Source: Spirochaetota bacterium
GTDB taxonomy: Bacteria; Spirochaetota; UBA4802; JAFGDQ01
Length of the DNA: 41,978 bases
Assembly: GCA_016934735.1 (NCBI GenBank)
Contig: JAFGSG010000097.1
Span: forward strand, 1 to 41,978
Reading direction: 5' to 3'
Part shown: piece by piece, positions 1-41,978 of the stretch
Layout of the letters: the number at the start of each line of letters is the position of its first letter
How positions within the stretch are numbered: position 1 is the first letter of the stretch
Program-made: the position numbers and the translations under genes
The notes under the pieces: model-generated
The model's input: only the letters and a program-made list of their open reading frames with translations
Databases searched by the model: none
Told to the model about the DNA's origin: nothing

Positions 1-150
1 ATCTAAGCGGGAAGCCTACTCCAAGATTAGATTTCCCTTGGCCATCAGGCCACTGAAGACTCCTCGTAGATTACGAGGTTGATAGGCCGGAAGTGTAAGC
101 ACAGTAATGTGTTCAGCTGACCGGTACTAATCAGTCGTGTGGCTTGACCA
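1..150 (+). rRNA. 23S ribosomal RNA, 3' end (partial)
   Basis: The first 150 bases match the conserved 3' end of bacterial 23S rRNA. They include the GGTTGATAGGCCGG stretch near 79-92, the CCGGTACTAATC segment at 121-132 and the terminal GGCTTGACC at 141-149. The 5' part lies outside the window. The exact 3' end is estimated by comparison with remembered E. coli 23S, where the molecule ends in GGCTTAACCTT. A strong intrinsic terminator begins about 10 bases later, so no 5S rRNA gene is co-transcribed directly behind it. Confidence 0.95.
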
Positions 151-160
151 TATTATAAAA

Positions 161-192
161 AACCCGAGCCGGATTTCCGGTTCGGGTTTTTT
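161..192 (+). terminator. Intrinsic terminator after 23S rRNA
   Basis: A 12-bp stem (161-172 against 177-188, AACCCGAGCCGG with one G-T wobble) closes on an ATTT loop and is followed by a run of T. This is a textbook Rho-independent terminator ending the rRNA transcript. Confidence 0.93.
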
Positions 193-293
193 TATTTGTA
201 TACAATAATAGAAATGTTTGATAGAAGAATATTAATAGAACATTGTTTATGTTCCGATAAATAATTATCGAACTTATTATTTTGGAGAAAGAA

Positions 294-1379
294 ATGGGCT
301 TTAATTGCGGAATAATCGGCCTTCCCAATGTAGGTAAATCCACAATATTTAACGCGTTATCCTGCGCCGGCGCGCAGATGGCAAATTATCCTTTTTGTAC
401 TGTTGAACCTAACAAAGGCATTGTTACAGTACCTGATGAAAAACTCGGAAAGATCGCGGAGTTGCTCGGTAAAAAAAATCCAATCCCCACTAAAATAGAA
501 TTCATCGATGTAGCGGGTCTTGTCAAAGGAGCGTCTAAGGGAGAAGGACTCGGCAACAAATTTCTGGGTAACATCAGAAACGTCGATGCCCTGATTCACT
601 GTGTCAGGTGTTTTAAATCGGAAGATGTTGTACATGTTGCCGGCGATATTAATCCGATACGCGATATCGAAATAATTAATACAGAACTTTGCCTTGCAGA
701 TCTGGCGATTCTTGAAAGAGCAAAAGAAAAAATATCAAAACTGGCTGCGTCCGGCGATAGGAATGCTCAGGCAAAAATCGAAATATTAAAAAAATTCATC
801 TTGCATCTTAACGATGGAAAACTTTTAAACTGCTTTGATTTTGATAAAAATGAGTATGAAATAATCACGGAATATGGTTTAATAACATCAATGCCGGTTT
901 TATATCTTGCCAATACGGATGAGGAAAATTTTAAAAGCGTTCATGTTAATGAGGTTAAGTCTTATGCAGAAAAGGCCAATTCAGAGTTTTTGCCGGTTGC
1001 AGGAAAGCTTGAAGAGGAAATTTCTGAACTTTCCAGTAATGAAAGACAGGAATATCTTAACGCTATGGGGTTAACCGAGTCCAGTCTTGTCAGACTTATA
1101 AAAGTTTCGTATAAGCTCCTCAGATTAATCACATATTATACTGCTGCAACTGATTTACAGGCATGGACAATTCAGGAAGGCACTACGTCTGCTGAAGCAG
1201 CTGGAAAAATACATACGGATTTTGAAAGGGGTTTCATCCGGGCTGAAGTCTATCATTATAATGATTTAATAAGTGCAGGTTCCGAGCATAAGATAAGGGA
1301 AACAGGCAAATTGCGATCGGAAGGCAGGGGATATGTAGTAAAAGACGCCGATATAATACGCTTTCTTTTCAATGTTTAA
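294..1379 (+). CDS. ychF: Ribosome-binding ATPase YchF (Obg family)
   Basis: This is an Obg-family P-loop NTPase that binds ribosomes and, in studied members, prefers ATP to GTP. The P-loop GLPNVGKS is at residues 9-16 and the switch II DVAG at 72-75. The base-specificity motif is NTDE (207-210) rather than the GTPase NKxD, which fits the ATP preference known for the family. The C-terminal TGS domain (from about residue 278) ends in the typical FLFNV. At 361 residues it is about the family length. I chose the ATG at 294, not the in-frame TTG at 282, because GGAG (284-287) is correctly spaced for the ATG and the protein then begins MGFNCG as in relatives. It lies 72 bp upstream of the cyclase gene on the same strand. 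Confidence 0.95.
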   Translation: MGFNCGIIGLPNVGKSTIFNALSCAGAQMANYPFCTVEPNKGIVTVPDEKLGKIAELLGKKNPIPTKIEFIDVAGLVKGASKGEGLGNKFLGNIRNVDALIHCVRCFKSEDVVHVAGDINPIRDIEIINTELCLADLAILERAKEKISKLAASGDRNAQAKIEILKKFILHLNDGKLLNCFDFDKNEYEIITEYGLITSMPVLYLANTDEENFKSVHVNEVKSYAEKANSEFLPVAGKLEEEISELSSNERQEYLNAMGLTESSLVRLIKVSYKLLRLITYYTAATDLQAWTIQEGTTSAEAAGKIHTDFERGFIRAEVYHYNDLISAGSEHKIRETGKLRSEGRGYVVKDADIIRFLFNV

Positions 1380-1451
1380 TAGATCATTACGGCTAGCTGA
1401 TGTATTCAGATAAAACAATTAATAATTAAAATAAGATAAGGAGAACTGCAT

Positions 1452-4073
1452 ATGTTTAAAAATCTTTTTAAAATACTGCAGGAATTTATCGAAAAGAAGG
1501 GCTTTTCCGGACTGCTAATAGCAATATTATCGTTTATATTAATTATGTTATTAAGTTTTACTGATTTTTATGAAACTTTTGAACTCAGATTATATGATAT
1601 TAAATTCAAGATTAAGCCTTCCATCAGCGAATGGAGTGATCTTATATTTCTTGATATAGACGATAAAAGTATAAGTAATATCGGGAAATATCCATGGCCG
1701 AGACATTATTATGCGAGCGCCTTAGCTGTGCTTAAGGAAATAGGCGTAAGACAGGTGACATTTGACATGGAATTTCCCGATCCCTCGCCTAAAGAAGTGG
1801 ATTTAAACACATTAAACATACTGCGCGTAAAAGCTGAGAAAAAGGCCAGGATTGATGCAGATGAGTTGAAAAATATAGTATTAGATAATGATAATATATT
1901 TGCCGAGAGTGTTAAGAGTTTTCGCAAAGTAATTATTCCTTATCACTTTCAAAAGGATACAATCGAATATTACGATGTAAGCGAAGAATATATTGATGAA
2001 ATAAAAAAAGCAAGGGAATTATTTACAAGTATTTCCTCAGCAGCTATTCCCAAAGAAAAAATTAATGATTTTAACTCCATGGTAGATCCTGACATAATTG
2101 ATATTGCTGTTCCAATTCCCAGATTAATTAATTCCGCATATAGATTCGGATTCACTGACAGCGAATTTGATGCTGACGGTGTGGCCAGAAAGAAGAGGCT
2201 TATCCGTGTTTTCCAGGGCAGGGTATATTTTGATTTAGGCCTTGTTATGCTTATGGATTTGTGCGGAGTGGAGAAAGAAAATGTGATTATAAATGTCGGA
2301 AAAAATATTATTCTAAAAGATGCAATTAATCCCATGACTTTTATAAAAAAGGATATTGCTATTCCGATAGATGAGAATGGGCGTATGTATATTAATTGGG
2401 CAGGGCCGGGTCCCTACACTGAGTCTTTTAAACCGCATGTACACTTTGATGCAATACTTGAATACCCGGATATAAAAAATGAAATTCACGACTTTTTCGA
2501 TGAACAGGAAATTGCTTCCGGATCAAAAGAGAGAAGCAAACAATACGGAGAGTTGGAAAAAAAATATAAAGAATTTAAGAATACATCGGATCTTAATTCT
2601 AAGAAGGACATAGGAAAACAAATATACGAAATAAATAGTAAAATTTTAAAAATCGAGCAGGGATACAGATCTGTTCTAACAAATGAAATTGAAAGTGTTA
2701 AAGAAAAATTAAAGAATAATAAAAATAGTGAATTGGAAGAGTATTTAAGCGGGCTTAATAATTATTTGAAGGGGGTCAATATTGTACTCCTTGTTGAAAG
2801 CCTCAGGAATAAAGTTTGTATTGCAGGGCTTGTTGCGATAGGCACGCAGGATATTGGAGCAACTCCGACAAATAATGAGTACTGGATGGTTGGATCATAT
2901 CACAATATTGTCAATACAGTTCTTAATGAATCATTTATCGTAAAGATAGGACGTCCTGCAAATTTACTGATAATAGTTATATTGGCACTGATAATGGGGA
3001 TGACGGTTCAGCGTTTAGCCGCAAGGACATCGCTTTTATCAATTGCTGCAGGATTAATCATTATAAATTTGATAAACATAGGCCTATTCGCATTTTTTAA
3101 TATCTGGTTTGATCAGCTTGGAGCGAATCTCGCTGTGTTTGTACCGTCTTTCATAATAGCTGGCATGAAATTAATGAAAGAGGAGGGCCAGAAACGCTAT
3201 ATTAAAAGCGCGTTCTCGCGTTATCTTGCGCCGACGGTTATAGAAAAAATCATTGAAAGCCCCAAAGCCCTGGAACTTGGCGGAGAGGAACAGAATATTT
3301 CGATTTTCTTTTCCGATATTGCAAAATTTTCGACTATCTCGGAAAAGCTGACTCCTCCGGAGCTTGTAAAATTACTAAATGAATATTTATCCGAGATGAC
3401 GAATATAATTCTGTCCTATGGAGGGACAGTGGACAAGTATATAGGGGATGCAATAATGGCTTTTTACGGTGCGCCTCTTTCTTATGAAGATCATGCGAGC
3501 AGATGCTGCCACGCCGCAATTGATATGAAAAAGCGTTTGAGGGATTTGCAGGATTATTGGCGCGAATCAGGGAGCGACATATTGAAGGTGAGAATGGGAA
3601 TCAATTCGGGCAAGGCTGTAGTGGGCAACATGGGATCCAGTACTCAGATGGGTTATACCGCAATGGGGGACGCAGTAAACCTTGCGTCCCGCCTTGAGGG
3701 AGTTAATAAGGCTTACAGTACTTATGCGATGATAAGCGAGAGCACTTATCAGTATGTAAAAGATGAAATAGAAGTACGCAAACTCGATACAGTCAGAGTA
3801 GTAGGAAAGGAGGAGCCGATAATCATTTATGAACTTCTCGGCGAGAAAGGGAAACTCCCGGATAGAATGTATGCGATGCTGGAAAAGTATTATAAGGCTC
3901 TGGAATGCTTTGGAGAAAGGGACTGGAAAGGCGCAATTACGTATTTTCAGCAAGGGCTTAAAATTGTAGACGATGATGGGCCTTCCCTTGTATACATTGA
4001 AAGATGTGAGAAATACATTCGCAGAGCACCTTCGAAAGACTGGGATGGTGTATATAAGCTGACAAGCAAGTAA
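1452..4073 (+). CDS. CHASE2-domain class III adenylate cyclase
   Basis: This is a membrane-bound class III nucleotide cyclase predicted to make cAMP in response to an extracytoplasmic signal. An N-terminal membrane segment (about residues 18-40) is followed by a large periplasmic CHASE2 sensor with a Lys/Glu-rich coiled insertion (about 350-440). Hydrophobic segments between about 500 and 575 lead into the catalytic domain (about 600-800). Metal-binding aspartates are D622 (in FSDI) and D666 (in GDAIMAF). K662 and D740 occupy the adenine-selecting positions, and N743 and R747 are the transition-state residues, so an active adenylate cyclase is expected. The last ~65 residues form a TPR-like tail ending in WDGVYKLTSK, a hallmark of CHASE2 cyclases. 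A Shine-Dalgarno AAGGAG lies 9-14 bases before the ATG. It converges with the FecR operon. Confidence 0.93.
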   Translation: MFKNLFKILQEFIEKKGFSGLLIAILSFILIMLLSFTDFYETFELRLYDIKFKIKPSISEWSDLIFLDIDDKSISNIGKYPWPRHYYASALAVLKEIGVRQVTFDMEFPDPSPKEVDLNTLNILRVKAEKKARIDADELKNIVLDNDNIFAESVKSFRKVIIPYHFQKDTIEYYDVSEEYIDEIKKARELFTSISSAAIPKEKINDFNSMVDPDIIDIAVPIPRLINSAYRFGFTDSEFDADGVARKKRLIRVFQGRVYFDLGLVMLMDLCGVEKENVIINVGKNIILKDAINPMTFIKKDIAIPIDENGRMYINWAGPGPYTESFKPHVHFDAILEYPDIKNEIHDFFDEQEIASGSKERSKQYGELEKKYKEFKNTSDLNSKKDIGKQIYEINSKILKIEQGYRSVLTNEIESVKEKLKNNKNSELEEYLSGLNNYLKGVNIVLLVESLRNKVCIAGLVAIGTQDIGATPTNNEYWMVGSYHNIVNTVLNESFIVKIGRPANLLIIVILALIMGMTVQRLAARTSLLSIAAGLIIINLINIGLFAFFNIWFDQLGANLAVFVPSFIIAGMKLMKEEGQKRYIKSAFSRYLAPTVIEKIIESPKALELGGEEQNISIFFSDIAKFSTISEKLTPPELVKLLNEYLSEMTNIILSYGGTVDKYIGDAIMAFYGAPLSYEDHASRCCHAAIDMKKRLRDLQDYWRESGSDILKVRMGINSGKAVVGNMGSSTQMGYTAMGDAVNLASRLEGVNKAYSTYAMISESTYQYVKDEIEVRKLDTVRVVGKEEPIIIYELLGEKGKLPDRMYAMLEKYYKALECFGERDWKGAITYFQQGLKIVDDDGPSLVYIERCEKYIRRAPSKDWDGVYKLTSK

Positions 4074-4109
4074 ATAAAAAAGAATTAAATGCTCCTGATC
4101 CCCGTATAA

Positions 4110-4140
4110 AATAAAACCCTGTTAACTACAGGGTTTTATT
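4110..4140. terminator. Bidirectional intrinsic terminator
   Basis: A perfect 12-bp stem (AATAAAACCCTG at 4110-4121 and its complement at 4129-4140) has a 7-base loop and is A-rich on one side and T-rich on the other. It sits between the convergent cyclase gene and the outer-membrane protein gene, so it can end transcripts from both strands. Confidence 0.85.
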
Positions 4141-4168
4141 TTATAAATGAATTATTATAGAATCGCAG

Positions 4169-5572
4169 CTAGAAAGATAAGTTAATTCCTCCCATTATAA
4201 ATGTTCTGTTCTTTTCTCCCGATGCGTAGGCAGATCCCGGTACGAATACAGCATAGTTGCCGAAGAAAGACAGATCGGAAAAGATCTGCCATGTAAGCCC
4301 AACATCAAATCCATGTCCTATGTCTTTATTCGGTTCTGTAGCCTCGCCTGCGTTGATTGTTGAGTTGGCAACATCTTTCTGATAATTAGAGTATATTGCC
4401 GAAAGATTAATTCTTTTCAGCATTATATTATTTGAGTTACTTAAAGGTGATATTGCAGCACCGATCCTGTAAATATGTATATTGGAAAGATAGGGCCTGA
4501 GAGCATATCCTCCGGAATAAGAGCCGAAGTACATGAAACCTTTGTCGTCCTTATCTGTATTCCCGGTCGGGGAAGAAGGATTGTTTTTATCGGAATCGCC
4601 TGAGCCGTAAGCATATTGAACAACTAGGACGGGCCTTAACATTATGCTGAAGTAATAGTTAAGGTTAAGTGTTGCGGCAGATGCTTTAATATCCTGTTTT
4701 TTAGTTGTTGATTCGGGGCCAGTATAGCTTTCACCGCGTTCTATTATATATTCTCCGAAATAAAAGGCGTTCTTGAATGTTCCTTTAAATCCGATTGCAT
4801 AATACTGCGAGTTGTAGGTGCTTTCTGCATCAGGATATGATGTATCATCCATTTCATCGTTTTTATCCATCTGAAAAAGTCCGGATAGATAAAAAGTCTG
4901 GTTATAAAATGATTTGGATATAGTGCCGCCTGCGAATATTCTTTTGCCGTCATCAGTATACAGATCGGATACTAATTTGTAGGGATTGCTATCCTTATTT
5001 AAAAATCCCGTATAGGCGCCGAAAAGTTTTAAATCAGCATATTTGGAGTAATAATTGAATTCACCTCCATCGCCTCTTCCATTAAATATGATACCGCTCC
5101 CGAGTATGTAGAATTTGCGGCCGACAGAATAATTTATGCTGTTGTTTAAAAGAGACATGTAAAAATAGCCGACGTCAAGATCTATGTTATTCTCATTTTT
5201 ATTGTCAGCATCTTCCGGCTGTTTTATATAATAAGTATATACATCTTTGCCTCTTAAATATATATGACTGTTATATGGCAGAGTGGTTTTCAGCCATATC
5301 CTGGCCATAGATACTGAAGAAATGAGATTGCTTGTATTGCTGCTGTATTGATCAATAACGGCAGTCGTGATCCATCCGCCGTAACTTATTGAAAAAGGTT
5401 CTGTTGCCGCAGGGGCTTCCATGATGTTTTCGCTTTTAACAGACGGGGTTTCGGTGCCTTCTGTTTGTTTTGTTTTTTTTACATCAACAGTTTTTTTGAC
5501 CTGTGCATAAAGCGAAATATTAAAAACAAAAGAAAATAAAATTATGATAAAAAATATTTTTTTTGATATCAC
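4169..5572 (-). CDS. Secreted outer-membrane beta-barrel protein, unknown substrate
   Basis: The predicted protein has 467 residues and a clear signal peptide (residues 1-23, cut near LYA|QV). A low-complexity Lys/Thr/Glu linker follows (about 25-55), then a long run of alternating aromatic and polar strands typical of a 14-18-strand outer-membrane barrel. It ends in phenylalanine, as expected for BAM-assembled porins. The overall pattern recalls alginate-export-type barrels, but I cannot assign a substrate. Translation starts at GTG, and its first base pairs overlap the upstream stop codon (GTGA, 5569-5572). A very strong GGAGGAG ribosome site lies inside the end of the upstream gene, so the two are translationally coupled. 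It is the last gene of the FecR operon. Confidence 0.75.
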   Translation of the reverse strand: MISKKIFFIIILFSFVFNISLYAQVKKTVDVKKTKQTEGTETPSVKSENIMEAPAATEPFSISYGGWITTAVIDQYSSNTSNLISSVSMARIWLKTTLPYNSHIYLRGKDVYTYYIKQPEDADNKNENNIDLDVGYFYMSLLNNSINYSVGRKFYILGSGIIFNGRGDGGEFNYYSKYADLKLFGAYTGFLNKDSNPYKLVSDLYTDDGKRIFAGGTISKSFYNQTFYLSGLFQMDKNDEMDDTSYPDAESTYNSQYYAIGFKGTFKNAFYFGEYIIERGESYTGPESTTKKQDIKASAATLNLNYYFSIMLRPVLVVQYAYGSGDSDKNNPSSPTGNTDKDDKGFMYFGSYSGGYALRPYLSNIHIYRIGAAISPLSNSNNIMLKRINLSAIYSNYQKDVANSTINAGEATEPNKDIGHGFDVGLTWQIFSDLSFFGNYAVFVPGSAYASGEKNRTFIMGGINLSF

Positions 5573-6030
5573 TCGTCTCCTCCGGTCAGCTCAGATACTT
5601 TGGTCATAATTTCAATAAGCTCACTGCCGTGAAGCGTATCCCACTCGCTTCCATCATAGCTCATTATATTGTTGGCAGCACAGGCCCTGTAAGCATATCT
5701 CTCTGTTTTAAATATTGCATAAAAAATCGAATCGCCTAATTTAAGGTATCTTGCAATCATCAGCGCTAAAGCGCCTCTTTTCAGGGGAGATTCTTTTGAA
5801 TAATTTATTCCCGATGTAATGCCTTCCCTGTTTAATAATTTCATGTTGTCTTCAAAAGATTGTACCTTTTTACCGGCAGTCAGCATGAAAAAGTGTATGC
5901 CGTTCTCAAAGGTTGTTTTGTTTTTATCTGCAATATTATTAATAAATTCGATGTTTGCAATATTTTGTGCAAACAAGTGAGATGAAACTAAAATGCAGAA
6001 TGAGCTTATAATTAGCGCGAATTTTGTCAT
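5569..6030 (-). CDS. Small secreted protein of the FecR operon, unknown function
   Basis: I do not recognise a family. The 153-residue product has a signal peptide (1-21, cut at LFA|QN). The mature part of about 130 residues is mostly helical in character, with a stretch around 80-150 containing repeated aromatic/Ala helices and two cysteine-bearing turns. The spacing of its helices vaguely recalls S-layer-homology folds, but this is weak. An AAGGAG ribosome site precedes the ATG. It lies 11 bp downstream of the FecR-domain gene and overlaps the barrel gene by 4 bp, so the three are surely one operon and probably act together in the periplasm or outer membrane. Confidence 0.75.
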   Translation of the reverse strand: MTKFALIISSFCILVSSHLFAQNIANIEFINNIADKNKTTFENGIHFFMLTAGKKVQSFEDNMKLLNREGITSGINYSKESPLKRGALALMIARYLKLGDSIFYAIFKTERYAYRACAANNIMSYDGSEWDTLHGSELIEIMTKVSELTGGDE

Positions 6031-6041
6031 TTTTATTCTCC

Positions 6042-6767
6042 TTACCAGTTAACCTCTAAATTTACTTTAGCAGGAAGGTTAGGTAAAACCGAATTCCCTG
6101 GATCAGCCTCGCCGGTAAAGTTATTCAGGCCGGATAGTTCCTGCGAACTTTTTTCGTCATTAGTGGTATTCGGGTCGCTGATACTTACAAGGGATTTTCT
6201 TCGTTCATTAGCAAGCGGGTTCTGAGGCCTTGGATCATTCGGCCCGATAATGAAAGTTGAATTTCCCTCAACAGTATGAGTTACGCCATTCCTGTCTTCA
6301 ACCTCGAGACTTCCTGAGTCTACGTGTACAGTGTTGCCAAATTTAAAGCCCTGTTTATTTACTTCATCTGTACCGCGAACGCTTGATGTAGCTACCGGCG
6401 TGCTTATTTTAAAACTTGTTTTAAGGGTGCCTATCTTACCGACTCTTGCCTTTAAAGTGCCGTGTTTCAGGCCTACATGTGTATTTTTGTCGGTTGATGT
6501 CAGCCGGTTAGAATATATTTCCATCATTGTTAATTGCTGTATTCGTAATGTATCCCCATTAATGTTTAGAACAGCCCAGGATTTTACTCCAGTGCTTATT
6601 TTAGCGCCTTCCTGAAGGATCTGCCCTTTTGTTAAAGGAAGCCATTGGTTGCCTTTTTTATAAGCAGCCTCTCCTTTTGTGGCTTCAACGGTTATTTTTG
6701 CATATAAAGTAGTGCCGGTAAAGATGAATGCTAAAAATAGAATGATAAAAAACACCGATTTTTTCAT
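6042..6767 (-). CDS. Periplasmic FecR-domain protein
   Basis: The product of 241 residues carries an N-terminal signal peptide (1-23, cut at LYA|KI) and a FecR-type beta-helical domain (about residues 30-165). Typical elements are the WLPLTKGQIL opening, the repeated G-turns and the STPVATSSVRGT segment at about 122-133. The tail after 165 is polar and probably disordered. Unlike FecR regulators of TonB systems, it has no cytoplasmic anti-sigma region, and no ECF sigma gene is adjacent. It is therefore a stand-alone exported FecR protein of the kind often found with envelope sensors. It heads an operon with a small secreted protein and an outer-membrane barrel, and faces the CHASE2 cyclase. 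A GGGAAGG site precedes the ATG. Confidence 0.88.
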   Translation of the reverse strand: MKKSVFFIILFLAFIFTGTTLYAKITVEATKGEAAYKKGNQWLPLTKGQILQEGAKISTGVKSWAVLNINGDTLRIQQLTMMEIYSNRLTSTDKNTHVGLKHGTLKARVGKIGTLKTSFKISTPVATSSVRGTDEVNKQGFKFGNTVHVDSGSLEVEDRNGVTHTVEGNSTFIIGPNDPRPQNPLANERRKSLVSISDPNTTNDEKSSQELSGLNNFTGEADPGNSVLPNLPAKVNLEVNW

Positions 6768-6856
6768 TATTTGCCTTCCCTGAATATTTGGAATTTATGT
6801 AACTCTGCGATTAATTAAAAAGCTCTGCTTTTCGCAATAAAAATAATCATTTTTTT

Positions 6857-6898
6857 GTGTATAGTCAATAAAATGGATACCATTTATTGACTATACAC
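6857..6898. repeat. Long near-perfect inverted repeat upstream of the FecR operon
   Basis: The left arm is 6857-6876 and the right arm 6880-6898, separated by three bases (ATA). The arms match completely apart from one extra A in the left arm, giving about 19 bp of stem; the outer part is GTGTATAGTCAATAAA. On the minus strand the hairpin is followed by A rather than U residues, so it does not look like an intrinsic terminator for the upstream membrane-protein gene. It may be an operator, an mRNA-stabilising hairpin or a remnant of a small mobile palindrome. A smaller hairpin (AAAAGC-TCT-GCTTTT) lies at about 6818-6832 in the same 156-bp gap. Confidence 0.8.
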
Positions 6899-6923
6899 GA
6901 TCTGCAAATATCCGGAGCATAAA

Positions 6924-7307
6924 TCAACTCTTATATGTCTGTGCTAAAAGCCATACTGCGGATCCAATTATCAACTCAACGCTGATGAGAAGCAGTAAGT
7001 TCAGCCCGCTGGAGAGTGTTATATACGACGGGAATCCCCATATAAAGACAGAAAGTACAAATCTTGCTATCCAGAATATCAGGACAATCATGCTTGCTTT
7101 ATATATTGTATGCCTTCGCACATGTGAAAACAGTCCGTATAGCATAATTAATCCGCAGAAAAGCTCAACTATACCGAAAATTACTTCGATGACTAATCTG
7201 TTATTATTGATTGAAAATATTCCTTCATTGACGCTCGGTAATATCCCCATTATGCCAAGGATGATGAAGAATGCGCCTACGATTGCCTGCAATGTTTTTA
7301 CCGACAT
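6924..7307 (-). CDS. Small four-helix integral membrane protein, unknown function
   Basis: The 127-residue protein is almost entirely hydrophobic, with four predicted transmembrane helices (about 5-27, 38-62, 70-92 and 98-122). A short basic loop (HVRRHTIYK) between helices 2 and 3 should lie in the cytoplasm. It resembles small DoxX/DUF4345-like membrane proteins in shape, but I see no diagnostic motif. A very strong ribosome site (GAGGAGG) lies 5 bp before the ATG. It starts 13 bp downstream of the histone-like gene, so the two are probably co-transcribed. Confidence 0.7.
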   Translation of the reverse strand: MSVKTLQAIVGAFFIILGIMGILPSVNEGIFSINNNRLVIEVIFGIVELFCGLIMLYGLFSHVRRHTIYKASMIVLIFWIARFVLSVFIWGFPSYITLSSGLNLLLLISVELIIGSAVWLLAQTYKS

Positions 7308-7320
7308 GACTGCCTCCTCA

Positions 7321-7941
7321 TTATTTAAATAATTTAAATTTTATTGAACGCTTTTTTTTGCCTGTAGATTTGGTTTTTGCGGTTTTTTTTACTGTTTGAT
7401 TTTTACGAACAGCTTTCTTTACTGTCTTTTTGGGTTTTGCTGTTCCTGACGGTGATTTCTTTACAGCTTTCTTTTTTTTATCCGATTTGACGGATATAAT
7501 TTTCTTTTTAACTTTTTTTGAAGCTTTCTTTTTTATAATTCTTTTCTTTTTAACCATTATAGCGGTATCCGTAGCCTTATAATAGGTCTTATGGAATTCC
7601 CGGTTTTTAAACGATTGTAAAGCTCTTGTCAGCAGGTCATCTTTCCCGATTGATTGATAAGAGGACTCAATGAAATCGAAAGAAAGATGCGCAAGTCCGC
7701 ATCTTAAGTAGCTGGTCAGCCTTTCCTGCGATGCGCCTTTTTTATAAAGTTCGCCAAGCCATTTTCTAAGTTTGGTTTCGTTCTTATCAAATATTTTCGA
7801 AGGAAGGATTGCGCCGCTTTTTTTATAATTCATGTTGAGCTTTGTATGAACCTTCCTGTAATCATCTTTAAACGCTGAATCAATAATGCCTTCTTTTATT
7901 AATTTTTCGTCGAGCTTTTGAACAATCTTATAGTCTGCCAT
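7321..7941 (-). CDS. Histone-H1-like basic protein with an N-terminal helical domain
   Basis: The 206-residue protein has two halves. Residues 1-125 form a mixed-charge helical domain that I do not recognise. Residues 126-206 are a Lys/Ala/Pro/Thr-rich tail built of repeats such as KKAVKK, KPKKTVKKA and KKTAKT, as in histone H1 C-terminal tails and bacterial H1-like proteins. Such tails bind DNA non-specifically and compact it, so a nucleoid-associated or nucleic-acid-coating role is plausible. Alternatively it could bind RNA or acidic polymers. AAGGAAA precedes the ATG. It is followed by the small membrane-protein gene. Confidence 0.75.
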   Translation of the reverse strand: MADYKIVQKLDEKLIKEGIIDSAFKDDYRKVHTKLNMNYKKSGAILPSKIFDKNETKLRKWLGELYKKGASQERLTSYLRCGLAHLSFDFIESSYQSIGKDDLLTRALQSFKNREFHKTYYKATDTAIMVKKKRIIKKKASKKVKKKIISVKSDKKKKAVKKSPSGTAKPKKTVKKAVRKNQTVKKTAKTKSTGKKKRSIKFKLFK

Positions 7942-8060
7942 AATATTTCCTTGAAGGTTGTTATTATAAAGTAATAATTACAAATTTTAAATACAATAGA
8001 GCAATTTTAAAATAAGTCAATACTAATTCACCTAATCCGGTAATTATTTTAACGGAGATT

Positions 8061-9128
8061 TTATCTGCTGTTTAATATTAGATCAACTATTTTTAATACT
8101 TTATCCGGAGTTATGAATTCCATGCACGTATGTTCTTTAAGAGGGCATTCACGCTTTTCGCATTGAATGCATGGGATATCCGCTTGCTGTGCCTGCAAGG
8201 CCGGATTTTTTTTCATATCAATATCATTCCATACATATGGATTGGTGGGACCGTAAATCGCAATGCTTCTTATTCCAAGCGCGTTTGCAATATGCTTGGG
8301 GCTGCTGTCATTCGTGATTATTAAATCGCATGTTGAAATGATCGCAGCCATTTCAGTTAAGGTGGTCAGCGGTATCATTTCTGCATCACTGCCTATTCCC
8401 TTAAGGATTTTCCTGGTGTAATCTTCTTCTCCGGGGCCCCATGCCAGTAGTATTTTACAATTGTACTCTTTGATCAGTGATTTACCTGTTGCAATGAAAT
8501 ATTCTGCTTTCCACCGCCTTGAACGCCTGGGGCTGTTCGGCGCAAGAATGACAAGCTTTCTGCCGGAAGGTAATTTGAGAGACTTATGGTAATCCCTGCC
8601 GAAATTTTTATCCTGCATATTTAATGTTAGCTCAGGAGAAACATAAGCAGGATCTATGCCGAGGGGTTTGAGATGAGCAAGCCGTTTTATCACTGTGTTG
8701 GTATCTGCATCCGGCTTTTCGATTCTTTTATTGTAGGCAATACTCTTAAAACCCAGTTTCCTTCCAATCCGTACCGGAGCTTTGCTGAAGAGTGTTATAA
8801 CAGCTGATTTGGGATTTCCGATAAAATCAATTACAATGTCAAAGTTTATTCTTCTGATTTTTTTAATTAGCGTGAAATTATAAACAATATATCTAAAATA
8901 ACCGGCTAGTCCATTCCTGGATAATTTTTTAATAAGTATGAGATCATCAATGAGAGAAAAATCTTTAATCAGAACAGATTCTTTTTCGTTCACCATGAAG
9001 CTGATCCACGAGGTCGGATATTTTATTTTAAGGGCTTTAACAACAGGCGTCAGAAGAAGCACATCGCCGGCAGGCTTGAATTGAATAAGCAGGATTTTCA
9101 GATTTGAATTATTTCGGTTTTTTAGCAT
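8061..9128 (-). CDS. Glycosyltransferase family 9 (heptosyltransferase-like)
   Basis: The 355-residue enzyme shows the GT-B fold of ADP-heptose:LPS heptosyltransferases. The N-terminal half opens with KILLIQFKPAGDVLLLTPVV (about 10-29). The C-terminal nucleotide-sugar site contains NDSSPKHIANALG and IYGPTNPYVW (about 270-300). A late Cys cluster (PCIQCEKRECPLKEHTC) is common in this family. It likely adds a heptose or related sugar to lipid-linked glycan at the inner membrane. Its start overlaps the upstream DUF4254 gene by 20 bp, so the two are coupled. A GmhB-type heptose phosphatase gene elsewhere in the window (17464-18003) supports heptose use. Confidence 0.9.
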   Translation of the reverse strand: MLKNRNNSNLKILLIQFKPAGDVLLLTPVVKALKIKYPTSWISFMVNEKESVLIKDFSLIDDLILIKKLSRNGLAGYFRYIVYNFTLIKKIRRINFDIVIDFIGNPKSAVITLFSKAPVRIGRKLGFKSIAYNKRIEKPDADTNTVIKRLAHLKPLGIDPAYVSPELTLNMQDKNFGRDYHKSLKLPSGRKLVILAPNSPRRSRRWKAEYFIATGKSLIKEYNCKILLAWGPGEEDYTRKILKGIGSDAEMIPLTTLTEMAAIISTCDLIITNDSSPKHIANALGIRSIAIYGPTNPYVWNDIDMKKNPALQAQQADIPCIQCEKRECPLKEHTCMEFITPDKVLKIVDLILNSR

Positions 9129-9756
9129 TGTTTTGTTTGATGTTTTTATATATTACAGGATTTAATTCGGGATCGTTGTACATTTTAAACTGTCTGTATA
9201 AAGCATAGCGTCTTTTTCCTGATGCGATTTCTTCAATGAAGGAATCGTATGCGGAAATCAGATCATCCATCTGCTTATTTATTAAGACAAGTTTTTCAGA
9301 ACAGGTATTCCGCAGTTTTTTTGTTGAATCCTTTCTGCCCGCTTCCAGCGCCATGTGATATTGCTTTAAACATAAAATGATTAATTTATCAATAACGCTC
9401 GCCGGGGTTTCAGTGCTTAGGGCTGCGTTTTGGTTGAATACGGCCTTGTCATAAAGAGAAGAGTCAATTTCTTCTACTTTGTTTACACGCATGGCATTCA
9501 GTTTATCGATCTTTCTTTTTATTTCAGCAATTACGTCAGCCGATGCATTCGGATCGCGCGCTTTATCTTCTTCGTGCCATTGCGCAGTATTGATTAAAGA
9601 CAAAAATTCTATATGATAAAAAATATTATTTTTTTTATTTGATTTATTTAATAATTTTAGAGCGTCATCAAATGAAGATATTTGATGCTCTTTATTATGC
9701 CATTTATTAATTATTTTATTTGAAATTTTTATTATTTTTTTTGATTGTGGATACAT
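9109..9756 (-). CDS. DUF4254-family protein linked to glycosyltransferase
   Basis: The 215-residue product contains the characteristic stretch TAQWHEEDKARDPNAS near residues 57-72, followed by AEIKRKIDKLNAMR. From memory this matches DUF4254, a family of helical proteins usually encoded beside glycosyltransferases. The rest is helical with a basic C-terminus. The function is unknown; a partner or accessory role in glycan assembly is suggested by the gene order. The start is uncertain because no ribosome site precedes the ATG at 9756, but no better internal start precedes the conserved core. A strong promoter lies about 50 bp upstream. Confidence 0.72.
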   Translation of the reverse strand: MYPQSKKIIKISNKIINKWHNKEHQISSFDDALKLLNKSNKKNNIFYHIEFLSLINTAQWHEEDKARDPNASADVIAEIKRKIDKLNAMRVNKVEEIDSSLYDKAVFNQNAALSTETPASVIDKLIILCLKQYHMALEAGRKDSTKKLRNTCSEKLVLINKQMDDLISAYDSFIEEIASGKRRYALYRQFKMYNDPELNPVIYKNIKQNNAKKPK

Positions 9757-9798
9757 TTGTATTATTGTTTTATTTAATTTGTTTAGTTTTAAAATTGT

Positions 9799-9836
9799 TT
9801 GACCAATAAATATAAATAAGCTATATTAATTGTCAA
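9799..9836. promoter_or_regulatory. Interlocked divergent sigma70-like promoters
   Basis: On the plus strand, TTGACC (9799-9804), 17 bases and TATATT (9822-9827) form a promoter for the DUF2225 gene. On the minus strand, TTGACA (9836-9831), 16 bases and TATATT (9814-9809) form one for the DUF4254/glycosyltransferase operon. The two cores overlap, so the same DNA cannot easily be open in both directions at once. Confidence 0.6.
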
Positions 9837-9886
9837 TCATTACTATTTTTAAAAAATGAGACAAGAACTTTTAAAGGATTTTTACG

Positions 9887-10777
9887 TTGCTGAATTTAAA
9901 TCAAAAGCCTAAAATCAAAAAAATTTCATACAGGCATAAGGAATATATCACATGTCCTGTCTGTTCCAATGAATTTCAGAGAGAAGAAATGCTGACAGGC
10001 GGCGGCAGGCTGATCGCCGGCGAGCTTACAGATGAACTTCGCAGATTGTATGATAATAATAAAAAGCACGGGAAGATATATCCGCTCGCTTATCTTTTAA
10101 CTGTCTGCCCGAAATGCCTCTATGCTGCCTACCCCAGGGATTTTGACAAGCTCAATGGCGAGGAGATAAAAAAGCTTGCCGGAATGAGCGATGCCCGTAT
10201 GAATTCGCTCAGAAAGTATTTCGGCGATGCGAGTTTTGTCAATGACAGGGATCTGCTTTTGGGCGCGGCTTCGTATTTGCTTGCTGTGGATTGTTATGGC
10301 TACAGGGGATCGAATGTTGCGCCAACGGTAAAAAAGGCTGTATCATCAATAAGGGCTGCCTGGCTTTTCGATGATCTCGCAAAGGAGACATCAAGTACAA
10401 TTTACAGGAAATTTTCTGAATTTTTTCATTCAAAAGCCTACAGGTTTTATCATCAGACTCTGAACCTGCTGCAGTCAGGCGGAGAAAATCTGGAAGATGC
10501 GGGGCATGTGGGCCCGGATTTCGAAAAGAACTGGGGATATGACGGCATGCTTTACATGTGCGCGGTTTTAACCATTAAATACGGCTCCAGTGAAAAAGAC
10601 ATTAAAAAAAGAATTCAGAATTTTGAAGTAACAAAAATATATTTAAGTAAACTGTTCGGCACAGGCAAAGCTTCAAAATCCAAGCCCGGGCATCTGATTG
10701 AAATGATTAGAAATTTATATGATAAAATAAACGAAATGCTGGATGAATATTATAAGGAACTCGGAGGAGAAAATTAG
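9887..10777 (+). CDS. DUF2225 zinc-ribbon protein
   Basis: The 296-residue protein matches the DUF2225 family known in clostridia and spirochaetes. Two CxxC pairs (C23/C26 and C74/C77) flank a conserved segment and should bind zinc. The remainder is a helical, TPR-like region with a YxxAA-type pattern. Its molecular role is not established. Translation starts at a TTG with AAAGGA about 8 bases upstream; no ATG fits before the zinc motif. The stop codon overlaps the probable start region of truA, so both genes are one operon. Confidence 0.85.
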   Translation: MLNLNQKPKIKKISYRHKEYITCPVCSNEFQREEMLTGGGRLIAGELTDELRRLYDNNKKHGKIYPLAYLLTVCPKCLYAAYPRDFDKLNGEEIKKLAGMSDARMNSLRKYFGDASFVNDRDLLLGAASYLLAVDCYGYRGSNVAPTVKKAVSSIRAAWLFDDLAKETSSTIYRKFSEFFHSKAYRFYHQTLNLLQSGGENLEDAGHVGPDFEKNWGYDGMLYMCAVLTIKYGSSEKDIKKRIQNFEVTKIYLSKLFGTGKASKSKPGHLIEMIRNLYDKINEMLDEYYKELGGEN

Positions 10778-11537
10778 AGCCGCCCTTCTGGTGCAGTACG
10801 ACGGTACCGGCTTTAACGGATGGCAGGTACAGAAAAAGGGCAGGACTGTACAGGGCGAAATTGAAAAAGCACTGGAAGTCCTGTTAAAACAAAAGGTGAG
10901 AACTGTTGCTGCCGGAAGGACAGATACAGGCGTACATGCTCTCGGCCAGGTGATTCACCTGGATTTCTCTTCAAATTTAAGTCTTCAAAAGCTCTGTATA
11001 AGCCTGAACGGTATTCTGGATAAGGATGTCTCAATCAAAAACGCTTATTATGTGCCGCCTGAATTCCATGCCCGGTTCAGTGCACAACAGAGAGAATATA
11101 TTTATATTGTTTATAATCATCCCCTAAGAAATCCCCTTGTCCTGAAGAAAGCTATGTGGGTAAGTCAGAAAGTCGATGTTGCTTTTCTCAGGCATATTTC
11201 AGAATACTTAATCGGTGAAAAAGACTTTGCGTCTTTCTGCAAAAAAACATCTGCAGATGAAAACACAATAAGAAGGATTGATGAGTTTGACATTACGCAA
11301 TCTGAGGAATTTATCTTTTTCAGGATAAAGGGGAATGCCTTTCTGCATAATATGATAAGGATAATTATCGGTACAATTTTTGACCTTCACGGCAATAAAA
11401 AGGATCCCGGCTGCATCCTGAATATACTTGAACAGAAAGACAGAAATGCCGGAGGCAAAACCGCTCCCGCGCACGGATTATATCTAAATAAAATCATTTA
11501 TGATCCTCCGTTATCCGGGATGGAATCCGCATACTGA
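10743..11537 (+). CDS. truA: tRNA pseudouridine synthase A
   Basis: TruA makes pseudouridine at positions 38-40 of the tRNA anticodon arm. The family opening LVQYDGTGFNGWQVQ is at residues 16-30 of the long form, and the catalytic aspartate is D61 in GRTDTGVHALG. The length (264) is normal. The start is uncertain. The ATG at 10743 overlaps the upstream gene by 35 bp and has a poor ribosome site. An ATT at 10773 would give the family-typical N-terminus; it overlaps the upstream TAG and lies just after GGAGGAG. Confidence 0.93.
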   Translation: MNIIRNSEEKIRAALLVQYDGTGFNGWQVQKKGRTVQGEIEKALEVLLKQKVRTVAAGRTDTGVHALGQVIHLDFSSNLSLQKLCISLNGILDKDVSIKNAYYVPPEFHARFSAQQREYIYIVYNHPLRNPLVLKKAMWVSQKVDVAFLRHISEYLIGEKDFASFCKKTSADENTIRRIDEFDITQSEEFIFFRIKGNAFLHNMIRIIIGTIFDLHGNKKDPGCILNILEQKDRNAGGKTAPAHGLYLNKIIYDPPLSGMESAY

Positions 11538-11550
11538 TCTTAATATTTAA

Positions 11551-11579
11551 TTGACATCAAATATTAAATAATAAATATT
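11551..11579 (+). promoter_or_regulatory. Possible promoter for the barrel/lipoprotein pair
   Basis: A perfect -35 hexamer TTGACA (11551-11556) lies in an AT-only stretch 50 bp before the next start codon, but the -10 is weak (AATATT at the 17-bp spacing). It sits between inverted copies of TAATATTT (11540-11547) and AAATATTA. Confidence 0.35.
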
Positions 11580-11606
11580 GCTTTGAAAATAAAGGATTTT
11601 ATTATA

Positions 11607-12203
11607 ATGCAAAAACTTTTAAAGTATACTCAATTTAATAAATTGATCATTTTAATGGCCGGGTTATTTGTCTTATTTTTTTATAATTACACAGATGCCA
11701 GACAGATTGACTACTTTAACAAACCGCAGGTCGGCCTCTGGTTTGGTGTTTTAACTCCCGTTTACACAACATATGACCAGGTGCAAACCTCACTGGGCGG
11801 AGGCGGGTTTGTCAGGGTTAATTCACCACTCAGCAACGTGAAATTCGGTTTAGACAGTTCCTATCAATATTATGATCCAAAACCCATAGAGGGAGTCAAT
11901 ACCCTTACACTGGTGCCGGTTTACGGAAATCTTCTATACAGAATACCCATGCCCTGGAAACTTCCGTTTGTCTTTCAGATAAAAGCGGGAGCAGGCGGGT
12001 GCTGGGTCAAGATAAGACCGGACAGGGTAAATCAATGGGACCCCATGGCCATGGCCGGATTTGAATTTTCTTTCGGTGCGGGCAGGAGGATCAATATCGG
12101 TTTTCGCATTGACTATCTGCTGATTTATGAACAACATATTAAAGGCGCAGAAAGGAACGGGCATGTAATCAACACGGGATTGACCTTATATTTCAATATA
12201 TAA
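11607..12203 (+). CDS. Small outer-membrane beta-barrel protein
   Basis: The 198-residue protein has an N-terminal signal sequence (to about residue 31, TDA|RQ). Alternating amphipathic strands with many Gly/Tyr/Phe residues follow, consistent with an 8-strand barrel of the OmpA/OmpW size class. I cannot name the family. I start it at the ATG at 11607, with AAAGGA about 10 bases upstream, rather than at an in-frame TTG at 11583. It is 12 bp upstream of a large lipoprotein gene and probably works with it at the outer membrane. Confidence 0.72.
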   Translation: MQKLLKYTQFNKLIILMAGLFVLFFYNYTDARQIDYFNKPQVGLWFGVLTPVYTTYDQVQTSLGGGGFVRVNSPLSNVKFGLDSSYQYYDPKPIEGVNTLTLVPVYGNLLYRIPMPWKLPFVFQIKAGAGGCWVKIRPDRVNQWDPMAMAGFEFSFGAGRRINIGFRIDYLLIYEQHIKGAERNGHVINTGLTLYFNI

Positions 12204-12215
12204 TGATTTAACAAG

Positions 12216-13688
12216 ATGAAAAAATTAAATTTAAATATAAAATTCAGTATTATAATTGTTTCTGCCGTACTATTTTTTTCCGGGTGCGGCGACCAGGCAT
12301 TGTTCGATGAGCTGGCTACCAATAGAGTAAAAGTAATAATAAAGGGCACATACGAGTCGAATAATCCGAGGGATTGGGAATGGCCGGCTCCTGCCGTTAT
12401 TGAGGATGATTCAGTATATGTATGGGAATATGAAGATCAGCCTTTTCCTAAAGAAGATGTTCCTCCCACAACTTTTATGCTTGATGTCGCAGGTATGGAA
12501 GTAAAGTCCGGAAAACATAGTCAATATTTTGCAAATTTCAGAAAGACTTATACAACTGCAATTGAAGTTCCAGATATGTGGACTGTTCCATTTTTTAACG
12601 GAGAGGGAGTAGTGTATCAGAATAATGATATGCGTCCTGATTTTACATGGCAGTCTGTTAATGTGTATATACGTAAAATGCTCTTTAACAACGCGAAACA
12701 ATTTGTTCCTACTGGAGTAAACGCTGATGGAACAAATACGTGGGGCTATGATCCGGACGTTGATATTAATGGAAATGTTGAAGATATGTTCGAAGAGAGG
12801 ACAGTAAAGGCTTTTAATTTTAATTTAACTCAGGTGCTTTCTTATTATGATTCTCTTAAAATAAATTATGATGAAATAAACAGGATATTTCCATTGAGAA
12901 TCCCGGTTGAAGGCGGATTTATTTTCGATAATGAAGAAGATGAAACTGTTCTTGAGATTCGCCTTGTAATAAAGAATTTTGTGAAGAAATACGAATACGA
13001 ATATATCGACAGTCTGGACAGCAGCCGCAAGCTGAGGCATTTTTACGCGCTCTCTGACTGGCTGAGAGACGTAAAGAGAGATGAGCCTGCGGTTACTACA
13101 GACACTCTGGGCAAGATGGGCCGCAACCTGCATGCGGTTGCGCGTTACTATGTGCCTGGTAAGACCGCGACTATAACCGGGACAACTGCTGTAGGAAATT
13201 ATTATGTTGCTGCTATTAAAAGCAATTATTCTAACACTGAATATGAGATCAGCATTCCGGCGGCAAGACCGTCAAATTATGGCGCCGGTGCTTATGATGA
13301 ACCAAAGCCTCCAAGGCAGCCGCTTAATCCGGCTGGAACTTTCTCTGATCAATATATGCAGGCATTGCTAGATTATTATCTGCAATATGAAGTGTATAAG
13401 CAGTACTTTGATTATTTTGTTACAAATGTGGATTCAAGCGGGCAGTATGAGACCGAATGGAACAGTTATGAATCAATAGTGAGTGAATATAAAATCCCGC
13501 AGCTTGTTACGTTTACAGATAACGGCATTTTTAGAATAGAGAATGTCCCTGCAGGAACATATAGAATTTATCGCTCAGCCGCTATTCCAGTCGGAGCACT
13601 GCCTGATTCGTTTGGTAACTATCTTGGAACAGCTACTGTAACAGAAGCCAATTTTAATGATCCAACTCCGGTTCCGGTAATACCATAA
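12216..13688 (+). CDS. Large lipoprotein with C-terminal Ig-like fold, unknown function
   Basis: The 490-residue product has a lipoprotein signal with the lipid-attachment cysteine at residue 24 (FFSGC). The body is acidic and rich in Tyr/Asp. The C-terminal segment (FRIENVPAGTYRIYR, about 450-464) looks like the last strands of a carboxypeptidase-regulatory or SpaA-like beta-sandwich. Proline-rich stretches lie at about 365-380 and at the end. I recognise no enzyme motif. A surface or periplasmic structural role alongside the small barrel gene 12 bp upstream is likely. Confidence 0.72.
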   Translation: MKKLNLNIKFSIIIVSAVLFFSGCGDQALFDELATNRVKVIIKGTYESNNPRDWEWPAPAVIEDDSVYVWEYEDQPFPKEDVPPTTFMLDVAGMEVKSGKHSQYFANFRKTYTTAIEVPDMWTVPFFNGEGVVYQNNDMRPDFTWQSVNVYIRKMLFNNAKQFVPTGVNADGTNTWGYDPDVDINGNVEDMFEERTVKAFNFNLTQVLSYYDSLKINYDEINRIFPLRIPVEGGFIFDNEEDETVLEIRLVIKNFVKKYEYEYIDSLDSSRKLRHFYALSDWLRDVKRDEPAVTTDTLGKMGRNLHAVARYYVPGKTATITGTTAVGNYYVAAIKSNYSNTEYEISIPAARPSNYGAGAYDEPKPPRQPLNPAGTFSDQYMQALLDYYLQYEVYKQYFDYFVTNVDSSGQYETEWNSYESIVSEYKIPQLVTFTDNGIFRIENVPAGTYRIYRSAAIPVGALPDSFGNYLGTATVTEANFNDPTPVPVIP

Positions 13689-13731
13689 GATAATAATTTG
13701 GTTATGTTTCATAAATTTATTATATAAGAAT

Positions 13732-13998
13732 TTACGGAAAATATTTATAAATTTCTTTTCTGTGTAAAGACCTTACAAAGAAGACAATTTTATTTTCAAT
13801 ATGAAGACCTAATCTATAATCACCGATCCTGATGCGGTAATGGTTTTTATTGCCTTCTATTTTTTTAACATGCTTTATTTCTCTGATTGATCCGGCATTT
13901 TCAATAAGGTAAATAATTTCAGCAATAGCAGCGATGAGTCTTTTATCATGGATTTTATTAATATCTTTACTAAAACTTTTCCTGATCTCAATATCCAT
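13732..13998 (-). CDS. RelE/ParE-family toxin
   Basis: The 88-residue basic protein has the compact RelE/ParE fold pattern. An N-terminal helical hairpin (SFSKDINKIHDKRL) is followed by a KHVKKIEGNKNHYRIRIGDY segment and a terminal strand (IVFFVRSLHRKEIYKYF). RelE members cleave mRNA on the ribosome and ParE members poison gyrase; the sequence alone does not separate these. The conserved R-x-G-D-Y-R element and C-terminal basic/aromatic residues lean towards an mRNA interferase. It follows its antitoxin gene by 8 bp and converges with the lipoprotein gene. Confidence 0.85.
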   Translation of the reverse strand: MDIEIRKSFSKDINKIHDKRLIAAIAEIIYLIENAGSIREIKHVKKIEGNKNHYRIRIGDYRLGLHIENKIVFFVRSLHRKEIYKYFP

Positions 13999-14006
13999 GC
14001 CACTTA

Positions 14007-14213
14007 CTAAATCCTAGATTTTAATTTTTTTAGGAAGTCGTCTTTATTTACCGATACAGTCTTCATCCCTTCATCAATAGCTTTTGATAAAGCAATATCT
14101 TCAATAACTTCATGAAATATATTTTTTAATTTTTTTTCAGACAGAGTTTCCCTGACAGAATCTTTGATTATCTGTTTTAGACCTTCAGTAGTAAGTTTTT
14201 CGACAGTCTGCAT
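14007..14213 (-). CDS. Antitoxin of the RelE/ParE-type module
   Basis: The 68-residue acidic/basic helical protein lies directly upstream of the toxin gene, the usual type II order. It has no recognisable ribbon-helix-helix or HTH motif. The C-terminal half (VNKDDFLKKLKSRI) is a likely toxin-wrapping helix. A strong AAGGAGG site lies 7 bp before the ATG, which is consistent with high antitoxin synthesis. A weak promoter (TTGATT, 17 bp, TATTCT on the minus strand) may lie about 70 bp upstream. Confidence 0.75.
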   Translation of the reverse strand: MQTVEKLTTEGLKQIIKDSVRETLSEKKLKNIFHEVIEDIALSKAIDEGMKTVSVNKDDFLKKLKSRI

Positions 14214-14346
14214 TAAACAGCCTCCTTATCTTTTTTCAATTTATTAGGCCGATTTTTTGTTAAGTTTAAAGATAGAATAAATAATTAAATAATAAAAATC
14301 AAGGATTTTAAAGAGAAGATCACCTTTTTGAATAAAAAATAGTTGT

Positions 14347-14368
14347 TTTATTTACCCGTGTAAATAAA
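14347..14368. promoter_or_regulatory. Operator-like palindrome upstream of lysC
   Basis: Nine-base perfect inverted arms (TTTATTTAC at 14347-14355 and its complement at 14360-14368) are separated by CCGT. It lies about 70 bp before the lysC start in the 225-bp gap shared with the divergent antitoxin gene, and is the size of a dimeric repressor site. No known regulator motif is matched. Confidence 0.4.
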
Positions 14369-14438
14369 TAAGGGATTCAATCAGCAGTAGAGAATATTTT
14401 ATTTTAAAACAAAATTAACCAACAAACATCATAATTCT

Positions 14439-15656
14439 ATGAACATAATAGTACAGAAATACGGCGGGACTTCGGTTGGAACACCGGAAAGGATAAAGGC
14501 AGTAGCTGAACGTATAAAAGGCTATGTTGAAAGAAAGTATTCGGTGGTAGTTGTCGTCTCGGCAATGGGAAAAACGACAGACTCGCTCATCGCGCTCTCG
14601 AAAGAGATTACGCAAAATCCTAGCAAGCGCGAGCTTGACATGCTGCTCTCCACCGGCGAGCAGGTATCGATCGCCATGCTTGCAATGGCCCTGCACGAGA
14701 CCGGAATAGACGCAATCTCATTCACAGGGTCTCAGGTGAAGTTAATGACGGACGGCAACTTCGCGAACGCTAAGATAGAATCAATAGCTACCGGCAGGAT
14801 AAAGGATTCGCTCAGCAAAAATAAAGTAGTCATTGTAGCAGGTTTTCAGGGCATTGACGAGGACGAGAACATAACGACTCTCGGGCGAGGAGGCTCGGAC
14901 ACTTCCGCAGTGGCGCTCGCTTCGGTACTCGGGTGCAGAGACTGCGAAATATACACGGATGTTGACGGCGTGTATACTGCCGACCCCCGCGTTGTCGGTG
15001 ATCCGGTGAAACTGAAGGAAATCAGCTATGATGAAATGCTGGAACTGGCAAGACTTGGTGCGAAGGTTCTGCACTCAAGATCGGTTGAGTTCGCCAAGAA
15101 ATACAATGTAAGAATACACGTGAAATCAAGTTTTAATTATGAAGAAGGCACAATTGTTATGCCCAGGGAGGAAATGATGGAGAAGTTTGTAATAAGCGGT
15201 GTTACATCCAAAAAAGATGAAGCTAAAATAACATTGCGGGATATTCCGGACAGGCCTGGGATTGCCGCTGAAGTATTTCAGGAACTCGCGGATAATAAGA
15301 TCTATGTAAATATGATAGTGCAGTCCACCGGACAGGGCAACAAGGCTTCCATTTCCTTTACAGTGCTGAACAGCGACCTCACAAAAGCTCTTATTGTATG
15401 CGAAGATTTAAAGAAAAAGCTTTCCGCGACCTCTGTTGATCACAAGAAAGACATTGTAATTGTATCTGCAGTCGGTGTAGGTATGCTTTCATCCTACGGG
15501 GTCGCAGGCAGAATGTTCAAGGTACTCTCTGACCACAGCATAAATATTGAAATGATTTCAACCTCTGAGATCGGTATATCCTGTGTCATTGACGCATTAT
15601 ATGCAGAACTCGCTGTAAAAGCTCTTCACAAAGAATTTCTTGAAGCCGGCAAATAA
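14439..15656 (+). CDS. lysC: Aspartate kinase
   Basis: The enzyme phosphorylates aspartate, the first step to diaminopimelate/lysine, threonine and methionine. The N-terminal amino-acid-kinase domain (about 1-245) opens with KYGGTSV at residues 7-13. Two C-terminal ACT domains (about 265-400) provide feedback control. At 405 residues it is a standard monofunctional enzyme. No ribosome site is visible before the ATG. The first half of the gene is visibly richer in GC than the ACT part and the neighbours. It is followed by ddl, so peptidoglycan precursor synthesis is a shared theme. Confidence 0.95.
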   Translation: MNIIVQKYGGTSVGTPERIKAVAERIKGYVERKYSVVVVVSAMGKTTDSLIALSKEITQNPSKRELDMLLSTGEQVSIAMLAMALHETGIDAISFTGSQVKLMTDGNFANAKIESIATGRIKDSLSKNKVVIVAGFQGIDEDENITTLGRGGSDTSAVALASVLGCRDCEIYTDVDGVYTADPRVVGDPVKLKEISYDEMLELARLGAKVLHSRSVEFAKKYNVRIHVKSSFNYEEGTIVMPREEMMEKFVISGVTSKKDEAKITLRDIPDRPGIAAEVFQELADNKIYVNMIVQSTGQGNKASISFTVLNSDLTKALIVCEDLKKKLSATSVDHKKDIVIVSAVGVGMLSSYGVAGRMFKVLSDHSINIEMISTSEIGISCVIDALYAELAVKALHKEFLEAGK

Positions 15657-15677
15657 CATTTTGATACAAATTGAATC

Positions 15678-16778
15678 ATGATAAGAATCGGATTATTATA
15701 CGGCGGTATGTCGAGCGAGCACGATGTTTCGCTTTGTTCTGCGGCTTCGGTTTACGAAGCTCTTGATAAAGATAAGTACAAAGTAACCGCGATCGGCATA
15801 AACAGGGACGGCAGATGGCATGTGCAGGATCATGCAGAAATAGTCAAAGATAAGGACTTCGGGAAAATTTTAAATTTAAAGAAAACCGGAAAATGGCTTA
15901 TCAATCATTTCAATGATAATCACCGGCTTGTAATATACAATATAGATAACGGAAAGAAAGTTGAGGTTGATTTTATTCTGCCGATTATACACGGTACTAA
16001 TTGCGAAGACGGGAGGCTTCAGGGACTTCTGGAACTCGCCAGTGTGCCTTACGCAGGCGCGGATGTAACAGGCTCTGCTATAGCAATGGATAAAGATGCT
16101 GCGAAAAGGCTGCTGGATCATAGCGGAATACGGGTAGTTCCCTGGCATACAATTATTCATGACAGTTTTATAAATGATCCTGCAGCAATTATCGATAAAA
16201 TTGTTTCGGACTTGAGTTTCCCGTTATTCGTTAAGCCTAATGCTGCCGGATCGTCTATAGGTATTTTAAAGGTCAAAGAAAAAGATAAATTAAAAGAAGC
16301 GATCGAGAACGCCCTGTTGTATGATAATAAAGTCCTTATTGAAAAAGGCATAGACTGCTTCGAGATAGAATGTTCGGTGCTGGGCAATAATAAACCGGAA
16401 TCATCCATAACCGGCCAGATCATTCCGAAACACGAGTTTTATTCTTATGAGGCAAAGTACATTGATCCGCAGGGCGCTGAATTAAAAATTCCGGCTGACA
16501 TAGACGGCAGCATCGCGGAATCAATAAGAAAAACCGCGCTTGACGCTTACAGCGCGCTTTGCTGCAGCGGAATGGCGCGCATTGACTTTTTCTTGGAGAA
16601 AGGCTCTAATAAGTTTTATCTCAATGAAATTAACACTCTCCCGGGTTTTACAAGTATCAGCATGTATCCTAAATTGTGGGAGCATACAGGCCTGCCGTAC
16701 AGCAGCCTTTTAGACAGACTCATTGAACTGGGCTTTGAAGCTCATCAAAACAGAATCAGGCTCAAAACAAAACCATAG
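15678..16778 (+). CDS. ddl: D-alanine--D-alanine ligase
   Basis: This ATP-grasp enzyme joins two D-alanines for peptidoglycan. The opening LLYGGMSSEHDVSL (6-19), the ATP-grasp core and the metal-binding NEINTLPGF near the C-terminus are all present. YSYEAKY is typical of D-Ala-D-Ala rather than D-Ala-D-Lac ligases. The usually strict HGxxGEDG motif reads HGTNCEDG (105-112), with Cys109 in place of the glycine. The length (366) is usual. It lies 21 bp after lysC, and the next gene starts 34 bp downstream. Confidence 0.95.
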   Translation: MIRIGLLYGGMSSEHDVSLCSAASVYEALDKDKYKVTAIGINRDGRWHVQDHAEIVKDKDFGKILNLKKTGKWLINHFNDNHRLVIYNIDNGKKVEVDFILPIIHGTNCEDGRLQGLLELASVPYAGADVTGSAIAMDKDAAKRLLDHSGIRVVPWHTIIHDSFINDPAAIIDKIVSDLSFPLFVKPNAAGSSIGILKVKEKDKLKEAIENALLYDNKVLIEKGIDCFEIECSVLGNNKPESSITGQIIPKHEFYSYEAKYIDPQGAELKIPADIDGSIAESIRKTALDAYSALCCSGMARIDFFLEKGSNKFYLNEINTLPGFTSISMYPKLWEHTGLPYSSLLDRLIELGFEAHQNRIRLKTKP

Positions 16779-16812
16779 CTTTCGTTATTTTGTCCGGGGA
16801 AACCGCTCTGTA

Positions 16813-17484
16813 ATGAAAAAATATAATACAGTTTTATTCGATATGGATGGTGTAATTGTAGATTCAATGCAATGGCATGCGGAATCATGGCAAAAAATTT
16901 TCCGGGAATATAATGTTGATCTGCCGAAAACAGAAATATTTGCAAGAGAAGGGATGTCCGGGCTAGCTTCAATTATTGATATATTTAAGTCCCTGGGACA
17001 TCCTGTGTTTTGTGAAGATGCAATTAAAAAGCTCCAGCTTAAAAAGATCGCTTTGTTTGAGACAAATAAGGTTGGGATATTTCCGGCAGTCCCGGATATG
17101 CTGAAATTTATAAAAAGCAGAAATCTGAAAACCGGATTAGTTACTGGTTCGCTCAGAAGGTCAGTCGATTATATGCTCAAAGACGGGCTGCTTTTATATT
17201 TTGATACTATTGTTACGGTTGATGACATCACCAACGGGAAGCCTCATCCGGAGCCGTACTTAAAAGCAATGAAAGATTTGAAGAGCAAACCAGGTGAAGT
17301 GCTTGTGATAGAAAACGCCCCGCTTGGGATAATTTCCGCGAAAAAGGCCGGTGCAGATTGTTTCGCGATTGAGACCACACTCGACGGGGAATACCTGAAA
17401 GATGCAGATAGAGTTTTTAAAACTCATGAGGATTTGTTTAAATACATGGAAGATAATTTAAATTTATTCGCCGATTATGTTTAG
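16813..17484 (+). CDS. HAD-superfamily hydrolase, beta-phosphoglucomutase-like
   Basis: This is a 223-residue HAD subfamily IA enzyme. The nucleophile motif FDMDGVIVDS has D10 and D12; motif II is VTGS, and motifs III/IV are KPHPEPY and ENAPLGIISAKKAG. The helical cap between them fits phosphatases or mutases acting on small sugar phosphates. The substrate cannot be fixed from sequence. I start it at the ATG at 16813, because the longer frame from 16723 would only read back into ddl. Its 3' end overlaps that of the convergent gmhB-like gene by 21 bp. Confidence 0.85.
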   Translation: MKKYNTVLFDMDGVIVDSMQWHAESWQKIFREYNVDLPKTEIFAREGMSGLASIIDIFKSLGHPVFCEDAIKKLQLKKIALFETNKVGIFPAVPDMLKFIKSRNLKTGLVTGSLRRSVDYMLKDGLLLYFDTIVTVDDITNGKPHPEPYLKAMKDLKSKPGEVLVIENAPLGIISAKKAGADCFAIETTLDGEYLKDADRVFKTHEDLFKYMEDNLNLFADYV

Positions 17485-18003
17485 AATCTCTTCAATCGAT
17501 TCAATTTGTATATACGGTTTTATTTTTTTACCCTCATGGATATAATCGGTTTCCGTTTTTAAATTTTTATGGGCGATAAGTATTGTTTTTAATCCTGCCT
17601 GAGTGCCGTATACAATATCTGTAATTTTATCTCCCACGAAATATGATTTTCTGAAATCTATTTTGTAATGTTCTTTTATAATATCGAAAAAAAGCATTTT
17701 AGGTTTTCTGCACTGGCATCCATGGTCAGGCGCATGCAGGCAGTACATAATATCGTCAATAGTATTGTAGCCTCCTGCCAGGGTTAAAAATTTACTGTTT
17801 ACTTTTCTATATGCTTCCGGCTTAATCAGCCCTCTTCCTATGCCTGATTGATTTGAAATAACAAATATTTTGTATTCCAGCAGTTTTAAATATTTTAAAA
17901 CTTCGGAAGCAGATTGATATAAGTGCATTTCTTTAGGATCACTAATGTATCCTGCCTCATCCAGGTTTAATGTTCCATCTCTGTCGAAAAAGAATGCTTT
18001 CAT
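17464..18003 (-). CDS. gmhB: D-glycero-D-manno-heptose 1,7-bisphosphate 7-phosphatase
   Basis: This HAD subfamily IIIA phosphatase has its nucleophile motif at residues 7-12 (DRDGTL; D7, D9). The GmhB zinc loop CxH...CxC is intact (C88, H90, C96, C98). At 179 residues it is the family length. The enzyme removes the 7-phosphate from heptose bisphosphate in ADP-heptose synthesis, which would supply the GT9 enzyme. The related histidinol-phosphate phosphatase HisB-N shares the fold, so a second role is possible. No clear ribosome site precedes the ATG. Confidence 0.85.
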   Translation of the reverse strand: MKAFFFDRDGTLNLDEAGYISDPKEMHLYQSASEVLKYLKLLEYKIFVISNQSGIGRGLIKPEAYRKVNSKFLTLAGGYNTIDDIMYCLHAPDHGCQCRKPKMLFFDIIKEHYKIDFRKSYFVGDKITDIVYGTQAGLKTILIAHKNLKTETDYIHEGKKIKPYIQIESIEEILNIIGE

Positions 18004-18038
18004 AGAAAAAGGTATCAGGACGAGTCAATGACACGTTC

Positions 18039-18854
18039 TTAAATTAATTTTTGATGAGCTTCGTTAACAACATTTTCAATAGCAATATTCATATTGCTTA
18101 AACAATCAGTTCCGCACTGATCGGCAATGTCAAAATAGAGCAAAAATTCGATATTTCCCGCGGGCCCTTTTATTGGAGAAAAATGAAGACCTTTGAACGC
18201 AATCCCGCATTTAATCAATGATTCAATTACTTTTGCAAGTATATTAATATGATGATATTTATCTGTAACGACTCCTTTTTTATGTTCATCCGGCTTTGCT
18301 TCAAATTGGGGTTTTACAAGAATAATCCCGGATGCCGAGGGGAATATGTTTTTTAATGTATCGAATGTCTTTATAACAGAAATAAACGAAAGATCAATTG
18401 TAATAAATTCTATTCTGTCATTAAAATCATCTTTCTTTAAATTTCTGACATTTGTTCTTTCCTCAAGGATAACTCTCGGATCTGTCCGGAGGTTATGCGC
18501 CAGAAGGCCATACCCGACATCGATAGAATAAACTTTTTTTGCTCCGTTTTTAAGCAGGCAGTCGGTAAATCCCCCGGTAGACGCCCCAATGTCGGCGGCA
18601 GTCTTATTTTTAACCGAAATGTTAAAGTATTTAAGAGCGTGTTCGAGTTTTTCACCGCCCCTGCTCGCGAACCTGCCTCCCGGGCGGGCTACGTGAACCT
18701 CTTCAGTACCGGAAATCGTTCTGTCTGCTTCTCTGACAGTCTCTCCGTTTACTTTAACCCAGCCTGCGATTATTTCTCTTTTTGCCTTTTCAAGAGATTC
18801 ACTAAAACCATTTTTCCATAAATAATTATCAAGCCGGATTTTTTTTTTAATCAT
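18039..18854 (-). CDS. tlyA: TlyA-family rRNA (cytidine-2'-O)-methyltransferase
   Basis: The 271-residue protein has an S4 RNA-binding domain (about 4-65) followed by an FtsJ-like Rossmann methyltransferase. The SAM motif ADIGASTGGFTDCLL is intact. The K-D-K-E catalytic set is visible as K in EKLEHAL, D in ITIDLSF, K in LVKPQFE and E in NIEFLLY. The mycobacterial homologue methylates 16S and 23S rRNA and was first annotated as a haemolysin. It follows dxs by 48 bp on the same strand, a common gene order. Confidence 0.92.
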   Translation of the reverse strand: MIKKKIRLDNYLWKNGFSESLEKAKREIIAGWVKVNGETVREADRTISGTEEVHVARPGGRFASRGGEKLEHALKYFNISVKNKTAADIGASTGGFTDCLLKNGAKKVYSIDVGYGLLAHNLRTDPRVILEERTNVRNLKKDDFNDRIEFITIDLSFISVIKTFDTLKNIFPSASGIILVKPQFEAKPDEHKKGVVTDKYHHINILAKVIESLIKCGIAFKGLHFSPIKGPAGNIEFLLYFDIADQCGTDCLSNMNIAIENVVNEAHQKLI

Positions 18855-18902
18855 TACATATAATGATATGTATTATAAATTTTAATTATATATTATCACT
18901 GA

Positions 18903-20780
18903 TCATTTTTTTTCTTTTACAATCTTTACTATCCTCTGACAAAGAGATTCGGCATCAATATTGTATTTTTTAAAAAGTTCGGCATTCTTGCCGTGGCTTA
19001 TGAACTCATCCGGAAATCCTGCGCTTAATAAATATTTTTTTCTTAAATCGCTATGAATATTCGACAATATATATTCGCCTATACCACCTGATATATAGCC
19101 ATTTTCCAGGGTGATATAGTTCTTTGTGTTCCTGACAAGTTTTTCTATTCCATTTAAGTCAAGAGGCTTAATTGACAGTATATTAACTACCGAACTCCCG
19201 ATTTTTTTTTCTTTTAGAATTTTATTTAATTTTAAAGCAGTTTCAACCATATCACCGACCGCTAAAATTGCAAGATCTTTTCCTTCTGATAATTGTTTAA
19301 TTTTACCAGGTAAAAATTTATTGAATTTATTAAATTCTAAATCCGGGGAATTGGCGCTTCCTCTTGGATACCTGATGGCGATCGGCCCTTTCGTGTAATC
19401 CAGCGCATAATAGAGCATGTCTCTGAGTTCCTCTCCATTGGATGGAGCAAGGAAAATAAAATTAGGGATATTTTTAATTATGCTGATATCGAACAATCCA
19501 TGATGCGTTTCACCATCATCACCCACAATTCCCGCCCTGTCTATAAGGAGTTTAATGGGCATTTTCATAATGCCTATATCATGAATCAGCTGGTCAATGG
19601 CTCTCTGCAGAAAAGTTGAGTAGATCGAAATAAACGGCTTGAGCCCGTTTGAAGCAAGTGCGCCCGCGAATGTAACGGCATGCTGCTCCGCTATTCCTAC
19701 ATCGAATAATCTGCCGCCGGCAGCTTTTTCAAATTCAGAAAGCCCTGTCCCCAGCTTCATCGCTGCAGTTATTGCAACGACTTTTTTATCGATAGTCGAT
19801 ATATGCGCGAGCGTTTTCCCGATTACATCTGAAAAGGAAAGCTGATTTTTATTTATGCAGATCCCGTTTTTTCTGTTAAAAGGACCTATCCCGTGAAATT
19901 TCGGAGGATTGTTTTCGGCAGGCTCATATCCTTTTCCTTTTTTTGTGATTATGTGAAGCAGTTTAGGTCCCGAATTAATATGTTTGATGCGTGAAAGCAT
20001 CTCAATCAACATCTCTATATTATGACCGTCCACAGGCCCGAAGTATCTTATTCCGAGTTCTTCAAAAAGAAGGCCTGGAATAATTACACCCTTAAGCGCT
20101 TCTTCTACTTTGATAAAAAAATCGGATATAGCGTTTCCGTATCTCGGAATTTTTTTTATCCATTCGAATGAACGCTTTCTCATTTTATTATATAACGGAT
20201 CTGTGATCATTTTCATGAGATAACGGCCAAGTGCTCCTACATTCTTTGAGATGGAATGCTCGTTATCGTTCAGGATTATGATCACATCCTTCTTGAGATG
20301 CCCAATCTGGTTTAATGCTTCGAAGGCCATTCCGGCGCCGATTGATCCGTCGCCTATAACGGCTAGTACTTTGTTTTTCCTCTTGAGAAGGTCATTAGCA
20401 ACAGCTTCGCCGATTGCAAGCGACAGGCTGGTGCTGCTGTGTCCTGTACAGTAAGTGTCATAAACGGACTCGCTCGGCTTCGGAAATCCGCTTAAACCGT
20501 TAAGCGTTCTTATAGTCCTGAAAGCATCTTTCCTGCCGGTTATAATTTTATGCGCATAGCATTGGTGTCCGACATCCCATATAATTTTGTCTTTCGGCGT
20601 ATTGAAAACATAATGAAGCGCCAGTGTAAGTTCAACAACTCCAAGCGAGGAAGCTATATGCCCGCCCCTTACGGAAACAACATCGAGCATATAATTTCTT
20701 ATCTCTGCAGCCAATTCGTTAAGCTCTGAAGTGTTAAGTCTTTTAAGATCAGAGGGTTTTTTTATCGATTCGAGCAGCAC
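18903..20780 (-). CDS. dxs: 1-deoxy-D-xylulose-5-phosphate synthase
   Basis: Dxs is a thiamine-diphosphate enzyme that starts the MEP isoprenoid pathway from pyruvate and glyceraldehyde-3-phosphate. The TPP/metal motif GDGSIGAGMAFEALN and the transketolase motif DVGIAEQHAVTFAGALA with its catalytic glutamate are present. I prefer the GTG at 20780, which gives MLLESIKKPSDLKRL, the usual family N-terminus, and 625 residues. The frame is open up to a TTG at 20840, which would add 20 atypical residues without a ribosome site. A long hairpin and a palindromic repeat lie upstream. Confidence 0.95.
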   Translation of the reverse strand: MLLESIKKPSDLKRLNTSELNELAAEIRNYMLDVVSVRGGHIASSLGVVELTLALHYVFNTPKDKIIWDVGHQCYAHKIITGRKDAFRTIRTLNGLSGFPKPSESVYDTYCTGHSSTSLSLAIGEAVANDLLKRKNKVLAVIGDGSIGAGMAFEALNQIGHLKKDVIIILNDNEHSISKNVGALGRYLMKMITDPLYNKMRKRSFEWIKKIPRYGNAISDFFIKVEEALKGVIIPGLLFEELGIRYFGPVDGHNIEMLIEMLSRIKHINSGPKLLHIITKKGKGYEPAENNPPKFHGIGPFNRKNGICINKNQLSFSDVIGKTLAHISTIDKKVVAITAAMKLGTGLSEFEKAAGGRLFDVGIAEQHAVTFAGALASNGLKPFISIYSTFLQRAIDQLIHDIGIMKMPIKLLIDRAGIVGDDGETHHGLFDISIIKNIPNFIFLAPSNGEELRDMLYYALDYTKGPIAIRYPRGSANSPDLEFNKFNKFLPGKIKQLSEGKDLAILAVGDMVETALKLNKILKEKKIGSSVVNILSIKPLDLNGIEKLVRNTKNYITLENGYISGGIGEYILSNIHSDLRKKYLLSAGFPDEFISHGKNAELFKKYNIDAESLCQRIVKIVKEKK

Positions 20781-20846
20781 ATCTTTCTCTGTATAAAAAT
20801 ATTTTTTATGGTTATCTCTAATGATTAAATACTGATGCAACCATTG

Positions 20847-20902
20847 GCCGCATTTTTGACATCCGTGTCAAATGCGGCACCTCCGGAAATACCTCCGGAA
20901 AC
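20847..20902. repeat. Hairpin plus 12-bp direct repeat in the dxs leader
   Basis: GCCGCATTTTTGACA (20847-20861) pairs with TGTCAAATGCGGC (20866-20878) around a TCCG loop, with two unpaired T. Immediately after it lies a 12-base tandem repeat, ACCTCCGGAAAT then ACCTCCGGAAAC (20879-20902). The block is more GC-rich than its surroundings and lies in the 5' leader of dxs. Confidence 0.7.
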
Positions 20903-20914
20903 ATCGTGTTTTTT

Positions 20915-20986
20915 GGAACAAATTGCAGTAAAAATCAGGTTGTTTATTTAATAAAACAATAAAAAACCTGATTTTTATTTGTTCCC
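20915..20986. repeat. Palindromic dispersed repeat, copy 1
   Basis: This is a 72-bp imperfect palindrome. GGAAC (20915-20919) pairs with GTTCC at the far end, AAAAATCAGGTT (20931-20942) pairs with AACCTGATTTTT (20965-20976), and an AT-rich centre lies between. A closely similar element lies at 41896-41968. It lies in the 258-bp intergenic region between dxs and rny, which shows no gene. Confidence 0.75.
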
Positions 20987-21098
20987 TTATTTGAATAGCC
21001 GTACAGCAGTCATTCCGTATAATGCAATGACTGAGATTTATCAGGTGTTTTGAGATTTCTCCTTTAGATAGAAATAGCATAAAATATCAACAAGTAAA

Positions 21099-22634
21099 TT
21101 ATCTGGCATAATCAATTATTCTGGTTTCCCTGATCAGTGTAACTTTGACAATTCCCGGATATTTTAACTCAGATTCAATTTTTTTTGCTATATCCCGCGC
21201 CATGACTTCGGCTTTTTCGTCATTTACCAATTGATTTTCCACCATTACCCTTATTTCGCGGCCTGCCTGAATAGCGAAACATTTTTCAACGCCTTTAAAG
21301 CTTGCAGCAATAGACTCAAGATTTTCAAGACGTTTGACGTAAGTATTGATGGATTCTCTTCTTGCGCCGGGCCTTGAAGCGGAGATCGTGTCCGCAACCT
21401 GAATAAGAATTGCTTCAAAAGATTCCGCTTCTCTGTCATTATGATGTGAGGCAATTATATTTTCAATCTGTTTGTTTTCGCCGAATTTTCTTGCCATTTC
21501 TGCTCCGACAATTGCATGCGCGCCTTCACCTTCGGCATCCAGGCCCTTGCCTATATCATGGAGCAGACCGGCTCTTTTTGCAATTTGAACATCGAGATCC
21601 ATTTCACTTGCCATTATTCCGGCAAGGTTTGCAACTTCTCTGCTGTGAGAAAGGACGTTCTGTCCATAGCTTGTCCTGTATTTTAATTTGCCGAGAGCAA
21701 AAAGCGCATCCCTCGATAGTCCGGGAATACCAAGTTCGAATGCAGCTTTTTCTCCTTCTTCGAGCATATTTTTTTCAATCTCGCCTGTTATTTTTTTTAC
21801 CACTTCTTCAATTATGGCAGGATGAATACGGCCGTCCTGAATAAGCCTTTCGAGCGAGAGCTTTGCAATCTCTCTTCTTACAGGATCAAATCCGGATATA
21901 ACAACCACTTCCGGCGTGTCATCAATGATCATGTCAACGCCTGTAAGGTTTTCCAGCGTTCTGATATTCCTGCCTTCGCGGCCTATTATTCTGCCTTTCA
22001 TATCATCAGAAGGCAGTGTAACAGTAGTGATAGTGCTTTCGGAAGTGAAATCTGAAGCGCTTCTCTGAATAGCGGAGAGAACTATCTCTCTGGCTTTTCT
22101 TTCAGCTGTTATTTTTGTTTCTTCTTCAATTTTGTTAATTAGTTTTTGGGCATCGAATTTAATTTCATTTTCCAGACTGCTTAGAAGCAGTTTTTTTGCT
22201 TCTTTGGAAGTTAAGTTTGAAATTCTTTCCAGCTCTTTTCTGTGTCTTTCGAATTCCCTGCGTAATTCTTCTTCTCTTTCCTGATTTTCCTGCTCTCTTA
22301 ACTGTAATATTTTTTCTTTTCTTTTTGTCTGTTCTTCTCTTTTATCGATTGATTCTTCTTTCTGACTGAACTTTTTCTCAATATTCTGAAGTTCCTGCCG
22401 TCTGTCCCGCATTTCTTTTTCAAATAAATTTCTTTCGCGAAGCATCTGGTCTTTTGCTTCAATTAAAAGCTCTTTTCTTTTCGCTTCTGCGTCTCTTACG
22501 GCTTCTTCAACAATTTTCTGGGATCTTGTTTCGGCAGAAGTTAATTTTATTTTTCCAATATATGCTTTTAAAAAATATCCAAAAGTTCCTATAATAGGGA
22601 GAGCCAAAATCAGGAGTGTAGTTTTTATGTCCAT
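21099..22634 (-). CDS. rny: Ribonuclease Y
   Basis: This is a membrane-anchored endoribonuclease that starts mRNA decay. The order is an N-terminal transmembrane helix (about 6-24), a long Glu/Lys/Arg-rich coiled coil (about 30-195), a KH domain with GREGRNIRTLE (about 200-290), and an HD domain with HSREVANLAG and LLHDIGKG. A typical C-terminal region ends in RIIDYAR. I choose the ATG at 22634, preceded by AAGGAGAGG, rather than the frame opening at 22661. It then has 511 residues, the family size. A GC-rich structured leader lies just upstream. Confidence 0.95.
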   Translation of the reverse strand: MDIKTTLLILALPIIGTFGYFLKAYIGKIKLTSAETRSQKIVEEAVRDAEAKRKELLIEAKDQMLRERNLFEKEMRDRRQELQNIEKKFSQKEESIDKREEQTKRKEKILQLREQENQEREEELRREFERHRKELERISNLTSKEAKKLLLSSLENEIKFDAQKLINKIEEETKITAERKAREIVLSAIQRSASDFTSESTITTVTLPSDDMKGRIIGREGRNIRTLENLTGVDMIIDDTPEVVVISGFDPVRREIAKLSLERLIQDGRIHPAIIEEVVKKITGEIEKNMLEEGEKAAFELGIPGLSRDALFALGKLKYRTSYGQNVLSHSREVANLAGIMASEMDLDVQIAKRAGLLHDIGKGLDAEGEGAHAIVGAEMARKFGENKQIENIIASHHNDREAESFEAILIQVADTISASRPGARRESINTYVKRLENLESIAASFKGVEKCFAIQAGREIRVMVENQLVNDEKAEVMARDIAKKIESELKYPGIVKVTLIRETRIIDYAR

Positions 22635-22667
22635 AACACCTCTCCTTTGTCTTTTTTTCAAAAAACG

Positions 22668-22713
22668 ATGCGTAAAGATTAACGCTCCACGCCGGAAGCG
22701 GGGTAATACGCAT
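22668..22713 (-). promoter_or_regulatory. Structured leader upstream of rny
   Basis: On the minus strand, ATGCGTA and TACGCAT close a 46-base element. Inside it a second hairpin, CGCT(T)CC with GGAGCG around GGCGT, can form. It lies 33 bp before the rny start codon and is clearly more GC-rich than its surroundings. It may fold in the rny mRNA leader; no known RNA family is recognised. Confidence 0.4.
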
Positions 22714-22746
22714 AGTTTTCACTAGTTGTAAATTAAAATGATTATT

Positions 22747-23226
22747 TTAGCTGGAAAACTTTTCGATTAATTTTTGTTTAACGAATTGGGGAACAACTGA
22801 GGTTATATCGCCGCCATATGATGCGACTTCCTTTACCATGCTTGAGGATATGAAAGAATGCTCACTTCTGGATAATAAAAATATTGTTTCAGTTTCCGGA
22901 GCTAATTTTCTGTTCATTATTGAAACAGCATATTCATAATCTATGTCCATTCTGTTTCTTATTCCTTTTGCAATAAAATTTACGTTTCTTTCCTTGCAAA
23001 AGTCAGCCAGTAACCCGTTAAAAGTAACAATTTCTATATTATTCATAGAAGTACAACTGTGTCTTATCATTTCTAATCTTTCTTCAATGCTGAATAAAGG
23101 TTTTTTTGATATATTCAGAGCTGCTGCAATAATTAATTTATCACAAATATTCCTGGCTCTTTCAATTATATCCAAATGCCCTAGTGTCAATGGATCGAAA
23201 GATCCAGGGTAAATTCCAATTCGCAT
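22747..23226 (-). CDS. coaD: Phosphopantetheine adenylyltransferase
   Basis: CoaD transfers AMP from ATP to 4'-phosphopantetheine, the penultimate step of coenzyme A synthesis. The nucleotidyltransferase motif GSFDPLTLGH (8-17), the KGIRNRMDIDYE segment and the SSSMVKEVASYGG region near the end are all present. The 159-residue length is normal. Another CoA gene, coaX, lies about 0.9 kb away on the same strand. The ~160 bp upstream towards the NlpC gene contains nothing recognisable. Confidence 0.95.
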   Translation of the reverse strand: MRIGIYPGSFDPLTLGHLDIIERARNICDKLIIAAALNISKKPLFSIEERLEMIRHSCTSMNNIEIVTFNGLLADFCKERNVNFIAKGIRNRMDIDYEYAVSIMNRKLAPETETIFLLSRSEHSFISSSMVKEVASYGGDITSVVPQFVKQKLIEKFSS

Positions 23227-23384
23227 AATGTATTAACCGCTGTTTTCCGAATTATATAGAAATCGTCAGAAATAAATTATTCTGTCAAGTAATAAAATTA
23301 AACAGCAATATAACTGAATTATTTGTGCAAAATATTACACATTTCATTTTTTCAGGGGAAAATTATTTTTATGATAACTTGTAA

Positions 23385-23864
23385 TTATCTAAAATACGTT
23401 GCTGCGCCGGCATAACGTTTTTTCCAGTAAGGAGTGCTTATGCTCGCATACGACACGTTTTTCCCTGAACTGGGGGAATGAATGAAATTTTTATCGCCTG
23501 TATAAATTCCTACGTGAGATATTTTATTGCCTTTAATAATAAAAAAAACGAGATCGCCCGGTTTTGCGTATTTTAAGGTAATTTTTTTGCCTGAATAAAA
23601 TTGTGATAAGGCCTTTCTTGGCAGATTAAATCCGTTTTTTTTATATACATACATGGTAAACCCGGAACAATCGAAGCCATCGGGCGTACTGCCTTTGCTT
23701 TGATAATCGGTGCCTATGCAGCTTTTTGCTGTATTTACGATTTCTTCTCTTTTATCCTCTGAAAAAATCAATTGTCTTGTTTTGATATTCCCGGGAGGAA
23801 CGCAGGATGCTTGATATAGGATGATGACAGCGGATAATATAAATAAATAATAGTGCTTTATCAT
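23385..23864 (-). CDS. NlpC/P60 cell-wall endopeptidase lipoprotein
   Basis: The 159-residue product is predicted to be a lipoprotein (residues 1-20 hydrophobic, attachment at C21 in YQASC, a relaxed spirochaetal-type lipobox). A C-terminal NlpC/P60 domain follows. The catalytic cysteine is C66 in DGFDCSGF and the histidine lies in ISHVGIYTG. Such enzymes cut the D-Glu-to-diamino-acid bond in peptidoglycan stems. I start it at the ATG at 23864. The open frame runs on to a TTG at 23924, but that would bury the signal peptide. Neither start has a good ribosome site. Three DnaA-box-like sites lie about 190 bp upstream. Confidence 0.88.
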   Translation of the reverse strand: MIKHYYLFILSAVIILYQASCVPPGNIKTRQLIFSEDKREEIVNTAKSCIGTDYQSKGSTPDGFDCSGFTMYVYKKNGFNLPRKALSQFYSGKKITLKYAKPGDLVFFIIKGNKISHVGIYTGDKNFIHSPSSGKNVSYASISTPYWKKRYAGAATYFR

Positions 23865-24046
23865 ATTTTTAATATAACTTGTATTTAATAATACTATATA
23901 TCGTAAAATTTGGTATGAAATCAAAAATTTATATTTATATTGTAAAGATTTTAAGAAATTAGCAGATTTTTTAAAATAAACTATAAATTATTGGAACAAT
24001 GTCAATTAATAAAAAAATAGTTAAAATTATGAAATTATCGATTTTT

Positions 24047-24076
24047 TGTGAATTATGTGAATAATATTGTGGATAA
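24047..24076 (-). promoter_or_regulatory. Cluster of three DnaA-box-like 9-mers
   Basis: Three same-direction 9-mers start at 24047 (TGTGAATTA, one mismatch), 24056 (TGTGAATAA) and 24068 (TGTGGATAA). Read on the minus strand the last two are TTATTCACA and TTATCCACA, perfect matches to the DnaA-box consensus TTATNCACA. They lie in a 223-bp, very AT-rich gap between coaX and the NlpC gene that otherwise shows no feature. This could be a DnaA titration or regulatory site, or part of an origin. Confidence 0.5.
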
Positions 24077-24087
24077 GTGTTAGTATT

Positions 24088-24867
24088 TCAGTATTTTTTG
24101 TTTATATTATATAAATATTTAATGCCTTTCATAGTTAAAAGCGGGTCTATTTTGTGCGGATTTTCCAAATTATCGGAAATTATTTTTGAAAGTCCTCCGG
24201 TTAATAGGATTAAAAATTTTTTTTGGTATATTTTTTCTATTTCCGCAATAATCCCTTTAATCATTAATAGATATCCATAAAAAAAACCTGACGTTATTGC
24301 GTCTTTCGTATTCGTTGCAATGAATTTATCAGGTTTTTTAAAATTTATTCGTGAAAGTTTTGAGGTTTTTTCCGCCAGCGCATCAATTGTTATTCCTATT
24401 CCTGGCCCGATCAGCCCTCCGTCAAAAGTGCCGTTTTTATGTATAACACAGAAAGTGTTTGCTGTTCCGAGGTCAATAATTATGCAGTCTTTAGAATAAT
24501 CCCTGAAAGCAGCTTCCGCGTTCGCGATTCTATCGGGCCCAAGCTCTTCCGGATTATCATACATTAATTTTATATCGAGTTTAATATTACAGTTAATTTC
24601 GAGCGGATCAATATCAAACATATCTTTCGATATTGAGTTATATGCGTTGTTAACTTCAGTAACAACGCTTGAATAAGCAACTCCTTTAATAACTCCGTCT
24701 TTTAAAGAAGTATTCAGATATTTTTTTATAAGAATTTTTAATTCATCGGGAGTAATATTTTTATCGGTTTTATATGTATAGGTATTTTTCGGAGTGATTT
24801 TGTTTAATTCATAAATACCCATCATTGTATTTGTATTGCCGATATTGAATCCGAGTATGTAATCCAT
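24088..24867 (-). CDS. coaX: Type III pantothenate kinase
   Basis: CoaX phosphorylates pantothenate, the first committed step of coenzyme A synthesis; the type III enzymes belong to the ASKHA fold. At 259 residues it has normal length, with the GPDRIANAEAA motif (catalytic Asp), IIIDLGTANTF, the GGLIGPGIG loop and LLTGGLSK. The N-terminal phosphate-binding DxGNT motif reads NIGNT, with Asn8 replacing an aspartate that is nearly invariant in the family. The gene starts one base after the stop of the class I cyclase gene, so the two are co-transcribed. A close reading of the start codon region confirms AAT at codon 8. Confidence 0.88.
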   Translation of the reverse strand: MDYILGFNIGNTNTMMGIYELNKITPKNTYTYKTDKNITPDELKILIKKYLNTSLKDGVIKGVAYSSVVTEVNNAYNSISKDMFDIDPLEINCNIKLDIKLMYDNPEELGPDRIANAEAAFRDYSKDCIIIDLGTANTFCVIHKNGTFDGGLIGPGIGITIDALAEKTSKLSRINFKKPDKFIATNTKDAITSGFFYGYLLMIKGIIAEIEKIYQKKFLILLTGGLSKIISDNLENPHKIDPLLTMKGIKYLYNINKKY

Positions 24868-24868
24868 A

Positions 24869-27679
24869 TTATAATGAAAGATTTAATCCTTTTTCAATAA
24901 GTAATTCAAATTTATTCTTTTCAATAAAACTGAATGTGGAGTAATCTTTGTACATTTTAAAATCCAGATTGGCGTAATTAATATCTGTGACAAAATAATT
25001 ATAATCTTTGGCGGTTTCCATCAATACCTTTATTTCTCTCGCTATATTAGGGATATCGGTTTTTGATAAATTATCCGATATGCCGCCGTCAGGAAGATTG
25101 AACCTGTAACCTATCTCGCCGTTTTCTAGCAGTAATAATGATAATTTAAACTGGATAATCTTTTTTTCATGCCTGAAAATATTTTCATCCTGGGCAGGGT
25201 TAATTTCTGATATTTTACACTGATTTAAGTCGTTTCTTTCCAGATTGTAGATTTCGATTCCTTTGCTTTCTTTATGGTTAAATACTGAACCGGGATTGTT
25301 TTTCATGATCTGGGATATTATATTTTTTGAGAAAACGTATAATCTTGTAAGATAATCCTGGAAAATCTCCGCGTTTTTCCTGAAAAAGATCAATGAACCG
25401 CGCTCATCGGATACAAAAAAGTAGCAGTACTTTCTGGCTTTCTGATAATATATTTGTATTGCGTCATCCCTGAAATTATCAATGATGATTTTAAGGTGAT
25501 TAAGTTCAGGGTTCATCTGATTGACTTTGATTACATTTTTAATGCCCTGAAGCCCTGACAGGCTGTAAAGCATTTTTAATTCCGTATTAAAGACATTGCA
25601 TGTGATTTTATTTTCTTTTTTAACCCGGAGATGGGAAAATAATACGAAGTTGCCGCCCAGGGTAGTTATGTATTTTTTTGTAATTTTTTTTTCTGTCCCG
25701 TCTCCGTTGTCAGAAACAAAGAAATTATAAATGTCATTAAAAAGATACAGAATTAGTTTAAATTCCTTGCTGGCCTTGTAAGGATAGGGTGATGTTAAAG
25801 CGACGCAGTCTTTAAAGTCCTCTTTATGTTCTATCGCTCCGTTCAGCATTTTAGTCAGAATAGTTGAAAAGTCCAGTTCACTGTTATATTTTTCATATAC
25901 ATTTTCTCCCCAGCTGTTATAAGTCAGGTAATAAATATCTTCAATACCCTTGGGATATTTCGCGAAAAGATTTATTATTACGTAATTAATTATTGGGAAT
26001 GGATTGCTGAAGAAATATTTATTTTTAATATTCACTTTTTTCTGCGAAAAATGCATAGTCAGATCGTTTAATAATTCTCTGACATAACTCTGCTCGAGCA
26101 GATGATATCTGGATTTTATCTCGACTCTTGTAATATTATTCTGGTATAATCTGTTAATACTGATCCATGCAAGAATGGCCAGCAGATTCGGTTCCTTGTG
26201 AATGATCGATCTTTTACTGGACCCGGATCCGCTTAAAAAGCCTTTTGATAAAAGCCAGCTAATGGAACCATCCTCCTGGCTGATTGACTCGATAAAAAGA
26301 AATTTCTCCATAGGGTTGTCGTTAAAACTAACGGCTGGCCGTATTCTGTTTTCTCCGGAAGCAAAACTTGAAGAAATCCTTCTTGATATATAGCGCATTT
26401 CTTCATCGGTGAATTTCTGGGTAATTTTGTGGCTTTCGATACTGCTTAAAATATTTTTATAGGTTTTCAATATCAGCTTCGAAATATTATTCCAGAATTT
26501 ATTAAGAGCGCTGATGTCCCAGTCGCGGAATTCATCCATCTGCTTTAATTTTATTTTAAGCCAGTTCCATTTCCTGGCATACTCGAGCATTATTAATTTT
26601 TTTTCAGGTAAATATTCCTTTTTGTCTTCTGAGGCTATTGTGGAAAGATTCGGATCGATCTTAATATAAAAGCATCTTCTCAGGAGTTCCAGTACCAGCG
26701 GATCCTGTTCAGTTTTTTTAGAATAGTATTCCACGACCTGATTAAACATAAGTATGTAAGGATCAATGTAATAAACATCGAAGATGCCGCTTTGGATTTT
26801 TTCTTTTAAAATATTGCATAGCAGCGGATTGTCATTTTTTTCTTCCAGCAGGTATTTCTCCAGAATACCTATTTTAATGATTGATTTAAAAGGATTTCCC
26901 AGGGATTTTAATATCTGGAAAATGCCTGCGCCAAGAAATTCCTCTTTTTTAATTAAATGTAAATTTCCAAGATCAATAAAATCGGACGATAATTCCGACT
27001 TCTGGATTATGTTTAAATATTTTTCATAGTCTTCGTCTGTTGTACCGGCAGGGACAACCCACCAGAAAGGTATTTTACCGTGAAGTATAATCGAAGTTCT
27101 GAAAAATTCATCCTTTAATAGTTTTCCGAGGGCTTTGCCTGATATGTCATCTTCATCTGAGTCAAATATGGATTCCTTGATTCTCGAAATATCATTGAGG
27201 AAGAAGTGGATCTCCAGATTATACTTTTCAGCTGCCCAGGATTCAACTCCGCTTAGTTTAATTTTAAGCTGTCTTAAGCTATTGCCCTCAACAAGGTGCT
27301 GATCAAAGCACACCCAGTAATCGATATCCGATTCTTCGTTATAGGCAATACTGCCCGCGCTTCCCATCATCGCGAACAATTCAATAATAGGCTTTGTGTT
27401 CTTCAGTGTTTCCGGCCGGGCATTCGGGAAAAGTTTCCGGATTAAATTTAAGGCATTGTTTGATGGAGTAAAATTATAAATGCCAATAGGGTTATATCCT
27501 TCTATATAGCCGGGAAGATCCGGATGGTTGCTGCATAATATAAGCGGAATTGCATCAACCACGTTTTCCAGCTGTTTTTCGGCAATATAATTTTTAAATT
27601 TTTTTAACCTGATCTGGTTGTAATTAATAAAGTTTGTTTTGTTGGTTTTTATTCTTTCAAAAAATTCGTTCGTGTTCAT
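24869..27679 (-). CDS. cyaA: Class I adenylate cyclase (enterobacterial CyaA type)
   Basis: The 936-residue protein matches E. coli CyaA along its length. Shared elements are PGYIEGYNPIGI (57-68), the nucleotidyltransferase core GSAGS (106-110) with the catalytic aspartates D118 and D120 in SDIDYWVC, and the LLKDEFFRTS region. Further on are DPYILMFNQVVEYY with LLRRCFYIK, and the C-terminal YLTYNSWGENVYEKY, which parallels the regulatory part of CyaA. It is about 90 residues longer than E. coli CyaA (848). It should be a soluble cAMP synthase. This class is unrelated to the class III enzyme at 1452-4073. It lies between an HD-GYP gene (19 bp upstream) and coaX (1 bp downstream). Confidence 0.9.
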   Translation of the reverse strand: MNTNEFFERIKTNKTNFINYNQIRLKKFKNYIAEKQLENVVDAIPLILCSNHPDLPGYIEGYNPIGIYNFTPSNNALNLIRKLFPNARPETLKNTKPIIELFAMMGSAGSIAYNEESDIDYWVCFDQHLVEGNSLRQLKIKLSGVESWAAEKYNLEIHFFLNDISRIKESIFDSDEDDISGKALGKLLKDEFFRTSIILHGKIPFWWVVPAGTTDEDYEKYLNIIQKSELSSDFIDLGNLHLIKKEEFLGAGIFQILKSLGNPFKSIIKIGILEKYLLEEKNDNPLLCNILKEKIQSGIFDVYYIDPYILMFNQVVEYYSKKTEQDPLVLELLRRCFYIKIDPNLSTIASEDKKEYLPEKKLIMLEYARKWNWLKIKLKQMDEFRDWDISALNKFWNNISKLILKTYKNILSSIESHKITQKFTDEEMRYISRRISSSFASGENRIRPAVSFNDNPMEKFLFIESISQEDGSISWLLSKGFLSGSGSSKRSIIHKEPNLLAILAWISINRLYQNNITRVEIKSRYHLLEQSYVRELLNDLTMHFSQKKVNIKNKYFFSNPFPIINYVIINLFAKYPKGIEDIYYLTYNSWGENVYEKYNSELDFSTILTKMLNGAIEHKEDFKDCVALTSPYPYKASKEFKLILYLFNDIYNFFVSDNGDGTEKKITKKYITTLGGNFVLFSHLRVKKENKITCNVFNTELKMLYSLSGLQGIKNVIKVNQMNPELNHLKIIIDNFRDDAIQIYYQKARKYCYFFVSDERGSLIFFRKNAEIFQDYLTRLYVFSKNIISQIMKNNPGSVFNHKESKGIEIYNLERNDLNQCKISEINPAQDENIFRHEKKIIQFKLSLLLLENGEIGYRFNLPDGGISDNLSKTDIPNIAREIKVLMETAKDYNYFVTDINYANLDFKMYKDYSTFSFIEKNKFELLIEKGLNLSL

Positions 27680-27698
27680 TTGGCTTTACTTGGCGGAT

Positions 27699-28928
27699 TT
27701 ATCCTGCAGGTGCTTTAGTGCTCTTGTCGAAAATGTGTGCAATATAAACATTTATATCCCTTAAAAGATCAATACTTACAGGTCTTGTTATTGACTGCAA
27801 CTGTTTATTTGTAATAAGTTTTATTTTCGGATTCAAAGGATATAATCTGTTCATTTCTTCTATAACAGCGATTTCGCCTGAGCTCAGGCGGATTGTTTCC
27901 CCTTTGTCGAAAAAGTATTCTCCTTTGTTGAGCATGAAAGCCATTGACCTTATAAAATCCCGGACGTCTGCGGGCAGGAACTGGCATTTCTTTTTAAAAG
28001 GCGCATACATTGAGTTAATTATAATCCTAAGGGCTTTTTTGGGAGAATAGGCTTCTCCATACGGCCTTTTGATGGTTAAAGCGCTGTACGCGTCGCATAT
28101 TGAAATGAGCCTTACTTCCTTGGGGATGTTGCCCGTGTAGGTGTTATAATCGTATTTAAATGGATATCCAAGGCCGTCAGGCCTTTCATGATGATATAAA
28201 ATAATACTTTTTTCGAGAGCGGATAAGTCAGGATTATCCTTAATTAAATTATGTCCGTATTCCGGATGTTTTTTAATTATCACTAATTCCTCATCAGTTA
28301 AAGAGGAATTTTTATTTAATATTTTCTGGTCTATCATGGATTTCCCAATGTCATGGAACAGGCCGCCAACACCCATCCTTACCCGGATAGCCCTGTTGTA
28401 TTCCAGCCTGGCGCCGAGAATCGCAGCAAGAATAGAGACATTGGATGAGTGAATGTAGGTATATTCATCCAGGTTTTTCAATTTAGTGAATGGCGTAAAA
28501 ACGCTATCGGTATTATTTTCAATATTTTTTAAAATACTATCCACATGATCGTGCGCTTTTCTGATCTTTTCCGGAGTTATTGACTTTGGAGTAAAGTCGA
28601 TTGAATCTTTAATTGAATCAAAAATTTCCTTTGCCAGGTCAATAGATTCTTTCTGCTGGTTGTCATCAACGACATTTTTTTTAATATTTAATCCGGCAAT
28701 ATTTTTCATCAGTGTGCTCTGCTCAGGATTATAATATAAGAATTCAATTCCGGTGGATTTCAGATGTTTAATCAGAGGCTCAGTAAGAGGAGTGTTCATT
28801 TCAACTACAACATTGCCGTATTCATCGTAAAGATCGAACGAAACAGATGAGCCTATCTTGATTCTTTTTAAATCGAGCTGAATTTCAGGTATTCTGTCTT
28901 TTAATAGATTTTTTAATTCGGATTCCAT
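27699..28928 (-). CDS. HD-GYP domain c-di-GMP phosphodiesterase
   Basis: The 409-residue protein has a DUF3391-like or PilZ-sized N-terminal part (about 1-150), whose IGSSVSFDLYDEYGNVVVE opening is common in such proteins. A complete HD-GYP domain follows: H160, the HD pair at 192-193, HPEYGH at 221-226, and HHExxDGxGYP at 246-256. All metal ligands appear intact, so hydrolysis of c-di-GMP is expected. No transmembrane segment or receiver domain is present. It is the first gene of an operon with the class I adenylate cyclase and coaX, with a good promoter just upstream. Confidence 0.92.
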   Translation of the reverse strand: MESELKNLLKDRIPEIQLDLKRIKIGSSVSFDLYDEYGNVVVEMNTPLTEPLIKHLKSTGIEFLYYNPEQSTLMKNIAGLNIKKNVVDDNQQKESIDLAKEIFDSIKDSIDFTPKSITPEKIRKAHDHVDSILKNIENNTDSVFTPFTKLKNLDEYTYIHSSNVSILAAILGARLEYNRAIRVRMGVGGLFHDIGKSMIDQKILNKNSSLTDEELVIIKKHPEYGHNLIKDNPDLSALEKSIILYHHERPDGLGYPFKYDYNTYTGNIPKEVRLISICDAYSALTIKRPYGEAYSPKKALRIIINSMYAPFKKKCQFLPADVRDFIRSMAFMLNKGEYFFDKGETIRLSSGEIAVIEEMNRLYPLNPKIKLITNKQLQSITRPVSIDLLRDINVYIAHIFDKSTKAPAG

Positions 28929-28959
28929 AAAATTTTCCAGGAGTTAAAAGTATATAATA

Positions 28960-28988
28960 ATCTTAGAATCGGGACAAGAAAAAGTCAA
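28960..28988 (-). promoter_or_regulatory. Predicted promoter of the HD-GYP / cyaA / coaX operon
   Basis: On the minus strand TTGACT (28988-28983), 17 bases and TAAGAT (28965-28960) form a sigma70-like core about 30 bp before the start codon, in the 140-bp gap after selB. Confidence 0.45.
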
Positions 28989-29068
28989 GCCAAAGCGGTA
29001 ATATTATTGAAGGTGCATTCTGAAATGTTTGTAAAGTAATAAATAAATATTTCTAAACTTGCGCCGGG

Positions 29069-30907
29069 TCAGACCTTTACCCTGAAATCGCCTAATCTTT
29101 TTATAAGCCCGTCACTTTCAATTTTATTAAGAAGCGGAATAAGATATTTTCTGGAAAGAGAAGTGCATTCTTTTGCGTCAGCTATGGTAATACGCTCCCG
29201 TGTATCAAAAAGGCCGATTATTTTTTTCTTCAGGTCATTGTATACTTCCGGATGATAAATAATGTTGCCATCCAGGCTGACCGCGAATCCCGGGCGTATC
29301 AGGTCTTTTATCTTTTTCTTCATTGAATCATCTTTTATTTTATCGATATCTATTCCCTCCGTGCCCTTTTCTTTAAGCTGCTGCAGAATTTTCTTTTTAT
29401 CGTCTGTCAGTGTTTCAACTGTAACTGAATCGTTGGCAAAATATCTTCCCTCTTTTTCAAGTATATTATTGCTGTTTTGTATTTCGCGTATTATTATTTT
29501 AGAGATATTCAAGTCTGCATCCGCAATATCTGATATCTCTTTTATGTTCAATCCGACATTTTTTTTAATGATTTCCAAAATTTTATTTTTTAAATCTGTA
29601 TAATACTCTTTATCCAGAATTAATTCATCGATTTTAACAATGGAACCTGCTTTTTGAAATTCTGAGATAGTGTTTTCAATATATTTATTTTTATACGGCA
29701 GCCGCGCTTTTATTTCATCTGATGTGGTCGACACTTTTATTTTAATAAAAAATTCAATTATTCCCTTAAGAGATAAATCCGTGAATAGATTGATTTTTTT
29801 CTTTAATGACTTTTTATCTTTAATAATAGCATAGTCAGGAATAATTACTTTTCCGCCGCCTATTATTCTGTACCCGCCGGGATTTGTAATAATAAATGAT
29901 TCGCCCGGGAAGAAAAACCACTTATCGTCTAACTTGATTCTCACAAGGATTTCGTTTTGCCGGGCTTCGTTCTCTTCATTAACCAAATCACTTAAGAGTA
30001 TTATTTTACCTCTTATGCTGTATGTACCTATCAGAATTTCAATACCATGATTATTTTTAATGGATTTTTTAATTCCGGAAAGTTTAATGGCAGCTATTAT
30101 GTCCGCGGATCCGGTAAAGAAATTATTTTTTACAATGATCTGCCCTCGTTTGAGCTCGTCAACCCTGATACCGTGGAGATTCAATGCTGTTCTTCGCGAA
30201 GGAGTCCCTTCGTTAAGGGCATGGTGATGGCTTTCAATTGTTTTTATTCTTACTTTGACATTTCCGGGAAGAACAGTCAGTTCATCATTTTCGAAAAAGC
30301 TCCCGTTCTTGAGTGTACCTGTTATTACAGTTCCATGTCCCTTTGATTCAAACGCGCGATCGACAAAAAGATAGGGTTTTCCAGCATCTTCTGTCCGGGA
30401 TAATTTTTTTAAATTATTATAAATTATTTTTTTAAGTTCGTCAATTCCTGAACCTGTTTTGGACGATACTTTTACAATGTCATAATTTTTAAATCTGGTG
30501 TTTGTTAACCGTTCTTTTACTTCCTCTTCGGTGATTTCTATTGTTTCCTGATCCGCGATGTCTGTCTTTGTCAGTACAACTATCATTCTTTCTATGCCGA
30601 GATAGTCGATCACCTTAAAATGATCCTCTGTCTGCGGCATCCAGCTGTCGTCGACCGCGATCACAAGAAGAGCAAGGTCTATGCCCCATGCACCGGCAGC
30701 CATGTTGCGGATGAAGCGCTCGTGACCCGGAACGTCTATTATGCTGACATTACCGAAGTCCGGGTACTCGATATCTGCAAACCCTATATCTATGGTCATT
30801 TCGCGCTGTTTTTCTTCAGGGAGCCGGTCGCAGTCAATTCCTGTAAGCGCCAGTATCAGGCTGGTTTTACCGTGATCGATATGTCCGGATGTTCCGATTA
30901 TGTACAC
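29069..30907 (-). CDS. selB: Selenocysteine-specific elongation factor SelB
   Basis: SelB is an EF-Tu-like GTPase that carries selenocysteyl-tRNA to UGA codons marked by a SECIS hairpin. The N-terminal GTPase domain has GHIDHGKT (8-15), DVPGHE and TKTD. Domains II and III follow, then a Lys-rich C-terminal array of winged helices (about 380-612) that in relatives binds the SECIS. The length (612) is typical. It starts with GTG, confirmed by AAGGA about 8 bases upstream. It is downstream of selA and tRNA-Sec on the same strand, separated by a 442-bp repeat-containing gap. Confidence 0.95.
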   Translation of the reverse strand: MYIIGTSGHIDHGKTSLILALTGIDCDRLPEEKQREMTIDIGFADIEYPDFGNVSIIDVPGHERFIRNMAAGAWGIDLALLVIAVDDSWMPQTEDHFKVIDYLGIERMIVVLTKTDIADQETIEITEEEVKERLTNTRFKNYDIVKVSSKTGSGIDELKKIIYNNLKKLSRTEDAGKPYLFVDRAFESKGHGTVITGTLKNGSFFENDELTVLPGNVKVRIKTIESHHHALNEGTPSRRTALNLHGIRVDELKRGQIIVKNNFFTGSADIIAAIKLSGIKKSIKNNHGIEILIGTYSIRGKIILLSDLVNEENEARQNEILVRIKLDDKWFFFPGESFIITNPGGYRIIGGGKVIIPDYAIIKDKKSLKKKINLFTDLSLKGIIEFFIKIKVSTTSDEIKARLPYKNKYIENTISEFQKAGSIVKIDELILDKEYYTDLKNKILEIIKKNVGLNIKEISDIADADLNISKIIIREIQNSNNILEKEGRYFANDSVTVETLTDDKKKILQQLKEKGTEGIDIDKIKDDSMKKKIKDLIRPGFAVSLDGNIIYHPEVYNDLKKKIIGLFDTRERITIADAKECTSLSRKYLIPLLNKIESDGLIKRLGDFRVKV

Positions 30908-30994
30908 GTAAATATCCTTAATATATTAGAATTGTTATAAAATTGTCATCAATCTTTCGATTGTCACAGGATTTCTCAAAATTTGCAAAGTAAA

Positions 30995-31246
30995 TTTGAA
31001 GATTCAAACTTAAAATTTGAAGCTTCAGGGTGAAAATTCGTAACTATAAACCCGCAGTTTGAAGCTTCAAGGTGAGAGTTTGAAACTATAAAGTCAAAGT
31101 TTGAAACTTCAGGACGTCAGTTCGAGATTACAAACCCGCAGTTTGAAGCTTCAGGATAACAGTTTGAAACTACAAACTTTGACTTTGAACCTTCAGGATG
31201 AAAATTTGAAATATAAAACTTACACTTTGAAACTATAACCTGAAAG
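30995..31246. repeat. Twelve degenerate 21-bp tandem repeats between selA and selB
   Basis: Twelve consecutive units of exactly 21 bases begin TTTGAA or a one/two-base variant (TTCGTA, TTCGAG). They alternate mostly between a form with CTTCAGG after position 7 and one with ACTATAAA or ACTACAAA, so the higher-order period is 42 bp. The 442-bp selB-selA gap (30908-31349) otherwise contains no gene. Read on the minus strand one frame translates to heptads with a repeated Ser-Asn, but it lacks a start codon and contains one TGA, so I treat it as non-coding. Confidence 0.9.
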
Positions 31247-31349
31247 TTTTTGCTAATATATTTAATTATTTCAGCAAAACAAGACAGATTGCTTGTCCGG
31301 ATAATACGATTTTATAACTAAAACAGCAATATATTAACAGCAATAATAA

Positions 31350-32741
31350 TTACCGGCCGTGAGCCTCTTCCATAAGTCCATCGATTGCCTCTGCAACTTC
31401 CGGTATTTCATTGTCCGCTATAGCGCGCAGATCAAGCATAAATTTATCATCAAGAATATAACCGGCTATGGGGATCTCGCGATTTAAAAATTTATTGTAA
31501 ATTTCTTTAGCAGACACTCCCGGAATATTTATCTGCATCGCAATGCTTTCAACTTTCAGCGTCGGAAGGCTTCCTCCGCCGAAAACGCTTTTTGCGGGCA
31601 CTCTTGTTATATATTCTTTTTTATTTTCAGCTTTTACTTTTTTAATAAGGCGGTTTGCTTTATTGCCCAATGTCCTTTTATTCTGAAAGATAATACTCCA
31701 TAGCGATATTTTTTCAATGTTTCTGTTTGCATATTGAATAAGGGTTTCCTGCAGGATATAATATGTTATTTTGTCCACCCTGAACATTCTCATCAGGGGA
31801 TTTTTCTTTAATTTCTGAATAAGGTCTTTTCTGCCCACAATAATCCCTGCCTGACAGCCCCCGAGCATTTTATCGCCGCTGAAGCAGAGAATGTCCGGCC
31901 CCTGCGACAGCTCAAATGATATGGTAGGCTCAAAGGTTTTCGGAAACCTTGCGTCCACAAGGAGGTTTCCGCTCCCGAGATCGCGTACGAACAGCCTTGA
32001 TGGGTTTTTTAACCCGGCCAGCTCTTTCAGAGACGGACTGCTGCTGAAACCTTCTATCCTGAAGTTCGATTTATGCACTGACAGGATCATCGCTGTATCT
32101 TCTGTAATTGCTTTTCTGTAATCATCTATGTCCGTAATATTAGTGGTGCCGACTTCTAAAAGCCTTGCTCCGGTCTGCATTAAGATGTCCGGTATCCTGA
32201 ATCCGCCGCCTATTTGCACGAGTTCGCTCCGTGATATCACTACTCCTTTTCCTTTTGCGAATTCGCTTAATATGAGAAAAACGCTTGCTGAATTATTGTT
32301 TACTATGAGAGCGTCTTCGGCAGACGTTAAGTTACAGATAAGCTCTTCTGCAAAACCGCCTCTTTTCCCTCTCTTCCCTAAAGGCAGGTCAAGTTCCAGG
32401 TTGCAGTATCCAGACAGTTTTGCCGTAAGACCGCGAAGCAATTCTTCAGAGATTGGTGAGCGTCCCAGATTAGTGTGAATCACGACGCCTGTTCCGTTTA
32501 TTACTCTTTGAAGCTTTTCGCGCTTTTTGCGGACGCAGCTTTCTACTATCGATGACATCAGCCGTTCAATATCAATTTCCTGGTCTTTGTCAAACTGCTC
32601 TCTGAATAATTTGATCTCTTCACGGATTATATTTACTATTATTCCTTTTCCCAAAAGAGGAATAAATTCGTTAATTTTTTCTGACTGTAAAATCTTCTCA
32701 ACCTGCGGAATTTGTTTTAAAATATTTTCGAGATTTTCCAT
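31350..32741 (-). CDS. selA: L-seryl-tRNA(Sec) selenium transferase SelA
   Basis: SelA is a PLP enzyme that converts Ser-tRNA(Sec) to Sec-tRNA(Sec) using selenophosphate. The N-terminal INGTGVVIHTNLGRSP motif and the pyridoxal lysine K291 in FSGDKMLGG are present. The next residues read CQAG instead of the usual PQAG. At 463 residues it is the normal bacterial length. A weak ribosome site (GGGAAC) precedes the ATG. tRNA-Sec lies about 150 bp upstream and selB downstream, forming a compact selenocysteine locus. selD, needed for selenophosphate, is not in the window. Confidence 0.95.
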   Translation of the reverse strand: MENLENILKQIPQVEKILQSEKINEFIPLLGKGIIVNIIREEIKLFREQFDKDQEIDIERLMSSIVESCVRKKREKLQRVINGTGVVIHTNLGRSPISEELLRGLTAKLSGYCNLELDLPLGKRGKRGGFAEELICNLTSAEDALIVNNNSASVFLILSEFAKGKGVVISRSELVQIGGGFRIPDILMQTGARLLEVGTTNITDIDDYRKAITEDTAMILSVHKSNFRIEGFSSSPSLKELAGLKNPSRLFVRDLGSGNLLVDARFPKTFEPTISFELSQGPDILCFSGDKMLGGCQAGIIVGRKDLIQKLKKNPLMRMFRVDKITYYILQETLIQYANRNIEKISLWSIIFQNKRTLGNKANRLIKKVKAENKKEYITRVPAKSVFGGGSLPTLKVESIAMQINIPGVSAKEIYNKFLNREIPIAGYILDDKFMLDLRAIADNEIPEVAEAIDGLMEEAHGR

Positions 32742-32772
32742 GGTTTTGTTCCCAGTATCACAAAAATTAGAG

Positions 32773-32874
32773 TTGTTGCATAACTCGATATAACATACGG
32801 GAAACCCGAGGAAATGCCCTCCCCCGCCTGCGGCGGGGGAGGGAATTTCCTATTATTTCTTAGTTTTGCAACAA
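32773..32874. repeat. Nested palindromic element with GC-rich core
   Basis: The outer arms TTGTTGCATAACT (32773-32785) and AGTTTTGCAACAA (32862-32874) match in 12 of 13 bases. The core is a perfect 12-bp hairpin, CCCTCCCCCGCC (32817-32828) with GGCGGGGGAGGG (32832-32843) around TGC, extended by GGAAAT/ATTTCC. There is no U-run after it on either strand. It looks like a REP or miniature mobile palindrome in the gap between selA and tRNA-Sec. Confidence 0.8.
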
Positions 32875-32892
32875 GTCTATTATTTTTAAATG

Positions 32893-32982
32893 CGGAAGGG
32901 GCAGGAATCGAACCTGCCGCTGCAATAAATTACAGCCTGCGGTTTTGAAGACCGTGGAGACCACCAGATCTCATCCTCTTCC
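32893..32982 (-). tRNA. selC: Selenocysteine tRNA (anticodon TCA)
   Basis: Ninety bases on the minus strand fold as tRNA-Sec. The 8-base acceptor strand GGAAGAGG faces CCCCTTCC with one A-C mismatch. The 6-bp D stem GAGATC/GGTCTC has the TGGT loop. The anticodon loop CTTCAAA has TCA at the anticodon position. A long variable arm (GCTGTAA/TTGCAGC) and the T arm GCAGG-TTCGATT-CCTGC complete it. The discriminator is G and the CCA end is not encoded. The pair at the base of the anticodon stem is also A-C by my reading. It lies beside selA and selB. Confidence 0.93.
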
Positions 32983-33094
32983 AATGTTTTACCGGCAGTT
33001 ACAATAATTATGCTTTACTGATGAAATTGTCAATATGTTTTAGCGGAAGTATCAGACAGATTGGAATACGGCATATAGCTTCAATATTATACTT

Positions 33095-33880
33095 TTATTT
33101 TGCTTTAAACATCATATCTTTCAGTTTAATTTCCGGATGGTGATAACGCTCGTAAGCAGGCGTTTTTTTTCCATACTGTATGGCTTCTTGCGGGCACCAC
33201 TGAATACAGGCCAGGCATTGCTCACACCGATGCTGCCAGGCCGGCTTTTTTGAATCCAGTAAAATATTCCCCACAGGACAGACATCTGCGCACGTTCCGC
33301 AGCCATTGCATTTATCGTCTACCCGGAAGTTCCTGTCCATTTTCGGAATCATATTATAAGTCATTTTATAAAGCGCTGTAAAGACTATCCTCTGCCACAA
33401 AGACCCTTTTTCAATATGGCCGGTTTCTTTCCCGGCTATATATTTCGCAGCTGCCTCGATTTTTTTTCCGGCTTCATTGTATAATTTCTGCAGATGCTCG
33501 GCAGGTCCCGGCCCTCCCCATGGGATATAATTGCTCGGCAATACAATATCGAAACCGGCAGAGAGCGGCAATCCGCGGGATTTCATGAGGTTACGCAATT
33601 GTATCAGGGTACGGGATACCTGTCCCGCGTTCACAGCAAAGGCAAAGTAATATTTTGCAGAATCCTTTTGAATTGTTTTAAGGAATTGAATGACCAGGCC
33701 GGGCACACCCCACATATGTACCGGGAAAACAATACCTGCTGCATCAGCCTTTGGTGTCCCCCCGTCCTTGATCATTTTCGTCATAGGGTGTATTTCGGCA
33801 TTGCCCAATTCTTGGGCCAGTTGACGCGCCGTCCATAACGAGTTTCCTGTACCTGTGTAATAATAAATTATTGTTTTCAT
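33095..33880 (-). CDS. EFR1-type flavodoxin-ferredoxin fusion protein
   Basis: The 261-residue protein joins a flavodoxin-like domain (FMN loop TGTGNS at 9-14) to a C-terminal 2x[4Fe-4S] ferredoxin domain (CNGCGTCADVCP and CEQCLACIQWCP). EFR1-family proteins of anaerobes have this order and transfer electrons in unknown redox reactions. I start at the ATG at 33880, which is preceded by AGGAAG and begins MKTIIYYYTGTGNS. The frame opens further up at 33952 without a ribosome site. It is encoded upstream of tRNA-Sec but has no in-frame UGA. Confidence 0.9.
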   Translation of the reverse strand: MKTIIYYYTGTGNSLWTARQLAQELGNAEIHPMTKMIKDGGTPKADAAGIVFPVHMWGVPGLVIQFLKTIQKDSAKYYFAFAVNAGQVSRTLIQLRNLMKSRGLPLSAGFDIVLPSNYIPWGGPGPAEHLQKLYNEAGKKIEAAAKYIAGKETGHIEKGSLWQRIVFTALYKMTYNMIPKMDRNFRVDDKCNGCGTCADVCPVGNILLDSKKPAWQHRCEQCLACIQWCPQEAIQYGKKTPAYERYHHPEIKLKDMMFKAK

Positions 33881-34002
33881 AAAAATCTTCCTGAAGTACC
33901 TCCTGTCTGTTATTTTTAAATTCGAGTTTATTTTTTTCTGTTTTATTTTCAATCATTTATTTAAAGCAGATTAGAGTTTATAAAAGGCGAATAAAGAAAT
34001 AA

Positions 34003-34031
34003 TTGACTTATTCGGACTTGTAAGTTATTAT
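34003..34031 (+). promoter_or_regulatory. Predicted promoter of the diguanylate cyclase gene
   Basis: TTGACT (34003-34008), 17 bases and TATTAT (34026-34031) form a good sigma70-like core about 40 bp before the TTG start. TATAAT at 34029-34034 is an alternative -10 at longer spacing. Confidence 0.55.
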
Positions 34032-34073
34032 AATATAAGCTTTTAAATCATCTTTGAATCCAGGTTACAAAAC

Positions 34074-35312
34074 TTGCCAAAAGTACTGATTGTTGAAGAC
34101 AGTAAGGTTGTCGGATCTGTAATAAAGAAAAAGATAGAATCCGGCCTGCATTATAGTGTTCACTGGGTACAGAGTTATTTGCAGGCAAAAGAATTATTAG
34201 ATAAAGATGGCCTCGATTTTTTCATTTGTCTTGTAGGATTATACCTCCCCGACGCGCCTGCCGGTGAAATAGTTGATTATGTAATTTCGAAAAATCTGCC
34301 TACCATTGTATTTACCGGCGAATTATCCGATGAAATCCGGAAAAAAATATGGTCAAAAAAGGTTGTTGATTATGTGGTCAAGGAAAGCGGGTACAATCTT
34401 GACTATGTGATTAATCTCATTAAGCGTATTTATAAAAATAAATCGATTAAAGTGCTTGTTGTTGATGATTCACAGGTATTTTGTGCGCGTGTTGCCGGAC
34501 TATTGGCAGTTCATCAATATCAGGTTTTTCAGGCAGGCGATGGAATACAGGCTTTAAAGATCCTGAACGGGAATCCGGACATAAAATTAGTGATTACCGA
34601 TTATAATATGCCCAACATGGACGGATTTCAGTTTATAAAAGAAATACGTGCTAAATTCAGCAAGGAAGACCTGTCGATAATAGGTATGTCCGGCGATAAT
34701 CTGCTGTCTGCTAAATTTATAAAACTTAGCGCGAATGATTTTATCAGCAAGGATTTCTTTACTGAAGAATTCTACTGCAGAATAACCCAGAATATCGAAG
34801 CTATTGAACATATCAGAGAAATCAAAGAAGCATCCAACAGGGATTATTTAACAGATCTTCACAACCGCAGATATTTTTACGATGTGGGGCAGAAATTATT
34901 CGAAAATGCAAAAAGGAATAATATAACAATCTCAGTTGCAATGATAGATATTGATTACTTTAAAAAAATAAACGACAGTTATGGACATGACAAGGGTGAT
35001 TTAGTATTGCAAAAGGTCGCCAGGATAATACAGAACAGATTCAGAGCATCGGACATAGTCTCGCGTATAGGCGGCGAGGAGTTCTGCGTGCTTGCCTGTA
35101 ACATGGGGAGTGAAAATGTTAAAAGCATTTTCGAACAGTTGAGAAAAACAATTGAAGAATCAGAGATTATATCCGGCACTGAAACTATAAAGATTACAAT
35201 CAGTACCGGAATATGCCTTGAGCCAGCGGAAACTCTGGATGAAATGATCAAATATGCTGATAAAATGCTTTATAAAGCTAAGGAGGCGGGCAGAAACAGA
35301 GTCGAGATATAA
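34074..35312 (+). CDS. PleD-like response regulator with GGDEF diguanylate cyclase domain
   Basis: The 412-residue protein has two receiver domains (about 1-118 and 125-245) followed by a GGDEF domain (about 255-412). The second receiver has the phosphate-accepting aspartate in VITDYNMPNMDG. In the first, the matching position is Gly in CLVGLYLPD, so that domain should not be phosphorylated on the usual residue and may serve dimerisation. The active site is GGEEF, and RASD lies five residues before it, the RxxD product-inhibition site. An active, feedback-regulated c-di-GMP synthase is expected. It starts with TTG after a short AGG. It is divergent from the EFR1 gene. Confidence 0.93.
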   Translation: MPKVLIVEDSKVVGSVIKKKIESGLHYSVHWVQSYLQAKELLDKDGLDFFICLVGLYLPDAPAGEIVDYVISKNLPTIVFTGELSDEIRKKIWSKKVVDYVVKESGYNLDYVINLIKRIYKNKSIKVLVVDDSQVFCARVAGLLAVHQYQVFQAGDGIQALKILNGNPDIKLVITDYNMPNMDGFQFIKEIRAKFSKEDLSIIGMSGDNLLSAKFIKLSANDFISKDFFTEEFYCRITQNIEAIEHIREIKEASNRDYLTDLHNRRYFYDVGQKLFENAKRNNITISVAMIDIDYFKKINDSYGHDKGDLVLQKVARIIQNRFRASDIVSRIGGEEFCVLACNMGSENVKSIFEQLRKTIEESEIISGTETIKITISTGICLEPAETLDEMIKYADKMLYKAKEAGRNRVEI

Positions 35313-35379
35313 AAATTTGTTGACCACTTCATTATAATATGTTTTTTTGTTTTATGTATACGCGTAGTGAAGGGAAGCG

Positions 35380-35754
35380 ATGAACCAGAATAATAAAAAA
35401 GCACTATGTTTATTCTTATTTTGTATATGTATTATTTGTTTAACAACCAGCATTTTCCCGTTTGATGCCGGGAGCGTTATTGCTTATCCCGTCCCTTTCA
35501 ATCCTAATATACACGGCACCCTGAGAATTGATATTCCTGCAGGGATAGATAAAGAAAAAATTGAAATTTTTGATATTAATGGCGATTCTGTTTTTACAAG
35601 GGAATATTCGTCATTAACCACTATTATGTGGAATGGAAGGAATAAGGACGGCAAGCTCGTTAATCCCGGTCTGTACATAATAAAGATCACTCTTGAGAAT
35701 ACTTCTACCGGGCAATACGGCAGGAAAATAATCAGGATATTGGTTAACAGATAA
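35380..35754 (+). CDS. Secreted FlgD/T9SS-CTD-like single-domain protein
   Basis: The 124-residue product has an N-terminal signal peptide (about 1-27). One beta-sandwich domain follows: AYPVPFNPN, then ...EIFDINGDSVF..., WNGRNKDGKLVNPGLYIIKI. This is the layout of FlgD-type Ig-like and type IX secretion C-terminal sorting domains (yPNPFNP...W.G.d..G..v.sG.Y). Here the domain stands alone with no cargo. GAAGGGAAG precedes the ATG. It lies 6 bp before a PorV/UPF0164-like barrel gene, so the two are one operon and may interact. Confidence 0.78.
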   Translation: MNQNNKKALCLFLFCICIICLTTSIFPFDAGSVIAYPVPFNPNIHGTLRIDIPAGIDKEKIEIFDINGDSVFTREYSSLTTIMWNGRNKDGKLVNPGLYIIKITLENTSTGQYGRKIIRILVNR

Positions 35755-35760
35755 ACACAG

Positions 35761-36795
35761 ATGAAAATAAACTCTAAAGGAATAAATAATTTATTTTGTG
35801 CGCTGCTTATTATTTTTATAATTAATGTAAATCTTTATGCAGGAAACGATGCAGGCGGCAGAGCAGCTTTTACCAGAGGCGGATGGGCCGGAGCAAGGTA
35901 TGTGGCAATGGGAAAGGCAGCGGAGATAGTCGTAGATGACGTATTTTCGATTTACTGGAATCCTGCCGGTTTAAGAGAACTGAGACAAAAAGAAGCCCTT
36001 ACTCCGGAAGAGATAAATAAAAGAGCGGCAGGCGGGCAAATAGACAGCATTACAGAAAAAGATCTTACAAGATTTTCGGAAGAAGAATACTCCAGATCCT
36101 TTGTTCAAATAGGAGTTTCCTCTGCGATACTGGATGTTGACAGGGAAGCCGGGTTCGCCGGAGCAGCATTTAATTTATTCAGGGGAGTGGCAGGTATCGG
36201 TTATTACGGTATACAGTCACGGAATATCGAATCAAGAGATACGGACGGCAATTATATAAAAGATATACATTACCTGGCATCAGTGGGATTTTTGTCATAC
36301 GGATGGGGGATAGGAGTTGCTTCATTGGGAGTGTCATTGAAGCCATTGTATGAAATTGTCGGGGAAACAAAGTATTACGGCATTGGCGCAGACATCGGCG
36401 CTCAAATAGAAATGATACCTCTTGTAAAGTTAGGATTTGTTGTTCAGGATATCGGGACAGGGCTCAAACCTGTAAAAAATTATGATAATATCGAAAACAG
36501 GTACAGCTTTGCTTATCCGTCATTTAAGGCAAGCGCTTCGGTAATAAATCGTGCTTCAGATATCATTGTAGCAATAAGCGGAATAAAAAAACTGGAGCAG
36601 GAAGAGTTTGAGGTAAATTTCGGTTTCCAGTATAATATTCTAAAATATACTTCAATATATCTTGGGTTAAATGACAAACTTTTTTCATCAGGATTGTCAT
36701 TAAGATTTATTAATATGGATATTACTTATGCCTTCTCGTTCGATAACATAGATTTCGGGTATAACAATACACTGTCTTTTACGCTGGTTATTTAA
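35761..36795 (+). CDS. PorV/PorQ-like outer-membrane barrel (UPF0164 family)
   Basis: The 344-residue protein has a signal peptide (1-27, LYA|GN). The N-terminal segment GARYVAMGKAAEIVVDDVFSIYWNPAGL is typical of UPF0164 and PorV/PorQ proteins, which share the FadL barrel fold. The later strands are beta-barrel-like and it ends with a terminal strand (TLSFTLVI). UPF0164 proteins are well represented in treponemes; PorV of other phyla helps move type IX cargo. Start ATG at 35761. It is followed 1 bp later by folP, so the transcript continues into the folate and c-di-AMP genes. Confidence 0.82.
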   Translation: MKINSKGINNLFCALLIIFIINVNLYAGNDAGGRAAFTRGGWAGARYVAMGKAAEIVVDDVFSIYWNPAGLRELRQKEALTPEEINKRAAGGQIDSITEKDLTRFSEEEYSRSFVQIGVSSAILDVDREAGFAGAAFNLFRGVAGIGYYGIQSRNIESRDTDGNYIKDIHYLASVGFLSYGWGIGVASLGVSLKPLYEIVGETKYYGIGADIGAQIEMIPLVKLGFVVQDIGTGLKPVKNYDNIENRYSFAYPSFKASASVINRASDIIVAISGIKKLEQEEFEVNFGFQYNILKYTSIYLGLNDKLFSSGLSLRFINMDITYAFSFDNIDFGYNNTLSFTLVI

Positions 36796-36796
36796 A

Positions 36797-37630
36797 ATGG
36801 CTTTGGAATTCGGTAAAAAGACATTGATTATGGGCATCTTAAATGTTACCCCTGACTCTTTTTATGATGGTGGCCGTAATTTCGGGCGTGAGAAAGCGAT
36901 TAAGAAGGCATATCAATTATATAAAGACGGCGCGGATATTATCGATATAGGCGGAGAATCCACAAGGCCCGGGGCGGACACAGTTTCACTTTCGGAGGAA
37001 ATGGACAGGGTTTGTCCTGTTATAGAAGCTGTTGCAGATAATATAGATATTCCGGTTTCGATAGATACGTATAAATCAGAGATTGCGGAAGAAGCATTAA
37101 AGCTTGGAGCTTCCATTATTAACGACATCAGCGGACTTGCCTTTGATGAAAAGATGGCCGGGATTGCCGCCGGATATAAATCATATATTGTTTTAATGCA
37201 TATTAAAGGAAATCCTAAGAATATGCAGGTTAATCCGCAATACGAAAATCTTTTGAAGGAAATATATTCTTTTCTGGAAAACGCGAAAGAGAAGGCGATA
37301 AATTCCGGAATCGGCAAAGATAAAATTATAATTGATCCGGGGATAGGATTCGGAAAAACCTTGGAAGACAATTACAGAATATTGAATAATATTGGTTTTT
37401 TTAAAAAAATGGGATTTCCGCTTTTAATCGGTCTTTCCAGAAAATCGTTGATAGGCAGACTATACGATAATGAAGAGGACAGGCTTTTTGCTACTATTGC
37501 GCTGAATACCATATCGTCCGTTTATGGAGCGGATATAATCAGGGTTCACGATGTGAGAGAGCATTATTTAGCCTTTCAATCAATCGAAATGCTCAGGGGA
37601 ATTCGAACAGCAGATGGAAGAAATTTTTGA
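36797..37630 (+). CDS. folP: Dihydropteroate synthase
   Basis: FolP joins p-aminobenzoate to 6-hydroxymethyl-dihydropterin in folate synthesis. The TIM-barrel signatures MGILNVTPDSFYDGG (12-26), GGESTRPGAD and the glycine-rich IIDPGIGFGK loop are all present, and the 277-residue length is usual. It starts 1 bp after the preceding stop and overlaps the cdaA start by 17 bp. The folP-cdaA-cdaR order is known in several bacterial groups. Confidence 0.95.
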   Translation: MALEFGKKTLIMGILNVTPDSFYDGGRNFGREKAIKKAYQLYKDGADIIDIGGESTRPGADTVSLSEEMDRVCPVIEAVADNIDIPVSIDTYKSEIAEEALKLGASIINDISGLAFDEKMAGIAAGYKSYIVLMHIKGNPKNMQVNPQYENLLKEIYSFLENAKEKAINSGIGKDKIIIDPGIGFGKTLEDNYRILNNIGFFKKMGFPLLIGLSRKSLIGRLYDNEEDRLFATIALNTISSVYGADIIRVHDVREHYLAFQSIEMLRGIRTADGRNF

Positions 37631-38423
37631 TACTATTAGGATTAACATAACCACATTCTGGGATTATATCAGGAATGTCCTTGATATTATTATTGTATCA
37701 TTTATATTATACTGGGCTTACTCATTTCTTTCGCATACAAGGGCAATCCAGTTATTAAAAGGAATAATTGTAATAGCAATTGTAGCGCTTTTATCAAACA
37801 TGTTAAGATTAGATACGCTTAACTGGTTGATAACAAATCTTACAACTTATCTGGTAATTTTAATAATTATATTATTCCAGCCTGAGTTGCGCCGTCTTAT
37901 AACGCAATTCGGACAGAAAAACTGGTTATCGGGCACGGAAGTTAATAATGAGCCTTTCCAGCTTGATGAGCTTGTAAATGCTCTGGTAGCAATGGCTGAA
38001 ATTAAAATAGGCGCCCTGATAGTGATTGAAAGAAATACGGGGCTTAGGAGTTATATCGAATCAGGTGTATCCATCGATGCAATAATTTCGGAAGAATTGA
38101 TCAGGACTATTTTTTATCCGAATACATTTCTTCATGATGGAGCAATAATTATTCAGGAAGGAAGAATATCAGCTGCAGCATGTTATTTGCCTTTAAGCGA
38201 TTCCAGGCAATTAAAGAAATATCACGGGGCAAGACACAGGGCTGCATTAGGGATAGCAGAGGAGACCGATGCTTTAGTTCTTGTTTCATCTGAAGAAACA
38301 GGAAATATATCAATTATGGTTAATGGTAAAATATATCCGAAAATTAAAGTCTCGGATATCAAAAATATTATTCTGTACTTTATGAATCCTAAAACTGCTT
38401 ATGAGGATAAATATCCGGTTTAA
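37614..38423 (+). CDS. cdaA: Diadenylate cyclase CdaA
   Basis: This is a membrane enzyme making c-di-AMP from two ATP. Three N-terminal transmembrane helices (about 18-90) precede the DAC domain (about 95-260) with the DGA motif in FLHDGAIII and RHR in GARHRAALG, both catalytic. The length (269) is typical. Its start overlaps folP by 17 bp. The next gene encodes a YbbR-repeat protein, the usual regulator. Confidence 0.95.
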   Translation: MEEIFDTIRINITTFWDYIRNVLDIIIVSFILYWAYSFLSHTRAIQLLKGIIVIAIVALLSNMLRLDTLNWLITNLTTYLVILIIILFQPELRRLITQFGQKNWLSGTEVNNEPFQLDELVNALVAMAEIKIGALIVIERNTGLRSYIESGVSIDAIISEELIRTIFYPNTFLHDGAIIIQEGRISAAACYLPLSDSRQLKKYHGARHRAALGIAEETDALVLVSSEETGNISIMVNGKIYPKIKVSDIKNIILYFMNPKTAYEDKYPV

Positions 38424-38482
38424 TTTCAAAGAGAAAATTAAAGAGAAAGTTTGCTTAATATTTTTTTTAATTTCTGATTAAA

Positions 38483-39454
38483 ATGAAAAATTATATACTT
38501 ATAATAAAGAACATATTAAAAGCAAAGAATATAGCTGCAAAAATTATCTGCGTGCTCCTTGCGGTTTTACTATGGGCGTATATAGGCAGCACTAATATAG
38601 GCGAGGTGAAATTTAAAATTCCGATTACATTTACAAATCTGCCGGAAACCCTGGTTATGCTGAAAATATCCAATAAATATGTAAGTGCAACATTAACTGG
38701 CAGGAAAGATAATCTTAAAAATGTAAATGTAAAAAGTATTAAGGCAGTAGTTGACCTTGACCAGCCGGAAATAGGTATAAATAAAAGTTATCCTATTGAG
38801 CTAGTTAAAGATGAAGTTCCTGAAAATATTGAGATAAATTTATCTGTAAAAAATGTCAGCCTGATTGTAGACAGAAATGTCACTAAAAGAGTAAAAGTAA
38901 AAGCAAATATTATTGATAAAGTTCAGGATGGTTATGTATTGGGCAGAGTTATGATTATTCCTGAGTCTATCAACATTAGTGGGCCCGAATCACTGATAAA
39001 AAGTATTAATTTTATGCAGACTGAAAAACTTTCAATAACAAAAGCAACAGGAAGAATAATAAAAGATGCAGGAATTTATAATAATGATTTTCCCGATGTC
39101 CGTACGGACATATCAAAAGTCAGAGTCATTATTCCTGTCATTGAAACAAGTAATTCAACCGAATTTAAAAAGAAAATCATTTTAAAAAATACAAATATTG
39201 ATTATAACTATATTGTAAGTCAGGAGGAAGTATCAGTATATCTTAAATCAGATAAGCCTGATATTGAACCGTCAGGTGATGATGTGGATATTTTTATTGA
39301 TATTGGGTCTTTGAATGCAGATGAACTCCTGAGTAAAGGGAAAGAAAATCATATTGAAAAATATTATACTTTAGAGGCCGTTGTTAAAAGAGACGGACTT
39401 AAAGTAGTTTCCATTTTTCCGGATATGGTTTCCGTAAAAGCAGTAGTAAAATAA
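38483..39454 (+). CDS. cdaR: YbbR-domain protein CdaR
   Basis: The 323-residue product has one N-terminal membrane helix (about 18-36, with the family motif LLAVLLWAYI) and a large extracytoplasmic part with YbbR repeats (about 45-120, 130-215, 225-320). In studied species CdaR binds and modulates CdaA at the membrane. It starts 60 bp after cdaA. No strong ribosome site is visible before the ATG. Confidence 0.9.
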   Translation: MKNYILIIKNILKAKNIAAKIICVLLAVLLWAYIGSTNIGEVKFKIPITFTNLPETLVMLKISNKYVSATLTGRKDNLKNVNVKSIKAVVDLDQPEIGINKSYPIELVKDEVPENIEINLSVKNVSLIVDRNVTKRVKVKANIIDKVQDGYVLGRVMIIPESINISGPESLIKSINFMQTEKLSITKATGRIIKDAGIYNNDFPDVRTDISKVRVIIPVIETSNSTEFKKKIILKNTNIDYNYIVSQEEVSVYLKSDKPDIEPSGDDVDIFIDIGSLNADELLSKGKENHIEKYYTLEAVVKRDGLKVVSIFPDMVSVKAVVK

Positions 39455-39480
39455 AGTATGTATTGTAAAGAGGAAAAAGT

Positions 39481-40200
39481 ATGTCTGCGGCTTTGTTATG
39501 TATAAATATAGATCATATCGCGACTTTGAGACAGGCAAGAGGAGGAGTGTACCCTGACCCGGTTGAAGGCGCCCTATTATGCGAAAGAAGCGGCTGTGAC
39601 GGCATTACAGTCCATTTGCGCGAAGACAGGCGGCATATCCAGGACAGGGATGTTTTCGCATTAAAAGAGATAGTAAAAGGTAAATTTAATCTTGAAATGG
39701 CTCTGTCTGATGAAATAATAAAAATTGCAGCAGAAGTAAAACCGGATCAAATTACGATTGTTCCCGAAAAGAGAGAAGAATTAACAACAGAAGGCGGGCT
39801 TGATGTCGGGAAAAACACGAAAAAGATTATTGAAAGCATTAATTTATTTCATAGTCTTAATATTGCAGTGTCTCTTTTCATTGAACCGGATGAAAAAGTA
39901 ATAGAACTTTCAAAGAAATGCGGAGCGGATTATATTGAAATCCATACCGGGACTTACTGTAATGCTGTGCAGAAAGAGGAAATCAATAAAGAAATTGACA
40001 GGATATACAATGCGGCAAACCATGCATTAAAAATCGGAATAAAAGTCAATGCCGGTCATGGGCTGAATTACAGCAACCTTAAACCTGTTTTAAAAACCCC
40101 CGGATTAGAGGAACTTAATATCGGTCATTCGATAATATCGAGAGCTGTTTTTGTCGGACTGCCTGAAGCCGTTAAGGAAATGCTTAAAATTATTAAATAG
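39481..40200 (+). CDS. pdxJ: Pyridoxine 5'-phosphate synthase
   Basis: PdxJ condenses 1-deoxyxylulose-5-phosphate with 3-amino-2-oxopropyl phosphate to make vitamin B6 phosphate; dxs in the window provides one substrate precursor. The TIM-barrel signatures NIDHIATLRQAR (9-20), VHLREDRRHIQD and VNAGHGLNY are present. The length (239) is typical. GAGG precedes the ATG. It is in the same strand group as cdaA/cdaR. Confidence 0.95.
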   Translation: MSAALLCINIDHIATLRQARGGVYPDPVEGALLCERSGCDGITVHLREDRRHIQDRDVFALKEIVKGKFNLEMALSDEIIKIAAEVKPDQITIVPEKREELTTEGGLDVGKNTKKIIESINLFHSLNIAVSLFIEPDEKVIELSKKCGADYIEIHTGTYCNAVQKEEINKEIDRIYNAANHALKIGIKVNAGHGLNYSNLKPVLKTPGLEELNIGHSIISRAVFVGLPEAVKEMLKIIK

Positions 40201-40223
40201 CCATTTTAGGAGTATGTTATGCT

Positions 40224-40412
40224 ATGAGTATTATTAAATTATTTTTAATATTTATTTTTATTTACTTTTTATTTACTTTATTTAAAGTAATTTTAAAAGT
40301 CAGCAGGAACGTGAAAAAAAACGTGAATAATACAAAAGATGCAAAAATGTCTGAAGCAGGGAAAAAAAGCACTACAATAGTGCTGGATAAAGATCAATAT
40401 AAAGTGGAGTGA
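40224..40412 (+). CDS. Small single-pass membrane protein, unknown
   Basis: The 62-residue peptide has one hydrophobic helix (about 4-26, mostly Ile/Leu/Phe) and a charged Lys-rich tail. It resembles small DUF4834-like membrane proteins in form, but no family is certain. A TAGGAG site lies about 11 bases before the ATG at 40224; two other ATGs lie within the ten bases before it in other frames. It is 24 bp after pdxJ and 8 bp before the lipoprotein gene, which supports expression. Confidence 0.6.
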   Translation: MSIIKLFLIFIFIYFLFTLFKVILKVSRNVKKNVNNTKDAKMSEAGKKSTTIVLDKDQYKVE

Positions 40413-40419
40413 TGCTGAT

Positions 40420-40827
40420 TTGGGAAGAAAAATTTTTTCCATAGTATTCGCTGTATTTTTTATGATTATTAGCGGCGGATGCAGCAAGCCAAAAGGAGAA
40501 TTTGCTTTTAAGAAATTTACTCAAGATCAATATAAAAGAATGCATGATCCCCTGGAGTTTGAGAAAAGTGAGAGAATTAATTGGGTGTATATTTTTAAAG
40601 ATGTTAGGGAAGTTCATAATATAGGCCTGGGGCTTTTAAAAAAGGAAATAGTATGGGTCGACATAAACAGCAGAGTTGAACAAATTTCAGAATATAACAA
40701 TGCGATTTACGGAAAAATTGAAAATTTATCTGACGGTGTTTATAAGATTATTTTAAGTCTTGAAAATAAAGTCATTGATGAACGTGAGTTTGTTATTTAC
40801 TCTGACAGCGAAGACTATTATAATTAA
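40420..40827 (+). CDS. Small lipoprotein, unknown function
   Basis: The 135-residue product has a lipoprotein signal with C21 in SGGC. The mature domain of about 115 residues looks like a beta-sandwich (IYGKIENLSDGVYKIILSLE, then VIDEREFVIY) and is acidic at its end. No motif is recognised. It starts with TTG, with GTGGAG about 11 bases upstream. It ends 3 bp before the 3' end of the convergent GspN-like gene. Confidence 0.7.
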   Translation: MGRKIFSIVFAVFFMIISGGCSKPKGEFAFKKFTQDQYKRMHDPLEFEKSERINWVYIFKDVREVHNIGLGLLKKEIVWVDINSRVEQISEYNNAIYGKIENLSDGVYKIILSLENKVIDEREFVIYSDSEDYYN

Positions 40828-40830
40828 AAT

Positions 40831-41862
40831 CTATTCAGGTTCTTCTATATTGTCCTCATTGACAGGATCAGCAACAGGAGTGAATTGACGGTTAACCTCC
40901 GGTTTTACCGGCGGATCTACAATTGGCCTTCTGCCGTTTTTCTTCTCCATCCAGTCGGTTCCCGGATCTCCCCCTGATTCCGGCCTGGCATTAATTCCGG
41001 AGCTTCCCGGATTAGAGCCCGCTTCATTTTTTTGTTCCAGAGCGTCTATATTCGGGTTTGAGATTGACCCTCTGATTGTCAATTGTATTTTATTGGAACT
41101 ATCTATCCATTTATTCAGTAATATCCTGTAATTTTCCAGAAAAGATGATGAAGAATCAATTACAATATTCAGATTCAGCTGAGACTGCGGAAATGATTGC
41201 GCAAGCATTATAGTACCGCTTATACTCCCTTTGATATCGGGTCCCGATGCGTTAAATGATTCGATGGTAATTTTCTTTTTTATTATGCCAGCGTTGGCCG
41301 TAATAGAAGTGAATCGTACAGGCGGAATGTCAAATCCTTTAACCGTAATCCCATTCGCTATTATGTTCTGCATGTCCAATTTGATTCTTCCGTTTGCCGG
41401 AAATTCAGATATGGAACTTAGTCTCAGATCAAAATCGGATTTGGCAACCATGTTAATCGATGTTTTATCTTTCTCATATTTAATATTATTAATTTGAGCA
41501 TTGCCGTTAACCGTATTTTTTAATAAAACGGAAAATATGCCTATATCAAGATTTATGTTATTTAAATTTATTTCAGATCCGTCCTTAAGAATAATCGTTA
41601 TATTATTTATATCAGTATCGCCGAAAAAGCTGAAATCCACTTCGCCAATATACGCGCTTCTGCCTATATTCTCTCCCATTGTCTGAAGCTGGTTTCTTAT
41701 CAATGTGCTGTATGGGAAAGTAAAAATAAAAAAAGTAAAAGTGAGAATAACAGAGAGTATAACGTAGAGCCATGCATTGGGAAGAGTTTTTATTTCTTTC
41801 AGGATTATTGTCAGTCTTTTTATAATCTTATTAATTATATGTTTTATATTTTTTATTTCCAT
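40831..41862 (-). CDS. GspN/AsmA-like inner-membrane protein
   Basis: The 343-residue protein has one membrane anchor (about 30-50). A periplasmic beta-strand-rich part follows (FPYSTLIRNQLQ..., about 51-260), resembling GspN of type II secretion and the AsmA/LPS-transport-like repeats. The tail (about 265-343) is Pro/Gly/Asp-rich and probably disordered. In spirochaetes and deltaproteobacteria GspN is a type II secretion accessory; other gsp genes are not visible here, so the assignment is by similarity alone. A palindromic repeat lies 34 bp upstream of its start. Confidence 0.6.
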   Translation of the reverse strand: MEIKNIKHIINKIIKRLTIILKEIKTLPNAWLYVILSVILTFTFFIFTFPYSTLIRNQLQTMGENIGRSAYIGEVDFSFFGDTDINNITIILKDGSEINLNNINLDIGIFSVLLKNTVNGNAQINNIKYEKDKTSINMVAKSDFDLRLSSISEFPANGRIKLDMQNIIANGITVKGFDIPPVRFTSITANAGIIKKKITIESFNASGPDIKGSISGTIMLAQSFPQSQLNLNIVIDSSSSFLENYRILLNKWIDSSNKIQLTIRGSISNPNIDALEQKNEAGSNPGSSGINARPESGGDPGTDWMEKKNGRRPIVDPPVKPEVNRQFTPVADPVNEDNIEEPE

Positions 41863-41895
41863 TTCAGTATCCGAAATATTGTTTTACTTTTATAA

Positions 41896-41968
41896 GGGAA
41901 CCTCTAAAAATCAGATTTTTTATTGTTTACTCAAATAAAAAACCTGATTTTTACCTTAATTAGTTCCC
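41896..41968. repeat. Palindromic dispersed repeat, copy 2
   Basis: This is a 73-bp imperfect palindrome. GGGAAC (41896-41901) pairs with GTTCCC (41963-41968), and a 19-base inner arm starting AAAAATCAG at 41906 matches its partner in 18 of 19 bases. It resembles the element at 20915-20986 in its ends and core. The window stops 10 bases after it. Confidence 0.75.
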
Positions 41969-41978
41969 AATGGTTACA

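Follow-up and report, generated by a model that had tools for sequence, protein, structure and literature searches.

Two adjacent genes of the window (the whole stretch of 41,978 nucleotides of Spirochaetota DNA analysed here) encode a dedicated outer-membrane module, real and conserved, which consists of a small secreted Ig protein and a 14-strand barrel, and the partnership of the two is ancient and retained in many Spirochaetota. The explanation we favour, with close to an even chance of being right, is that they form a single module in which the barrel would carry a permanent, passenger-free Ig lid of the type found as the C-terminal domain (CTD) in type IX secretion (T9SS), likely at the outer mouth and delivered by an SprA-like or a lipid route. 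The pair is not a standard type IX system, and its membership of the T9SS is putative only. The features of the locus are as follows:

35380..35754, plus strand: 124-aa secreted stand-alone FlgD/T9SS-type-A-CTD-like Ig protein (sequence, domain profiles, conserved gene upstream of the barrel)
35380..35460, plus strand: signal peptide region, residues 1 to about 27, assigned by eye with a presumed cleavage site
35461..35751, plus strand: Ig domain, seven strands predicted, pLDDT about 90 (AlphaFold model residues 1-97)
35755..35760, plus strand: 6-bp gap between the ORFs, both in the same frame (sequence); the two are fused as one reading frame in a related genus
35761..36795, plus strand: 344-aa predicted FadL/PorV-superfamily 14-strand outer-membrane barrel (profiles, AlphaFold, structure and PDB sequence matches)
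35845..36102, plus strand: N-terminal hatch of the barrel protein, short helices (AlphaFold model residues 129-214)
35959..35973, plus strand: NPAGL motif, invariant across 52 aligned sequences (alignment)
36103..36789, plus strand: 14 beta strands, joined by short outer loops of up to 16 residues and by inner turns of 2-4 residues (AlphaFold model)
36797..40200, plus strand: folP, cdaA, ybbR and pdxJ, conserved downstream neighbours outside the module (synteny)

The ORF coordinates and the 6-bp spacing given in the earlier note were confirmed on the sequence. The 124-aa protein is made up of an N-terminal signal peptide and one Ig domain, and passes the cut-offs of both FlgD_ig (PF13860 in Pfam, 28.9 bits against 27) and TIGR04183, the T9SS type A sorting domain (25.8 bits against 23), with CHU_C and Por_Secre_tail narrowly under theirs, which bears out its earlier description as a sorting-type Ig domain alone, with no cargo. 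The position typical of TIGR04183 domains, C-terminal to a secreted passenger, is not found in this protein, which has no passenger. The C-termini of PorZ and PorU are its top NCBIfam matches, both partial and far under the full-length cut-offs, and the PDB sequences matched by the Ig profile are FlgD and the C-terminus of entry 5m11, which we take to be PorZ.

Three other proteins of the same genome (G000) carry domains of this kind. A second stand-alone Ig protein, about 48% identical to the first (contig C2, 14727-15098, minus strand, locus L017), is located inside a prophage tail cluster with tape measure, tail fibre and endolysin genes and an integrase nearby, has no barrel gene beside it and gave no match in a comparison with phage records. 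An 880-aa protein on contig C45 (L019, 4709-7351, minus strand) begins with an NPA-type barrel-like region, contains Ig domains of the FlgD_ig/CHU_C type and ends in an OmpA domain; over the C-terminal two thirds it matches the Lsa66 family model with 291.8 bits, under the cut-off of 700. A 1,678-aa protein on contig C26 (L020, 3127-8163, plus strand) combines TPR repeats and FlgD_ig/CHU_C domains with an OmpA domain at its C-terminus.

The barrel was earlier called PorV-like or UPF0164-like. The second label was dropped, there being no Pfam match to UPF0164 (PF03687) at E 1, while the first holds for the structure and not for the sequence scores. The window barrel reaches 34.6 bits with NF033709 PorV_fam (PorV/PorQ), the cut-off of which is 90, and 41.5 bits against 325 with NF052325 PorV2, both weak matches being centred on NPAGL. 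Nevertheless, PorV of the T9SS translocon (8gl6_F) is the top PDB match of both AlphaFold models in Foldseek (E 2e-8 and 3e-8), followed by the FadL relatives FadL, TodX and CymD and by OmpG, and PorV is also the sole match of the barrel-family profile among PDB sequences (E 4.7e-4). The structural features of PorV and PorQ, namely a 14-strand FadL-type barrel, a hatch, an NPA motif and PorV as the nearest structure, are all present in the predicted structures, so the barrel is predicted to be a FadL/PorV-superfamily member, PorV-like in structure though its sequence scores are under the cut-offs. The absence of PorV features on profile search, which would have spoken against the earlier proposal, is thus half borne out by sequence scores and overturned by structure.

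A profile built from three barrel orthologues was used to search 345 Spirochaetota genomes with a threshold of >75 bits, and the barrel was found in 56 of them, including 40 of the 46 genomes of the window's order and 16 genomes from four other families. An Ig ORF is located directly upstream on the same strand in 53 of these 56, with a spacing of -22 to +132 bp, two of the 53 having incomplete barrels (G183, cut at a contig end, and G180, with an in-frame stop); the possibility that the pair is not conserved, raised in the earlier note, clearly fails. The three exceptions are G131 (L027), with a decayed copy containing stops, and G170 and G107 (L057 and L058), with none. All three belong to the order and retain a barrel despite lacking an intact Ig gene, so the Ig protein is not always needed. 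The same three orthologues represent natural variants of use for docking-site mapping.

In several families the genes run small gene, barrel, folP, cdaA, ybbR, pdxJ up to the end of each locus, and dN/dS values (NG86, close pairs) are about 0.13-0.28 for the Ig gene and about 0.06-0.12 for the barrel gene; because the synteny is conserved and the values are low in both genes, the pairing is not due to chance. One genus includes five genomes (L047, L050-L053) where the pair is a single ORF of about 440 aa with the order signal peptide, Ig domain, barrel, in which the barrel's own signal peptide is gone and about 6 residues separate the last Ig strand from the hatch. No paper on the Ig-barrel pair was found in the open literature searched, most subscription journals being outside its scope. 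Elsewhere in the window, at 29069-32741, two adjacent ORFs on the minus strand resemble SelB and SelA, which are involved in selenocysteine incorporation.

The complex prediction proposed in the earlier note was carried out with AlphaFold on a natural fusion, with pLDDT 88.0 and pTM 0.83, and on the window pair translated past its stop codon, with pLDDT 86.8 and pTM 0.84; some 33 residues form a disordered linker in the latter. In both models the Ig domain was placed on the barrel. The read-through model contains a seven-stranded Ig domain, a helical hatch and 14 barrel strands. According to pTM arithmetic, a perfect barrel with a floating Ig domain would have an estimated ceiling of about 0.77 for the fusion and about 0.72 for the window pair; because the observed values exceed it, the Ig domain appears to be placed relative to the barrel and is predicted to dock on it firmly. 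Together with the synteny and the natural fusion, this confident predicted docking upholds the earlier view of the pair as a functional unit. The alignment of Ig domain plus barrel was built from in-frame read-through rows. A coupling analysis for the docking face (mutual information, 51 pairs, about 36 effective) was set aside because it was swamped by the clade split, with known hairpin contacts enriched only about 2-fold. Conserved positions lost in two Ig-less barrels amount to 7 of 30 in the hatch, 4 of 33 in the strands and 2 of 8 in the outer loops, which is suggestive only.

In the mechanism favoured here, the FadL/PorV-superfamily barrel would hold a single FlgD/T9SS-CTD-type Ig domain as a permanent partner, docked at a fixed site, most likely the outer mouth where a FadL-type N-terminal tail emerges, and serving as a lid, plug or structural cap. 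Such an arrangement might be regarded as PorZ:PorQ or PorU:PorV cut down to the CTD and the barrel. The Ig domain would likely be exported via the divergent Sov/SprA-family protein of the same genomes or, in one genus where no SprA-like protein was found, by lipidation. The earlier suggestion that the free domain is a plug for the barrel comes close to this lid, plug or cap, as far as the predicted docking goes.

As to the membrane face, the N-terminal tails of FadL-family proteins are known to thread the pore to the outside (PMC12611786), and the initial view that a domain fused at the N-terminus is necessarily periplasmic was therefore dropped. Positions at least 85% conserved make up 8 of 39 in the outer loops versus 1 of 16 in the inner turns; the outer loops are short, with a conservation about that of the strands, and conservation is lowest in the inner turns. 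The NPA motif of the window barrel is presumably separated from the mature N-terminus by about 7 residues more than in E. coli FadL, and this offset together with the linker of about 6 residues in the fusion would bring the N-terminal Ig domain to the outer mouth, if the hatch follows FadL. It is therefore reasonable to favour an Ig domain on the outer face, capping the threaded N-terminal tail. As to the PorV/PorQ trait of binding CTD-type Ig domains of exported proteins at the outer loops, the models predict docking without showing its face, and the outer loops of the window barrel are short.

The strongest alternative, still rather unlikely, has the Ig domain bound to the periplasmic face of the barrel, where it would be a base or spacer between the FadL-type channel and the cell wall or partners in the periplasm, as in the spirochaete barrel-Ig-OmpA proteins. 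A folded domain N-terminal to a fused barrel is in the periplasm by default, and its placement outside would be hard without an exporter. No exporter is necessary on the periplasmic side, which suits the genomes without an SprA-like hit. The C45 and C26 proteins carry Ig domains of like type just before an OmpA domain, which binds peptidoglycan, so these would be periplasmic. The low conservation of the inner turns and the outward emergence of FadL-family tails argue against this alternative, as does the fusion linker, which is probably too short to lead from the outer mouth to the inner face.

The claim that there are no visible T9SS genes holds within the window and not for the whole genome, which has a Sov/SprA-family protein, a C25 peptidase and, on contig C44, a PorV_fam/UPF0164 paralogue that passes NF033709 with 121.4 bits. 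The first of these is 1,929 aa long (contig C65, 3911-9700, minus strand, locus L084) and matches TIGR04189 with E 9e-34 and 115.9 bits, under the cut-off of 200; it showed no sequence match to solved SprA. Within the order, 44 of the 46 genomes have a long relative, as do 10 genomes outside the order; full-length ones occur in the same families as the pair. The barrel is found in 48 of the 54 genomes with a full-length SprA-like protein, including all 10 outside the window's order, and the six that have no barrel all belong to the order, five of them being at most 85% complete. This co-occurrence of the pair and the SprA-like protein is confounded by shared ancestry. About 31 further genomes have weaker SprA-like matches and no pair. 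Overall, about one in four of the Spirochaetota genomes searched has an SprA-family relative.

Conversely, six Turneriella-like genomes possess the pair without any SprA-like hit; each of them has an Ig protein with a lipobox recognised by eye. A regular expression for the lipobox proved too permissive, and the lipoprotein call was restricted to the Turneriella-like genus and two relatives, by eye.

Among the 46 genomes of the order, GldM was detected in none and GldL in none over the cut-off, with one hit below it, the controls for both searches lacking a known-positive genome. C25 peptidases are sporadic, being found in 6 of 345 Spirochaetota genomes, and the window's genome has a single one, of 703 aa (contig C10, L095, 7615-9726, minus strand), with no CTD after the peptidase domain, and no PorU sortase in the sense of a C25 peptidase with a CTD. 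As a candidate PorU this peptidase was rejected because of the sporadic distribution and the missing CTD. Type A CTD matches in the genome are limited to the 124-aa protein and the prophage copy, and no other chromosomal protein of this genome was found to end in an Ig domain of this type. The general surface-anchoring system proposed in the earlier note is accordingly not supported, and the undetected GldL and GldM, the sporadic C25 peptidases and the lack of other chromosomal CTD proteins argue against a standard type IX system. The literature searched contained nothing relevant on SprA or T9SS in spirochaetes.

It is distinctly unlikely that the pair is a minimal relative or remnant of type IX export beyond the Bacteroidota, with an SprA-family translocon, a PorV-like carrier and a lone CTD substrate kept as a cap, and with no sortase or GldLM. 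A divergent working type IX-like secretion, in which CTD cargo leaving the SprA-like translocon would be shuttled by the barrel, with the 124-aa protein as a small cargo or a plug, seems improbable. It would agree with the TIGR04189 match, with the PorV-like barrels and the one C25 peptidase of the genome, and with the gene order in type B systems of Bacteroidota, where the shuttle gene is directly downstream of the substrate gene (PMC12618676). However, there is no cargo among the type A CTD hits, the GldM, GldL and C25 results speak against it, and the barrel has short outer loops, whereas PorV captures CTDs by its outer loops.

It is also quite improbable that the barrel is an ordinary FadL-type channel which passes hydrophobic small molecules, has the Ig domain for an accessory gate and is unrelated to protein secretion. 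The fold matches to FadL, TodX and CymD and the invariant NPA motif, which is essential to hatch movement in FadL (PMC8407342), would fit such a channel, but among solved structures PorV lies closest, and it alone in the PDB is hit by the family profile at sequence level; the motif occurs in PorV-family models too and so does not discriminate. That two unrelated envelope genes merely share a housekeeping operon, held together by co-expression within the folP-cdaA-ybbR-pdxJ neighbourhood, is barely credible given that precisely these two genes are naturally fused in one genus and that docking of their products is confidently predicted.

Type IX secretion has been described as specific to Bacteroidota (PMC7463736, PMC10202324) or, alternatively, assigned to the Fibrobacteres-Bacteroidetes-Chlorobi superphylum (PMC11205867). 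A CTD-type domain apparently locked to a PorV-like barrel and widely conserved in Spirochaetota alongside an SprA-family protein bears on the origin of that system, and adds a clean protein pair of unknown role to the little-studied spirochaete outer membrane. As a putative stripped-down version, it would allow the CTD-barrel contact and the dependence on SprA to be tested without cargo, sortase or motor.

Several known systems resemble the pair in part. With the FlgD Ig domain the 124-aa protein shares the Pfam family (PF13860) whose cut-off it passes, but FlgD is a flagellar hook-assembly protein, whereas the domain in the window follows a signal peptide, is free-standing and has a barrel as its partner. 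FadL/TodX channels and the FadL-like proteins of Treponema likewise have 14 strands, an N-terminal hatch and the NPA motif, but they have no Ig partner, and the window barrel has no UPF0164 match. In the BAM complex of Bacteroidota, BamG is a FadL-family 14-strand barrel which binds a surface lipoprotein, BamH, on its outer face (PMC12611786), although BamH is not an Ig domain of the window kind. The pairs of T9SS type B substrates and SprF-like shuttles (PMC12618676) also have a secreted-domain gene immediately 5' of the cognate barrel gene, but PorP/SprF barrels and type B CTDs belong to other families, and the CTD there carries a passenger. By analogy, the closest functional parallel of the pair is probably the contact between CTD and barrel in the T9SS attachment complex of Bacteroidota, which includes the PorZ:PorQ and PorU:PorV subcomplexes (PMC5562754). 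The pair differs from these in that its CTD-type domain has no passenger and shares a locus or, where fused, a polypeptide with the barrel, and in having no conserved sortase or detected motor genes. The likeness is that in both subcomplexes a PorV/PorQ protein holds a CTD-type Ig protein at the cell surface; in NCBIfam the 124-aa protein scores best with the C-termini of PorZ and PorU, and the barrel comes structurally closest to PorV.
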